Source of the DNA: Buchnera aphidicola (Hyalopterus amygdali)
Lineage (GTDB): Bacteria; Pseudomonadota; Gammaproteobacteria; Enterobacterales; Enterobacteriaceae
Assembly (NCBI RefSeq): GCF_964059015.1
Contig: NZ_OZ060383.1
Span: forward strand, 310,001-374,000
Length of the DNA stretch: 64,000 nt
Reading direction: 5' to 3'
Part shown: positions 1 to 64,000 of the stretch, one piece after another
How positions within the stretch are numbered: position 1 is the stretch's first letter
How the letters are laid out: each line of letters begins with the position of its first letter
Made by a program: the position numbers and the translations under genes
Notes under the pieces: generated by a model
Told to the model about the DNA's origin: nothing
Database searches by the model: none
What the model saw: only the letters and a program-made list of their open reading frames with translations

Positions 1-320
1 GAGGTGTAAACTTTATTGCTTGTCCTACTTGCTCAAGACAAGAATTTGATGTTATTAGTGTAGTAAATCAATTAGAAAAAAATTTGGAAGATCTTTCCAC
101 TCCTATGGATGTTTCTATAATTGGCTGTCTTGTTAATGGAATAGGTGAAGCTAAAGTATCAACTTTAGGAGTTGTTGGAGGATCTAAAAAAAGTGCATAT
201 TATAAAGATGGTATACGCCAAAAAAACAAATTAAAAAACGAAAAAATAGTTAAAGATCTTGAAATTCAAATTCGAAAAAAAGCAAAAATTTTAGAAAAAT
301 TGCAGAAAAATAAAATTTAA
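1..320 (+). CDS. ispG: 4-hydroxy-3-methylbut-2-en-1-yl diphosphate synthase (flavodoxin), C-terminal part
   Basis: This is the 3' end of ispG (gcpE); the reading frame is open from nucleotide 3 and the 5' part lies outside the window. IspG reduces the cyclic MEP-pathway intermediate MEcPP to HMBPP and uses a 4Fe-4S cluster fed by flavodoxin. The visible part carries the CPTC pair and the later IIGC cysteine, which match the three cluster ligands of E. coli IspG, and the NGxGEA segment containing the catalytic glutamate. Here it reads NGIGEA, where E. coli has NGPGEA. An in-frame TTG at 84 is not a start, because homology begins before it. hisS follows 42 bp downstream as in E. coli. Confidence 0.95.
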
Positions 321-362
321 TCGCGTTATTGATACTATTAAAAAATATAATAAGAGAAAATA

Positions 363-1634
363 GTGGATAAAAAAATTAGTTCAGTAAGAGGAATGCATGA
401 CTATCTTCCTGAAGAATTAAAACTTTGGACAAAAGTGGAAAATATTTTAAAAGAAATATTAAACAGTTATTGTTATGAAGAAATTAGGTTACCTATATTA
501 GAAAAAACTAACATTTTCAAAAGGGCTATTGGAAATGTTACCGATGTAGTACAAAAAGAAATGTATTCCTTTAATGATCGAAAGGGCAATAGTCTAACTT
601 TACGTCCTGAGGGTACCGTAGGTTGTGTACGTGCTATTATAGAAAATAATTTATTTCGTAAAAAAAAACAAAAATTTTGGTATTTAGGTCCTATGTTTCG
701 TTACGAAAGACCGCAAAAAGGGAGACATCGTCAATTTTATCAATTAGGAGTTGAAGTATTTGGTTTAAAAAGCGAAAATATTGATTTGGAAATAATATTA
801 TTAATAAATCGTATATGGAAAAATTTGGGTATTCACCTTCATGTAAAATTAGAAATTAATTCAATTGGTTCAAGATCCGATCGTCTTGAATATCAAAAAA
901 GTTTACTTTTTTTTCTCGAAAAAAATAAAAAATTTTTAGATGAGGATTCTAAAAAACGTTTATATACTAATCCATTTCGAATTTTAGATTCAAAAAATCC
1001 GAATTTACAAAAAATATTAAAAAATGCTCCATTATTAAATAATTATATCAATTGTTCTGCAATAAATCATTTTAATAATCTTTGCAATATGATGAATTTA
1101 TATGGAATTAAATATGTACATAATACTAATTTAGTACGAGGATTAGATTATTATAATAATACTGTATTTGAATGGAAAACAAATCAAATAGGAACACAAA
1201 ATACTATTTGCGCTGGTGGGAGATATGATAGTTTAGTTGAAGAATTAGGTGGTAATAAAACCTCTGCAATCGGATTTGCTATAGGTATCGAACGTTTAAT
1301 TTTATTAATAAAATCATTAAAAATTATGTCTTCTAAGGAAAGAGAAATTGATGTTTATATTATATTTATAGGAGAATCAAGCAAAATTCAAGCAATAAAA
1401 TTGTCAGAAGATATAAGAAGCATATATCCCAAATTAAGAGTATTTGTAAATTTTATATCTTGTAATCTTTCAAAGAAATTTAAACACGCTGTAGAATCTC
1501 TAGCTAAAATTGCTATATTAATAGGTACAGATGAAATTAAAAAAAGTTGTTTTTTGTTAAAAGATTTAAAAAATAAACAAGAGTATTTTTTAAAAAAAAA
1601 TGAATTAATATTAAAAATTAAACAATTTTTTTAA
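363..1634 (+). CDS. hisS: Histidyl-tRNA synthetase
   Basis: HisRS is a class II aminoacyl-tRNA synthetase that charges tRNA-His in the cytoplasm. The 423-residue product is almost the length of E. coli HisS (424). Class II motif 2 is seen at about residues 112-125 ([14 protein letters not shown]). The histidine-binding segment [13 protein letters not shown] lies near residue 260 and AGGRYDSL follows, then a C-terminal anticodon-binding domain. The start is GTG; translation from it aligns with the E. coli N-terminus ([11 protein letters not shown]). An A9 tract at 1592-1600 stays in frame. It follows ispG closely and is probably cotranscribed with it. Confidence 0.97.
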
Positions 1635-1712
1635 TAAATAGTTTTAATAATAAATTTATTTCACACAATTTTATCAAATTTGATTACATCTTCTTTTAAA
1701 TTATAGGAAAAT

Positions 1713-2966
1713 ATGTTTAATAAAAAAATAGAATTTGCACAATATGATCCAGAATTATCAGAAGCAATTAATCAAGAAAAAAAAAGACAAGAAAATCATA
1801 TAGAATTAATTGCATCAGAAAATTATACTAGCAAATACGTTATGTATGCCCAAGGCTCTCAATTAACAAATAAATATGCAGAAGGTTATCCCGGAAAGCG
1901 TTATTATGGTGGTTGTGAATACGTAGATTTAGTAGAACAATTAGCTATAAATCGAGCAAAAGAACTTTTTAATGCTGATTATGCTAATGTCCAACCGCAT
2001 TCAGGATCTCAAGCAAATTTTGCTGTTTATACAGCATTACTAAACCCTGGTGATACAATATTAGGAATGAAATTATCTCATGGAGGACATTTAACACATG
2101 GTTCTTCTGTAAATTTTTCAGGAAAAATATACAATGTAATTGCTTATGGCGTAGATAAAAATGGCGAAATTGATTATCAAGAAATATCAAACTTAGCAAA
2201 AAAGTATCAACCTAAGATGATTATTGGTGGTTTTTCAGCATATTCTGGTATTTGCAACTGGTCAAAAATGAGAGATATTGCTGATGAAATTAATGCTTAT
2301 TTCGTAGTTGATATGGCACATATTGCTGGTTTAATAGCTACTAACCTTTATCCTAGTCCAATAAATTATGCACATGTTGTAACAAGTACAACACATAAAA
2401 CTTTAGCAGGCCCACGTGGTGGATTAATTCTTGCAAAGAATGGAACTGATACCTTGTATAAAAAAATCAATTTATCTGTTTTTCCAGGTACACAAGGTGG
2501 GCCGCTTATGCATATTATTGCAGCCAAAGCTATTGCTTTTAAAGAAGCTTTAGAGCCAAGTTTTAAAATATATCAAAAACAAGTAATTAAAAATGCTCAA
2601 ACTATGGTGAGATATTTTTTAAAAAAAGACTATCAGATTGTATCTGGAAATACTTTCAATCATTTATTTTTAATAAATTTAGCAAATAAGGGAATAACAG
2701 GGCAAGAAGCAGATATAGCATTAGGAAAATGTAATATCACTGTTAATAAAAACACTATACCAAATGATCTAAGAAGCCCATTTATTACTTCTGGGATTCG
2801 TATTGGAACACCTGCTGTTACAAAAAGGGGGTTTAAAGAAAATGAAGTATTACAAGTAACTGAATGGATAATTACTATTTTAAATAATATAAAAAATAAA
2901 AATAACCTTCTTCAAATAAAAAAAGAAGTGCTGGATCTTTGCTTTAAATATCCTGTTTATATTTAA
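1713..2966 (+). CDS. glyA: Serine hydroxymethyltransferase
   Basis: GlyA is a PLP enzyme that converts serine and tetrahydrofolate to glycine and methylene-THF, the main source of one-carbon units. The 417-residue length equals that of E. coli GlyA. The PLP lysine lies in [13 protein letters not shown] near residue 229, and the N-terminal [11 protein letters not shown] substrate segment is intact. An AGGAAAAT-type ribosome site precedes the ATG. It runs toward bioD on the other strand, with an inverted repeat between them. serC, further along in this window, supplies the serine branch that feeds this enzyme. Confidence 0.97.
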
Positions 2967-2980
2967 AATAAGGTATTTTA

Positions 2981-3007
2981 ATTATATCCATCTTTGTTAG
3001 ATATAAT
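2981..3007. terminator. Inverted repeat between convergent glyA and bioD
   Basis: ATTATATC (2981-2988) pairs with GATATAAT (3000-3007) around an 11-nt loop, in the 92-bp gap between the convergent glyA and bioD genes. The position suits a bidirectional terminator, but the stem is all but A+T and there is no clean T tract, so this is tentative. Confidence 0.35.
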
Positions 3008-3058
3008 ATTAATTTTTATTTAAATAAATTTTCATAAGATTAATTATTTATCTTTCTT

Positions 3059-3763
3059 TCATTCAAGAAACTGAATTTTTATTTTTTTAATATTCACTTT
3101 ATTTTTATTTTTTAAATAAGGAATTGTTCCTAATAATGGTGACTTAATATAACTTAACAAAGTTTGGATATAATATGGGGTATATTTATTTGGTGGTAAT
3201 ATATTATTAGCAATCCATCCTAAGCATATTAATTTTTCTGAAAGAATTGCTTTTTCGGTTAAAATAGCATGATTTATACATCCCATTTTTATTCCAACTA
3301 CAAAAATAATTTCTAATTTTTCTTCTTTTATCCAATCTGAAAACAATACTGTTTCAGATAAAGGTGTATACCAACCACCAGCTCCTTCTATTAAAATCCA
3401 ATTAGATTTTTGAGAAAGATTTTGTAATCCTAAAGATAAATCTTTTTTTTGTATAGTTTTCTTTTTAATTGAACTGATTATGTGAGGAGGAACATTTTCA
3501 GAAAATAAAATAGGATTAACCTCTTTAATATCTAACGTGATAGAGCTATTCTTTTGTAAAATCAAAGCATCTTGATTGATAAATTGATATTCTTTATTTT
3601 CCTTTTTAAAATTTATAATTTTTTCTTGTTTTATTCCAGAAGATATAGGTTTATATCCTGCTGTTTTATATCCTAGTTTATTTGCTTTTTTTAATAAAAT
3701 ACTGCTGACAACAGTTTTTCCTACATTAGTGTCGGTACCGGTAATAAATATTTTTTTTATCAT
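3059..3763 (-). CDS. bioD: ATP-dependent dethiobiotin synthetase
   Basis: BioD closes the ureido ring of dethiobiotin from DAPA, CO2 and ATP, the penultimate step of biotin synthesis. The P-loop GTDTNVGKT is at residues 9-17, and a second ATPase/DAPA-binding segment, EGAGGWYTPL, lies mid-protein. The 234 residues are slightly longer than E. coli BioD (225). It lies 182 bp downstream of bioB on the same strand; in E. coli bioF and bioC occupy that interval, and no trace of either is visible here. Confidence 0.95.
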   Translation of the reverse strand: MIKKIFITGTDTNVGKTVVSSILLKKANKLGYKTAGYKPISSGIKQEKIINFKKENKEYQFINQDALILQKNSSITLDIKEVNPILFSENVPPHIISSIKKKTIQKKDLSLGLQNLSQKSNWILIEGAGGWYTPLSETVLFSDWIKEEKLEIIFVVGIKMGCINHAILTEKAILSEKLICLGWIANNILPPNKYTPYYIQTLLSYIKSPLLGTIPYLKNKNKVNIKKIKIQFLE

Positions 3764-3945
3764 AGTATCTTTAATTTATATCAAATTGAGAAAAATATTT
3801 TATTTTTTTTATAGTTAAGTATTAAATATTTTGCAAAAAAATTTTATATTGGGTAACTCAACACAATTTATTCTATGTATTTCATTCATAAATACAAGAA
3901 TATAATAGGTTGGTTACTCAAATTAAAAATATTTTTTTTAATCAA

Positions 3946-4974
3946 TTACAATGCTGCATTGTAGTACTGTTTTTTATTTAATTTTGAGGTATTTAAATTA
4001 TTATTTTTTATTTTTTCTGCATCAATATTTTGTATTTTATAATCAGGATACAAATTTAATTTTTTAAAAAGATTTTGATCTTTTTCTTCACTTGGATTAC
4101 CTGCAGTTAATAATTTACATCCATAAAAAATAGAATTTGCTCCAGCCATAAAACACAATGCTTGAGTTTGTTCATTCATATTTTCACGTCCAGCTGAAAG
4201 TCTAATGTAAGATTGTGGCATCATAATTCTTGTAGCAGCAATAACTCTAATAAATTCGAATGAATCTATATCTTCGGTATTTTCCATTGGTGTCCCCGGT
4301 ATTTTAACTAACATATTAATTGGAACACTCTCTGGTTGAATAGATAAATTAGATAATGTCATTAAAAGCTCTATTCGATCCTGTATTTTTTCTCCAAGAC
4401 CCATAATTCCACCCGAACAAATTTTCATACCAGAATTTCGTACTTTTTTTAGAGTATTTAAGCGTTCTTCATATGTTCTAGTTGTGATAATGCTACTATA
4501 AAAATTTGAAGATGTATCTAAGTTATGGTTATAAAAATCCAAACCCGCTCCAGCTAATCTTTTTGCCTGAAAATTATTTAAAGTTCCTAAAGTCATACAA
4601 GTTTCCAATCCTATTTTTTTTACTTCTTTAATAATCTTCTCTAAATATGGCATATCTTTTTCTTTGGGATTTTTCCATGCTGCACCCATACAGAATCGAG
4701 TTGAACCTAAAGATTTAGCTTTTTTTGCAGCTTTTAAAATCTGATCTATTTTTAATAAGGGCTCTTTTTTTAAACCTGTTTTATATCTAGAACTTTGTGG
4801 GCAATATTTACAATCTTCTGGACATGCACCAGTTTTAATTGATAGCAATGTACTAATCTGTATTTTATTAGGATTAAAATATTTTCTGTGTTTTTTTTGA
4901 GCTTCAAATAAAAGATCAAAAAAGGGTTTTTTAAAAAGTTTTTGTGTATCTTCTAGATTCCATTTTTGATTCAT
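3946..4974 (-). CDS. bioB: Biotin synthase (radical SAM)
   Basis: BioB inserts sulfur into dethiobiotin to make biotin. The radical-SAM CxxxCxxC motif is at C51, C55 and C58 ([10 protein letters not shown]). The [2Fe-2S] ligands of E. coli BioB have visible counterparts: FCMGAAW near C95, LETCMTLGT near C126, KICSGGIMG near C186 and the arginine in RLSAGREN. Length is 342, against 346 in E. coli. It is divergent from bioA across 76 bp, as in E. coli, but I cannot find the long dyad of the E. coli BirA operator in that spacer, so repression by biotin may be lost. Known electron donor: flavodoxin (fldA, this window). Confidence 0.97.
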
Positions 4975-5050
4975 ATAAACTCCAAAAAAATATGATTTTG
5001 TTTCATTAAAAGTTTATAATAACTTATTTAATATTTTTTATATATAAATT

Positions 5051-6340
5051 ATGATAAGTCAATCCGATATATTATTTGATTATAAACATATTTGGCATCC
5101 ATATTCTTCTATAGTTAATCCTCTTCCATGTTATTCTATAATATCAGCTAAGGGCGTTTATTTAAAATTAAAAAATGGAAAAAAAATAATAGATGGAATG
5201 TCTTCATGGTGGTCTACTATACATGGTTATAATCATCCTATATTAAACAAATCTTTAAAAAAACAAATTAGGAAAATGTCTCATGTGATGTTTGGAGGTA
5301 TTACACATCCTTCTGCTATTCTGCTTTGTAGAAAATTAATAAAATTAACTCCAAAAAAATTAGATTGTGTATTTCTTTCAGATTCTGGTTCAGTATCAAT
5401 TGAAGTTGCAATAAAGATGTTAATACAATATTGGGAATCATTAGGACAAAAACGAACCAAAATTTTAACTATCAAAAATGGTTATCATGGTGATACTTTT
5501 GCTGCTATGTCTATTTCTGATCCTAATAATTCTATGCATGAAATATATAATAAATTTTTACCGAAAAATTTATTTGCAGATGCCCCTACTTCTTCTTTTC
5601 ATAAAGAATGGAATCCCTTTGACATAGAGTCTTTCAGAAAGATAATAAAAGAAAATTCTTTAAAAATAGCTGGTGTTGTATTAGAACCTATCGTACAGGG
5701 AGTTGGTGGAATGAATTTTTATCACCCTATGTATTTAAAAAATGTGAAAAAATTATGTCAAAATTATTCTATCCCATTAGTTTTTGATGAAATTGCTACT
5801 GGTTTTGGCCGAACCGGAAAATTATTTGCTTTCCAACATGCTGATGTTGTACCAGATATATTATGCATAGGAAAAGCGATGACAGGTGGGACTATTACAT
5901 TAGCTGCTACTTTAGCTTCACGAAATATTGCAGATGCAATTAGTACAAGCAGTAGAAAGTGTTTTATGCATGGACCTACTTATATGGCCAATCCGTTAGC
6001 CTGTGCTGCAGCTAATGCTAATATAAAAATTTTAGAAAAAAATGAATGGCAAAAACAAATTAGTAGTATTGAAAAACAACTTCACGAAAATTTATTACCA
6101 TTAATTCATCATGAAAGGGTAATAGACGTTCGTATATTAGGTGCTATTGGTGTAGTAGAATGTAGGCATTTTGTTAATATGCCGCTCATACAAAGTTTTT
6201 TTGTTAAGAATGGTGTTTGGATCCGCCCTTTTAGAAAAATAATTTATATTGTGCCACCATATATCATCAATTCAGATGAAATAAAAAAACTAATTAATGC
6301 TATTAAAAAAGCTTTAGATAATGATGTATTTTTTATGTAA
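5051..6340 (+). CDS. bioA: Adenosylmethionine-8-amino-7-oxononanoate aminotransferase
   Basis: BioA transfers the amino group of S-adenosylmethionine to KAPA, giving DAPA, which BioD then uses. The 429-residue length matches E. coli BioA. Typical class III aminotransferase segments are present: the N-terminal IWHPYSS, SSWWSTIHGYNHP, GYHGDTFAAMS, the PLP-ring aspartate in VFDEIATGFGRTG, and the lysine in CIGKAMTGG near residue 274. It is the first gene to the right of the divergent bio promoter region. pgl ends 8 bp beyond its stop on the other strand, with no room for a separate terminator. Confidence 0.97.
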   Translation: MISQSDILFDYKHIWHPYSSIVNPLPCYSIISAKGVYLKLKNGKKIIDGMSSWWSTIHGYNHPILNKSLKKQIRKMSHVMFGGITHPSAILLCRKLIKLTPKKLDCVFLSDSGSVSIEVAIKMLIQYWESLGQKRTKILTIKNGYHGDTFAAMSISDPNNSMHEIYNKFLPKNLFADAPTSSFHKEWNPFDIESFRKIIKENSLKIAGVVLEPIVQGVGGMNFYHPMYLKNVKKLCQNYSIPLVFDEIATGFGRTGKLFAFQHADVVPDILCIGKAMTGGTITLAATLASRNIADAISTSSRKCFMHGPTYMANPLACAAANANIKILEKNEWQKQISSIEKQLHENLLPLIHHERVIDVRILGAIGVVECRHFVNMPLIQSFFVKNGVWIRPFRKIIYIVPPYIINSDEIKKLINAIKKALDNDVFFM

Positions 6341-6348
6341 AAAAACTA

Positions 6349-7362
6349 TTATTTACTAATTTTAATTAAAAATGGAGTTATCCATAAAGGTCCTAAACCA
6401 GTTAAATATTGATTTATTTTTTTTAATTCGCCTGTTTTTTTACATATTTTATATATACTTAATTTATTAGATTTTTGACCAGTTACTATTAAATACTTAT
6501 TATTTAAATCTATACAAAATGAACGCGGTTGTTCTTCTGTATTATATTCTTTAATAAAAATTAAGGTATTATTATGTTTGTGAATATGAAACAATGAAAT
6601 AGTATTAAGATGTCTGTCAGATGCATATAAAAATTTACCACAGGAAGTTACATGAATATCTGCAGACCAATATTGTCTTTCAAGATTCTGAATTGATAAT
6701 TTAATATTTTGTATATTTTTTACTTTTAATATAATATTTTCTTGGCATATTTTCCATACATCAATTGTACCGTTGAGTTCATTAATAGTATAAGCAAAAT
6801 TTTCATTAGTATCAAATGTAATGTGACGTGGTCCAGATTGACTTTTACTTGAAATAAATTTTTGTTCAGTACTTTTTAATATCCCAAAATCTGTTAAATA
6901 GTATAAATAAATACGATTGTTTTTTAATGAAGTAACAAATAAAATTTTGTATTTTTTATTAAATTGAGATGCATGACAGCCCTGAATATTATGAATAATT
7001 TGTATTGGATTTTTAGGTATGCCATTTTTGTTTAATGGACTTACACTAATACAATTAGAATGATATGAACTACAAAATAAAAAATTTTTTTCGGTGTTAA
7101 AAGAAATATGATTAGGACTCCCAGGAATCATACTTTCTCCCTTCTTTTTAAGTAAACCATTGTTATCTATAAGATAAGTAATAATACGATTATTAGGACG
7201 TACTCCAGCATATAATAAATTTTTATCTTTTATTATGGCAATCGGTTGAACGTGACCCATTGTTTCTATTTTTTGTATTAATTCCATATTTCCATCTTCA
7301 TATAAATTCCATGCTTCTATATTTTTACTTTCTGAATTAGAAATATAAATTATTTGTTTCAT
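6349..7362 (-). CDS. pgl: 6-phosphogluconolactonase (YbhE family)
   Basis: Pgl hydrolyses 6-phosphogluconolactone, the product of Zwf (also in this window), in the oxidative pentose phosphate pathway. It is the seven-bladed beta-propeller type: 337 residues, against 331 in E. coli, with the conserved segments PGSPNHISF, QGCHASQFN, GPRHITFD, YWSADIHVT and GLGPLWI. The neighbour bioA matches the E. coli map position. A PurR- or stress-type control site is not visible in the AT-rich leader. Confidence 0.95.
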   Translation of the reverse strand: MKQIIYISNSESKNIEAWNLYEDGNMELIQKIETMGHVQPIAIIKDKNLLYAGVRPNNRIITYLIDNNGLLKKKGESMIPGSPNHISFNTEKNFLFCSSYHSNCISVSPLNKNGIPKNPIQIIHNIQGCHASQFNKKYKILFVTSLKNNRIYLYYLTDFGILKSTEQKFISSKSQSGPRHITFDTNENFAYTINELNGTIDVWKICQENIILKVKNIQNIKLSIQNLERQYWSADIHVTSCGKFLYASDRHLNTISLFHIHKHNNTLIFIKEYNTEEQPRSFCIDLNNKYLIVTGQKSNKLSIYKICKKTGELKKINQYLTGLGPLWITPFLIKISK

Positions 7363-7472
7363 ATAATTTCCTCAAATATTTTTTAATAAAAATTTAAAAA
7401 ATGTACTTTATATAATTTTTTTTAAAGAGATTGTTAAAAATGGTGTTCATTTATTTTAAAATATTATATTTT

Positions 7473-9539
7473 TTAAATAATTTTTATATTTAAATTAATT
7501 AATAAATTCTTAATCCATTTAAGGCGTGTGTTATTTTCATCAAATTGATGAAAAAATTTTATTTTTTTTGAATTTTCCATTTTCCAAAGATTAGGTTCTT
7601 TTTTAAATAAATTTAATAAATATTCTGTATTAATAGAATTACATGAATTAAATTCTATAATTCCCATTTTTTTATTCGATTTAATTCGCGAAATACCTAT
7701 TTTTTTTGCTAATAATCTAATTTTAGAAATTAAAATTAGATTTTTTGTAAAAATAGGCAATTTTCCAAATTGATTAACTAGATTAAATTGAATTTTTTCT
7801 ATTTCTCTTTTAGTTTTAGCATTCGCAATTTTTTTATAAAAAAATAATCTTGTATTTACATCGAAAATATAACTTGAAGGTATTAAAGAAGGAACATGTA
7901 ATTCGATATTTATATTTTTCACTAATTCATCTAATAAATCTTTTTTTTCGCCCTTTTTGATTATTCTAATTGCTTTTTTTAATAATTTTATATATAAATA
8001 AAAACCAATATTTTGTATATGACCGCTTTGTTCTCTGCCTAATATTTCACCTACTCCTCTAATTTCTAAATCTTCATTAGATAAAGTAAAACCACCTCCA
8101 AAATTATTTGTTGATGAAATTGCATCTAATCTCTTTTTTGCCTCTAAGGTCATTTTTTTTAAGTTATTAACTAATAAAAGAGCATATGCTTGATGATTCG
8201 ACCTTCCAATTCTCCCCCTAAGTTGATGTAATTGAGATAAACCAAAATGATCTGCATTTTCAATAATAATTGTATTTGCTTTTGGTATATCAATACCACT
8301 TTCAATAATTGTTGTACAAACTAAAACATTAAAATAATAACTTTGAAATTCATACATAATTTTTTTTAAATCAATATTATGCATTTTTCCATGTCCTACT
8401 TTAATAATTGCTTCGGGAATTAAATTTGACAAATTCCTTGCTATATTGTCAATATTATTGACTTTATTATAAATATAATATACTTGTCCACCTCGATTAA
8501 TTTCTCGTAAAATAACCTTTTTAACTAAAATAGGATTATATTCTTCTATAAATGTTTTTATTTGCAATCTTTCTTTTGGTGGTTCAGAAATAATAGAAAA
8601 ATCTTTAATACCAGTCATCGCCATATGTAAAGTGCGAGGTATCGGCGTAGCTGTTAAAGTTAATATGTCAATATGAGGATAGATTTGTTTTATAATTTCC
8701 TTATGATTTACTCCAAATCGATGTTCTTCATCAATAATTAATAGACCAATATCATACCAATTTATTTTTTTAAATAGAATTTTATGTGTCCCTATTAATA
8801 TATTAATATTCCCATTTTTAATGTTTTTCAAAATTTTTATTTGTTCTCTTTCACTCCTAAATCTAGATAAAATATCAATTTGAATTGGCCAGTTCTGAAA
8901 ACGTTGTTTAAAATTTTTAAAATGTTGTTGCGCCAACAAAGTTGTTGGAACTAAAACAACGACTTGTTTATGATTTAATATAGATATAAAAGCTGCTCTC
9001 ATAGCAACTTCTGTTTTTCCAAATCCTACATCTCCGCAAATTAATCTATCCATAGGAATAGATTTTTTCATGTCATTTAGTACAGATATTATTGCATTTT
9101 CTTGGTCTAAAGTCGTCTTAAATGGAAACGTTTTACAAAAATTTTGATATTCTTTTTCATTTATTTGAAATGAAAATCCGTTTTTATATATTCTTTTCGA
9201 ATAAATGTCTAATAGAATTGCTGCGTGATCATATATATTTTTATTAATTTTCGTTTTTTCTTTTTTCCATGTATCACATCCTAGTTTATGCATAGGAATA
9301 TGTTCTTGTGAAGTACTTACGTAGGGAGAAACAAGATGTAAATTAGAAACAGGTACATATAATTTATTTTCGTCTGCATATAAAATAATCAAATATTCAG
9401 ATTCGATACTAGAGGTTTCTATAGTAGTTAATCCTTGATATCGTCCTACACCATGTTCAATATGAATAATAGGGTCATTAAATTTTATATTTTCTATATA
9501 ATTCTTTTTTTTTTGAAAAGTATTTTTTTTTTCTAGCAT
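7473..9539 (-). CDS. mfd: Transcription-repair coupling factor Mfd, N-terminally truncated
   Basis: This encodes the translocase half of Mfd, the Swi2/Snf2-like motor that removes RNA polymerase stalled at lesions. About 688 residues remain, against 1148 in E. coli, beginning just before the RNAP-interacting domain (IIHIEHGVGRYQGLT). Helicase motifs are intact: Walker A GDVGFGKTEVA, Walker B IDEEHRFG, LTATPIPRT, and HQLRGRIGRSNHQAY, followed by the D7 domain. The first in-frame ATG is at 9539; the frame runs open to a TTG at 9563 and continues, one frame away, in the eroded upstream part (next entry). The lost half holds the UvrB-like, UvrA-binding module. The product may work as an RNAP translocase without repair coupling, or may be a dying gene. 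Confidence 0.85.
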   Translation of the reverse strand: MLEKKNTFQKKKNYIENIKFNDPIIHIEHGVGRYQGLTTIETSSIESEYLIILYADENKLYVPVSNLHLVSPYVSTSQEHIPMHKLGCDTWKKEKTKINKNIYDHAAILLDIYSKRIYKNGFSFQINEKEYQNFCKTFPFKTTLDQENAIISVLNDMKKSIPMDRLICGDVGFGKTEVAMRAAFISILNHKQVVVLVPTTLLAQQHFKNFKQRFQNWPIQIDILSRFRSEREQIKILKNIKNGNINILIGTHKILFKKINWYDIGLLIIDEEHRFGVNHKEIIKQIYPHIDILTLTATPIPRTLHMAMTGIKDFSIISEPPKERLQIKTFIEEYNPILVKKVILREINRGGQVYYIYNKVNNIDNIARNLSNLIPEAIIKVGHGKMHNIDLKKIMYEFQSYYFNVLVCTTIIESGIDIPKANTIIIENADHFGLSQLHQLRGRIGRSNHQAYALLLVNNLKKMTLEAKKRLDAISSTNNFGGGFTLSNEDLEIRGVGEILGREQSGHIQNIGFYLYIKLLKKAIRIIKKGEKKDLLDELVKNINIELHVPSLIPSSYIFDVNTRLFFYKKIANAKTKREIEKIQFNLVNQFGKLPIFTKNLILISKIRLLAKKIGISRIKSNKKMGIIEFNSCNSINTEYLLNLFKKEPNLWKMENSKKIKFFHQFDENNTRLKWIKNLLINLNIKII

Positions 9540-10500
9540 CAGATATTTTTTAATTGTAAGCAATGAAAATATTTTTTATAGAAATAAAAAAATTGTTTTT
9601 TACATCTATAAATTCGTCATGTAAATCTAGCATTATATAAAAATAATTAAACTTTTGATTAATATCAATAATATTTTTTACATATTTTAGATAAATTTTT
9701 TTTAATTCTAAAATTTTTAAAAAATTTTTCAAAAACGAAAAAAATTTTATTAAATTTTTTATCATAAAAACAAACAGATAATTTTTTATAATAATTAATT
9801 AATAATTTAGTATTAATATTTTATTCTAATGAAATTTTAATAGAGGAGTATTTTTTTAAATATAAACTCAACTCATTTTTTTAACTACATTTTTTTTAAT
9901 AAATTATATCTCTCTATAATTTTTTTCCAAATATTATTAGTACAGTTTTGATACCCATGTGAATAAACAATTAAAGTATTTTTAGATAAATAGGAAAATA
10001 ATGTTGATAGAAAATGTTTAAGCAAAAACAGTTGAAAATAATTAATGTTCTTTTTACAAAAAATATTTTATAAAAATATTGAATATAATTTTTTTAAAAT
10101 ATTTTTTAAGTACCTGTATTTATTAAAAATTCGTTACTAGGTATAATAAAAGCTACATTTTTTCTTTAAAATTACAATTTTTTTAAATTAAATGATTGTA
10201 CATTAATAACTTTGTTTTCTACAATATAGACTCTATATGAAAATTTTTCTCTGGTAAAATAAATATCAGGAAATACTTTTTATACTAAAATTACGCATTT
10301 TTTACTTCATTTACTTAAAGGTAACCAATTTTTTTACTTCTTTTATATTAGAATTTATAAAAACAACTATATCTAAATATTCTTCAGAAATATCAGCATA
10401 TTTAAATATAATTATTAATGAAATTGATTTGTCTAATACAAATATTTTTTATTTTCTTTTATCATATATTATTTTTTAATTAAAAATTTTATTAAATCCT
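9540..10500 (-). pseudogene. mfd: Decayed 5' portion of mfd
   Basis: This stretch has no intact gene but holds remnants of the mfd N-terminus on the minus strand. A 71-codon frame at 9550-9765 ends in YIMLDLHDEFIDVKN, which lines up with E. coli Mfd just before the RNAP-interacting domain (LMIGAAEHGFVDTVRN). It leaves frame beside an A6 run near 9573, while the downstream frame takes over. Around 10175-10245 the peptide SYRVYIVENKVINVQSF resembles the Mfd segment PYRLDFFDDEIDSLRVF. Between and beyond these are many stops and homopolymer runs. Remnant limits are approximate; the last 170 bp before lolC are simply AT-rich and should hold its promoter. Confidence 0.7.
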
Positions 10501-10670
10501 TTAAAATAGATTAAACAGACGATATGAAGACTATTTTTTTATGAAATAGAAATGAGAATAATAATTTATTCATAAATGCTTATATAGACTTTTTAAAAAA
10601 TTAAAAAATTATGTTAATATACGGTTAAAAAAATTATTAAATATACATCTTAACTATAAAGATATTATTA

Positions 10671-11870
10671 ATGTATAAGCCTATATATATATTTATTGGT
10701 TTACGTTACTTATATAATCACAATTTACCCAATTTCAAAAAAATGTTAATTATTTTGTCAATTGTAGGTATAAGCATTAGTATTTCTTCAATTATCATTA
10801 CTATATCTATAATTAATGGAATTCAAAATAAATTTAAAAATAAAGTTTTATCTTTTATTCCACATATAATTATTACTAATCAATACGAAAAAATGAAAAA
10901 ATCGGATTTTCCTGAAAAAATGTTAAAGTTAAAAAATATTGAAAATATTACCGATTTTATCAGCAAAAAAGTTATTATTAAAAGTAAAAATGAAATTAAT
11001 ATGGGAGAGATAATTGGGATTAATAAAAAAGATAAAAATATCATAAAAAATTACAATATTAAAAATATTTTCAATACTCTTAATTCAAAAAAAAATAATA
11101 TAATTATAGGGATAGAATTATTTAAAAAATTAAATATTCATATTAACGATAAAATTACACTTATTCTGTTACCTAAAAAAAAAGAGAATTTTTTAAAAAA
11201 TCATATTTCTGTTAACTTGTTTCAAGTTACTGGAGTATTTTCAACTAATAGTGAAATTGATAATTATCAGATATTGATGAATCGAAAAAATGCTTTAAAT
11301 TTTTTTCATTATAATAAAAATTATATTACGGGTTGGAGAATATGGTTAAAAAATCCATTAAAATTAGATACTCAAAAAATAAAAAATTTAAATAAAAATT
11401 TTATAATATTAGACTGGAAAATGAAAATAGGTGAGTTATTTCAATCTATAGAAATTGAAAAATATATTATGTTTTTTTTCTTAATATTAATTTTATTAAT
11501 AGCCACTTTAAATATGGTTATATCTTTAATAATATATGTATTAGAAAAAAAATATAGCATTGTAATTTTTCAATCGCAGGGATTGTCTAATTATAAAATT
11601 ATGTTAATATTTATTATATTAAGTTCGATTTTATCTATAATTGGCAACTTTTTTGGTACAATACTCAGTATTATTCTAATAATAGAAAGGGATTTTTTGA
11701 AATTTTTAATAAATATATTTTTTTTTGATGTCGACATTCCTATAATAATCCTACCTACTCAAATTTTAATAATTAATCTTATATCTATATTAATTACAGT
11801 TTTTTCAACTTTATATCCAATTTGGCATATTGTTAATTCTACACCATCTAAAATATTATCGCATGAATAA
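10671..11870 (+). CDS. lolC: Lipoprotein-releasing ABC transporter permease LolC
   Basis: LolC is an inner-membrane subunit of the LolCDE complex, which detaches outer-membrane lipoproteins and hands them to LolA. The 399 residues equal the E. coli length. One membrane segment follows the N-terminal IFIGLRYLY motif (about residues 25-48), then comes a large periplasmic domain, then three C-terminal membrane segments ending in STLYPIWHIV. The start aligns with E. coli MYQPVALFIGLRY. lolD overlaps its last 8 bases (ATGAATAA), which suggests translational coupling. Like its partner LolE, it is rich in Ile, Lys and Asn. Confidence 0.95.
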   Translation: MYKPIYIFIGLRYLYNHNLPNFKKMLIILSIVGISISISSIIITISIINGIQNKFKNKVLSFIPHIIITNQYEKMKKSDFPEKMLKLKNIENITDFISKKVIIKSKNEINMGEIIGINKKDKNIIKNYNIKNIFNTLNSKKNNIIIGIELFKKLNIHINDKITLILLPKKKENFLKNHISVNLFQVTGVFSTNSEIDNYQILMNRKNALNFFHYNKNYITGWRIWLKNPLKLDTQKIKNLNKNFIILDWKMKIGELFQSIEIEKYIMFFFLILILLIATLNMVISLIIYVLEKKYSIVIFQSQGLSNYKIMLIFIILSSILSIIGNFFGTILSIILIIERDFLKFLINIFFFDVDIPIIILPTQILIINLISILITVFSTLYPIWHIVNSTPSKILSHE

Positions 11871-12552
11871 TAATGTAATTTTACAATGTATTAATTTAAA
11901 AAAATCTTTTTATATAAAAAAAGAAGAAATAAAAATTTTAAAAAACATATCATTAACAATAAAAAAAGGTGACATAACTATTATTACTGGAAAATCAGGT
12001 TCTGGAAAAAGTACATTTTTGAACTTATTAAGCGGACTTGATAAACCATCGTCTGGAAGAATATTATTTAATGGTATATTATTAAATTCTATGTCATCTA
12101 ATGAAATAGCAGTTTTAAGAAATTTAAAACTGGGATTTATATTTCAATTTCATCATTTACTTTTAGATTTTAATGTTCTTGAAAACGTAGCTATGCCTAT
12201 GCTAATTGCAAAAAAAAGTATTAAAGAATCAAAAGAAAAATCATATGAAATATTAAAAAAAATTGATTTAGAGAAAAAATTAAATCAATATCCATCTCAA
12301 TTATCTGGTGGTGAAAGACAACGTGTCGCTATTGCTCGAGCAATGATAAATAAACCTAATTTAATAATTGCAGATGAACCAACAAGTCATTTAGACGAAA
12401 AAAACAAAAAAATTATTTTTAATTTAATATTAGAATTGAATAAGGAATTAAATACTTCTTTTTTGATTGTAACACATGATCTTATTTTTATAAAAGAAGC
12501 ACCTATTTTACTTGAAATGAAAAATGGTCAGTTACTTAATAACAAAAATTAA
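11863..12552 (+). CDS. lolD: Lipoprotein-releasing ABC transporter ATPase LolD
   Basis: LolD is the cytoplasmic ATPase of LolCDE. Walker A is GKSGSGKST, the signature is LSGGERQRVAIARA and Walker B is LIIADEPTS; the Q-loop segment FIFQFHHLLLDF is the form typical of LolD. I place the start at the ATG at 11863, overlapping the lolC stop, because translation from there (MNNNVILQCINLKKSF) aligns with the E. coli start. A longer frame from a TTG at 11830 is not supported. E. coli's EPTGNLD reads EPTSHLD here. lolE follows 18 bp later, so lolCDE is one operon. Confidence 0.95.
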   Translation: MNNNVILQCINLKKSFYIKKEEIKILKNISLTIKKGDITIITGKSGSGKSTFLNLLSGLDKPSSGRILFNGILLNSMSSNEIAVLRNLKLGFIFQFHHLLLDFNVLENVAMPMLIAKKSIKESKEKSYEILKKIDLEKKLNQYPSQLSGGERQRVAIARAMINKPNLIIADEPTSHLDEKNKKIIFNLILELNKELNTSFLIVTHDLIFIKEAPILLEMKNGQLLNNKN

Positions 12553-12570
12553 TATAAAAAGAAATATTCA

Positions 12571-13803
12571 ATGAATTTTTTATCTTTTTTAATAGCAAAA
12601 AGATTACATCAAAAAAATAATACTACATTATTAATTTCTATTTTATCTAAAATAGGAATTTCTATTAGTATATTTGTTTTAATCTTAAGTTTTAGCGCTT
12701 TAAATGGATTTCAAATATTAATTAAAAAAAATATTTTATCAGCTTTGCCTCATGGGATTATTGTGTTGACAAAGAAATCAATATTAAATTGGAAAGATAT
12801 TACAAAAAAAATAAGATTTATACCTGGGATTATTTATTCTGAGCCCTATATTTTTATGAATAGCATTTTGTTAAAAAACAATGAAATAAAATTTTTTAAT
12901 ATTAAAAGTTTTAAAAATATACAATATATAAAAAAATATTTTTCTTTTCAAAAGAAATTATTTAATTTTTCTAAATTATCTCATATGAATAATAATGAAA
13001 TTATTCTTTCTTCTGATTTAGCAGAAAGTTTTTCTATTAGAGAAGGAGATTTTATTAATTTAATTATTTTAAATAAAAAAATTAATTTTAATGTTAAAAA
13101 AGTAAAAAATTATACTTTTAAAGTAAAATCTATATTTTATGCAAATAAAATATCAAATTCCAATATTGGATTAATACCTTTCACTTTTTTTCAAAAAAAA
13201 CTAAAAATAGAAAAAAAAATTGATGCAATTGAACTATATATGTTTGATCCATTTCAAGCAGAAGAAATTATTTCTAAAATAAACAAAAAAGTAAAACAAC
13301 CTCTTTTTTTTTATACATGGATAAACAATTATAAATACATATATCATGATATTAAAATAATTAAAACAATAATATATCTAACAGTATTCTTAATAATAAT
13401 AATTTCATTTTTTAGCGTGATATCTATTTCTTTAAGATTAATAGATAAAAAGACTAAAGATATAGCTATTTTAAAAAGCATAGGTGCCAGCAATATTTTA
13501 ATTCAATTGATTTTTTTTTTCTATGGGATGCGTTTTATTTTTGTAGGAAATCTAATCGGTTTAATCACAGGTGTGATAACAGTAGTAAATTTTAAAAAAA
13601 TTATGTTTTTTTTAGAAAAAATTTTTAAAGACACTTGTTTATTAAAAAATATTTATTTTAAAAATTTTTTATTATTGAAATTAGAATTATTAGATTTAGT
13701 TATAATTTTTATAAGCACTTTAATGATTGCTGTAATTACAAACTGGTATCCATCGTACTATGCGTTAAAAATAGGTCCCAATAAAATATTAAAAGAATAT
13801 TGA
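12571..13803 (+). CDS. lolE: Lipoprotein-releasing ABC transporter permease LolE
   Basis: LolE is the second permease of LolCDE. It has 410 residues (414 in E. coli) with one N-terminal membrane helix, a periplasmic domain and three C-terminal helices. Matching segments include FSALNGFQ, LPHGII, KDIAILKSIGA and the C-terminal NWYPSYYALKIGPNKIL. Retention of separate LolC and LolE, rather than one permease, follows the enterobacterial arrangement. gapA lies 82 bp downstream on the same strand with its own leader and strong ribosome site. Confidence 0.95.
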   Translation: MNFLSFLIAKRLHQKNNTTLLISILSKIGISISIFVLILSFSALNGFQILIKKNILSALPHGIIVLTKKSILNWKDITKKIRFIPGIIYSEPYIFMNSILLKNNEIKFFNIKSFKNIQYIKKYFSFQKKLFNFSKLSHMNNNEIILSSDLAESFSIREGDFINLIILNKKINFNVKKVKNYTFKVKSIFYANKISNSNIGLIPFTFFQKKLKIEKKIDAIELYMFDPFQAEEIISKINKKVKQPLFFYTWINNYKYIYHDIKIIKTIIYLTVFLIIIISFFSVISISLRLIDKKTKDIAILKSIGASNILIQLIFFFYGMRFIFVGNLIGLITGVITVVNFKKIMFFLEKIFKDTCLLKNIYFKNFLLLKLELLDLVIIFISTLMIAVITNWYPSYYALKIGPNKILKEY

Positions 13804-13855
13804 AAATGTTATTTTTAAAAAAAGAAAAAAATTTTTCATTAAAATATATAATTAA

Positions 13856-14884
<1,029 letters not shown>

Positions 14885-14928
14885 AAAAATTTGTTTTTTA
14901 TATAAAGTATATTTTATTGTTCTAATAT

Positions 14929-14958
14929 GGCAGTATTAAGATCATACTTAGTACTGCC
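14929..14958. terminator. Hairpin terminator between gapA and queF
   Basis: A 12-bp stem (GGCAGTATTAAG with CTTAGTACTGCC, one G-T pair) closes a 6-nt loop, 45 bases past the gapA stop, followed by a T-rich stretch. It lies between convergent gapA and queF and could serve both. Confidence 0.8.
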
Positions 14959-14980
14959 TTATTAATATTTTATTGTTATT

Positions 14981-15769
14981 TTATTGTCTAGACAATCTAA
15001 CAAGAGAAGGTGTGAAAATAGTATTACTACGCCATGGATTTATATCAATTCCACCTCGTCGTGTATATCTTGCATATACACTTAATTTATTAGGTTTACA
15101 AATATTTTGTATGTCATTAAAAATTCTTTCAACACATTCTTCATGAAATTCATTGTGCATACGAAAAGAAATTAAATAACGTAATAATGAATTGTGATCA
15201 ATTTGAAATCCATTGTATGAAATGTATATTGATGCCCAATCAGGTTGTTGAGTAGAAGGACAATTAGATTTAAATAGATTTGTATACAAATTTTCCTGAA
15301 TTATTTTTTTTTTAGAAGATAGCATAAGAAATGATGGATTATATTTATATGATGTTATTTGAATATCTTTTTTATCTATACAAATACCGTGAAAAGATGC
15401 TATTTTTTGATTTCTAATATCATCTACGTCAAATATTTTAACTGTAATATCACCGCAAATACATCTCGTAAGATCAGCAGTTAAAGTATTAATAAAATCA
15501 ATTTCTTGATTAAATTTAATTTGATTAAAACTATTAATATAAAGTTTAAAACTTTTAGATTCAATAATATTAATACTATTACTATCAAATTCTATTTGAG
15601 CAATAGCAATCTTTGGCAATCCATTATAATTTAACCAAGATAATTCATATAAAGTCCATACATCTTTTCCTGAAAAGGGTAAATTAATGTAATTTATTTG
15701 AATTTTTTTGCGATGTTTTTTTCTAGATATAGCTTGTAAAAGATTAAAGTGATTATTTTTGAAAATCAT
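14981..15769 (-). CDS. queF: NADPH-dependent 7-cyano-7-deazaguanine reductase
   Basis: QueF reduces preQ0 to preQ1 in the synthesis of the tRNA base queuosine. The catalytic cysteine is in SNCPSTQQPDW, and the Asp partner and C-terminal block ERIFNDIQNICKPNKLSVYARY follow in recognisable form (quoted in part: LSVYARYTRRGG, DINPWRSN). Length is 262, against 282 in E. coli, so it is the long bimodular type, slightly trimmed at the start. It lies 76 bp downstream of fldA on the same strand. Whether other queuosine genes remain in the genome cannot be told from this window. Confidence 0.95.
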   Translation of the reverse strand: MIFKNNHFNLLQAISRKKHRKKIQINYINLPFSGKDVWTLYELSWLNYNGLPKIAIAQIEFDSNSINIIESKSFKLYINSFNQIKFNQEIDFINTLTADLTRCICGDITVKIFDVDDIRNQKIASFHGICIDKKDIQITSYKYNPSFLMLSSKKKIIQENLYTNLFKSNCPSTQQPDWASIYISYNGFQIDHNSLLRYLISFRMHNEFHEECVERIFNDIQNICKPNKLSVYARYTRRGGIDINPWRSNTIFTPSLVRLSRQ

Positions 15770-15845
15770 ATTTTTTATTTAATAGATGTATTATATTTCG
15801 ATATAAGATTTTTTTAAACGAATTTATCAATTGATAAAAATTTTA

Positions 15846-16358
15846 TTATTCATTGAAATAAGGTAAAATTTCTTTTACCCATGTTTTTATTCTGTCCTTT
15901 GTTTTTTCTGATTGACGATCTTCGTCTAATACTAGTCCTACAAAATAATCTTTATTTAAAAGGGATTTTGAAGATTCAAAATTATATTCTATTGTAGGCC
16001 ATTTTCCAACTATTTTAGCTTGCTTTTTTTTTAATATTTTATATATCAAACCTAATGCATCGCAAAAATATTCTCCATAGTCCTCTTGATCACCACATCC
16101 AAATAGTGCTACTGTTTTATTTAAAAAATTTATTTTTTTAAAAAAAGGTAAAAAATCGTCCCAATCACATTGTATTTCTCCATAATACCAAGTTGGTATA
16201 CCTAGTATTAAATAATCAAAGTTTTCAATATCCTTTTTAGAAACATTACTAATATCATGCAGTATAGCATTATTTTTACCAATTTCTTTGTAAATCAATT
16301 TTGCAACTTTTTCTGTGTTTCCAGTATCACTTCCAAAAAAAATACCTATTTTTTTCAT
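15846..16358 (-). CDS. fldA: Flavodoxin 1
   Basis: FldA is a small FMN electron carrier. The phosphate-binding loop GSDTGNTE is at residues 9-16, the first FMN-stacking loop is [15 protein letters not shown] and the second is [18 protein letters not shown]. It has 170 residues, against 176 in E. coli, with a shortened C-terminal tail. It is the established reductant for IspG and BioB, both encoded in this window, so its retention fits with keeping isoprenoid and biotin synthesis. It is read away from phrB across a 313-bp gap. Confidence 0.97.
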
Positions 16359-16671
16359 ATTTCTATGCCTATTTTATCAAAATTTGCCGTCTTTTAATAA
16401 AAATATATTTATATTAAAAATAAAAAAAATATTTATCTAAATAAACATTTACTATTTTAAAAAATTGAAATTAAATTTATTTTATATTTAAAATTAGTCA
16501 ATGAATTAAATTAAAAAATGATTTGTTTTTTTTTATTCATGTTATAAAATATATATAACTTTTTTTATTTTGTTAAAAAAATAAAACTTTAAATTTTTAA
16601 AAATTTTTTTTAAAAATATAAAAAACTATAACATATATTTTTTAACATAAAGTAAATATATTTAAAAAAAT
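16359..16671. other. Divergent intergenic region fldA/phrB
   Basis: The 313 bp are almost pure A/T with many short A and T runs. There is no frame of useful length and no clear gene remnant. In E. coli, genes including fur and seqA lie near fldA; none is visible here. Promoters for fldA and phrB should lie here but cannot be picked out reliably. Confidence 0.6.
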
Positions 16672-18113
16672 ATGAAAACTAATTTAGTTTGGTTTCGCAA
16701 TGACTTGCGTGTATATGATAATGCTGCATTATACAATGCTTGTATATCCAATGACGAAAAAGTTATCGGATTATTTATTTCCACTTCAAAGCAATGGAGA
16801 GATGATTTTTTTTCCCCAAAAAAAATATCATTTATTTATCATAATTTAATAAGTTTGAAAGAAGAATTGCTTAAATTAAATATTCATTTACACTATCATG
16901 ATTCTACTGATTTTTTAAGTTCAATTGACTATTTAGTTTATTTTTGTAAAAAATATCAAATAAAAAATTTATTTTATAATTATCAATATGAAATTAATGA
17001 AAGTAATCGAGATAATCTAGTAAAAAAAAACTATTTAAAAAAGGCGTTTGTATAAAAGGATTTCACAGTAACCTATTAATTCCATCTAATCAAATAAAAA
17101 ATACAAACAATCAAGCATATAGAATTTTTTCTTTTTTTAAAAAAAAAGTAGTGTATCATTTATCACAGAATATTCCAGAATGTTTTCCCGCTCCTACCAA
17201 GAGAAAAGCTTTTTCTCATTTTTTTTTATCAAAGTTATCATCAAAAAAAATTATTATTAATTTTAATCAAAAACATTTCCCAATAGGAGAAAAACAAGCT
17301 ATTAATAAATTACATGCTTTTTGCAAAAATAAATTAAAGGCATATTCTTTAAAAAGAAATTTTCCATTTTTAAACAGTACTAGTATGCTGTCTCCATATT
17401 TATCTTTAGGAATAATATCTCCTCGATATTGTTTAAAAGTCATATTGAAAAAATATAAAAATATACCATTAAATATTATTTTAAATTCATCTTGGTTAAA
17501 TGAAATTATATGGCGTGAATTTTATTATCATTTATTAATTAATTTTCCATTATTAGGCCACTCTGAATCATTAATGAAATGGGAAAAAAAAATTAACTGG
17601 ATAGATAATATAAATCACTTTAATGCTTGGAAAGATGGAAAAACAGGATTTCCAATAATAGATGCAGGAATGAGACAATTAAACAAAACAGGTTGGATGC
17701 ATAATAGATTAAGAATGATTACATCGAGTTTTTTAATTAAAAACCTTTTAATTAATTGGCGAAGGGGTGAAAAATATTTCATGTCGCGTTTGATTGATGG
17801 TGATTTCGCAATAAATAATGGCGGATGGCAATGGTCTGCATCAATAGGGAGTGATTCTGTTCCGTATATACGTATTTTTAATCCCATTAATCAGTCAAAA
17901 AATTTTGATAAGTATGGTTTATTTATACGAAAATATTTACCTGAATTAAATATTATTCCAGATAATTATATTCATAATCCACATAATTGGTTAAAAGAAA
18001 ATAATTATAAAATAAATTATCCTCAACCAATTATAAATTATCAAACTAGCAAGGAAAAGGCATTATCAATATACAAAAAAGCACAATTAGATTCAAAAAA
18101 TGAAAAGGTTTAA
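16672..18113 (+). pseudogene. phrB: Deoxyribodipyrimidine photolyase, frameshifted at a poly(A) site
   Basis: PhrB repairs cyclobutane pyrimidine dimers using FADH- and light. The N-terminal antenna domain (NLVWFRNDLRVYDNAAL) is read from 16672 to a stop at 17055. The rest runs in the next frame from about 17030 to 18113, with the FAD-binding segments WLNEIIWREFYYH, GWMHNRLRMITSSFL and INNGGWQWSAS. Homology is continuous across the junction (KKGVCIKGF against E. coli VVCEGF) if one A is added to the A9 run at 17022-17030 or the A6 run at 17037-17042. Everything else looks intact, so it is either a recent pseudogene or a gene rescued by slippage. ybgI starts 5 bp after it. Confidence 0.85.
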
Positions 18114-18118
18114 AATAT

Positions 18119-18862
18119 ATGGAAAATTTTTTATTAGAAAAAATTATTAATCAAAAATTATTAAGCGACCAATATAATGATATTGTACCAAATGGACTCC
18201 AAATAGAAGGTGAAAAAAAAATAAATAAAATTATTACAGGAGTAACTGCATGTCAAGATTTATTAGATAAAGCAGTATTATATAAGGCAAATACTATAAT
18301 AGTACATCATGGTTATTTCTGGAAAAATGAATCTCAATATATTCATAATATGAAAAGAAATAGATTAAAAACTATATTGTCTAATAATATAAATTTGTAT
18401 AGTTGGCATTTGCCTTTGGATGCTCATCCTCAATTAGGAAATAATGTACAGATAGCAAAAAAATTAGATATTTCTATAAAGGGTAATATTACACCTTATG
18501 TTTTTTGGGGTATTTTGAAAGAACATATAAATATTTTTGATTTTTCTAAAAAAATAGAGGAAAAATTTAAAAGAAAACCTACATATATATGTAAAAATAC
18601 TTCAAAAAATATTTCACGTCTAGCTTGGTGTAGCGGAAAAGGACAAAATTTTATAAAACAAGCATATGATTTCGGAGTAGATACTTTTTTAACAGGTGAA
18701 ATCTCAGAAGAAACAACACATATAGCTAAAGAATTAGGTATAAATTTTTTTTCTATGGGACACCATGCTACAGAAAAAGATGGAATTAAATCTTTAGGTG
18801 AATGGTTGCATAATAAATATGATCTGGATGTTAATTTTATTGATATTGAAAACCCTGCATAA
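18119..18862 (+). CDS. ybgI: NIF3-like dinuclear metal-binding protein YbgI
   Basis: This is a NIF3-family protein that is 247 residues long, the same as E. coli YbgI. Its metal ligands are all visible: H63-H64 in IIVHHGYFW, the aspartate in LPLDAHPQLG near 101, and the late histidine and glutamate in GHHATEKDG near 215-219. The family forms hexameric rings with a two-metal centre; GTP cyclohydrolase-like or related hydrolase activity has been proposed, but its role is not settled. It is tightly coupled to phrB, as in the E. coli neighbourhood, so phrB transcription may be kept up to express it. Confidence 0.93.
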   Translation: MENFLLEKIINQKLLSDQYNDIVPNGLQIEGEKKINKIITGVTACQDLLDKAVLYKANTIIVHHGYFWKNESQYIHNMKRNRLKTILSNNINLYSWHLPLDAHPQLGNNVQIAKKLDISIKGNITPYVFWGILKEHINIFDFSKKIEEKFKRKPTYICKNTSKNISRLAWCSGKGQNFIKQAYDFGVDTFLTGEISEETTHIAKELGINFFSMGHHATEKDGIKSLGEWLHNKYDLDVNFIDIENPA

Positions 18863-18950
18863 TAAAAAATATAAATATTTGATATATATTTTTAATATTA
18901 TGATATTTTCAACATAAATAATTTAATTAAAACTATAAATAAAAAAAAAT

Positions 18951-21677
18951 ATGAAAAAAAATACACTAAAAAAGTGGGTTAACTCTTCTTGGTTATCTAG
19001 TAATAATCAAAATTATGTTGAAAAAATATATGAAAATTATTTATCAAATCCAAAATCTGTTGATATTGAATGGCAAAACACATTCTTAAATTTATCAAAA
19101 AAAGATACAAATTATCACAATCAATTAATTAATAATGAAAACAGACTAGAAAAAAAAATAAATAAAATTATTAATGTTTTTCGAAAAAAAGGTTATAAAA
19201 AATCTTTAATTAACCCTATTCAATTTGATAAAAATACCGAAAATATACCTTTAATGAATTTTTTTCATGATATAAATGAAAAAGAACTAAATCAAATAGT
19301 CTCAGTTAATTTTAAAAATTCTACTCAATATCAAACAAAAATTATAGATTTATATAAAGAATTAAATAAAAAGTACTGTGGATCTATTGGTTTTGAATAT
19401 ATGTATATTGAAAATACAATTGAAAAAGAATGGATTACAAAAAATATAGAATTATATTTTCAAGAAAAATCACTATCAAAAAAGGAGAAAATAAGATTTT
19501 TAAAAGAAATTATTTATGCAGAAACATTAGAAAAATATTTAGGAAAAAGATTTTCTGGTGTAAAAAGATTTTCTTTAGAAGGAGCTGAAACATTAGTTAC
19601 TATATTACATGAAATAATAAGATATTCAAAAGAAAACTCTATATCTGAAATTATTATTGGAATGGCTCATAGAGGAAGATTAAATATATTAGTTAATGTA
19701 TTAAATAAAAATCCAAAAATATTATTTGATGAATTTTCTGGTATTAATATTTCAAAAAAAAGAAGTGGAGATGTGAAATATCATATGGGTGGTATTGCAA
19801 AAATTAAAAACGGGGAAAAACAAATATCTTTAAAGTTAGAATATAATCCATCACATTTAGAAATAGTTAATCCAGTTATTTTAGGTGTTGCACGATCCTC
19901 TATAGATCAATTAAAAATCCCAGAAAATAAAATTTTATCAATTAGTATTCATGGTGATGCTTCTATTATTGGACAAGGAGTTACTCAAGAAACACTGAAT
20001 ATGTCTCAAACACAGGCTTATAAAATAGGTGGTACTATTCATATAGTGATTAACAATCAAATTGGATTTACTACCTCTAATCCTAAAAACCTTCGTTCTA
20101 GTAAATATTGTACTGATATTGCTAAAATAATTCAATCTCCTATATTTCACGTAAATTCTGATGATGTAGAAGCTTCTATTTTTGCTATTCAACTAGCGTT
20201 AAAATTTAAAAAAAAATTTAAGAAAGATGTTTTTCTAGATTTAGTATGTTATAGACGTCACGGACATAATGAAGTTGATGATCCTTTTGTAACTCAACCA
20301 ATCATGTATCAAAAAATTCAAAATCATCCTACTATAACTAAAATATATTCTGATTTATTAATTTCTAAAAAATTAATTAAGTCTCATGATATTAAAAAAA
20401 TAATAGAAAAATACAAATCTAATTTAATACAAGGTAAAAATATTTTTTCAAGCAAAAAAAATATAAATTTTCAATATGAAAATGAAAATTTTCTTCAAAA
20501 AAAAGAAAAAAAAGATACTGAATTAACTTTTTTAAATATTAAAAATTTATTTTATTCTATTAATAATATCCCTAATTCAATTTCAGTTCATCATCGAGTT
20601 CAAAAAATTTACCAAGAAAGAAGAGAAATGTACGAGGAAAAAAGATTAATTGATTGGGGAGCAGCTGAATCTTTAGCATATGCAACAATATTAAGTCAAG
20701 GAATTTCATGTCGCCTTTCAGGAGAAGATATAAGCAGAGGGACATTTTTTCATCGTCATGCATTCATTCATGATCAAAAAAATGGTTCTATTTATATTCC
20801 CTTACAAAACATAAGTAAAAATCAAGGTAAATTCGAAATTTTTGATTCTGTTTTATCTGAAGAAGCAGTATTAGCATTTGAATATGGATATTCATTATTC
20901 CCATCAAATAATTTGACAATTTGGGAAGCACAATTTGGTGATTTTGTGAATGGTGCACAAGTAGTAATTGATCAATTCATTAGTTCTAGCGAACAAAAAT
21001 GGAATAAAAAATCCAACTTAGTAATTTTTTTACCACATGGTTATGAAGGACAAGGACCTGAGCATTCTTCCGCTAGAATTGAAAGATTTCTTCAACTTTG
21101 TGCAGAAGAAAATATGCAAATATGTATACCAACTGTATCTTCTCAAATATTTCATTTATTAAGACGTCAAATATTTAATGAAATTTGTAAACCATTGATT
21201 ATTTTCACTCCTAAATCTCTTTTAAGAAATAATATGGCGAGTTCTTCCTTAAGAAGCTTAATTAATGGAAAGTTTAAAACTGTAATACATGAAATAGATA
21301 AAAACCAAAAACCGAGAAAACGGGTTATCTTTTGTTCTGGTAAAATATATTACGATCTTTTAGAATATTGTAATAATTATCTTATCAATAATATTGCATT
21401 AATTCGAATTGAACAATTATATCCTTTTCCTCAAAATAAAATATTAAAAATATTAAAAAATTATTTATATATAAAAGATTTTATTTGGTGTCAAGAAGAA
21501 CCACAGAATCAAGGTGCATGGTTTTATATAAAGCAATATTTGCATACTCTCTTACCATCTAATTCTTATTTAAATTATATTGGACGTCCACCTTCTGCAT
21601 CAACTGCAGTTGGTCATATTATAATGCACAGAAAAGAACAGGAAAAAATAATACATAATGCATTAAATATAAAATAG
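18951..21677 (+). CDS. sucA: 2-oxoglutarate dehydrogenase E1 component
   Basis: SucA is the thiamine-diphosphate E1 subunit, decarboxylating 2-oxoglutarate and passing succinyl to the lipoyl arm of SucB. It has 908 residues, against 933 in E. coli, with the shortfall in the poorly conserved N-terminal region and a middle linker. Clear blocks include [73 protein letters not shown] and [16 protein letters not shown]. The start aligns with E. coli ([11 protein letters not shown]). sucB begins 16 bp after its stop. sdh, gltA and sucCD, which flank these genes in E. coli, are missing. Confidence 0.97.
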
Positions 21678-21693
21678 CATAAAAGGATAAAAA

Positions 21694-22914
21694 GTGAATA
21701 AAGTAAATATTCTTGTTCCAGACTTACCTGAATCTGTTAATGACGCAGTGGTTGTCAAGTGGCACAAAAAAATAGGAGAAGAAATTTTCATTGACGACAA
21801 TATAGTTGATATTGAAACAGATAAAATAATGATAGAAGTTTCATCTCCATGCAATGGGATATTAAATATTATTTTAGAAGAAGAAGGAAAAATTGTAAAA
21901 TCAAATCAAGTATTAGGAAAAATTGTACAATCAAAAACAAATGTAAATATAATTGAAGAAAAAGTTGAAAATTTGTTACAAGAAGATACTAAACCTTTAA
22001 TAAAGAATATTAAAAATAATTTTTCCTTTAAAGAAAATGTAAATAATTCTTCACCTTCTATAAGACGTTTAATAAGAATTTATGGAATTAATAAAAATTT
22101 AAATATTATAGATGCATATAATAAGTCAATTTTTATTAAAAATGAAAAAAAAATTGAAGAAACTGTTTTAGATCGATCTGAAAAAGCTTCTTTCCTTCAT
22201 CAAGAAGAAAGTAAAACTTATGAACATCGAATAAAAATGACAAGACTTCGTCAAAAAATTTCTGAAAGATTATTAGAAACTAAAAAAAATACGGCAATGT
22301 TAACTACTTTTAATGAAGTTAATATGCAACCAATAATATCATTACGTCAAAAGTATGGTCAATGTTTTGAAAAAAAACATGGTATTCGGATTGGTTTTAT
22401 GTCTTTTTTTGTTAAATCAGTTGTAGAATCATTAAAAATTTTTCCAGAAATAAATGCCTCTATTGATCACACAGATATTGTATATTATAAGAATTTTGAT
22501 ATTAGTATTGCAGTATCAACTAAAAGAGGAGTAATAACACCAGTTTTAAGAAATGCAGATAAAATGAGCATGTCTGAAATAGAAAGAAAAATAAAAGAAT
22601 TTTCCATTAAAAGTGCAGAAAATAAAATAAAATTAGAAGAATTAATTGGTGGTAATTTTACTATTACTAATGGCGGCGTATTTGGTTCTTTATTATCCAC
22701 ACCAATTATCAATCCACCTCAAACTGCTATATTGGGAATGCATACTATTAAAGATAGACCTATGGTTGTAAATGGAAAAATAAAAATTCTTCCGATGATG
22801 TACTTAGCATTATCTTATGATCATAGATTAGTAGATGGAAAACAATCTATAGAATTTTTAATAAAAATAAAAAATATATTAGAAGATTTTAATCGAATTA
22901 CAATAAATGTATAA
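21694..22914 (+). CDS. sucB: 2-oxoglutarate dehydrogenase E2, dihydrolipoyl succinyltransferase
   Basis: SucB forms the core of the 2-oxoglutarate dehydrogenase complex. An N-terminal lipoyl domain has its acceptor lysine at K44 (ETDKI). A shortened linker leads to the E1/E3-binding domain (SPSIRRLIRIYGI), then the catalytic domain with SYDHRLVDG at the end. It has 406 residues, against 405 in E. coli. The start is GTG, preceded by AAAAGGATAAAAA, which is a good ribosome site. The E3 subunit (lpd) is not in the window. A hairpin terminator follows. Confidence 0.97.
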   Translation: MNKVNILVPDLPESVNDAVVVKWHKKIGEEIFIDDNIVDIETDKIMIEVSSPCNGILNIILEEEGKIVKSNQVLGKIVQSKTNVNIIEEKVENLLQEDTKPLIKNIKNNFSFKENVNNSSPSIRRLIRIYGINKNLNIIDAYNKSIFIKNEKKIEETVLDRSEKASFLHQEESKTYEHRIKMTRLRQKISERLLETKKNTAMLTTFNEVNMQPIISLRQKYGQCFEKKHGIRIGFMSFFVKSVVESLKIFPEINASIDHTDIVYYKNFDISIAVSTKRGVITPVLRNADKMSMSEIERKIKEFSIKSAENKIKLEELIGGNFTITNGGVFGSLLSTPIINPPQTAILGMHTIKDRPMVVNGKIKILPMMYLALSYDHRLVDGKQSIEFLIKIKNILEDFNRITINV

Positions 22915-22968
22915 TTTTTTTATCAATTATAAAATATAATTAAAAATATGTAATATTTAACATATACT

Positions 22969-23004
22969 AAAGGTACAGTATTTTTTATAAACTGTACTTT
23001 TATT
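22969..23004 (+). terminator. Terminator of sucAB
   Basis: GTACAGT (22973-22979) pairs with ACTGTAC (22991-22997), extended by AAAG/CTTT with one bulged G, and is followed by TTTTATT. It lies 55 bp after the sucB stop. Confidence 0.65.
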
Positions 23005-23125
23005 CTAATAGAAATTAGTTGTTTTTTTATTAAAATTTATTATTTATTTTAAAAAAAATTTCAATGAAAAAAAATATTCATTTTTAAAAAAATAATTGTA
23101 TATATTCTACAAATAGAAGGTAAAC

Positions 23126-23821
23126 ATGACAATCAATAAATTAATTTTAATTAGACATGGTGAAAGTAAGTGGAATAAATTAAACCAATTTACTGGATGG
23201 TATGATGCAGAATTAAGTGAAAATGGAAAAAAGGAAGCCAAAAATGCAGGTTTTTTATTAAAAAAACAAAAATTTTTTTTCGATTGTGCGTATACTTCGG
23301 TTTTAAAAAGAGCAATACATAGTTTGCAATATATATTAGATGTAATCAATCAAAATTGGATACCAGTAAAAAAATCTTGGCGATTAAATGAAAGACATTA
23401 TGGTGCTCTAGAAGGATTTAATAAATATGAAACAATTAAAAAATATGGTGAGGAAAAAGTTCATTTATGGAGAAGAAGTTTTGATATAATACCTCCTAAA
23501 ATTAGTTTAAATGATAAACGATTTCCAGGTCATGATATACGTTATGCTAATCTAAAAGTAGACAATATTCCATTAGGTGAAAGTTTAGAATTAACTGTAA
23601 AAAGAGTAATTCCTTATTGGAAAAAAACTATTTTTCCGCAGATACAAGAAAAGAAAAGAATTCTTATAGTAGCACACGGAAATTCCCTACGTGCATTAAT
23701 TCAATATTTAAATAAAATAGATAACGAAAAAATTTTAGAATTAAATATTCCAACTGCAACTCCAATTGTTTTAGAATTCAATGAAAAATACATCCCTATT
23801 AAATGGTATTATTTAAAATAA
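23126..23821 (+). CDS. gpmA: 2,3-bisphosphoglycerate-dependent phosphoglycerate mutase
   Basis: GpmA interconverts 3- and 2-phosphoglycerate in glycolysis. The phospho-acceptor histidine is H11 in [10 protein letters not shown]; other active-site blocks are [36 protein letters not shown] and [11 protein letters not shown]. It has 231 residues, against 250 in E. coli, ending at IKWYYLK, so the flexible C-terminal tail that closes over the active site in the E. coli enzyme is missing. The ribosome site is GAAGG seven bases before the ATG. Confidence 0.96.
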
Positions 23822-23884
23822 GTTACTAAAAAAATTATTTAAAAAATACGTTTCCATCAATTATCGATATATAAAAAATATTTC

Positions 23885-23904
23885 ATCTCTTATTTTTTAG
23901 AGAT
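23885..23904 (+). terminator. Weak hairpin downstream of gpmA
   Basis: ATCTCT and AGAGAT form a 6-bp stem with an 8-nt loop, 63 bp after the gpmA stop, followed by a mixed pyrimidine stretch (CTTTCTTTT). It is placed as a terminator before pfkA would be, but the tail is imperfect. Confidence 0.4.
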
Positions 23905-23985
23905 CGACTTTCTTTTAATAAAAATATTGTTATATTTTTTATAAAAAATCATTAAAAAAAAATATGTAGTTAAAATAGGATTTTT

Positions 23986-24948
23986 ATGATTAAAAAAATT
24001 GGAGTATTAACTAGTGGCGGAGATGCTCCTGGAATGAATGCTGCAATTAGGGGAGTAGTAAGAACAGCATTAAGCGAAAACTTAGAAGTATTTGGAATTT
24101 ATGATGGATATTTAGGACTTTATGAAAATCGTATGAAAAAATTAGATCGATACAGTGTATCTGATATGATTAATCGAGGTGGTACATTTCTAGGATCGGC
24201 TAGATTTCCTGACTTTCATAAATATGAAACACGAACTATAGCTATTAATAACCTAAATAAAAGGAATATAGATGCTTTAGTTGTTATTGGAGGAGATGGA
24301 TCATATATAGGAGCGCAAAAACTAACAAAAATGGGTGTCCCTTGTATTAGTATACCAGGAACTATAGATAATGATGTTGCAGGGACTGATTATACAATAG
24401 GTTATTTTACAGCTTTAGAAACAGTTGTCGAAGCAATTGATAGATTACGAGATACTTCTTCTTCGCATCAAAGAATTTCTATTGTAGAAGTAATGGGTAG
24501 ATACTGTGGAGATTTAACATTAGCCGCTGCAATAGCTGGTGGTTGTGAATTTATTGTTCTTCCAGAAATTAGTTATAAAAAAGAAGAACTAGTGCGCGAA
24601 ATTAAAGCAGGTATTAAAAAAGGTAAAAAACATGCAATAGTCGCAATAACAGAATATATTTGTGACGTAGAAAAATTAGCTCAATACATTGAAAGAAAAA
24701 CAAACCGAGAAACACGAGCAACAATATTAGGTCACATACAAAGAGGGGGGGCACCAGTAGTATATGATCGAATATTAGCTTCTAGAATGGGGGCATATGC
24801 AGTAGAATTATTAAATAGAGGATATCAAGGGAAATGCGTGGGTGTAAAAAATGAAAAAATGGTATTTAATGATATTACAGAAGCATTAAAAAATATGAAA
24901 CGGGTTTTTAAAAAAGATTGGTTAATTACAGCCAAAAAGTTATACTAA
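23986..24948 (+). CDS. pfkA: 6-phosphofructokinase I
   Basis: PfkA phosphorylates fructose-6-phosphate, committing it to glycolysis. It has 320 residues, identical in length to E. coli PfkA. The ATP site has [16 protein letters not shown] and IGGDGS, the catalytic aspartate is D127 in [14 protein letters not shown], and substrate-binding EVMGRYCGD and GHIQRGG are present. Codon use is less extreme than in the hypothetical and membrane genes. A GC-rich (for this genome) terminator hairpin lies directly after the stop. Confidence 0.98.
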
Positions 24949-24957
24949 AATTAAATT

Positions 24958-24987
24958 AGTGCCGGTTTTTCCGGCGCTCTAATATTT
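24958..24987 (+). terminator. Terminator of pfkA
   Basis: AGTGCCGG (24958-24965) and CCGGCGCT (24971-24978) form an 8-bp stem with a T5 loop and one G-T pair, then CTAATATTTTTTT. It begins nine bases after the pfkA stop and is among the most G+C-rich stretches of the window. Confidence 0.8.
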
Positions 24988-25017
24988 TTTTAAATAGAAT
25001 TTGTAGGTACGTCGATA

Positions 25018-25806
25018 ATGAATCTTTGTAGTAAAAAAAAACTATTAAAACAATGTTTTTTTGAATTTTTTGGAACAGGTTTGATAGTATTTATCGGATT
25101 TATCTTTTTAGGAGCATCAAAATTAACTAATTTTCATTTTAATCATTATGAAATGAGTTTTATTTGGGGGTTAGGAGTATCTATATCAATTTATTTTAAT
25201 TTTTCAATTTCTGGAGCACATTTAAATCCTGCTATTACTATTTTTCTATGGTTATCTTCGCAGTTTAATAAAAAAAAAGTCATACCTTATCTAATATCAC
25301 AAATTTTTGGAACTTTTTTCTTTAGTATTATCGTATATATTATATATTACAAATTATTAATTACATTTGAAAATAAATATAATATTATAAGAGGAACAAA
25401 AAAAAGTCTTGAATTAGCTTCCATCTTTTGTATTTTCCCTAAAGAAAATAATAATTTTATTTATGATTTTATATTAGAAATAATTATTTCATCTCTTTTT
25501 ATAGTTTTACTAATGAAAATAAATGAAAAAAATAATTTCTTTCAGTCTTATAATTTTATGAGACCTATTTTAATAGGAATTTTAGTAACATTGCTTAATT
25601 TATCCCTAGGAGATTGTAACAATATAACTTTAAATCCAGCACGAGACTTAGGTCCTAGAATATTTTTAAGTTTATTCGGATGGGGTAAGTTGGTATTTAT
25701 AAATGATCATAAAAATATATTGCCATATTTTTTAATACCGGAAATCGCACCTATCCTAGGTATAAATTTAGGTGGTTGGATATATATAATTATCTTGAAG
25801 AGATAA
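25018..25806 (+). CDS. glpF: Glycerol uptake facilitator (aquaglyceroporin family)
   Basis: This is a MIP-family channel in the inner membrane with six predicted helices and two half-helices. Both NPA motifs are present: GAHLNPAI at about residues 67-73 and LNPARDLGPR near 204. It has 262 residues, against 281 in E. coli GlpF, and lacks its cytoplasmic tail. By eye, E. coli selectivity-filter residues W48 and R206 have counterparts, but F200 aligns with Ile and G191 with Asn, so the pore specificity may differ. glpK and glpX, its E. coli partners, are not beside it. Its stop directly abuts the tpiA stop. Confidence 0.92.
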   Translation: MNLCSKKKLLKQCFFEFFGTGLIVFIGFIFLGASKLTNFHFNHYEMSFIWGLGVSISIYFNFSISGAHLNPAITIFLWLSSQFNKKKVIPYLISQIFGTFFFSIIVYIIYYKLLITFENKYNIIRGTKKSLELASIFCIFPKENNNFIYDFILEIIISSLFIVLLMKINEKNNFFQSYNFMRPILIGILVTLLNLSLGDCNNITLNPARDLGPRIFLSLFGWGKLVFINDHKNILPYFLIPEIAPILGINLGGWIYIIILKR

Positions 25807-26580
25807 TTATTTTTTTTGTAAAATATTGTCAGATATCTCTATGATTTTTAAAAACTCTTCATGTTTTAAAGATGCACTGCCAACTAACAATCCATCTATA
25901 TCTACTTTTTTTAAAAAATTTTCTGCATTCAACGAGTTTACGGATCCACCATATTGTACAATTAATTTTTCTGCACTAATAGTATCATATTTTTTAATAT
26001 AATTTTTTATAAATTGATGTATTAATTGTACATCATCTGGATTTGCAGAAACACCTGTCCCAATAGCCCAAATAGGTTCATATGCAATAATCGTATTTCT
26101 AAACGCAGTTTCTCCAAAAACAGTTAATATAGACTTGAGTTGTTTTTTTAAAATTTTTTTAGTTTGATTTGATTTTTTTTCTATTTCAGTTTCCCCTATA
26201 CATAAAATAGGCACTAAATTTAGTTTTTTTACTAAGCCAAACTTTTTTGTAATGATTTCGTCATTTTCATAATGAAATAAACGTCTTTCAGAATGACCAA
26301 GTATAACATATTGAACACCAATATCTTTCATCATTAAAACTGAATTTTCACCAGTAAATGCACCATTAATATTTACATCTATATTTTGTGCACTAAGGAA
26401 AACGTTTGTATTACGTATATTCTTGTATACTCGCTCTAAGAATACCGTAGGAGGTGCAATTATAATGATATTTTTTCTTGAATAAAGAGGAATTTTTGAT
26501 TTCAGGAAACTTAAAAAATACGAAATGCTTTTTATGCTACCATTTAACTTCCAATTAGCTACAATAATTTTTTTTTTCAT
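25807..26580 (-). CDS. tpiA: Triosephosphate isomerase
   Basis: TpiA interconverts dihydroxyacetone phosphate and glyceraldehyde-3-phosphate. It has 257 residues, against 255 in E. coli. The start is VANWKLNGS with the active-site lysine, the catalytic histidine lies in VILGHSERR, the catalytic glutamate in AYEPIWAIGTG, and the phosphate loop is VQYGGSVN followed by DGLLVGSASL. Its stop abuts that of convergent glpF with no spacer. It may be read from its own promoter, as an inverted repeat separates it from ihfB upstream. Confidence 0.98.
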   Translation of the reverse strand: MKKKIIVANWKLNGSIKSISYFLSFLKSKIPLYSRKNIIIIAPPTVFLERVYKNIRNTNVFLSAQNIDVNINGAFTGENSVLMMKDIGVQYVILGHSERRLFHYENDEIITKKFGLVKKLNLVPILCIGETEIEKKSNQTKKILKKQLKSILTVFGETAFRNTIIAYEPIWAIGTGVSANPDDVQLIHQFIKNYIKKYDTISAEKLIVQYGGSVNSLNAENFLKKVDIDGLLVGSASLKHEEFLKIIEISDNILQKK

Positions 26581-26614
26581 ATTCTTATGCCAAGTATATT
26601 TTTTTATATCTATA

Positions 26615-26651
26615 GAAACTAAGTTTTTTAGTAAAATATTTACTTAGTTTC
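26615..26651 (-). terminator. Inverted repeat between ihfB and tpiA
   Basis: GAAACTAAGT (26615-26624) and ACTTAGTTTC (26642-26651) are a perfect 10-bp inverted repeat with a 17-nt loop. It lies just after the ihfB stop and before the tpiA start on the minus strand. It probably ends the serC-to-ihfB transcripts, although no T-run follows on that strand; a regulatory site for tpiA is possible. Confidence 0.5.
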
Positions 26652-26674
26652 TATTACAAAATTAATAAAATGTG

Positions 26675-26962
26675 TTATTTATACAAAATATTAGTTCGAT
26701 CTCTTAGTTTTTTTCCTGGTTTAAAATACGGTACATATTTTTCATTTAACTGTATTTTTTTTCCATTTTTAGGATTCCGACCTATTCGAGAAGATCTATA
26801 ATGTAAAGAAAAACTACCAAATCCTCGAATTTCAATTCTTTTTCCTAGAGATAATGAAATTGATATATGTTCGAGAATTTCCTTTATAGCATATTTTATT
26901 ATTTTACTTGAAATATGAGATTTTTTTTCAGCAATTCTTTCGAATAATTCTGATTTCGTCAT
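26675..26962 (-). CDS. ihfB: Integration host factor beta subunit
   Basis: IhfB (HimD) is one half of the DNA-bending protein IHF. It has 95 residues, against 94 in E. coli, with the signature [15 protein letters not shown], the beta-arm proline in GRNPKNGKK, and [14 protein letters not shown] at the end. It lies 49 bp downstream of rpsA, as in E. coli. The alpha subunit (ihfA) is not in the window, so it is unknown whether it acts as a heterodimer here. Confidence 0.97.
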
Positions 26963-27011
26963 AAATCCTCTATAAAATTATACATATAATTTACAAAAAA
27001 ACTTTAAATAA

Positions 27012-28691
27012 CTATTCAGTATTTTTAGCGGCTTTAAAGGCTTCTGCCATAACGTTTGAAAAAGATTCATCATTTAATTTTGCATTTGATTTATTTTTTA
27101 CATCTTTAATATGTTCATTTTTATCTGAAATATAAAAATTAAGATTAATAATTCTATTTTTTCGATCAAAATTAGATATTTTTACTAAAATAGTATCATC
27201 TATTTTTGATTTTTTTATTATTTCTTCATAATGAAGACGAGAAGATTCAGAAAATTTTATATTTCCTTCTATACCTTCTGATAATTTTACTATTATACCT
27301 TTTTTATCAAAGAATTTGATTTTTCCTGTAATTATAGCACCTTTTTTATAATTTGAAATATATGTATTTAAAGGATCGTCTTCTAATTGTTTAATTCCTA
27401 AAGAAATACGCTCTCGTTCTGCATCTACTTGTAAAACTATAGCTGATATTTCATCACCTTTTTTATAATTTTTAACAGCTTCTTCACCTGGAGTAATCCA
27501 TGAAATATCTGATAAATGTACTAATCCATCAATACCACCTTTTAGCCCAATGAAAATGCCGAAATCTGTAATAGATTTTATTTTTCCAGCAACACGAATT
27601 CCTTTTTTATGAGTTTCAGAAAATTGTTGCCAAGGATTAATTTTACACTGTTTCAAACCAAGAGAAATACGACGACGTTCTTCATCAATATCTAAAACTA
27701 TAACATCTACCATATCATTGACTGAAACTACCTTAGATGGATGAATATTCTTATTTGTCCAATCCATTTCAGATACATGTACAAGACCTTCTACACCTTC
27801 CTCGATTTCTACAAAACAGCCATAATCTGTTAGATTTGTCACACGACCAGTTAACTTAATTCCCTCAGGATAACGATTGGAGATAGCTATCCAAGGATCT
27901 TCGCCTAATTGCTTTAATCCTAGAGAAACGCGCGTTCTTTCTCTATCGAATTTTAATATTTTAACATCAATTTCATCACCAACATTTACAATTTCATTTG
28001 GATGTTTTACTCTTTTCCAAGCCATATCAGTAATATGTAGTAATCCATCGACTCCGCCTAAATCTACAAAAGCACCATAATCTGTTAAATTTTTTACAAT
28101 ACCTTTAATTTTTATACCTTCCTGTAAATTTTCAAGTAATTGATCTCTTTCGGCACTGTTTTCAGATTCAATTACCGCTCTTCGGGAAACAACAACATTA
28201 TTTCTTTTTTGATCTAATTTAATTACTTTAAATTCTAGTTCTTTACCTTCAAGATGAATAGTATCTCTAACAGGACGAATATCTACTAAAGATCCCGGTA
28301 AAAACGCACGTATATCATTTAGTTCTACAGTAAATCCACCTTTCACTTTTCCATTAATAATACCTATAACTATTTCTGATTTTTCATGAGCTTGTTCTAA
28401 TATTAACCATGCTTCATGTCGTTTTGCTTTTTCTCGAGATAAAAGTGTTTCTCCGAATCCATCTTCAATAGCATCCAAAGCTACGTCAATTTGGTCTCCA
28501 ATTTTTATTTCTAGCACTCCTTGGGAGTTTTTAAATTGTTCAGATGGAATAGAAGATTCAGATTTAAGACCAGCGTCAACAAGTACTATATCTTTTTCTA
28601 TAGAAACAACAACTCCACGAATAATAGAACCTGGACGAGTTTTAATCTCTTTTAGCGATTCTTCAAATAATTGAGCAAAAGATTCATTCAT
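27012..28691 (-). CDS. rpsA: 30S ribosomal protein S1
   Basis: S1 brings mRNA to the 30S subunit. It has 559 residues, against 557 in E. coli, built of six S1 OB-fold repeats; the repeated signatures [35 protein letters not shown] and [18 protein letters not shown] mark domains 3 to 5. Domains 1-2, which bind the ribosome, and the last domain are also intact. The best-conserved protein in this block. It lies between cmk and ihfB as in enterobacteria. In E. coli it represses its own translation; no equivalent leader structure is evident here. Confidence 0.98.
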
Positions 28692-28796
28692 ATTAATAAT
28701 ATTTAAAAAAAATTCATTAAATGTTCATTTTAACTTCATGCTAAAATGAGCTTATTTTATATATCTTTTAATAATCCATATTAAAAGCGTACAATT

Positions 28797-29479
28797 TTAC
28801 AATAAAAATTTTTGTTTTTTTGTAAAATAAACATTTATTTTTTTATAATATAATTTCATAAAAAAATTCATTACTTCATTAAAATTCATATTTGTTGAAT
28901 CTAATATTATAGCATTTTCTGATGGGCATAAAGGAGAAATTAATCTATTCTTATCACGTTCATCACGAATTTTCATTTCTTTTGATAATTCTTTGAAATT
29001 AACGTAATATCCATTTTTTTTTAATTGTAAAAATCTTCTATAAACTCGAGATTCTAATGTTGCATCTAAAAAAAGTTTAACGATAGCATCAGGAAAAACT
29101 ATTGTACCCATATCTCGTCCTTCTGCTATCAAACCTGGAAAACAACGAAAACGCCTTTGCTGATTCAGTAAAAGTTTTCTCACTTTGCCTAGTGTTCCTA
29201 ATTGAGAAGCAATCTCGCTAACTTTTCGAAAAGTTATTTTTTTTGAGTATTTTATTAATCTTTTTTTTAAATAAATATGTCTAACTGTTTCTATAATAGG
29301 AATAATATTTTTTTCTACAATAGGAATTTTTTTTTTAACATAAAAAATGCTAAATATCGATATATTATACCTGATTCTAATATATGCCACTTAAGTTTTT
29401 GAGCAATTGCTTTAGACAAACAACTTTTTCCAACACCACTGGGTCCATCAATTGTCACAACAGGAATTTTATTATTCAT
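28797..29479 (-). CDS. cmk: Cytidylate kinase, interrupted by a frameshift in an A10 tract
   Basis: Cmk phosphorylates CMP and dCMP. The N-terminus is read from the ATG at 29479 with the P-loop [17 protein letters not shown], and meets a stop after [10 protein letters not shown]. The remaining protein is in the next frame down to 28797, with [15 protein letters not shown], the NMP-binding region and RDERDKNR of the lid. The switch coincides with an A10 run on the coding strand (T10 at 29327-29336); A11 would give an uninterrupted product of about 227 residues, the E. coli length. The gene sits between rpsA and aroA as usual. Because all motifs survive, transcript slippage rescue is likely, though an early pseudogene or sequencing error is possible. 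Confidence 0.85.
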
Positions 29480-29524
29480 ATTTTTCTTAAAAATTAAATA
29501 GGTTAAATAAATGCAAAGAAAAAA

Positions 29525-30811
29525 TTAACGAAATTTGCTAATATTTAGGAATTTTTGAAAATAAGAAGGAAAAGTTTTAGAAATACAGCTGGGATTAAGT
29601 ATATTTACACTTATACCAGATAAACATATCAAAGAAAAACACATAGCCATACGATGATCATTATATGTATTAATTTCTGCAAATTGAAAAGAATTAGGAG
29701 GAGTAATTTCTAAAAAATCTCTTCCTTCTTTTACTATAGCTCCAATTTTTTTTAGTTCTTTAGTCATTGCTGATAATCGATCAGTCTCTTTAACACGCCA
29801 ATTATATATATTTTTGATAATTGAAGTTCCGTTAGCAAAAAGCGATACTATAGCAACAGTCATTGCTGCATCCGGGATATGGTTCATATCTAATTCTATT
29901 TTTTCTAATTTATTACGTGTACAAGTAATAAAAGAATCGCCCCAATTAATAATTGCTCCCATTTTTTTAAGAACATCTGCGAATTTTATATCTCCCTGTA
30001 TGCTTTTTTTACCTATCCCAATAACTTTCACTGAACCGCCTTTGATAGCAGCAGCTGCTAAAAAATAAGATGCTGAAGACGCATCTCCCTCTATTAAATA
30101 ATTGCCTGGTGATGTATATGTTTGATTACCCTGTATATAAAAAACTTTATACGCATCATTTTTAATATTAACACCAAAAGATTTTATTAGATTTAATGTA
30201 ATATCAATATAGGGTTTAGAAACTAAATTACCTTTAATAGTAATCTTACTATCCTTTAATGCTAATGGACAAATCATTAGCAATGATGTTAAAAACTGAC
30301 TAGAAATACGGCCATCTACTACAATAGAACCACCTGTAAAACCACCTCTTGTTAAAATAGGAGGATATCCTATATTTTTTTTATATTCAATAATAGCCCC
30401 ACCTTGTTTTAAAGCATCAACAAGATGTTTAATTGGTCTTTCATGCATTCTATTATCTCCACTTAATAAAATATTGTTTTTATTTAATGACAATGCTGCA
30501 AGAAGAGGACGCATAGCAGTTCCTGCATTTCCTAAAAACAATGAAATTGTGTCAGACAAAAAAAATGCTTTTCCAATACCATAAACATGACATGTTGTAT
30601 TTTTTTTTGATAAAACAAACTTAACTCCAATTTTTTTTAAACTACTCAACATATACTCAACGTCTTGACTATCTAATAAGTTATTCAAACAAGTAATACC
30701 ACTAGCCATAGCGGATAATAATAAAACTCTATTTGATATACTTTTTGAACCAGGTAAATGAACTTCTCCCTCTACATAGGATACTGGTTTTAATTTTAAA
30801 CAATTTTGCAT
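29525..30811 (-). CDS. aroA: 3-phosphoshikimate 1-carboxyvinyltransferase (EPSP synthase)
   Basis: AroA joins shikimate-3-phosphate and PEP to form EPSP in chorismate synthesis, which supplies aromatic amino acids to the host. It has 428 residues (427 in E. coli). Signature blocks are [68 protein letters not shown] and [12 protein letters not shown]. It is preceded closely by serC (31 bp), as in the E. coli serC-aroA operon. A T9/A9 run at 30600-30608 stays in frame. Confidence 0.98.
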
Positions 30812-30842
30812 AATAAAAAAATACTCTATTAAAAATCAATTT

Positions 30843-31928
30843 TTATCCATATCTTTTTTCAAAATACAACATAAATTTTGATAAAGATTGGACACCTTCT
30901 AATGGCATTGCATTATAAACAGACGCACGCATCCCCCCGATTGCATAATGTCCTTTTAAAGCATGTAAACCAAATTTTTTAGCTTCTTCTAAAAAAAAAT
31001 TATTTAACTTAGAATCATGTAAATGAAATACAATATTCATTCTAGATCTATTTTTTTTATCTATGTTGTTAATATAGAAATCACTATCATCTATTATTTG
31101 ATACAATAAGTTTGATTTTTTTTCATTTAATTTTTCAATGTTTTTTATCCCACCTTTCTTTTTTAACCATTTAAAAACTAATCCAGATAAATACCAAGAA
31201 AATGTAGGCGGAGTATTAAACATAGAATTATGTTTTGACAATATATGATAATTAAAAACAGAAGGTAACATTTTACAAGCATATCCTATCAAATCTTTTC
31301 TAATAATAACAATTGTGATACCCGATGGACCAATATTTTTTTGAGCACCTGCATAAATTAAACCATAATTTTCAATATTAATTTTTCGGGATAAAATAAA
31401 TGACGAAAAATCTCCAACTATTATTTTATCTTTAAATTTTGGTTCTTCATAAATTGATGTTCCATCTATAGTTTCATTAGGACAATAATGAATATATGCA
31501 GAAGTATCACTTATATTCCATTCAGAAGGTTTTAAAAGAAAAATTTTATCATATTGTACTTGTTTAATTAATATATTATTAGGAATACAGTATTTTTTAG
31601 CTTCTATTAGTGCGCAATTTGACCAATATCCGCTGTTAATGTAATCTGCATATTTACAATTTTTTAATAAGTTCATTGGTACAGCAGAAAATTGACCTCG
31701 AGCACCTCCTTGACAAAATAATATTTCATAAGAATCAGGTATACTTAATAAGTCTCGTAAGTCTTGTTCTGTTTCTAAACTAACTTGAATAAATTCCTTA
31801 CTACGATGACTAATTTCCATAATAGAAGAACCTATTTGATTCCAATCACGTAATTCTTTTTCTGCTTGATGAAGTACCTCTTTGGGAAGCATAGCTGGTC
31901 CAGCGCTAAAATTATAAATTAAATTCAT
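30843..31928 (-). CDS. serC: Phosphoserine aminotransferase
   Basis: SerC converts 3-phosphohydroxypyruvate to phosphoserine, and in E. coli also serves pyridoxal-phosphate synthesis. It has 361 residues (362 in E. coli). The beginning is [10 protein letters not shown], the PLP-binding lysine lies in [12 protein letters not shown], and the end is [16 protein letters not shown]. It is the upstream member of the serC-aroA pair and is 28 bp from serS. Serine made here can feed glyA and the host. Confidence 0.98.
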
Positions 31929-31956
31929 TATTTCACCGATAATTGTTTATATTTAA

Positions 31957-33237
31957 TCAATTAATAAATTTAATACCTTTCATATATTTATCTTGTAAAA
32001 TCTTAGGAACTTCTACCTGACCATTGCTTTTTTGGTAGTTTTCTAAAATAGCAGCTAAAGTCCTACCAATGGCTAATCCTGAACCATTTAAGGTATGAAC
32101 AAAATTCTTATTTTTCTCTGATTTTCTTCGATAACGAGTTTTCATACGACGAGATTGAAAATCACTCATATTAGAACAAGAAGAAATTTCTCTATACCTT
32201 TTTTGAGAAGGAAACCATACTTCTAAATCATATGTCTTAGTTGCAGAAAAACTCATTTCGCCTCCACATAAAAGAACTTTTCTATATGGTAATTCTAAAA
32301 GTTGTAAAACTTTTTCTGCATGACCAGTTAATTCTTCCAACACATCCATAGAAAAATCAGGTTGAACGATTTGTACAAGCTCAACTTTATCAAATTGATG
32401 CAATCGAATTAATCCCTTACTATCTTGTCCATAAGAAAAAGATTCAGATCGAAAACAGGGAGTATGCGCAGTTAACATAATAGGTAATTTTTCTTCATCT
32501 AATATTTGATTACGAAATAAGTTTGTCAATGGAACTTCTGATGTTGGAATTAATGCATATTTTTTATTATCAGCATGTATATGAAATAATTCATCGCTGA
32601 ACTTTGGTAGCTGACCTGTTCCATATAACGCATTATAATTAACTAAATAAGGAACATAGGTTTCTGTATACCCATGTTCTGAAGTATGTAAATCTAACAT
32701 AAATTGACTTAGCGCACGATGCAAAAGAGCAAAATTTCCCTTTATAACAACAAACCCTGAACCTGATATATTTGCTGAAGATTTCCAGTCTAGTTGATTT
32801 AATTTTTTTCCTATTTTTACATGATCTTGTACTAAAAAATCATATTCTTTTTTTTCCCCCCAATATTTTATTATTTTATTTTCATTTGACGAATGCCCTT
32901 CTGGGACATCATTAGAAGGAATATTAGGTATAGATATAGAAAAATTATGAATTTTTTCTTGTAATAAAGTAAGTTTTATTTTTAATTCAGATAAAATTTT
33001 AGTTAATTCTGTAAGTTCTTTTTTTAAATTTTTATTTATTTTTTCAGAATTTCTTTCTGTTTGAAATAATTTTGATAATTTATTGTGATTATATTGTAAG
33101 TTTTCTGTTTTAATTTGTAAATTTTTACGTTTTTTTTCCATGTAGGAAATTAATGAAACATCGAGTTGAAAACCTTTTTTTAATAATTTTTCTGCTATTA
33201 AAGATAATTGATTACGTAATAAGTCGGGATTTAACAT
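31957..33237 (-). CDS. serS: Seryl-tRNA synthetase
   Basis: SerRS charges tRNA-Ser, one of which (UGA anticodon) is encoded in this window. It has 426 residues (430 in E. coli). An N-terminal coiled-coil arm of about 110 residues precedes the class II core with TEVPLTNLFRNQIL, CFRSESFSYGQDSKGLIRLHQF quoted here only as FRSESFSYGQDSKGLIR, and motif 3 NGSGLAIGRTLAAILE. It is separated from trxB by 341 bp. In E. coli, lrp, ftsK, lolA and rarA lie in that interval. Confidence 0.98.
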   Translation of the reverse strand: MLNPDLLRNQLSLIAEKLLKKGFQLDVSLISYMEKKRKNLQIKTENLQYNHNKLSKLFQTERNSEKINKNLKKELTELTKILSELKIKLTLLQEKIHNFSISIPNIPSNDVPEGHSSNENKIIKYWGEKKEYDFLVQDHVKIGKKLNQLDWKSSANISGSGFVVIKGNFALLHRALSQFMLDLHTSEHGYTETYVPYLVNYNALYGTGQLPKFSDELFHIHADNKKYALIPTSEVPLTNLFRNQILDEEKLPIMLTAHTPCFRSESFSYGQDSKGLIRLHQFDKVELVQIVQPDFSMDVLEELTGHAEKVLQLLELPYRKVLLCGGEMSFSATKTYDLEVWFPSQKRYREISSCSNMSDFQSRRMKTRYRRKSEKNKNFVHTLNGSGLAIGRTLAAILENYQKSNGQVEVPKILQDKYMKGIKFIN

Positions 33238-34538
<1,301 letters not shown>

Positions 34539-34579
34539 AATAATTTATAAAATTTATAAAAATATTACCGAATTAAAAC

Positions 34580-34602
34580 ATACTAGTCAAAACGACTAGT
34601 AT
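34580..34602 (+). terminator. Hairpin after trxB
   Basis: ATACTAGTC (34580-34588) and GACTAGTAT (34594-34602) form a perfect 9-bp stem with a 5-nt loop, 41 bp after trxB. No T tract follows, so function as a terminator is likely but not certain. Confidence 0.55.
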
Positions 34603-34659
34603 AAGATATAATAAAAAGATATAAATAATTTTTAGTAATAATTAATTATAGAGAAAAAA

Positions 34660-34878
34660 ATGGCTAAAGAAGATAACATTGAAATGCAGGGAATAGTTAT
34701 TGATACATTACCGAATACAATGTTTCGTGTACAATTAGATAATCAACATATCATTACTGCACATATTTCAGGAAAAATGAGAAAAAATTACATACGAATC
34801 CTAACAGGAGATAAAGTTACCATTGAATTAACTCCATATGATTTAACAAAAGGCAGAATTATTTTTAGAAGTCGTTAA
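34660..34878 (+). CDS. infA: Translation initiation factor IF-1
   Basis: IF-1 occupies the A site of the 30S subunit during initiation. It is 72 residues, exactly the E. coli length, a single OB fold with [39 protein letters not shown] and GRIIFRSR at the end. Its A-rich leader has a GAGAAAAAA ribosome site. The neighbours aat and cydDC of E. coli are missing between it and trxB. Confidence 0.98.
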
Positions 34879-35047
34879 GTGCTATTAACTTCGAATGTAA
34901 TTAAATATTAAATAATCTATTATATTTCTTAAAAAATAACTCCCAAGTAGTTTTCTTAAAATTTTTTTTGTTTTAAAGATTTTTAATTTTTTTACATAAA
35001 AAATTACCTTTAAAAAATATTTAAAAAATAAATCTTGTAGAGAATGT

Positions 35048-36802
35048 ATGCGTACTAAATATTGTGGAAATATTAAGATAGTTGACTTAAATAAATCAAT
35101 AGTTTTATGTGGATGGGTGCATAAAATAAGAAACTTTGGTCAATTTATTTTTATAGATATGCGAGATTGGACTGGCATTGTTCAACTAATTTTTGAAATA
35201 GAAAATAATGTAGCTTTTAAAAAAGCTTCTACCTTACGAAATGAATCATGCATTAAAATATCAGGCATTGTTAGAAAAAGAAAGAAAAAAAATAAAAATT
35301 TAAATACTGGAGATTTAGAAGTCTTAGTAAATAAAATAAATATTTTTAATATCTCAAAAAAATTGCCTTTAGATTATGCTAATAATAGCAACGATGATAT
35401 AAAATTAAAATATCGCTATTTAGATCTTCGTCGTTCTAAAATATTACAAAATCTTAAAATTAGAAACAACATTACTTATCTAGTAAGAAATTTCATGACA
35501 AAAAGAAATTTTTTAGACATTGAAACACCTATTTTAACAAAATCTACACCAGAAGGTGCTAGAGATTATTTAGTTCCTAGTAGAAATTATCCAGGAAAGT
35601 TTTATGCATTACCTCAATCACCTCAATTATTTAAACAATTATTAATGATCTCAGGTGTCGATAAATATTATCAAATAGTTAAATGTTTCCGCGATGAGGA
35701 CTTGCGATCAGATCGACAACCAGAATTCACCCAAATTGATATCGAAGCATCTTTTATAAATTCTAAAAAAATTCAAAAACTTATAGAACAATTAATTAGA
35801 AAAATTTGGATTAAAACTATTAATTGTCATTTAACTAAATTTCTTAAAATGTCTTTTCATGATTCTATGCAACGATATGGAACAGATAAACCTGATTTGC
35901 GGAATCCAATGCAAATTATTGATGTATCTGATATTTTTATTAAAGAAAAGTTCTTATCATTTTTTAAAATTAATAAAAATAAAAAAAATAAAATAGCATT
36001 ATTATGTTTTTGTCAAGGTGATAAAATAAGTAGGAAAAAAATTGATGAATATTCTACATATGTTCAAAAATTTGGTCTAAAAAAAATATTTTACATAAAA
36101 ATAATAAATTCTCAAAATGTATACGAAAATATACAAAGCTCAATAAAAAATATTTTAGATAATAAAATATTAAATATTATTTTAAAAAGAACAGGAGCAA
36201 AACAAGGAGATATTTTATTTCTAGCGGCTGATGAAGAAATAACTGTTAATAAATCTCTTGGAATGTTGCGCACTAAATTAGGAAGTGATTTTACATTTTT
36301 TGAAAAAAATACTTGGAAACCAGTCTGGATTGTAGATTTTCCTATGTTTAAAAAAGATTCTTCTGGTAAATTTTCTTCTAATCATCATCCATTTACTGCT
36401 TTTAAAACAACCGATAAAAAGAAAATTGAAGAAAAATTAGATGATGCTATTTCTGATAGTTATGATTTAGTTATTAATGGTTATGAAATTGGTGGTGGTT
36501 CAGTACGTATCCATAATGCCGAAACACAGAAAAAAATTTTTAATATTATCGGAATAAAAAAAGATATGCAAAGAGAAAAATTTGGATTTTTAACAGACGC
36601 ATTACAATATGGTGCGCCTCCTCATGCAGGAATAGCTTTAGGGTTAGATCGAATAGTAATGCTTTTAACAAAAACTACTAATATTAAAGATGTAATTGCT
36701 TTTCCAAAAACAACTTCAGCAAGTTGTCTAATGACTAATTCGCCTAGTAAATTAAAAAAAATAATTTTAAAAGAATTAGGATTAAATTTATTTAAAAAAT
36801 AA
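35048..36802 (+). CDS. aspS: Aspartyl-tRNA synthetase
   Basis: AspRS charges tRNA-Asp. It has 584 residues (590 in E. coli), the bacterial form: an N-terminal OB-fold anticodon domain with CGWVHKIRNFGQFIFIDMRD, then the class II core with motif 2 FRDEDLRSDRQPEFTQIDIE, an inserted GAD domain (GAKQGDILFLAADEE), and motif 3 GLDRIVMLLTKTTNIKDVIAF. The start at 35048 aligns with E. coli (MRTKYCGN). It runs toward znuB, with 18 bp between the stops. Confidence 0.98.
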   Translation: MRTKYCGNIKIVDLNKSIVLCGWVHKIRNFGQFIFIDMRDWTGIVQLIFEIENNVAFKKASTLRNESCIKISGIVRKRKKKNKNLNTGDLEVLVNKINIFNISKKLPLDYANNSNDDIKLKYRYLDLRRSKILQNLKIRNNITYLVRNFMTKRNFLDIETPILTKSTPEGARDYLVPSRNYPGKFYALPQSPQLFKQLLMISGVDKYYQIVKCFRDEDLRSDRQPEFTQIDIEASFINSKKIQKLIEQLIRKIWIKTINCHLTKFLKMSFHDSMQRYGTDKPDLRNPMQIIDVSDIFIKEKFLSFFKINKNKKNKIALLCFCQGDKISRKKIDEYSTYVQKFGLKKIFYIKIINSQNVYENIQSSIKNILDNKILNIILKRTGAKQGDILFLAADEEITVNKSLGMLRTKLGSDFTFFEKNTWKPVWIVDFPMFKKDSSGKFSSNHHPFTAFKTTDKKKIEEKLDDAISDSYDLVINGYEIGGGSVRIHNAETQKKIFNIIGIKKDMQREKFGFLTDALQYGAPPHAGIALGLDRIVMLLTKTTNIKDVIAFPKTTSASCLMTNSPSKLKKIILKELGLNLFKK

Positions 36803-36820
36803 AAAAATACAATAAAAATA

Positions 36821-37615
36821 TTAATTTTTCAAAATTAATTTTTTAATATTAATTATTAAGTATAGAAAACAAGCAAATAAAACAATAGATGGACTCGTAG
36901 GGGTATTATAAAAAAAGGAAAAAAAAATTCCACCTGTAACCGAAAAAATACTAATTAATATTGAAAAAATAATCATTTTTTCTGGAGAATCTGAAAAAAC
37001 TTGTGCTGTGGCAGGAGGAATAACTAATAATGAATTAATTAATAACGCCCCAACGCATTTAATTGCAATAGAAATAACCAAGGAAGTCATTAACATTAAA
37101 GTTAATCGTACGAAAAAAATATTAATACCTTCTATTTGCGCTAATTCTTCATTAATCGTTGCCGACAAAATAGAATTCCATCGAAAAACTAAAATCATTA
37201 AAACAAAAAAACTACCTAAAGCAATAGTAAATAAATCAGATTTTGTAATAGTTAACAAATCACCAAATAAATAATTATTAAAATGTATTTGTCTAGCCGT
37301 AGAAATAAAACTCATACAAATTATACCTAAAGATAAAGAAGTATAGGATATTATGCTGAGTATTGTTTCAGAAGAAATTGATAATGATTTTTCTAACCAT
37401 GCTAAAACTATTGCAAGAAATATCATAAATAGTAATACTGCATAAAAAGAATCAATTTTAAAAAAAACAGATATAACTAAACCAAGTATAGAAGAATGAG
37501 ATAAAGTGTTACCAAAAGATGAAATACGACGCCAAATAATGAATGCACCTAGAGGCGCTGTTGAAAAAGATAATAATATACCAGCTAGCCATCCTGGATA
37601 AATTAATTCAAACAT
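36821..37615 (-). CDS. znuB: Zinc ABC transporter permease
   Basis: ZnuB is the inner-membrane permease of the ZnuABC zinc importer. It has 264 residues, against 261 in E. coli, with seven or eight hydrophobic helices and the family segment SFGNTLSHSSILGLVISVFF; a conserved VGALLINSLLVIPPATA is visible mid-protein. It lies 26 bp downstream of znuC. The binding protein znuA, divergent from znuC in E. coli, has no visible gene here. Confidence 0.93.
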   Translation of the reverse strand: MFELIYPGWLAGILLSFSTAPLGAFIIWRRISSFGNTLSHSSILGLVISVFFKIDSFYAVLLFMIFLAIVLAWLEKSLSISSETILSIISYTSLSLGIICMSFISTARQIHFNNYLFGDLLTITKSDLFTIALGSFFVLMILVFRWNSILSATINEELAQIEGINIFFVRLTLMLMTSLVISIAIKCVGALLINSLLVIPPATAQVFSDSPEKMIIFSILISIFSVTGGIFFSFFYNTPTSPSIVLFACFLYLIINIKKLILKN

Positions 37616-37641
37616 AAAAAAAATACTCTATGGTTTTAAAA

Positions 37642-38352
37642 TTAATGTATATGATCATGATTATGTTGATAAATTGCTAATTCTCTTATTCGTTTTAAAC
37701 CAAATATAGAAATAAATTCTGAACTTTTAAAAACTTTTCTAGGCGTTCCAGAACAACAAATATGTGTATTTAAACAAATAACATAATCTGTCTTGGCCAT
37801 AACAAAATTTAAATCATGCGAAACTATAAAAATAGAACATTGAATTTCAGATCGAATTTGATTAATTAATTCATATAAATCGATTTGACCTATTATATCA
37901 ACTCCTTTCAATGGTTCATCTAAAATAAGTAAATTAGGATTATTTAATAATGCTTTAGCTAAAAGAACACGTTGTATTTCTCCTCCAGATAATTTTTGTA
38001 ATGGAAAATGTCGTAGTGATGCTGCATTTACACGTTGTAATACTTTTAATATATTCACATTTTTTTTTCTTTTTGATAATTGCATAAATCTTTCTACAGT
38101 AATAGGTAATAAATTATTAAAACATGTTTTTTGAGGAACATAACCAATTGATATACCAGGAAATCTAATAACACTTCCTAAATTAGGTTGAATTAATCCT
38201 AACATAACACGAATTAAAGTAGATTTTCCAGCTCCATTTGGCCCTATTAGAGTCACGATACGATTAGGAATTAGAGAAAATGATATATCAGAAAGAATAT
38301 AACGATTAGAAAATCGAACAAAAATATTTTTTAAAGTAACAAATTCTATCAT
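37642..38352 (-). CDS. znuC: Zinc ABC transporter ATPase
   Basis: ZnuC is the ATPase of the zinc importer. Walker A is GPNGAGKST, the signature is LSGGEIQRVLLAKAL, Walker B is LLILDEPLKG, and the switch histidine is in FIVSHDLNFV. It has 236 residues, against 251 in E. coli, and ends in the histidine-rich tail YQHNHDHIH. Start is ATG at 38352. A Zur operator is not evident in the leader. With no znuA at the usual place, the pair may use another binding protein or work poorly. Confidence 0.94.
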   Translation of the reverse strand: MIEFVTLKNIFVRFSNRYILSDISFSLIPNRIVTLIGPNGAGKSTLIRVMLGLIQPNLGSVIRFPGISIGYVPQKTCFNNLLPITVERFMQLSKRKKNVNILKVLQRVNAASLRHFPLQKLSGGEIQRVLLAKALLNNPNLLILDEPLKGVDIIGQIDLYELINQIRSEIQCSIFIVSHDLNFVMAKTDYVICLNTHICCSGTPRKVFKSSEFISIFGLKRIRELAIYQHNHDHIH

Positions 38353-39065
38353 AATTAGATCAATTTTATGTAAAAATATCTATCGGATCAACTATTATAA
38401 AATATTTTTTTTCAGATGAACATATATATATTATATCAAAAAATAAAAAGAAATCTTTTTTCTATACTAAAAATGATATTATTAATTTTAATATCAAATA
38501 ATACTTATAGTAATATATTCACTTTTTTAAAAATTCTAGGTTTTATAAAATTAATCATTATAAAAAGAATACATTCAAGTAAAAATAATTTTGTTAAATA
38601 TAAAAAAGATATTAGTTATATATCATATAAAATAAATTTATAGCTATCAGGTAAAATTATTATTAATAGAAGCAGTACAAATAAATGAGATTTTGATTAA
38701 ACTAACTGCTTCAAAAAAAATTATTATATATAAATATATAAAATATTTTACTCCTAAAATGCATATAAATATTTTAAAGATTTTTATAAATTACAAAATT
38801 AGAAAATTTTAAAAAATATTTTAGTATAAAAAAGGGGACTCTATGTTTGTATAATATTACAAATTATCTATTAAAAAATAAGATGAGCATGCTTTTATAA
38901 AAAGCAGCTATATACATTTTCTCTTAAAATGGTTTGGTCGATATATTAACTGCTTTAAAAATATTTTATAATTTTAATAAATAAAATTTCGTTATTTGAT
39001 TTTACTGGATTTATTTAAAATTTATACTATAAAAAATAGTATTTTTAATTAATTTAAAAATTAAA
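38353..39065 (+). pseudogene. Gene-poor region, possible remnant of mepM/yebA
   Basis: These 713 bp lie where E. coli carries znuA, mepM (yebA) and lpxM, between znuC and pykA. A 75-codon plus-strand frame at 38416-38643 (start MNIYILYQKIKRNLF) is in the place and direction expected for mepM and has a lysine-rich hydrophobic start, but I cannot match it to MepM with confidence. Stops fill all frames beyond it. Two inverted repeats are present: GAAGCAGT/ACTGCTTC at 38669-38712 and TGCTTTT/AAAAGCA at 38890-38906. I read it as gene debris. Confidence 0.4.
39024..39042. terminator. Small hairpin beyond pykA
   Basis: ATACTAT and ATAGTAT form a 7-bp stem with an A5 loop, 23 bp beyond the pykA stop on the minus strand. 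The flanks are T- and A-rich on both sides. Tentative pykA terminator. Confidence 0.35.
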
Positions 39066-40511
39066 TTAATAAATTACTTTTAAAATTCTACTGGTGTTAG
39101 TTTTCCCCTTTTCCCCCATAATATCACCTTGAGTAACAATAACTAATTCATCTTTAAATAAAAAACCTTTTTTACATAAAAGTATTATAGCCTCATTCGC
39201 AGCTTTAACACCATCATTGCGACTATTAAAGAAAATAGGAATTACGCCTCTATAAAGAGCAGTTAAATTTAAAGTTTTTTTATGTTTTGATAGAGCAAAT
39301 ATAGGTAATCCAGAAGTAATCCTCGATGTCATTAATGCTGTTTTTCCAGATTCTGTCATAGTGATAATCGCTGTAATACCCTTTAAATGATTAGCGGCAT
39401 ACATTGATGACATAGCAATTGCTTCTTCAATATTTTGAAATTCTAAATTAAGACGATGTCTAGAAATATTAATACTAGGAACCTTTTCTGCACCCTCACA
39501 TACCTTAGCCATGCTCATAATAGTTTCAGATGGATACTTTCCAGATGCAGTTTCAGCAGATAACATAACTGCATCGCTGCCGTCTAAAACAGCATTTGCC
39601 ACATCCATAACCTCAGCACGAGTTGGCAAAGGATTCAAAATCATAGATTCCATCATTTGTGTTGCTGTAATTGCTACTTTGTTTAGTTTTCTAGCTGTTC
39701 TAATTAATTTTTTTTGAATACCGACTAATTCAGCATCACCAACTTCAACACCTAAATCGCCTCGAGCAATCATAATTGCATCAGAACAAGATACTATATC
39801 TTCAATAGATTTTTGATCAATGACTGCTTCGGCTCTTTCTATTTTAGCTACAATTTTAGCATTGCTACCTGCATTTCTCAATAATTTTCGCGCTTCTATT
39901 AAATCATTTCCACATCGAGGAAACGATATAGCTAAATAGTCTACATCAATTTCAGCTGCAAGAATAATATCTTTTCTATCTTTTTCTGTTAATGCATTTG
40001 CAGATAAACCACCACCTAATTTATTAATACCTTTATTATTTGAAAGTATTCCTCCTATAATAACTTTTGTAAATATTTCAAATTTATTAACTTCCGTTAC
40101 TTTTAATTGTATTCGTCCATCGTCTAACAATAGAATATCATTTACATTTAAATCATTTGGTAATTTTTTATAATCGATACCAACTTTTTTGTTATTTCCA
40201 TCTTTTTCATTTAAATTAGCATCTAATATAAAAATATCATTGACTTTTAATAAAGTGCTATTTTTTTTAAATTTCGAAATCCTAATTTTTGGTCCTTGCA
40301 AATCACCTAAAAGAGCAATATGAAAATTTAATTTAGACATTATTTCTTTCGCATTTTTTGCTCTTATTTTATGTTCATCAGATGAACCATGCGAAAAATT
40401 TAAACGAAGAACATTTGCACCAGATTTAATAATCTTTTCAAGATTACCATCTTTATCTGTAGAAGGTCCTAATGTTGCTACAATTTTAGTTCTTCTCAAA
40501 CGGTGTAACAT
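39066..40511 (-). CDS. pykA: Pyruvate kinase II
   Basis: PykA makes pyruvate and ATP from PEP, the last step of glycolysis. It has 481 residues (480 in E. coli PykA). Key blocks are [32 protein letters not shown], the catalytic lysine in [24 protein letters not shown] and [11 protein letters not shown]. It resembles the AMP-activated type II (PykA) rather than PykF, and sits next to zwf as in E. coli. pykA and zwf diverge across 236 bp. Confidence 0.97.
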
Positions 40512-40747
40512 ACAAACCTCTTAATTTTTATTGTTTTTTTATTTTAAGTATATTTTTTAGTATAAAAAAGTATGCGAAATTTTCATTTATATTTGTTTGC
40601 TTATTTAGTAAAATTAAAAAATGCTTTTATTAAAAATAAATATTTTAACACTAATTATACTAAAAAAATTTTTAAATAAAAAATATTTTTATATATCAAG
40701 ATATAGTATACATATTGCATATGTATTTTTAATTTAAAGAGAAAATT

Positions 40748-42220
40748 ATGATTACAGACAACAATCAAGCTTGCGATTTAGTTATTTTTGGAACAAAAGG
40801 AGATTTGGCAAAAAGAAAGTTACTACCAGCTTTGTACAAATTAGAAAAATATCAAAAAATACACCCAAATACACGTATAATTGGAGCAGGTCGTGCAGAT
40901 TGGAATACAGAAGAGTATATAAAAATAACAAAAAAAGCAATAAAACTTTTTTTAAATGAAAAATTTGATGAAAATATTTGGAAAAAATTAAGTTTACGTT
41001 TAATTTTTGTTAATATTGATGTATTTAAAGATTGTTATTTTTTAAACTTAAAAAAAATTTTAGATCAAAAAAAAAATATAATCATTTATTATTGTGCAGT
41101 CCCACCAAATACATTTAATGCGATTTTTAAAGGATTGGGAAAAGTTAATTTAAATACTTTGTCATCTAGAATAATAATAGAAAAACCATTGGGAATATGT
41201 TTAGAAACATCAAAAAAAATTAATAATCAAATATCGAAATATTTTTCAGAATCACAAATTTTTAGAATTGATCACTATCTTGGAAAAGAAGCAATATTAA
41301 ATCTGCTTGCTTTAAGATTTGCAAATTCGTTATTTTTTCATAATTGGAATCAAAAAATTATTGATCATATTCAAATTACAGTATCTGAATCAGTAGGTAT
41401 TGAAAATAGATGGAATTATTTTGATCAAATGGGACAAACAAGAGATATGATACAAAATCATCTTTTACAAATTCTCACTATTATTGCAATGGACCAACCA
41501 AAAAGTATTACAACTGAAGATATTAGATATGAAAAAATTAAAATACTTCAATCGCTTAAAAAAATTGACATAAATAAAATTAGTAATACAATTGCGCGAG
41601 GTCAATATATATCGGGGATTATAAACGGGAAAAAAGTACCTGCTTATAGAGAAGAATATGGTGCAAATAAAAATAGCCAAACAGAAACATTTATTTCTAT
41701 GAAAGTTCAAATTAATAATGATAGATGGTGCTGTGTTCCATTCTATTTAAGAACAGGAAAACGTTTAGAAAAAAAATATTCTGAAATAGTTATTGTTTTT
41801 AAAAAAATAGAAAAAAGTTTATTTGAAGAATTTAATAATAATTTATCACCAAATAAATTAATTATACGTCTAGAACCTAATCCAAATATTAAGTTTGAAT
41901 TTATTAATAAAGTACCAGGACTTAATAAAGAATACAAATTAGAATCTAATAAAATGGAATATAGTTACTTTGATTTAAAAAACAATTATCTAATTGATGC
42001 CTATGAGAGACTCTTATTTGAAAGTATGAGAGGAATACAATCTTTATTTGTTTCTCGATATGAAGTAGAAGAAGCATGGAAATGGATTGATCCAATTATA
42101 TATGCTTATCAAAAAACTAATATAAATACTTTACAGTTTTATAATGCTGGAACATGGGGGCCAAAAAATTCAGATATGATCATTATGCAAGATAATCGAT
42201 CTTGGGAAAAATTTAATTAA
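40748..42220 (+). CDS. zwf: Glucose-6-phosphate 1-dehydrogenase
   Basis: Zwf oxidises glucose-6-phosphate to 6-phosphogluconolactone and makes NADPH; pgl in this window acts next. It has 490 residues (491 in E. coli). The coenzyme fingerprint is IFGTKGDLAKRKLLPAL, the catalytic block is RIDHYLGKEAILNLLALR, and EKPLG and GIQSLFVSRYEVEEAWKW are present. In E. coli yebK separates it from pykA; that regulator is gone. TATATTAATAC-like promoter elements cannot be singled out. Confidence 0.97.
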   Translation: MITDNNQACDLVIFGTKGDLAKRKLLPALYKLEKYQKIHPNTRIIGAGRADWNTEEYIKITKKAIKLFLNEKFDENIWKKLSLRLIFVNIDVFKDCYFLNLKKILDQKKNIIIYYCAVPPNTFNAIFKGLGKVNLNTLSSRIIIEKPLGICLETSKKINNQISKYFSESQIFRIDHYLGKEAILNLLALRFANSLFFHNWNQKIIDHIQITVSESVGIENRWNYFDQMGQTRDMIQNHLLQILTIIAMDQPKSITTEDIRYEKIKILQSLKKIDINKISNTIARGQYISGIINGKKVPAYREEYGANKNSQTETFISMKVQINNDRWCCVPFYLRTGKRLEKKYSEIVIVFKKIEKSLFEEFNNNLSPNKLIIRLEPNPNIKFEFINKVPGLNKEYKLESNKMEYSYFDLKNNYLIDAYERLLFESMRGIQSLFVSRYEVEEAWKWIDPIIYAYQKTNINTLQFYNAGTWGPKNSDMIIMQDNRSWEKFN

Positions 42221-42419
42221 AAGTAATATTAAATAATCTATCGATCTTGACTTAATTAAGAAAATTATGTTAGCTTAAAAAATTACTTTTTACTATTAAT
42301 ACGTAAATATAAATCTTTAAAAAAATTTTTATAATATATATATTACATTTATTTAAGTGTATTGTATTAACTACTAATTTTTTAAATACTATTTTTTTTA
42401 AAAAGGAAGATAATATCTT

Positions 42420-43298
42420 ATGATACGTATTATTCTTTTTTTATTAACTAATTTAGCCGTCATGTTAATGTTCAGTCTAATTCTAGCTCTTACCGGAATT
42501 CAGTCTGAAAGTATTTATGGTTGCTTAATTATGTCTAGTTTATTCGGTTTTAGTGGTTCTATATTATCTTTACTGATGTCCAAATGGATTGCACTACGTT
42601 CTGTAAATGGTAGAATTGTTAAATCTCCATCTAATGATATAGAAAATTGGTTGGTTAATACTGTACATCAACAATCAATAAAAATAGGGATTTCAACGCC
42701 TCAAATTGCAATATATCAAGCGGACGACATTAATGCATTTGCAACAGGACCACGTCGTAATTCAGCTTTAATAGCAGTTTCGACGGCGTTATTAGAAAAT
42801 ATGACACGGCATGAAGCAGAAGCAGTTATTGCTCATGAAATAAGTCATATTTCAAATGGTGATATGATTACTATGACTTTGATCCAGGGTGTCGTAAACA
42901 CCTTTGTTATTTTTATATCTCGCATTTTGTCAGAAGCATTAACTAATTTACTTTCAAATAACCGAAACGACAGCAATGAAGATGGAAAAGATTCATTTTT
43001 GTTCTTTTTAATTTCTACTTTCTTAGAACTAATTTTTGGTATACTTGCAAGTATTATTACAATGTGGTTTTCTAGATATAGAGAGTTTTATGCTGATGCA
43101 AGTTCAGCAAAATTAGTTGGTCGAGACAAAATGATTTCTGCCTTGAATCGATTAAAATCTAGTCATGAACCTCAAGAATCAAATAGTATAATTGCATTTT
43201 GTATTAATGGAAAATATAATTCATTTATTAAATTGTTTGCTTCTCATCCATCTTTAGAAAAAAGAATAGAAGCGCTAAATGAAAAAAAATACATGTAG
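42420..43298 (+). CDS. htpX: Heat-shock membrane zinc protease HtpX
   Basis: HtpX is an inner-membrane metalloprotease that degrades misfolded membrane proteins. It has 292 residues (293 in E. coli). Two hydrophobic helices at the N-terminus precede the zinc site HEISH near residues 139-143, and the third ligand glutamate lies in [11 protein letters not shown] downstream of two further helices. The ribosome site AAGGAAG is 11 bases before the ATG. E. coli drives htpX by CpxR; I see no such site. A hairpin follows the stop. Confidence 0.96.
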
Positions 43299-43315
43299 TA
43301 TATAAAATATCAATA

Positions 43316-43352
43316 TATCTCTCTTAGTAGAAAAAATTTCTATTAAGAGATA
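43316..43352 (+). terminator. Terminator of htpX
   Basis: TATCTCTCTTAGTAGAAA and TTTCTATTAAGAGATA form an imperfect stem (one G-T pair and a small bulge) with a 3-nt loop, followed by AATTTT, 17 bp after the htpX stop. Confidence 0.65.
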
Positions 43353-43699
43353 AATTTTAAAAAAATATTAATAATTTATTTTCAGAAAAAAATTAATTAT
43401 TAAAAACATATAAATTATTTATAAAAAAGATTATCTTTTTATAATTTTTAAAAAAATACCAAAAATAAAATTTTTAATAAAAAATAAAAATCGAAAAACT
43501 TTATTTAAAGTTAAAAAATAATTTCTATCTTCATATAAAAAAAGTCTCTCAAAAATCGATTTAATCAAATATGATCTATATTTTATCTTAACTATTTTAT
43601 AATTTTATTGATATAATAATATATTATATGAATTTATATTCATATTATATCTTAGATATATTAAATATTGCTCTGTCCTATTTTTTATGGAGTTTTCTG
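43353..43699. other. Intergenic region before yoaE
   Basis: About 350 bp of A/T-rich sequence with no recognisable gene. A frame starting at an ATG at 43628 leads into yoaE, but the 24 residues before the yoaE start have no E. coli counterpart and are treated as leader. Confidence 0.55.
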
Positions 43700-45280
43700 A
43701 TGGAGTTTTTTTTAGACCCGTCAATCTGGGCCGGCTTGTTAACATTAGTTATTTTAGAAGTAGTATTAGGAATTGATAATCTAATATTTGTGGCAATTTT
43801 ATCAGAAAAACTACCTCCTAATCAAAGAGATAAAGCACGTTTAATTGGTTTAGGATTAGCTTTGATTATGCGATTAGCATTATTATCATTGATATCCTGG
43901 GTCGTAACACTGACTTCTCCTATTATTAGTAATAAATTCTTTTCTTTATCAATACGTGATTTAATATTACTTATTGGTGGTTTATTTCTTCTTTTTAAAG
44001 CTACTATTGAATTACACGAACGATTAGAAAATGAAGATCATGATAATACAGAGAATAAAAATTATGCTAGTTTTTGGGCTGTAGTAATTCAAATAGTTAT
44101 TTTAGATGCAGTTTTTTCTTTAGATGCAATCATTACAGCTGTTGGAATGGTTAATCAATTATTAATTATGATGATAGCAGTAATATTAGCTACAATATTA
44201 ATGTTATTAGCATCAAAAGCATTAACAAAATTTATTAACATTCATCAAACAGTAGTTGTGCTATGTCTTAGTTTTTTATTAATGATTGGATTTAGTTTAG
44301 TTGCAGAAGCATTAAGATTTTATATCCCGAAGGGATACCTATATGCAGCAATAGGATTTTCAATTTTAATTGAAATTTTCAATCAAATCGCTCGTCATAA
44401 CTTTATGAAAAACCAATCTAGAAAACCTATGCGACAAAGAGCGGCTGAAGCTATATTACGTTTAATGATAAGAGAGAAAAATAAAAATACAAAAATAAAA
44501 AGAAAACAAGTTAACAATACAAAAGAAATAGCAATTTCATCTTCTCTAGAAACAGAGAGTTTTAAAGAAGAAGAAAAATATATGATCAATGGAGTTCTTA
44601 CCTTAGCTGGTCGATCTATTAAAAGCATTATGACTCCTCGAAGTAATATATCTTGGGTAAATACAGAAAAAAATATTAATGAAATTCGCTTGCAATTATT
44701 AGACACACCTCATAGTTTATTCCCTGTATGTAAAGGTGAATTAGATGAAATAATAGGAATTGTTAGAGCTAAAGAATTATTAGTTGCTATTGAAAAAAAA
44801 ATAGATGTTTATCAGTTTTCTTCTAAAATACCACCTATTATTATACCAGATACTCTTGATCCTATAAACTTACTTGGAGTCTTACGTCGTGCTCAAGGTA
44901 GCTTTGTAATCGTAAGTAATGAGTTTGGTGTTGTTCAAGGTCTAATTACACCATTAGATGTTTTAGAAGCTATAGCAGGAGAATTTCCAGATGCAGATGA
45001 AACTCCAGATATTATACAAGAAAAAAATAGCTGGTTAGTTAAGGGAGAAACAGATTTACATTCTTTACAACAACTCCTAAATACAAAGGAATTAGTTAAA
45101 AAAGAAGATTGTGCTTCCTTAGGAGGTCTATTAATTTCTCAAAAAGGTCAACTACCTTCGCAAGGCGATATAATTTATATTAATAATTTTTCTTTTCATA
45201 TTGTAAAAGCTACAAAATATCGTATTGATTTAGTTAGAATTATTAAGAACCAAGATATAAATAAAACATATTCTACATAA
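43700..45280 (+). CDS. yoaE: TerC/CBS-domain membrane protein YoaE
   Basis: This is an inner-membrane protein with an N-terminal TerC domain (seven or so helices; [18 protein letters not shown] and [18 protein letters not shown] carry its paired Asp motifs), followed by two CBS domains ([29 protein letters not shown]) and a C-terminal CorC/HlyC-type transporter-associated domain. A role in metal or tellurium ion handling is inferred from TerC; the exact substrate is unknown. I choose the ATG at 43700, preceded by GGAG at 43689-43692, because it aligns with E. coli MEFLMDPSIW; an upstream ATG at 43628 would add 24 unmatched residues. The length is 526, against 518 in E. coli. Confidence 0.9.
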
Positions 45281-45330
45281 TTTTTTATTTAAATAAAACT
45301 TCATTTTATTCCATCAATTTTGAGAAAAGA

Positions 45331-45995
45331 ATGTCTGACACAATTTTAGCAATTGATACTTCAATGGATTATTGTTCAGTTGCTGTATATAAAAAAAAAA
45401 AATATATTCAATATCAGAAAAATGTAAAAAAGAACATACTAAAAAAATTTTACCTATGATTAAGCAAATACTAAAAAATGCTGACATCACCTTACGAGAA
45501 TTAAATTATGTAGCTTGTTCAAAAGGACCAGGTAGATTTACTGGCATACGTATTGCTATAGGTATTGCGCAGAGTTTTTCTTTAAGTTTAAAAATACCTA
45601 TATTAGACATTTCAACTTTATCTATAATAGCTGAAAAAGCATGGAGAAAATATAAAATAAAAAAAATACTAATAGCCATTAGTGCTAAATTAGGACAAGT
45701 ATATTGGGGTGAGTATATTAGGCATGATATATCATTATGGATAGGAGAAAAAACAGAATCTTTAATCCATATTAATACAATAGAAAAAAAAATGAAAAAT
45801 TTTAAAGAAAAATGGACTTTAGTTGGAGATGGATGGGAAAAAATTAAATTTAATAATTTTTCAATATCAAAAAAAAGTAAAATTTTATATCCTAATGCAC
45901 AAGATATAATCCCATTGGCTTTATTCAAAATTAAAAAGAAAGAATTTTTGCATTTTACTGAAGTCAGTAATAATTATTTAGATACATTATTTTAA
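45331..45995 (+). CDS. tsaB: tRNA threonylcarbamoyladenosine synthesis protein TsaB, frameshifted in an A12 tract
   Basis: TsaB (YeaZ) is the non-catalytic partner of TsaD needed for t6A at position 37 of ANN-decoding tRNAs. The N-terminus is read from the ATG at 45331 (TILAIDTSMDYCSVAVYKKKK) and then stops. The rest (KKEHTKKILPMIKQIL, then CSKGPGRFTGIRIAIGIAQ) is in another frame to 45995. The switch is at an A12 run, 45391-45402; A13 restores one frame of about 222 residues, against 231 in E. coli. All conserved blocks are retained. An independent start inside the second frame (ATG at 45456) would lack the first beta-strands of the ASKHA fold. Confidence 0.85.
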
Positions 45996-46019
45996 AAAAA
46001 TATTTTAAAATTAAAAAGA

Positions 46020-46054
46020 TCAATACTGAAATATTAAATATACTTCAGTATTGA
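46020..46054. terminator. Bidirectional hairpin between tsaB and minE
   Basis: TCAATACTGAA (46020-46030) and TTCAGTATTGA (46044-46054) form a perfect 11-bp stem with a 13-nt loop, in the gap between convergent tsaB and minE. Confidence 0.75.
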
Positions 46055-46138
46055 TTATACTGAATTATTGTTTTATATATTGTAATATATAGGTTTAACT
46101 TGATTAATATTTATCTTTTTTTAATTCAGATAATAAAT

Positions 46139-46390
46139 CTAATCAGGTAAAATAACATTTAATTCTAATATAGAAATATCTTCTTTTTTTTGTTCTAATT
46201 GTATTGTTACCATATGAGGATCTATATTTACATATTTAGAAATTACAAATAGTATTTCACGTTTTAGTTGCGGAAAATACTCAGGTTCATTCTTAAATTT
46301 TCTTTGTTCTGCAACAATTATCTGTAATCTTTCTTTCGCAACATGTGCTGTATTTTTGTTCCGGGATAAAAAAAAATCTAATAATGCCAT
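46139..46390 (-). CDS. minE: Cell division topological specificity factor MinE
   Basis: MinE drives the pole-to-pole oscillation of MinCD that keeps the FtsZ ring at mid-cell. It has 83 residues (88 in E. coli). The N-terminal [22 protein letters not shown] carries the MinD-binding, anti-MinCD helix (given here in part: [20 protein letters not shown]), and the C-terminal dimer domain is shortened. The start is 2 bp after the minD stop, so the pair is translationally coupled. Confidence 0.96.
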
Positions 46391-46392
46391 AC

Positions 46393-47205
46393 TTATCTCC
46401 CGAATAAACGTCGTAAAAAACTTTTTTTTTCTTCTTCAATAAAACGAAATTTATGATTTTCACCTAATAATCGATTCACCGTATCAAAATAAGCAATACC
46501 TGCATGAGAAGTTTTATCTAAAATAATTGATTCACCTTGATTAGACGCCCGCAAAACAGACCCATCTTCTGGAATAACACCAATAATAGGTATGCGGAGT
46601 ATTTCTAAAACATCCTGCATACTTAACATTTCTCCTCTTTTAACACGTGTCGGATTATAACGCGTTAATAGAAGATATTCTTTAATAGGAGTCATATTTT
46701 TTTCAGATCTTCTTGATTTAGATGATATTATTCCTAGTATTCTATCAGAATCCCGAACTGATGATACTTCTGGATTAGTAGTAACAATTGCTTCGTCTGC
46801 AAAATATATTGATAAAATAGCACCAGTTTCAATACCTGCAGGTGAATCACAAATAATAAAATCAAAATTCATTTTTATCAATTGATTTAAGACTTTTTCT
46901 ACTCCTGAATAAGTCAAAGATTCCTTATCTCGAGTTTGAGATGCAGGCAAAATAAATAAATTATTGGTTTTTTTATCTTTAATTAACGCTTGATTAAGAT
47001 TAGCATCGCCCTGAATTACATTAATAAAATCATATACTACTCTACGTTCACATCCCATAATTAGATCTAAATTTCTTAATCCTATATCAAAATCTATAAC
47101 AATTGTTCTTTTTCCCTTTTGTGCTAAACCAGTTGCAATAGCAGCACTTGACGTCGTTTTACCAACACCTCCCTTCCCTGAAGTAACTACAATAATCCGT
47201 GTCAT
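46393..47205 (-). CDS. minD: Septum site-determining ATPase MinD
   Basis: MinD is a membrane-associated ATPase recruiting MinC to the cell poles. The deviant Walker A is GKGGVGKTT, and the C-terminal amphipathic membrane helix is [15 protein letters not shown] take the ATG at 47205, since translation from there ([13 protein letters not shown]) aligns with E. coli MinD and gives 270 residues, its length; an upstream in-frame start at 47235 would add ten unmatched residues. It is flanked by minC and minE in operon order. Confidence 0.97.
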
Positions 47206-47228
47206 ATAAAAATTTCCTAAAAAAACAA

Positions 47229-47957
47229 TTAACAAAGAGAATTAATAGTTAAAAATTTATTTTTTAAGTAAATTTGAGCTGATTTTCCAACAAAATGTGA
47301 TGGTATTTGATCTGATAACCAATACCTTCCGGATACTGATACCAATTCTGCAAACAATGTTGTACAAAATATTTTACTTGTAATATCGCCATTAGCACCA
47401 GCAAGAACTCTACCACGAACAGATCCATATACATGGATATTACCGTCTGCCACTAATTCAGCTCCAGCACTTACATTATTTATTATCACCAAATCAGAAT
47501 TTTTTGCATAGACTTTTTGTCCTGATCGTACTGGTGTATTGATAATATGAGTTTTTTTTATTTTTTTTATACGTGTTCGTTGATCATTTTTTCTTTTTTT
47601 TAAAATATAATCATTTGAAAAAGAACTGAAATCTTTATTTTTACTGCTTTTTTTTCCTTCTGATAAAATAGGTAATCCAGATTCAATAATAATTTTTTTA
47701 AAATAACTATCTTTGCATCCACTAATACCTACAATATAAAAACCATGCGAAATAATAATTTCCTGTATTTTTCTCCAATTTATTTCATTTTTTAAGTTTG
47801 ATACATTAACAATAATGGGTGCATTTTTAAAAAATTTTGGACATTCTTGAATCTTTTTATATAACAATTTATTAATTAAATCTAAATTATTACTATTTAG
47901 ATACAAAACTAGTAATGTGAAATTACTACCTTTTAGTTCAATAGGAATTTTTTGCAT
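47229..47957 (-). CDS. minC: Septum site-determining protein MinC
   Basis: MinC is the FtsZ polymerisation inhibitor. It has 242 residues (231 in E. coli). The N-terminal FtsZ-binding domain (PIELKGSNFTLLVLYL) leads through a Lys/Ser-rich linker, longer than usual, to the C-terminal beta-helix that binds MinD: PVRSGQKVYAKNSDLVI, VSAGAELVADGNIHVYG and RGRVLAGANGD. It is the first gene of minCDE. Retaining Min fits with the round, symmetrically dividing cells of Buchnera. Confidence 0.96.
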   Translation of the reverse strand: MQKIPIELKGSNFTLLVLYLNSNNLDLINKLLYKKIQECPKFFKNAPIIVNVSNLKNEINWRKIQEIIISHGFYIVGISGCKDSYFKKIIIESGLPILSEGKKSSKNKDFSSFSNDYILKKRKNDQRTRIKKIKKTHIINTPVRSGQKVYAKNSDLVIINNVSAGAELVADGNIHVYGSVRGRVLAGANGDITSKIFCTTLFAELVSVSGRYWLSDQIPSHFVGKSAQIYLKNKFLTINSLC

Positions 47958-48118
47958 ATATATTGCTCAATGATATTTACTTATATGCATATAAAATATA
48001 AATTATATTTTTATAAAAAATTAAAAAAATAATGAATAAAATTATAATATAAAAATTCTATGATAACAATTTCTATTTTTCATTAATATTATTCGTTTTC
48101 TTCGGAATATTTTATTTA

Positions 48119-49156
48119 ATGTATATAAAATTTGTAAGGAAAAAAATTTTGATATTTTGTCACGATAGTAAAATTATATTACGTAATAAAGAGATTTTTA
48201 AAAATAAAAAAGTTTTTTTTTCAGGTAATATACAAGATACATTACCTATAAATTTATCAACTATAAAAAGTAAAGTTCATCTTCAAACAAATCAAGACTT
48301 AATTCACTTTAATAACAGTATAAATATTAATTTTTATAATAAATTATTGATTTCAAAAAAAACAGTAAAAAACTACGATACTATTATTTATTATTGGCCA
48401 AAGAATAAATCTGAAGCATATTTTCAATTATGTAATTTACTATCCTGTTTTTCTATTGGAAGCAATGTTTTTATTGTTGGAAGCAATTCTAGTGGTATAA
48501 AAAGTGCAAAAAAAATATTAGAAAAATGGATTAAATTAGATAAAGTAGATAATGCATATCATTCTATTTTAATGTCAGGTATTCTTTTAAGTAAAACTAA
48601 ATTTGTGTTAAACAATTTTTTTAATACACACATTTGGAAAAATTTAATTATAAAATCGCTACCTGGTGTTTTCGGTTATAAAAAAATAGATGAAGGCAGT
48701 AAATTACTTGCATCAACTTTTTGTGAAAAAATTCATGGAAAAATACTAGACGTTGGATGCGGTTCAGGTTTTTTATCAGTATCTATATTAAGACAATCAC
48801 CAGAGTGTTTTATAACAATGATAGATAGACAAATGTCTGCATTAATATCAAGTCAAGCTACTCTTGATGCAAATTTTTTAAATGGGGAAATTTTACTAAG
48901 TGACATTTATTCAAATGTTTCTAAAAAATTTAATATGATTATTTCTAATCCACCTTTTCATAATGATTTAAAAATTAATTTTGATGTAACAAAAAAAATA
49001 ATATTAAATTCTATAAAATATTTAAGAAAAAATGGTGAATTAAGATTTGTTACAAATACTTGTTTTAGCTATGATTGTTATTTAAAAAAATATTTTTCTA
49101 AATTTTTTATTATACAAAAAAATAATAAATATAAGGTTTATCAAGCACTGAATTAA
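48119..49156 (+). CDS. rsmC: 16S rRNA G1207 methyltransferase
   Basis: RsmC makes m2G1207 in 16S rRNA. It has 345 residues (343 in E. coli): a degenerate N-terminal methyltransferase-like domain with IIYYWPKNKSEAYFQL, then the catalytic Rossmann domain with the SAM loop LDVGCGSGFLSV and the MIISNPPFH motif. It ends 11 bp before tRNA-Leu on the other strand, so its transcript may run antisense through the tRNA genes. Confidence 0.95.
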   Translation: MYIKFVRKKILIFCHDSKIILRNKEIFKNKKVFFSGNIQDTLPINLSTIKSKVHLQTNQDLIHFNNSININFYNKLLISKKTVKNYDTIIYYWPKNKSEAYFQLCNLLSCFSIGSNVFIVGSNSSGIKSAKKILEKWIKLDKVDNAYHSILMSGILLSKTKFVLNNFFNTHIWKNLIIKSLPGVFGYKKIDEGSKLLASTFCEKIHGKILDVGCGSGFLSVSILRQSPECFITMIDRQMSALISSQATLDANFLNGEILLSDIYSNVSKKFNMIISNPPFHNDLKINFDVTKKIILNSIKYLRKNGELRFVTNTCFSYDCYLKKYFSKFFIIQKNNKYKVYQALN

Positions 49157-49167
49157 TTTTTTATTTA

Positions 49168-49255
49168 TGGTACCCGGAGCGGGACTTGAACCCGCAAAGC
49201 TTTAAAAGCCGAGGGATTTTAAGTCCCTTGTGTCTACCAATTTCACCATCCGGGC
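49168..49255 (-). tRNA. leuZ: tRNA-Leu (UAA)
   Basis: A full class II cloverleaf is read on the minus strand: acceptor GCCCGGA, D arm, anticodon loop CTTAAAA (UAA), a long variable arm, T arm GCGGGTTCAAGTCCCGC, discriminator A and an encoded CCA. The symbol follows E. coli synteny (glyW-cysT-leuZ). It is probably cotranscribed with tRNA-Cys, 7 bp upstream. Confidence 0.97.
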
Positions 49256-49262
49256 TTTTTAT

Positions 49263-49333
49263 AGGCGTATCCCGGAATCGAACCGGGTTATACGGATTTG
49301 CAATCCGCTACATAGCCAATCTGTCAACACGCC
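49263..49333 (-). tRNA. cysT: tRNA-Cys (GCA)
   Basis: A 71-nt cloverleaf on the minus strand: acceptor GGCGTGT/ATACGCC with one G-T pair, anticodon loop TTGCAAA (GCA), T loop TTCGATT, and U73, the identity base of tRNA-Cys. No CCA is encoded; the next genomic bases give ATA, so CCA must be added by the nucleotidyltransferase. glyW, which precedes cysT in E. coli, is missing. Confidence 0.97.
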
Positions 49334-49341
49334 TTAATTTC

Positions 49342-49370
49342 ATTATAGAAAAAAAAAAACAAAATTACAA
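49342..49370 (-). promoter_or_regulatory. Predicted sigma-70 promoter of the cysT-leuZ tRNA operon
   Basis: On the minus strand TTGTAA (49365-49370, four of six matches to consensus) lies 17 bp from a perfect TATAAT (49342-49347), ending 8 bp before tRNA-Cys. The spacing is ideal, although A/T background makes chance matches to a TATAAT common. Confidence 0.6.
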
Positions 49371-49399
49371 ATAAATTTTTATTAATAAAAAAATTATCT

Positions 49400-49417
49400 T
49401 TACATTAAGTAATGTAA
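49400..49417. repeat. Short inverted repeat between tRNA transcription units
   Basis: TTACATT and AATGTAA flank an AAGT loop, between the divergent tRNA-Cys/Leu and tRNA-Ser units, followed by TGTTTTA. It could stop read-through from rsmC or be a chance palindrome. Confidence 0.35.
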
Positions 49418-49454
49418 TGTTTTATATTAATCGAAGTTGTAAATTTTTTTATCT

Positions 49455-49539
49455 GGAGAGGTGGCCGAGTGGTTTAAGGCAGCGGTCTTGAAAACCGCCG
49501 ATGAGAAATCATCCGAGAGTTCGAATCTCTCTCTCTCCG
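49455..49539 (+). tRNA. serT: tRNA-Ser (UGA)
   Basis: A class II tRNA: acceptor GGAGAGG/TCTCTCC, anticodon loop CTTGAAA (UGA), long variable arm, T loop TTCGAAT, discriminator G. CCA is not encoded (AAA follows). It corresponds to E. coli serT by anticodon. It is charged by SerRS, also in the window. Confidence 0.97.
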
Positions 49540-49608
49540 AAAAAATAAACACTTCTCCTATAATTTCTTCTTTACATAAAAAAATATAATTTTTTTAATA
49601 TATATATA

Positions 49609-50649
49609 TTAATCAGATAAAACTTCAATTTCTACACGACGATCAGGTGCTAAACAACTAACTAATAAAGGCTTACTTGATATATCTTTACATATCTGAT
49701 CAGTCAATGGATATTCATCCCCCATACCTTGAATACTTATTTGATCTTGCGAAATACCATGTGAAGTAAAATAATTTTTAATTACATATGCACGATCTTC
49801 AGATAATTTTTGATTATATTCTTTATTTCCTATTTTGTCAGCATGACCAGATAACATAATAAAAACATTTTTTGATTGGATATTTTTTATTTTATTATTT
49901 AAGTTTTGCAATTTATCATTAGAAATAGGTTTTAATTCTGTGCTATTAAATGGGAAATTAATACTTTCATTAAGTGCAACATATTGTTTGTTTTCAGATT
50001 CAGGAATAGAATATGATGAAAACATATCATTAATACTAGATTTTCCAAATTTCCATGCAAAAGAAAGAACAGCATCCCCTAAATTAGGTTTCATAGACAA
50101 GTTCATTACCTTTTCTACACTGCTTTTCCAAGTATAATCTAACCTAGTAATAAATTCTTCATTAAATGTATATTCGGCACCTAAAGACACATTAGGAAAT
50201 AAAGCACTATTTTTAGTAAAAATATGTCTCAAATCTTCTTTAGAAAATAAATTATCCCAAAACATCATACCACCTAATCGGGTATAAATTTTTAGTTCAT
50301 CTGTTATTGGATACGATAATTTTGTAGCAAGTTGGATACTATTAATTTGTTTATTTTCTATATTCTTTTTAAGCATTAAATAAGGAAAAAATCCTGTTGT
50401 ATCATTTTCTATTTCAAGAGCGAAATAAGGATTAAATTCATAACCTAAAAACAATCCTAAAATAGGTGCACCAGATAACTCATGACCATGTGTATTTTTG
50501 TTATTTATATTTTTATTTTTGTATTGATCTACGTTAAAGGTAGACCATCCTAATTTAGTGCCGAAATACCAACCATCGTTTTCTTTTGCTTGGACATTAG
50601 TAACTAAGCTTACTAATAATAAAATTATAGTAAGAGCTTGTTTTTTCAT
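49609..50649 (-). CDS. ompA: Outer membrane protein A
   Basis: OmpA is an eight-stranded outer-membrane barrel with a periplasmic peptidoglycan-binding domain. A signal peptide ([16 protein letters not shown]...VQA) precedes the barrel start [15 protein letters not shown]. The C-terminal OmpA-like domain holds [20 protein letters not shown] and [12 protein letters not shown], with the peptidoglycan-contact Asp and Arg in SEDRA. The start at 50649 aligns with E. coli MKK and has GGAG six bases before it; the in-frame ATG at 50661 lacks such a site. It has 346 residues, the same as mature-plus-signal E. coli OmpA. Confidence 0.96.
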
Positions 50650-50775
50650 TTGAAACTCCATTTTTTAATAAGAAAATTAAAATTGTATAAAAAATATTAA
50701 AAAATATTAATTTGCATTATAAATATATATTAATTTCATATATTATAATATTTAAATTAATTTTTTAATACAGTA

Positions 50776-52320
50776 TTATTTTTTCTTGAATAGCCTATTA
50801 GCATAATTTAATAAATTTATTTTTAAAAAATATAAGCTAATTAAATATACTATTCCAGAAAATAAAAAAATAGTAAACAAGCGTGTTATTTTATCAAAAA
50901 ATGAACCAATATTCCAAGAAGGAATGAAATATAGTATAAAAATCAAAAAAAATAACATAACTAATGTTGAAATTAACAAGCGAATAATAAAAATAATATC
51001 GCTAAATTTAAAATAAACTATTTTTTGTTTATGTAACTTCCAGTATAGTAAAAAAAAATTTATCCAACTAGCTATACTAAAAGATAAAGCAAGACCTGCA
51101 TGTTGAAAATAAAAAATTAAAAATGGATTCATTAATTGTGTTAAAAATAATGTGAAGATTGAAATTCTTGCTGGAATATTTACTTCTTGAGATGCATAAA
51201 AAGATGAGATTAAAATCTTTACTAAAATAGAAGAAACTAAACCAAAAGAATATAATTCTAATGCTTTTTTTGTCATTAAAACATCAAAATTAGTAAATTT
51301 ACCATATTGAAATAAGATAATAACTAATGGTTTTGATAACATAAATAGCATAACAGAAGTAGGTACAGACAAAATTAAAGCGAAATGCAGACCTGAATTT
51401 AATAATAGTTTATATTCTATCTTTTTTCTATTGGAATAAATTTTAGAAAAAGATGTAAATAAAATTGTACTTAAAGAAACTCCTATCATGCTTATTGGAA
51501 ATTCAATTAACCGATCAGCATAATACATCCAAGATATTGAACCAGAATGAAGCAAAGAAGTAAAAATAGTATTAAAAATTAAAGAAACTTGATTTGCAGA
51601 AAAACAGATAACAGAAGGACCCATTTTTTTTAAAATTTTTAAAAGACCAATGTTATTAAAATTAATACTAGGAAGAAACAGCATTTTTATTTTATATAAA
51701 TATGGCAACTGATAACATAATTGCAGTACCCCACCTAAGATCACAGACCAGCCTAAAGCAAAAATAGACGGTTCAAAATAGGAATTAAAAAAAAATGTAA
51801 AAAAAATAATACTAATGTTTAAAATACTGGGAGATAAAGATGGTATAAAAAAATAATTACAACTATTTAAAATAGATGAATATAAAGAAGATAAGGAAAT
51901 GAATAAAATATAAGGAAAAATTATTTTTAACAAAGAACAGGATAATTGTATTTTTTCCAGTGATTTAAAAAATCCCGGAGCACTAATTAAAATAAGATAA
52001 TAAGAAAAAATTATTCCTAATATTGTAATAATAGATATAATTAATATTATAAAACCAGATGTAGAACTAATAAACTCCTGTACATATTTTTTATTTTTAT
52101 TATTTTTATAATCGATTAAAATAGGTATAAAAGATTGAGAAAATGCTCCTTCGGAAAAAATTCGACGTAATAGATTAGGAATTTTAAAAGCAATAAAAAA
52201 AGAGTCAGTAAACATAGATGCTCCAAATATATGAGCAATCAACAGGTCGCGAGAAAAACCTAGTATACGTGATATCAAGGTCATGAAGCTTACTGACATT
52301 AAGGATCTTAAAAGATTCAT
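50776..52320 (-). CDS. murJ: Lipid II flippase MurJ (MviN)
   Basis: MurJ flips lipid II across the inner membrane for peptidoglycan synthesis. It has 514 residues (511 in E. coli) with about 14 hydrophobic helices. The N-terminal MTLISRILGFSRDLLIAHIFGAS and FKIPNLLRRIFSEGAFSQSF (given as quoted fragments) contain the essential arginines of the central cavity. It diverges from pyrC over a 154-bp gap holding two palindromes, and lies close to flgN as in E. coli. Confidence 0.95.
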   Translation of the reverse strand: MNLLRSLMSVSFMTLISRILGFSRDLLIAHIFGASMFTDSFFIAFKIPNLLRRIFSEGAFSQSFIPILIDYKNNKNKKYVQEFISSTSGFIILIISIITILGIIFSYYLILISAPGFFKSLEKIQLSCSLLKIIFPYILFISLSSLYSSILNSCNYFFIPSLSPSILNISIIFFTFFFNSYFEPSIFALGWSVILGGVLQLCYQLPYLYKIKMLFLPSINFNNIGLLKILKKMGPSVICFSANQVSLIFNTIFTSLLHSGSISWMYYADRLIEFPISMIGVSLSTILFTSFSKIYSNRKKIEYKLLLNSGLHFALILSVPTSVMLFMLSKPLVIILFQYGKFTNFDVLMTKKALELYSFGLVSSILVKILISSFYASQEVNIPARISIFTLFLTQLMNPFLIFYFQHAGLALSFSIASWINFFLLYWKLHKQKIVYFKFSDIIFIIRLLISTLVMLFFLIFILYFIPSWNIGSFFDKITRLFTIFLFSGIVYLISLYFLKINLLNYANRLFKKK

Positions 52321-52332
52321 TTTTAATTAATC

Positions 52333-52347
52333 TAACCTATTAGGTTA
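52333..52347. repeat. 15-bp palindrome upstream of murJ/pyrC
   Basis: TAACCTA and TAGGTTA around a single T form a perfect dyad, 13 bp upstream of the murJ ATG in the divergent murJ/pyrC spacer. It is too tight for a hairpin loop and has the form of an operator; no known regulator site is matched. Confidence 0.4.
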
Positions 52348-52374
52348 AAGGTAAAAACTCTGATTTAAAATTTA

Positions 52375-52394
52375 AAAAGAAGATATCTTCTTTT
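52375..52394. repeat. 20-bp perfect palindrome between murJ and pyrC
   Basis: AAAAGAAGAT followed directly by ATCTTCTTTT is a perfect 20-bp palindrome, 81 bp before pyrC. It does not match the E. coli PurR site of pyrC. It could be an operator or form an RNA hairpin with a 4-nt loop. Confidence 0.45.
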
Positions 52395-52474
52395 AAAATA
52401 AGATTTTATTAAAAAATATTTTTAAAAAAGAATATCAATTCCTTAATTATTTTTCTATACTAATGGAAAGTAAA

Positions 52475-53524
52475 ATGTCTGAATATTTAAAAAAAATTAC
52501 AATTATAAAACCTGATGATTGGCATGTTCATTTAAGAGATAATGAAATTTTAAAAAAAGTGTCTCAATATACTGCAAAATTTTATAAACGCGCAATTATT
52601 ATGCCAAATCTTAATAAACCTATTACAAATTGTCTAGAAGCGATAACTTATCGTCATGAAATTTTAAATTCTATGGAATCAAATAATAAATTTGATCCAT
52701 TAATGATCTGTTATTTAACAAATGAAACTTCTCTTGAAGAATTAAATTTAGGTTTTATTAAAAAAATATTTGTCGGAGCTAAATTATATCCATATAGCTG
52801 TACAACTAATTCAAAAAAAGGCATAAAAAATGTGAAAAATATTTATCATATTCTCGAAATGATGGAAAAAATAAAAATGCCATTACTCATTCATGGAGAA
52901 GAAAATGATACAAGTATCGATATATATGATAGAGAAGCAAAATTTATTGAAAACACTTTAGAAATACTACGAAAAAAATTTCCAGAATTAAAAATAATAT
53001 TAGAACATGTTACCACACAAGATGCAGTTTCATATATTGAAGAAGCTAATTCTCCATATTTAGCAGGAACAATTACGCCACATCATTTGATGTTCAATCG
53101 AAACAATATGTTTATTAATGGAATTCAACCATATTTGTATTGCTTACCTATTCTAAAAAGAAAAAAACATCAAATGGCTTTAAGAAAAGCTATAGCGAAT
53201 GGTAGCAAAAATTTTTTTTTAGGAAGTGATACAGCGCCACATTTTCATAGAAACAAAATTAATTTTTTCGGTTATGCCGGAATATTTAATGCACCATGTT
53301 CTTTTCTATGCTACGTTAGTGTTTTTGAAGAAATGAAAGCATTAAAATATTTACAATCATTCTGTTCTGAAAATGGACCGAAATTTTATAATATGCCAAT
53401 TAATAAAGATACTATTACAATAGTTAAAAAACCTTATAAAGTTATGAAAAAAATTAAAATAGGAGATAATATAATTGTACCTTTTTTATCAGGAAAAAAA
53501 TTAGATTGGTCTATTGAAATATAA
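52475..53524 (+). CDS. pyrC: Dihydroorotase
   Basis: PyrC cyclises carbamoyl-aspartate to dihydroorotate in pyrimidine synthesis. Metal ligands are visible: DDWHVHLRD, the carboxylated lysine in VGAKLYPY, LIHGEEND, LEHVTTQDA and GSDTAPH. I select the ATG at 52475 because it gives 349 residues and an N-terminus the same length as that of E. coli (348 in all); another ATG four codons upstream has no better ribosome site. flgN is 9 bp from its stop, convergent. Confidence 0.96.
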   Translation: MSEYLKKITIIKPDDWHVHLRDNEILKKVSQYTAKFYKRAIIMPNLNKPITNCLEAITYRHEILNSMESNNKFDPLMICYLTNETSLEELNLGFIKKIFVGAKLYPYSCTTNSKKGIKNVKNIYHILEMMEKIKMPLLIHGEENDTSIDIYDREAKFIENTLEILRKKFPELKIILEHVTTQDAVSYIEEANSPYLAGTITPHHLMFNRNNMFINGIQPYLYCLPILKRKKHQMALRKAIANGSKNFFLGSDTAPHFHRNKINFFGYAGIFNAPCSFLCYVSVFEEMKALKYLQSFCSENGPKFYNMPINKDTITIVKKPYKVMKKIKIGDNIIVPFLSGKKLDWSIEI

Positions 53525-53533
53525 AGTTTATTT

Positions 53534-53950
53534 TTAACTTTCTAGATTACCATCAATATTATATATTGAATTTTTTTTATCGGCGTGATTTTTTTTTAAA
53601 ATACTTAAAAAACGTTCATTTAAATAGAATTTTTGATTTAATATTCTTTTATTATCTTGATTTTTTTTCTTTAAAAAAGAACATATAGATAATATTTTAT
53701 TCCATCTATAATTTAATTCATCATGACCCGAATAGGGGAAAAAAACATTATATTTTTTTTCAAGTAATACTTTTATCTTTGTTAAAAAAGCAAGTTTTTT
53801 TAAAAAAAACTCTTTTTCTTTTGTAATTAACTCTATTTTTTTGATATTGATTTCTGAAGAAATCAAATACTTATTTTCTTTTTTAATTAATTTTTCTAGA
53901 GAAATAAGAATCATTCCTATTTCTTTAATTGTATTTATTAATTTTTTCAT
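53534..53950 (-). CDS. flgN: Flagellar export chaperone FlgN
   Basis: This small helical protein is recognised mainly by position and size: 138 residues (138 in E. coli FlgN), next to flgA, rich in helix-forming residues with LISLEKLIKKENKYL at the start. FlgN chaperones the hook-junction proteins FlgK and FlgL; flgK is here but flgL is not. flgM, the anti-sigma-28 gene that lies between flgN and flgA in E. coli, is absent. Confidence 0.8.
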   Translation of the reverse strand: MKKLINTIKEIGMILISLEKLIKKENKYLISSEINIKKIELITKEKEFFLKKLAFLTKIKVLLEKKYNVFFPYSGHDELNYRWNKILSICSFLKKKNQDNKRILNQKFYLNERFLSILKKNHADKKNSIYNIDGNLES

Positions 53951-54027
53951 TGTTTTAGTAAATTATATATTTAAATACTTTTATTATATTATTTAAATAT
54001 TATATGTAAAATAGTTAATTTAATATT

Positions 54028-54696
54028 TTATAAAATAACTACTACTTCGCCCCTTTTAGAAATTATTCCAGTTAATATTTTACCACTTTTTATTTTTACG
54101 CGTATTTTTTCTCTTCGATTTCCATGATTTAGAGATTTTCCTATCAAAATAATTTCAAAATTTTTTCCTTGTAGTTTTACAGTCACCTGTTGATTATTTT
54201 TAATTAACCAGCAAGGACGGGTAATAAAAGATGTAATTGGTTGAAAAGGAAAAATATCACGTAAGTTTACTCTATTAATAACATCTTTTTTATTAAAATA
54301 TGTACCACGAGGTAATACATCTAGTCTGCCTACTATACTTTTCAAGTCTCTTTCGGCAATTTTTGTGCCACGAGATATTTTTTTCTTTGCTATAATATAT
54401 TCGCCTTCTACTTGTAATTCAATTTGTAAATATTGTTTTTGAGAACCACACATTAAAATAATATCAATTAAACCAAAATCGTGAATATTATTAACTAATG
54501 AGAAAACAGGTTTTTCACAAATTAGTTTTTTTTTTAATGGAGTATGTATTATCACTTTTATATTTCTTGTTTTAAGAAAGTATTCTTTTTTAAAAAAATT
54601 GTTTAATTCATCAACTAAATTCCATGCATGCACGTTAAAAGGTTGAAAAGACAAAAATGAAATAAATAAATAAAAAAATATTTTAATTAATTGCAT
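54028..54696 (-). CDS. flgA: Flagellar P-ring chaperone FlgA
   Basis: FlgA helps FlgI assemble into the periplasmic P ring. A signal peptide (about residues 1-24, ending NVHA) is followed by the SAF-like domain with ISRGTKIAERDL and VLPRGTYFNKKDVINR, and the end IISKRGEVVV. It has 222 residues, against 219 in E. coli. It diverges from flgB over 268 bp of A/T-rich DNA in which no known flagellar class II site is recognisable. Confidence 0.93.
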   Translation of the reverse strand: MQLIKIFFYLFISFLSFQPFNVHAWNLVDELNNFFKKEYFLKTRNIKVIIHTPLKKKLICEKPVFSLVNNIHDFGLIDIILMCGSQKQYLQIELQVEGEYIIAKKKISRGTKIAERDLKSIVGRLDVLPRGTYFNKKDVINRVNLRDIFPFQPITSFITRPCWLIKNNQQVTVKLQGKNFEIILIGKSLNHGNRREKIRVKIKSGKILTGIISKRGEVVVIL

Positions 54697-54964
54697 TTTT
54701 TTCCCTTACTTGTCTAATAATTTAATTCAATAGAGAATGTATTAAATATTTTTTAATAAATATATTAAATTTTTAAGATTCTTTTCTTGATAGGAAGTAT
54801 CTAATATAGGTATATTATAAATTTAATTTATGAGTTAAAATATTTATATTTTTAATAAAATTAAATTTTAATAATTATTATTAATTTTTATTAAAAAAAT
54901 TAGAGTTAAAAAAACCGTTTATATTTCAAATTAATAACAAAAATAAAAAATTTAGGATAAAAAA

Positions 54965-55366
54965 ATGTTTTCTAAAATAAACAAAATGCTTGATTTTAAT
55001 AAAAAAATATTAAATTTATATGCTAAAAGACAAGAAATTTTATCATCAAATATAGCAAATTCTGACACACCTAACTATAAATCAAGAGACATTAATTTTA
55101 AAGATGAAATAAATAAAATAATAAAAAAAAATCATTCAATGATTAATTTAAAAAAAACTTCTTTACATCATTTAAGTCCAAAAAAAGATGATTATTCTAT
55201 TTTGCAGTTAAATTTTATAAAAGATACAAAAGTGAAATCAAATGGTAATACAGTAAATATGAATCGGGAAAGAATTGAATTTATAAAAAATATGTTAAAA
55301 TACGAAGAAAATATAGTATTCATAAAAAATGAAATCAAAAATATTATGCACGTATTAAAAGGATAA
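54965..55366 (+). CDS. flgB: Flagellar proximal rod protein FlgB
   Basis: FlgB is a rod subunit. It has 133 residues (138 in E. coli) with the N-terminal [19 protein letters not shown] motif common to axial flagellar proteins. The C-terminal helix ([20 protein letters not shown] in part) packs with it. The ribosome site TAGGATAAAAAA precedes the ATG. First gene of the flgBCDEFGH transcript; flgC starts 7 bp later. Confidence 0.94.
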
Positions 55367-55373
55367 AAAAATT

Positions 55374-55784
55374 ATGTCTTTATTAAATATAATTGATATT
55401 GCAGGTTCAGCTATGACAGCTCAATCAGAAAAAATTAACATTATTGCTAGTAACATAGCTAATGCAGAAAGTATAATATCTAAAGAAGGGAAGTTTTATC
55501 CGTATCTTGCAAAAAAAGTTATTTTTAAATTAAATCCAATAAAAAATTCATTAATTGGCGGTGTAAAAATTGCTAATATAGTAAACGATCCAAATCCAAC
55601 TCAACTAATATATGATCCCAACAATCCTTTATCTAATAAAAAAGGATACGTTTTAACTTCTAATGTTAATCCTATAACAGAAACAATAAATCACATTTCG
55701 GCTTCAAGAAATTACCAAGCTAATATAGAAGTAATGAAAACAGCAAAATTTATGATAATGAAAACATTATCAATTGGAGAATAA
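55374..55784 (+). CDS. flgC: Flagellar proximal rod protein FlgC
   Basis: FlgC is a rod subunit. It has 136 residues (134 in E. coli): N-terminal SAMTAQSEKINIIASNIANA and C-terminal EVMKTAKFMIMKTLSIGE, with ISASRNYQANIEVM matching the rod/hook C-terminal helix. It has the usual place between flgB and flgD, with spacing of a few bases on each side. Confidence 0.95.
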   Translation: MSLLNIIDIAGSAMTAQSEKINIIASNIANAESIISKEGKFYPYLAKKVIFKLNPIKNSLIGGVKIANIVNDPNPTQLIYDPNNPLSNKKGYVLTSNVNPITETINHISASRNYQANIEVMKTAKFMIMKTLSIGE

Positions 55785-55795
55785 GAGGAGAAAAA

Positions 55796-56473
55796 ATGAA
55801 TGCTACACATATTAATTCTTCTATAAATAATAATATAACTGAAAAAAATATTAATGATTTAAAAAATAACTCTAGTGCACTAGATTTACAAAAAAACTTT
55901 TTGGGTCTATTAATAGCACAAATTAAAAACCAAGACCCAACAGATCCCATTAAAAATACAGAATTAACATCACAGCTGGCTCAAATTAATACTGCAACTG
56001 GTATTGAAAAATTAAATAATACTGTTGGTCTTTTTTCTAATAAAATTAATCAAAGTCAAAATATACAAGTATCTTCATTAATTGGACATCATGTAATGAT
56101 ACCTAATTCTCAAATTGTACATACTGAAGGCATTGATACAAAATTTGGATTAGAAGTAATTAGTGACACAACAACCATAAATATTAAAATTATGGACAAT
56201 GCAGGAAAAATTGTATACGTTAAAAAAATAAATAATTTAAAATCTGGTATTCATAGTTTTGTATGGGATGGTAAAAATCTAGATAAAGAAGAGATGAAAA
56301 CAGGAAGATATAATGTTTATATTTCAGCGAAGAATAAAGAAAAAGATGTTCCCGCACAAGTTTTAAGTGAAGCTTTAGTAAATAGTATTATTACTTCTTC
56401 TTCAGATCCAATTATTGATTTGGGGGCTATGGGGACAACAACCTTATCTAAAATCCGTAAAATTCTTGAATAA
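55796..56473 (+). CDS. flgD: Flagellar hook capping protein FlgD
   Basis: FlgD caps the growing hook and directs addition of FlgE. It has 225 residues (231 in E. coli). The N-terminal QKNFLGLLIAQIKNQDPTDP motif is the family signature, and the C-terminal part is an Ig-like/tudor domain with SGIHSFVWDGKNLD. A GAGGAGAAAA ribosome site sits right before its ATG. Confidence 0.94.
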   Translation: MNATHINSSINNNITEKNINDLKNNSSALDLQKNFLGLLIAQIKNQDPTDPIKNTELTSQLAQINTATGIEKLNNTVGLFSNKINQSQNIQVSSLIGHHVMIPNSQIVHTEGIDTKFGLEVISDTTTINIKIMDNAGKIVYVKKINNLKSGIHSFVWDGKNLDKEEMKTGRYNVYISAKNKEKDVPAQVLSEALVNSIITSSSDPIIDLGAMGTTTLSKIRKILE

Positions 56474-56527
56474 ATAAAATGCAATTTAATTAAAAATTTG
56501 TTTGTAAAATTATTAAGGAAAAAGTAT

Positions 56528-57760
56528 ATGTCAATTATTAACGCCATAAATGGTTTAATGGCTAGTAACGATTATATAGATATTGTATCTAATAATATAT
56601 CCAATGCTTCAACTATTGGATTTAAATCCAGTACTCCTTTATTTTTCGATATAATTTCTAATTCACCTCAATCTAATCAAATTACTAGATCTGGTGTTGG
56701 AATGTCAAATACAGTACAAAATTTTAATAATGGAGTACTAATACAAACAGATAGAGATCTCGATTTAGGGATTGTACAAGAAGGTTTTTTTCGTATTATA
56801 GATGCTAAAGGTTATATTCACTATACAAGAAATGGTCATTTTTTACTTGATAATAATAAAAATATTATCAATTCTCAAGGCATGTACTTAACTGGTCAAA
56901 ACCAATGTGATTTTAAAAATGATTTAAACAACGTATCTAAATTAGAACCTATAAATTTAAAAAAATCTTATTCATTAAAAGCAAAACCAACAAATCAAAT
57001 TGATTTAATAGCACAATTAATTACTGATTTTAATTCTACAAATAGTATAACAGGAACAAATGATAATATATATAATTCAGAAATTTACAATGTTACTATT
57101 TATGATAAAAATGCAAATCCTCAAAAAATAAATTTTTCTTTCAATAAAATTAATGATAATCAATGGAAATTAAATATAAAGTTAAAAGATGAAAAAAATC
57201 CTCCTTTTCAAGAAATTATCAATAATGATTTTATTTTAGATTTCAATTCTGAAGGTAAATTAATTTCAAACTCTGATTTAAAAATTACATCAAAAAATTC
57301 TAAAAATATTGTTTTAGAAAATATCAAATTAAATATAAAATGTGATCTTAAAAAATCAGAAACTGATAATTCTTTAATAGAACTCTCTCAAAATGGATAT
57401 TCAGAAGGTTATTTACAAAATTTTGAAATTTTAAATAATGGTGAAATTATTGGTCAATATACAAATGAACAAGAGCAAAAAATAGGACAAATATTTTTAT
57501 CTAAATTTATTAGTCCGGAGAAATTAAAACCTGAAAGTGGTAGTATGTGGTCTGCAACAAATACAGCTGGAAAAGAAAAAATAGGAATAGCCGGAGACCA
57601 AGGTTTTGGTGTTTTATATACAAAATCTTTAGAATCTTCAAATGTTGATCTAAATAAAGAGCTGATTAACATGATTATTGCGCAACGTAACTATCAATCT
57701 AGCGCTCAAGCTTTTAAAACTGAAGATAAAATAATTAATACATTAATTAATTTAAGATAA
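56528..57760 (+). CDS. flgE: Flagellar hook protein FlgE
   Basis: FlgE forms the hook. It has 410 residues from the ATG at 56528, chosen since AAGGA lies 8 bases before it and [10 protein letters not shown] aligns with the E. coli start; an earlier in-frame ATG at 56498 adds ten unmatched residues. The N-terminal [17 protein letters not shown] and C-terminal [20 protein letters not shown] are the terminal helices of axial proteins; the middle D1/D2 domain is Lys/Asn-rich and diverged. E. coli FlgE has 402 residues. Confidence 0.95.
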
Positions 57761-57781
57761 TTTATTAAATTGGATTGAATA

Positions 57782-58510
57782 ATGGAAAAAGCAATACATG
57801 AATCAATGAATGCAGCTTTAAGAACATTAGAAAAACAAGCGATCATTGCTAATAATTTAGCTAACATATCAACAATTGGTTTTAAAGAAGAATTCAATTA
57901 TTTTATAAGAAATAAAAATTCTCAAGACATAAATAAAAAATATTATAATTTTTCTTCAGGCAATTTTATTCAAACTGAAAGAAAATTAGATTTAATTGTT
58001 CAAGATAATGGTTGGTTAGTAACAAAAGATCAAAATGGTCAAGAAGCATATACAAAAAATGGTCATATAACAATTAATGAAAACGGCAAATTGACTATTC
58101 AAAATCATGAATTAGTACTTAATGAGGGTAATATTAAAATACCTCATGGTATAGATCTAAAAATTTTACCTGATGGTACAATTAAACAAATTCAAAAAAA
58201 TCGAGATAAAATTATTGAATCACAAATAGCCACATTAAAACTAGTACGTATTTCAAATAATAGTCTCATAAAAAAAGAAAATGGTCTATTTTACAATAAA
58301 AAAAAATTATTTAATAAAAAAATAATTCTTCCTCATGATAATAGTATACGTATAAAATCAGAAACATTAGAAGCAAGTAATGTAAATCCAACGAAAAATA
58401 TGATTGATATGATTTCAAACGCACGACAATTTGAAATGAATATGAAAATTATATCTATATGCGATCAAAATATAGAACGTGCAAATCAACTATTTAACAT
58501 TAATAATTAA
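57782..58510 (+). CDS. flgF: Flagellar proximal rod protein FlgF
   Basis: FlgF is a rod protein with 242 residues (251 in E. coli). N-terminal [18 protein letters not shown] and C-terminal [20 protein letters not shown] mark the family. The start [14 protein letters not shown] aligns with E. coli MDHAIYTAMGAAS. It starts 21 bp after flgE and is 19 bp before flgG. Confidence 0.94.
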
Positions 58511-58529
58511 TTTAATAAGGGATAAAAAA

Positions 58530-59312
58530 ATGATTCCGTCTTTATGGATTTCTAAAACAGGACTTGATGCCCAACAAATAAATATGAATGTTATTTCTAA
58601 TAATTTAGCAAACGTCAGTACAAATGGATTTAAAAGATCTAGAGCAATATTTGAAGATTTGATTTATCAAACAATACGACAAGCTGGGACAAATTCATCA
58701 ATTGATACCAACTTACCATCTGGATTGCAATTAGGTACAGGTGTAAGACCAGTGTCTACTGAAAGAATTCACAGCCAAGGAAATTTATCTAAGACTGATT
58801 CTTCAAAAGATGTGGCTATCAACGGATCAGGTTTTTTTCAAGTACAACTTCCAGATGGAAATATGGCATATACTCGAGATGGTTCATTTCAATTAGATCA
58901 AAATGGACAATTAGTTACTAATAGTGGCTTCCCAATTGTACCAGAAATTAGTATTCCACCTAATTCAACAAATATTAATATAGCAAGAGATGGTATTATT
59001 AGTGTAATTATACAAGGACAAACGCAACCAATTTCTATTGGGCAATTAAATTTAATTAATTTTATGAATAGTGCTGGATTAGAAAGTTTGGGCGAAAATT
59101 TATACCAAGAAACTCAAGCTTCTGGTAGTCCTATGGATACAACACCTGGATTAAATGGAACGGGTTTATTATATCAAGGATATCTTGAAACCTCTAATGT
59201 TAACGTTGCTGAAGAATTAGTAAACATGATTCAAACACAAAGAGCATATGAAATCAATAGTAAAGCTATAAATACTTCAGATCAAATGTTACAAAAATTA
59301 TCTCAACTATAA
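58530..59312 (+). CDS. flgG: Flagellar distal rod protein FlgG
   Basis: FlgG forms the distal rod. It has 260 residues, identical in length to E. coli FlgG, and is the best conserved of the axial proteins here: [50 protein letters not shown], and [21 protein letters not shown] use the ATG at 58530, with AAGGG before it; an upstream in-frame start at 58479 overlaps flgF and is not supported. Confidence 0.96.
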
Positions 59313-59385
59313 CAATTGATCTTTATATAAAAAATAAATTTAAAAATACACATTTTAAAATTTTTTAATTAAGGATCATTTTTCC

Positions 59386-60102
59386 GTGGTAAAATTATTT
59401 AGTTATAAAATTAAATATTATTTCACTGCTTTCTTTTTAATATTTATTCAAAGTTGTTCATGTATTGAACATAAATCTTTATTCGGTGATATTACAACTG
59501 CTGTTGCTCCTAATATGACGCCTACAACAAAAAATGGTTCTTTATTTCAAGAAAAGCAATCTATAAATTATGGATATCGGTCATTATTTGAAGATCACCG
59601 ATCTTATAATATAGGAGATATAGTAACTGTTTTATTACAAGAAAACATTAGTGCTAGCAATAGTTCTTCTTCTAACTTAACTCGAGACGGAACTACAAAT
59701 TTAGGTGTAACAATAACACCAGGAAAATTAAATCCTATGTTAGGATTTAATCTTAATGATAATACGACAGGATTAGATAGTATAGGAAAAAACGATTTTT
59801 CAGGAAAAGGTAGCAATTCAGCTAAAAATACATTTACTGGTCTTATGACTGTTACTGTTCAACAGGTATTACCAAATGGAAATTTAAAGGTTATTGGTGA
59901 AAAAAAAGTAGCTATTAATGAAGGAATAGAATTTATTCGCTTTTCAGGTGTAATTAATCCTAGTAATATTAATAAAAACAACTTAGTCGCATCTACTCAA
60001 ATTGCTGATACACGTATTGAATATATTAGCAATAGTCGTATTCATGATACGCAGAAAATGGGTTGGTTACAACGATTTTTATTAAAAATTTCACCTATTT
60101 AA
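59386..60102 (+). CDS. flgH: Flagellar L-ring lipoprotein FlgH
   Basis: FlgH forms the outer-membrane L ring. It has 238 residues (232 in E. coli) from a GTG start that has AAGGA ten bases before it. An N-terminal hydrophobic segment ends in FIQSCSC, where E. coli has LTGC; the lipobox is thus non-canonical at position -2. Downstream blocks match well: [54 protein letters not shown] and [13 protein letters not shown]. LolCDE, encoded in this window, would handle its lipid form. A terminator follows. Confidence 0.94.
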
Positions 60103-60132
60103 CAAATAAAAAACTAATTTTTTAAAAATTTA

Positions 60133-60165
60133 TCCCATAGGGAATTCATTGAATACCTTATGGGA
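60133..60165 (+). terminator. Hairpin between flgH and flgI
   Basis: TCCCATAGGG and CCTTATGGGA form a 10-bp stem (one G-T pair) with an A/T-rich loop, 30 bp after the flgH stop and followed by AAAATTTATATTTTA. It may divide the flg run into flgB-H and flgI-K transcription units. Confidence 0.65.
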
Positions 60166-60267
60166 AAAATTTATATTTTAAACCAAATAAAAAATTTATT
60201 ACAGATCTTTTATATATAAAATATATGAAAAATAAAATAAACGAAATAAATATATATAAGGTATTTT

Positions 60268-61344
60268 ATGTTTAATATGATATCGTTATCAAAATTTATT
60301 ATTTTTATTTTAATAAATTTATGTTCTTGTGTATATGCCGAAAAAATACGTGATTTAACAAGTATTGAAGGCATAAGAGATAATCAATTAATTGGTTACG
60401 GATTAGTAGTAGGTCTAGATGGAACGGGAGATCAATCAATACAAAATCCATTTACAAATCAGTCATTACATAATATGTTATCTCAATTAGGTATAACAAT
60501 GTCGCATAATGCTAAAATGCATGTAAAAAATGTAGCCGCAGTTATAGTTACAGCAAAATTACCTGCTTTTAGTCATCCGGGAGAAAAAATAGATGTCATA
60601 GTTTCATCCATGGGAGATGCGAGAAGCCTTAAGGGGGGGACATTGTTAATGACACCTCTAAGGGGTACCGATAACCAAATTTATGCTATTGCTCAGGGTA
60701 ATGTATTAGTTTCTGAAAAAAATAGTTCTGAAAAAAGAATCCATGCGTTTATTTTAAATCAAGTCAATTCAGGAAGAATAAATCGTGGAGCAACTATTGA
60801 AAAAGAAGTAATAAATAATTTTGGAAAAAACAAAGTTATAAACTTGCAATTAAATCAAGAAGATTTTAGTACAGCACAACAAATAAGTGATATGATTAAC
60901 ATAAAATATCCAGATACAGCAACAGCTTTAGATGCAAAAACAGTACAATTAAATACATATGCTAATAACACAATACAAGTACATATGCTTTCTAACATTC
61001 AGAATATAGATATTACTGTGCCAACTCAAGAAGCTAAAGTGATAATTAATCCTAGAACTGGATCAGTCGTTATTAATCAAGAAGTACAATTAGGAACATG
61101 TATTATTTCACATGGCGATTTATCTATATTAATAGATCAAAAAAGTCATCAAAATATTCATTCAAATATTTTAAATGTGCTAAAAAACAATAACTATGCC
61201 GAAAATGATTTGCGCAAAAAAACAAATTTAAATAATATTGTGCGAATATTAAATTCTTTAGGAATTCAACCTGATGAATTAATATCTATTTTACAACTTA
61301 TGAAAAATGCTGGTTGTCTTCACGCTAAATTGGAAATTATTTAA
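60268..61344 (+). CDS. flgI: Flagellar P-ring protein FlgI
   Basis: FlgI forms the periplasmic P ring around the rod. It has 358 residues (365 in E. coli), with a signal peptide cut after VYA (about residue 24) and then KIRDLTSIEGIRDNQLIGYG, GLVVGLDGTGDQS and GGTLLMTPLRGTDNQIYA. FlgA assists its assembly. AAGGTATTTT is the likely ribosome site. flgJ starts at its stop (TAATG overlap). Confidence 0.96.
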   Translation: MFNMISLSKFIIFILINLCSCVYAEKIRDLTSIEGIRDNQLIGYGLVVGLDGTGDQSIQNPFTNQSLHNMLSQLGITMSHNAKMHVKNVAAVIVTAKLPAFSHPGEKIDVIVSSMGDARSLKGGTLLMTPLRGTDNQIYAIAQGNVLVSEKNSSEKRIHAFILNQVNSGRINRGATIEKEVINNFGKNKVINLQLNQEDFSTAQQISDMINIKYPDTATALDAKTVQLNTYANNTIQVHMLSNIQNIDITVPTQEAKVIINPRTGSVVINQEVQLGTCIISHGDLSILIDQKSHQNIHSNILNVLKNNNYAENDLRKKTNLNNIVRILNSLGIQPDELISILQLMKNAGCLHAKLEII

Positions 61345-61646
61345 TGAAAAATAATTTATCTTTATTTGAAAAAATAAATTATAACACAACATTAGTTAAT
61401 AATACAAAATATCAAAATTTTAATAATTCTAAAAAATATGAAATAAAAATAGCAAGAGAAGTAGAAGGAATTTTTATTCAAATACTTTTAAAAAGCATGA
61501 GAAATTCTTTAATAGAAAATAATCTTTTAAATAACAACCAAAGTCGTCTGTATACAGAAATTTATGATGAACAAATTTCTAAAGAAATGAGTACCAAGGG
61601 AATAGGGTTAGCAAATATTATTTTGCAACAAATTCAAAAAAAATAA
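61344..61646 (+). CDS. flgJ: Rod-capping protein FlgJ, lacking the muramidase domain
   Basis: FlgJ caps the growing rod; in E. coli (313 residues) it also carries a C-terminal beta-N-acetylglucosaminidase that clears peptidoglycan. Only 100 residues are present, the rod-cap half: REVEGIFIQILLKSMRNSL and LYTEIYDEQISKEMSTKGIGL. The glycosidase half has no trace before flgK, 40 bp on. ATG overlaps the flgI stop by one base. The rod may cross a thin wall or use another hydrolase. Confidence 0.9.
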   Translation: MKNNLSLFEKINYNTTLVNNTKYQNFNNSKKYEIKIAREVEGIFIQILLKSMRNSLIENNLLNNNQSRLYTEIYDEQISKEMSTKGIGLANIILQQIQKK

Positions 61647-61686
61647 TCATATAAATTATGATATTTCTTAAAAAAAGGAACAATAT

Positions 61687-63321
61687 ATGAGTTCTATTTT
61701 AACTTCTACTGTTACTGGAATAAATGCAATAAAAATCCTACTCCATGAAACTGCTAATAAAATTATCAATCCAAATTATAAAGAACCGATAGGACAAAAC
61801 ATTTTTATAGAAAATACTGTAGATGAATCTAATTTAAATCCAGGAGTACAAATAAAACAAGTATATGATGACTATAATGATTTTATTCGAGAAGAAAAAA
61901 GAAGAATTAGTGAAAGAGTACAAGATGAACAAACAAAAATAGAAGAATATTTGAAATTAGAAGATTTGTTTGGTGAGAAATCAAATATTTTTAATCTTTT
62001 AATAAATCAGTTATATTCTTCTATAGAAAATGATATTATTAATAATAATGAAAATGTATTTAATAAAGATATAGAAAACAACTTACAAACAATTGTTCGA
62101 GAATTAAAAAATTTTAATGACAAATTAAAATTTTTAGAAAAAGATGTAAAAGATTCAATTTCAGAAAAAATAAAACAGGCAAACATATTAATTAATAAGA
62201 TTTATGATATTAATATCGATATTCGTTTTTTTCCTGTTGCTCAATTGCCAAATAGAATAGATAGTTTTATAGACCAACGAGATGAATTAATTGATCAATT
62301 AAATGATATTATCGGGGTGAAGGTAGTTAAGGGGGACAATACGTTTAAAGTTTGTTTAAATAATGGTATGTGTATTATTGATGACCAAAAAAAACAAAAT
62401 TTAATTGCATTAACATCTAGTACTGACGATAAATATATTAGTGTAGGATATATAGATGAAAACGATAATACGTTAAAAAAAATGGAACATATGATTCCCA
62501 GCGCTTCTTTAGGGGCTCTCCTTATGTTTCGAAGAGAAGATTTACAAAATGCTAAAAATAAACTTGGTCAATTAACCATAAATTTTGCTGATAGTATCAA
62601 TGAATGTCATACATTAGGATACGATATTCTTGGAAACCTAGGAAAACAAATTTTTAGTATTAGTAATCCAGAAATCATACCTAGCTCAACTAATGAATCA
62701 GATCCACATACATCTATTACATGGGTGGATACAAGTAATGCACAAGATAGTAATTACATAGTCTTTTTAAAAAATAACAATTGGACAGTTACAAGATTAC
62801 GAGATCATTTAACAGTAGAACTTGAAATATATCAACAAGATAATAATACATATCTTACCTTCGACGGAATGGAATTGAAAATAGAAGGTAATAATGCTGA
62901 AGGCAATGTTTATATGATCAAACCATATTCTAAAACTTTAGATGAAATGAAATTATTAATTGTTAAAAATGATTTATTTTCAATATCTTCATCTGATGAT
63001 CTCAATCAAAAAAATAAAATTAATGCTATTAAAATACATCATTTAAATCAAGATCTTCTAGTTAATAAACAAGAAACATTATATGAATCTTATGCAAGAT
63101 TTTTAAAATCTATATCATATAAATGTAATGATCTTGAAGAAAAAGTGCCATTTAAGCGAAATATGATTGAAATATTAAAAAATAAAAAATTATCAGAATC
63201 TGACAATATTGATGAAAATTACCAGAATTTAAATTATGAACAAAGATGCTATCTTGCAAATGTTAAAATTTTAAAAATGGCAGAAACAATTTTTAATGAA
63301 ATAGTTGATTGTTATAGTTAA
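61687..63321 (+). CDS. flgK: Flagellar hook-filament junction protein FlgK
   Basis: FlgK (HAP1) sits on the hook as the first junction protein. It has 544 residues (547 in E. coli). The N-terminal start is SSILTSTVTGINAIKILLHE; NLNPGVQIKQVYDDYNDFI, the YDINIDI coiled-coil region and DQRDELIDQLNDIIGVKV are recognisable; the C-terminal helix YLANVKILKMAETIFNEI replaces the usual LQQYQQAYAANAKV region in diverged form. flgL, its partner downstream in E. coli, is missing. Overall diverged but not disrupted. Confidence 0.9.
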   Translation: MSSILTSTVTGINAIKILLHETANKIINPNYKEPIGQNIFIENTVDESNLNPGVQIKQVYDDYNDFIREEKRRISERVQDEQTKIEEYLKLEDLFGEKSNIFNLLINQLYSSIENDIINNNENVFNKDIENNLQTIVRELKNFNDKLKFLEKDVKDSISEKIKQANILINKIYDINIDIRFFPVAQLPNRIDSFIDQRDELIDQLNDIIGVKVVKGDNTFKVCLNNGMCIIDDQKKQNLIALTSSTDDKYISVGYIDENDNTLKKMEHMIPSASLGALLMFRREDLQNAKNKLGQLTINFADSINECHTLGYDILGNLGKQIFSISNPEIIPSSTNESDPHTSITWVDTSNAQDSNYIVFLKNNNWTVTRLRDHLTVELEIYQQDNNTYLTFDGMELKIEGNNAEGNVYMIKPYSKTLDEMKLLIVKNDLFSISSSDDLNQKNKINAIKIHHLNQDLLVNKQETLYESYARFLKSISYKCNDLEEKVPFKRNMIEILKNKKLSESDNIDENYQNLNYEQRCYLANVKILKMAETIFNEIVDCYS

Positions 63322-63350
63322 TTTACTAAAAAACTTTTTACAAAAAAAAT

Positions 63351-63383
63351 AAAAACTTACTTAAAAAGTAAGTTTTTATTTTT
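63351..63383. terminator. Strong terminator between flgK and rne
   Basis: AAAAACTTACTT (63351-63362) and AAGTAAGTTTTT (63366-63377) are a perfect 12-bp stem with a 3-nt loop, followed by ATTTTTT. It ends flgK transcription and, from the other side, may end rne. Confidence 0.85.
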
Positions 63384-63439
63384 TATAAAATTTATATTTT
63401 AATAATGAATAACAACCACTTGAATATAAAAAAATTATT

Positions 63440-64000
63440 TTATTCAAATTTCTTAATGGGAGACGTAGCACAATTTGTAGCAGAATGTGCCCCAGCTGAT
63501 TTTTTTAATTTATTATCAGACTTTGTCAAAAAAAATGTAGATTGGATAATTTTTTTATTTTTTGTTTCAAATGAATCACTAAAAATTTTAGTTACTGGTG
63601 CGCTAGAATGACTTTTTGTATTTTCTTTTTTTAAAATATTGTTTGAAAAAACATTTGTTTTATTTAATATTGATATATTTCTTTTTTTAGATCCTAATTT
63701 AGATTTTAATTTTGTTTCTTTTTGATTAACCATTTTATCTTCTAAGAATCTTTCAGAAAAAAATGGTTTTGCATTAACTTTTTTTATTTTACAGAAATGA
63801 CTAATTTGAATTTCTTTAGATTTAACATTATTTGAAGGCAAATGCGAATTTATAATAGAACTATTTTTTTTATAGAAAGTAGAAACGTTTAACTTTTTAT
63901 AAATATTCGTTTTTTGATGTTTTTTTAATTTATTATTTTTTAAAAACGGATATTTAAACCAACTACTTCCTAAAGATAATTCCAACGAAAAAATATCATT
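63440..64000 (-). CDS. rne: Ribonuclease E, C-terminal part
   Basis: This is the 3' end of rne, open to the right edge of the window (187 codons seen). The sequence is Lys/Ser/Asn-rich and of low complexity, as expected for the unstructured scaffold half. I identify it from synteny (rne follows the flg genes in E. coli) and from its last 20 or so residues: SAGAHSATNCATSPIKKFE resembles the E. coli end GAAGGHTATHHASAAPARPQPVE in part. In E. coli that tail is the PNPase-binding segment. The catalytic half is outside the window. A frame from a TTG at 63985 is an artefact of the cut. Confidence 0.85.
   Translation of the reverse strand, partial: NDIFSLELSLGSSWFKYPFLKNNKLKKHQKTNIYKKLNVSTFYKKNSSIINSHLPSNNVKSKEIQISHFCKIKKVNAKPFFSERFLEDKMVNQKETKLKSKLGSKKRNISILNKTNVFSNNILKKENTKSHSSAPVTKIFSDSFETKNKKIIQSTFFLTKSDNKLKKSAGAHSATNCATSPIKKFE

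Follow-up and report, generated by a model that had tools for sequence, protein, structure and literature searches.

The window, as we call the whole stretch of 64,000 nucleotides analysed here (part of genome G000, contig 1 from 310001), carries aroA, cmk and rpsA in this order on its minus strand. The upstream and downstream neighbours of cmk, aroA (29525..30811, minus strand) and rpsA (27012..28691, minus strand), are both intact, as an earlier note on this DNA had claimed: they are open in the window and in 36/36 genomes examined, rpsA with a full-length match and no inner stop. Between them, cmk is divided over two reading frames of the minus strand. A 5′ ORF of 54 aa (29315..29479) holds the P-loop GPSGVGKS, and a 3′ ORF of 197 aa (28797..29390) holds GRDMG and the remaining kinase; the placing of these two motifs in separate frames is confirmed by the ORF coordinates and translations. 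We do not take the GTG that opens the 197-aa ORF to be a genuine start codon. The two halves match positions 1-44 and 37-208 of the Cytidylate_kin profile (PF02224, length 211) and overlap in few of its positions. Against TIGR00017 (length 217) they cover positions 3-48 and 84-215 with 53.3 and 131.2 bits, and neither alone reaches the cut-off of 135.55.

The frame break (site 1) can be read directly from the sequence and lies exactly where the earlier note had put it, at an A10 tract (29327..29336, minus strand) that appears as T10 on the plus strand and as A10 on the coding strand. Where the two frames overlap, this tract is the sole A-run of at least seven. The P-loop frame meets a stop codon a few codons past the A10, and the GRDMG frame continues from the tract. 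The halves were also said to join here without loss and to give the E. coli length, and they do so: reading across the tract yields 227 aa, as in E. coli Cmk. The joined protein can be aligned over its residues 5-209 with E. coli Cmk (1kdo, 227 aa; E value 4e-55). The P-loop, substrate-binding and lid segments, which we take to have these roles in Cmk, are present and aligned to the E. coli protein, including RDERDKNR. Apart from the single break within a homopolymer of at least nine, the A10, cmk of the window has no further frame break or stop.

cmk is whole, split or lost among Buchnera genomes

The earlier note read the split gene as one that may be live, rescued by polymerase slippage at the tract and needed as a core nucleotide enzyme. 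Of 36 genomes of the genus Buchnera, 15 have a whole cmk and 14, counting that of the window, a split one; in the other seven (G015, G019, G023, G012, G026, G020 and G035) the gene has decayed or is gone. The last group includes the three relatives nearest to the window among the genomes compared, and the gene can therefore be dispensed with, so that the argument from essentiality fails. In these three relatives (G015, G019 and G023; L045, L049 and L052), cmk is seen in different stages of decay and is still well recognisable in G019.

The main rival to rescue by slippage is that cmk of the window is a young pseudogene, its break being recent or useless, its sequence on the way to being lost as in the sister lineages and its low omega (see below) dating from before the break. 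We regard this as unlikely, although decay or loss in 7/36 genomes, the three nearest relatives among them, speaks for it. The breaks of the split copies point the other way. All 14 split copies are broken at an A-run of 9-11 with both halves otherwise open, and a second frame break or stop was found in 0/14. Thirteen of the 14 break some 20 codons further downstream, at another tract (site 2), and the window alone breaks at site 1, which is unbroken in the remaining 28 aligned cmk copies. An A9 break at site 2 is common to six related genomes (G014, G009, G021, G002, G006 and G001), and the related genomes G028 and G029 (L056 and L057) are split at site 2 as well. In 13/14 split copies the 3′ part is in the −1 frame, a sign for which one extra mRNA base would bridge the break; the sole copy of opposite sign is that of G032 (L060), also split at site 2. 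The 15 whole copies hold 17 in-frame A-runs of at least nine among them, and aroA and rpsA together have seven A-runs of 9 and none longer.

On the tree of the 29 genomes whose cmk could be read, the state of the gene (whole or split) changed at least eight times, no significant departure from the mean of 9.9 obtained with shuffled labels (P 0.16), and the frame state of cmk therefore changes often. Such frequent changes make recent events plausible, in line with a young pseudogene. Since clustering on the tree did not stand out, a single old origin of the site-2 splits is not claimed.

A sister protein appears to share the break

In a protein search, the best match of the 197-aa ORF was P0001 (192 aa; source label lgn), a protein from a contig of 51,010 bases, with 78% identity over 97% of the ORF; among the best 120 of 263 matches listed, no other protein covered the ORF equally. 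The N-terminus of P0001 corresponds to what the window encodes, in the alternative frame, ahead of the A10 tract, and the letters at its start are encodable jointly with 19/20 of the residues of the window's P-loop frame. From this protein reading, the break of the window appears to be common to P0001. The two proteins are sisters in the tree (UFBoot 100), with 78.4% identity over 125 aligned positions. They differ in 1/47 conserved columns and in 26/78 variable columns (p 1.1e-5). The window and the decayed copy of G019, by comparison, differ in 12/47 conserved and 39/76 variable columns, and control comparisons among whole or split copies (seven pairs) gave differences in 0 to 4 of 47-48 conserved columns. 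These column counts cover the 3′ part of cmk and indicate constraint on it since the window and P0001 split. Among 66 pairs of copies with an identity of 0.70-0.82 in the 3′ part of cmk, the median distance in aroA and rpsA was 0.25 substitutions per site (range 0.14-0.47); the break, if it is common to P0001 by descent, is therefore not recent.

If cmk is a young pseudogene, the tract in P0001 would have been broken independently, but site 1 is broken in 0/28 further aligned copies and only one of the 47 conserved columns has changed between the sisters. P0001 also bears on the view that the break is a homopolymer error of assembly or sequencing and that the true genome is in frame. Such runs are error-prone in some technologies, and low coverage of poly-A rich regions was reported from one Buchnera project (PMC3890641). 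An error in a single assembly is nevertheless unlikely, because the protein reading of P0001, from another organism, points to the same break. Tract breaks also occur in 13 further genomes, and the window has seven more 10-base runs that sit inside ORFs of at least 90 aa, whose genes were checked in part. We therefore consider an error hardly credible; the break in cmk of the window is probably real, and it may be old.

Purifying selection on whole and split copies

We estimated omega from codon models (IQ-TREE) for the 5′ and 3′ parts apart. The 14 split copies gave 0.113 (5′) and 0.152 (3′) and the 15 whole copies 0.112 (5′) and 0.123 (3′), each value far from 1, so that constraint on split copies of cmk is about equal to that on whole ones. 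Tests of single tips, in which G019 was included as a decayed control, gave an omega of 0.114 for the window, well below 1 (p 1.8e-8) and close to the background (p 0.55). The signal was clear in the 3′ half (omega 0.085, p 1e-7 versus 1), while the 5′ half alone, with an omega of 0.218 (p 0.06), was not significantly below 1. The decayed tip of G019 behaved differently, with an omega of 0.479 (p 0.17 versus 1, p 0.003 versus background).

These estimates allow room for a young pseudogene in two respects. The constraint on the tip branch of the window may be mostly older than the break, and some split copies may be relaxing: the 3′ half of G014 has an omega of 0.66 (p 0.008 versus background) and G024 one of 0.32 (p 0.04). 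In a neutral simulation to the divergence of the window, with assumed base frequencies and transition bias, 6.6% of 2000 runs stayed free of stops; missing stops are therefore too weak as proof of constraint and were not used as such.

Homopolymer breaks in tsaB and phrB

The window contains 48 A/T runs of at least nine, three of which were found to break genes among the genes checked: the A10 of cmk, an A12 in tsaB and an A9 in phrB. All three leave the 3′ part in the −1 frame. tsaB (YeaZ; 45271-45995, plus strand) is split at the A12 (45391..45402), and phrB, encoding a DNA photolyase (16672-18113, plus strand), at the A9 (17022..17030). phrB is whole in 31 of the 36 genomes, split in four and without a match in G026. 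The same tract is split in G000, G015 and G019; in G023 it is one base longer and the gene is whole, and in G025 phrB is split at another place. TsaB is essential in E. coli, and tsaB has a match above the cut-off in 36/36 Buchnera genomes. It is split at A10-A12 in 10/36 genomes including the window, at two tract sites. A gene that is split so often and never lost speaks for the bridging of such breaks in Buchnera.

The signs of the breaks help to separate two ways of bridging them. Frameshifting by −1 of the ribosome within the A run (A AAA AAA), instead of slippage of the polymerase, would yield the same protein. The −1 sign is right for it in 13/14 split copies of cmk, and heptamers of A are known to be slippery (PMC3711429). 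Heptamers are indeed present within the A10, but the fold downstream is no better than that of shuffled sequences (z 0.57 and 0.34) and no upstream Shine-Dalgarno-like stimulator was seen by eye. Moreover, tsaB is broken in both signs, in five genomes each way (two of the five with opposite sign being sisters), which slippage fits better. Ribosomal frameshifting thus seems very improbable as the source of Cmk. A sign bias was also considered as a general rule and rejected: breaks are of one sign in 13/14 copies of cmk and 4/4 of phrB, but in only 5/10 of tsaB.

The plasmids of genome G000 mark it as a Buchnera, and over its leucine plasmid the nearest named relative among the records compared is the Buchnera of Schizaphis graminum, at 83%. 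Genome G000 also has a contig 3 (L174) of 6776 bases, a plasmid with anthranilate synthase genes. No more than 71% of this plasmid is covered by any of its best plasmid matches. Most of these fall into at least two pieces that lie far apart on the query, with target records some 3-4 kb long, a pattern that may reflect repeated units.

Discussion

Our analysis suggests that cmk of the window is probably a functional gene that is expressed at a reduced level via transcriptional slippage. A one-base change in the length of the poly(A) tract would have cost cmk its genomic frame. RNA polymerase would then insert an extra A on the A10 in a fraction of the transcripts, and the mRNAs with the extra A would be translated straight through to give full Cmk in a reduced amount. 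We infer the slippage at this A10, its rate and the activity of Cmk. The earlier proposal of a live, slippage-rescued gene thus stands in part, as the position of the break exactly at the tract, the constraint on both halves, the break in the sister and the confinement of the relatives' breaks to runs of A9 or longer all fit it; the appeal to the need for a core enzyme had to be given up. Relatives differ in the Lys-rich stretch at the tract, so that heterogeneity in Lys is probably tolerated.

Several published observations bear on insertion at such tracts. Insertions during transcription in Buchnera are mostly of single bases in A/T runs and their rates climb with run length; 151/157 were found in homopolymeric tracts and 80% of the insertions add one base (PMC5574713). 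In the elongation complex, RNA and DNA form a hybrid of nine bases (PMC5574713), a length that runs of A9-A11 therefore span. For frameshifted endosymbiont genes, 12-50% corrected transcripts are cited in a review (PMC5009743), and a paper on Blochmannia quotes a figure of 30% full-length transcripts (PMC3017870). Correction of one locus has been described in the Buchnera of Rhopalosiphum padi (PMC3164680).

Other reports are contrary to rescue. Those on transcription include work on the Buchnera of LSR1, a pea-aphid line. There, Traverse and Ochman detected no transcription error that restored a frame (PMC5574713), an observation that favours a young pseudogene. This transcript study comprised 227 indels in total (PMC5574713), so that, in our judgement, rescue of one gene could be missed. 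E. coli RNA polymerase reportedly bypasses indels rather poorly and prefers poly(T) (PMC6260861), and in one in-vitro test of an A11, cited in the same paper, it favoured deletion. Furthermore, the genes named for predicted deleterious changes in the Buchnera of Myzus persicae include cmk (PMC3890641).

If cmk is live, one more enzyme of an obligate symbiont would run on polymerase error, and pseudogene calls on such genes may understate symbiont metabolism. The gene offers a natural series over the 36 genomes (15 whole, 14 split and seven decayed or lost) with two alternative break sites, on which one can test whether dependence on slippage is a stable state of a gene, a reversible one or a stage on the way to its loss. 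A more far-reaching and rather doubtful idea is that the frame of cmk in Buchnera has long been capable of switching, at either of two poly(A) tracts, between an in-frame and a slippage-dependent state, and that selection eliminates only those breaks that cannot be bridged by slippage. The tracts would then work as a dial, both heritable and reversible, by which the dose of the enzyme is lowered, and the dialled-down state could persist across host genera until the gene is either restored or lost.

Comparison with known systems

Slippage was reportedly described for the mur genes of Buchnera by Tamas et al. (2008, PNAS 105:14934), whose frameshifts at poly(A) are said to be rescued during transcription. 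These genes and cmk have in common an AT-rich aphid symbiont, a one-base break at poly(A) in a gene that is otherwise intact and a proposed slippage of the polymerase. The tract of the Buchnera mur gene is likewise an A10 (PMC6260861). However, corrected transcripts of mur were measured, at 12-50% in a range pooled with a Blochmannia gene (PMC5009743), whereas for cmk of the window correction is predicted from sequence; it is also another gene, broken at another site.

In Blochmannia, homopolymer frameshifts in dnaX, ytfM and other genes are common to species without degradation of the gene, and independent frameshifts or reversions occur within one gene (PMC3017870). Our observations on cmk resemble both of these features, but they concern 36 genomes, two tract sites and whole, split and lost states, while the Blochmannia study deals with three genomes of an ant symbiont (PMC3017870). 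In the Buchnera of Myzus persicae, gene models split at poly(A) were merged by curators and, being conserved on both sides, were held to be functional (PMC3890641), as we propose for cmk. The parts of that paper covered here name cmk and contain no transcript data or discussion of its break; the copy in genome G027 is split at site 2, unlike the window, which is broken at site 1. In Aphidinae Buchnera, single homopolymer frameshifts were similarly tallied apart from other pseudogenes, and murF was struck independently in several lineages (PMC3164680). The main text of that paper has 0 matches to cmk, and among the papers listed in our literature search no title or abstract deals with a cmk break, which supplementary tables may list. 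Overall, slippage rescue of homopolymer breaks is already known in such symbionts, and cmk is probably a further case.
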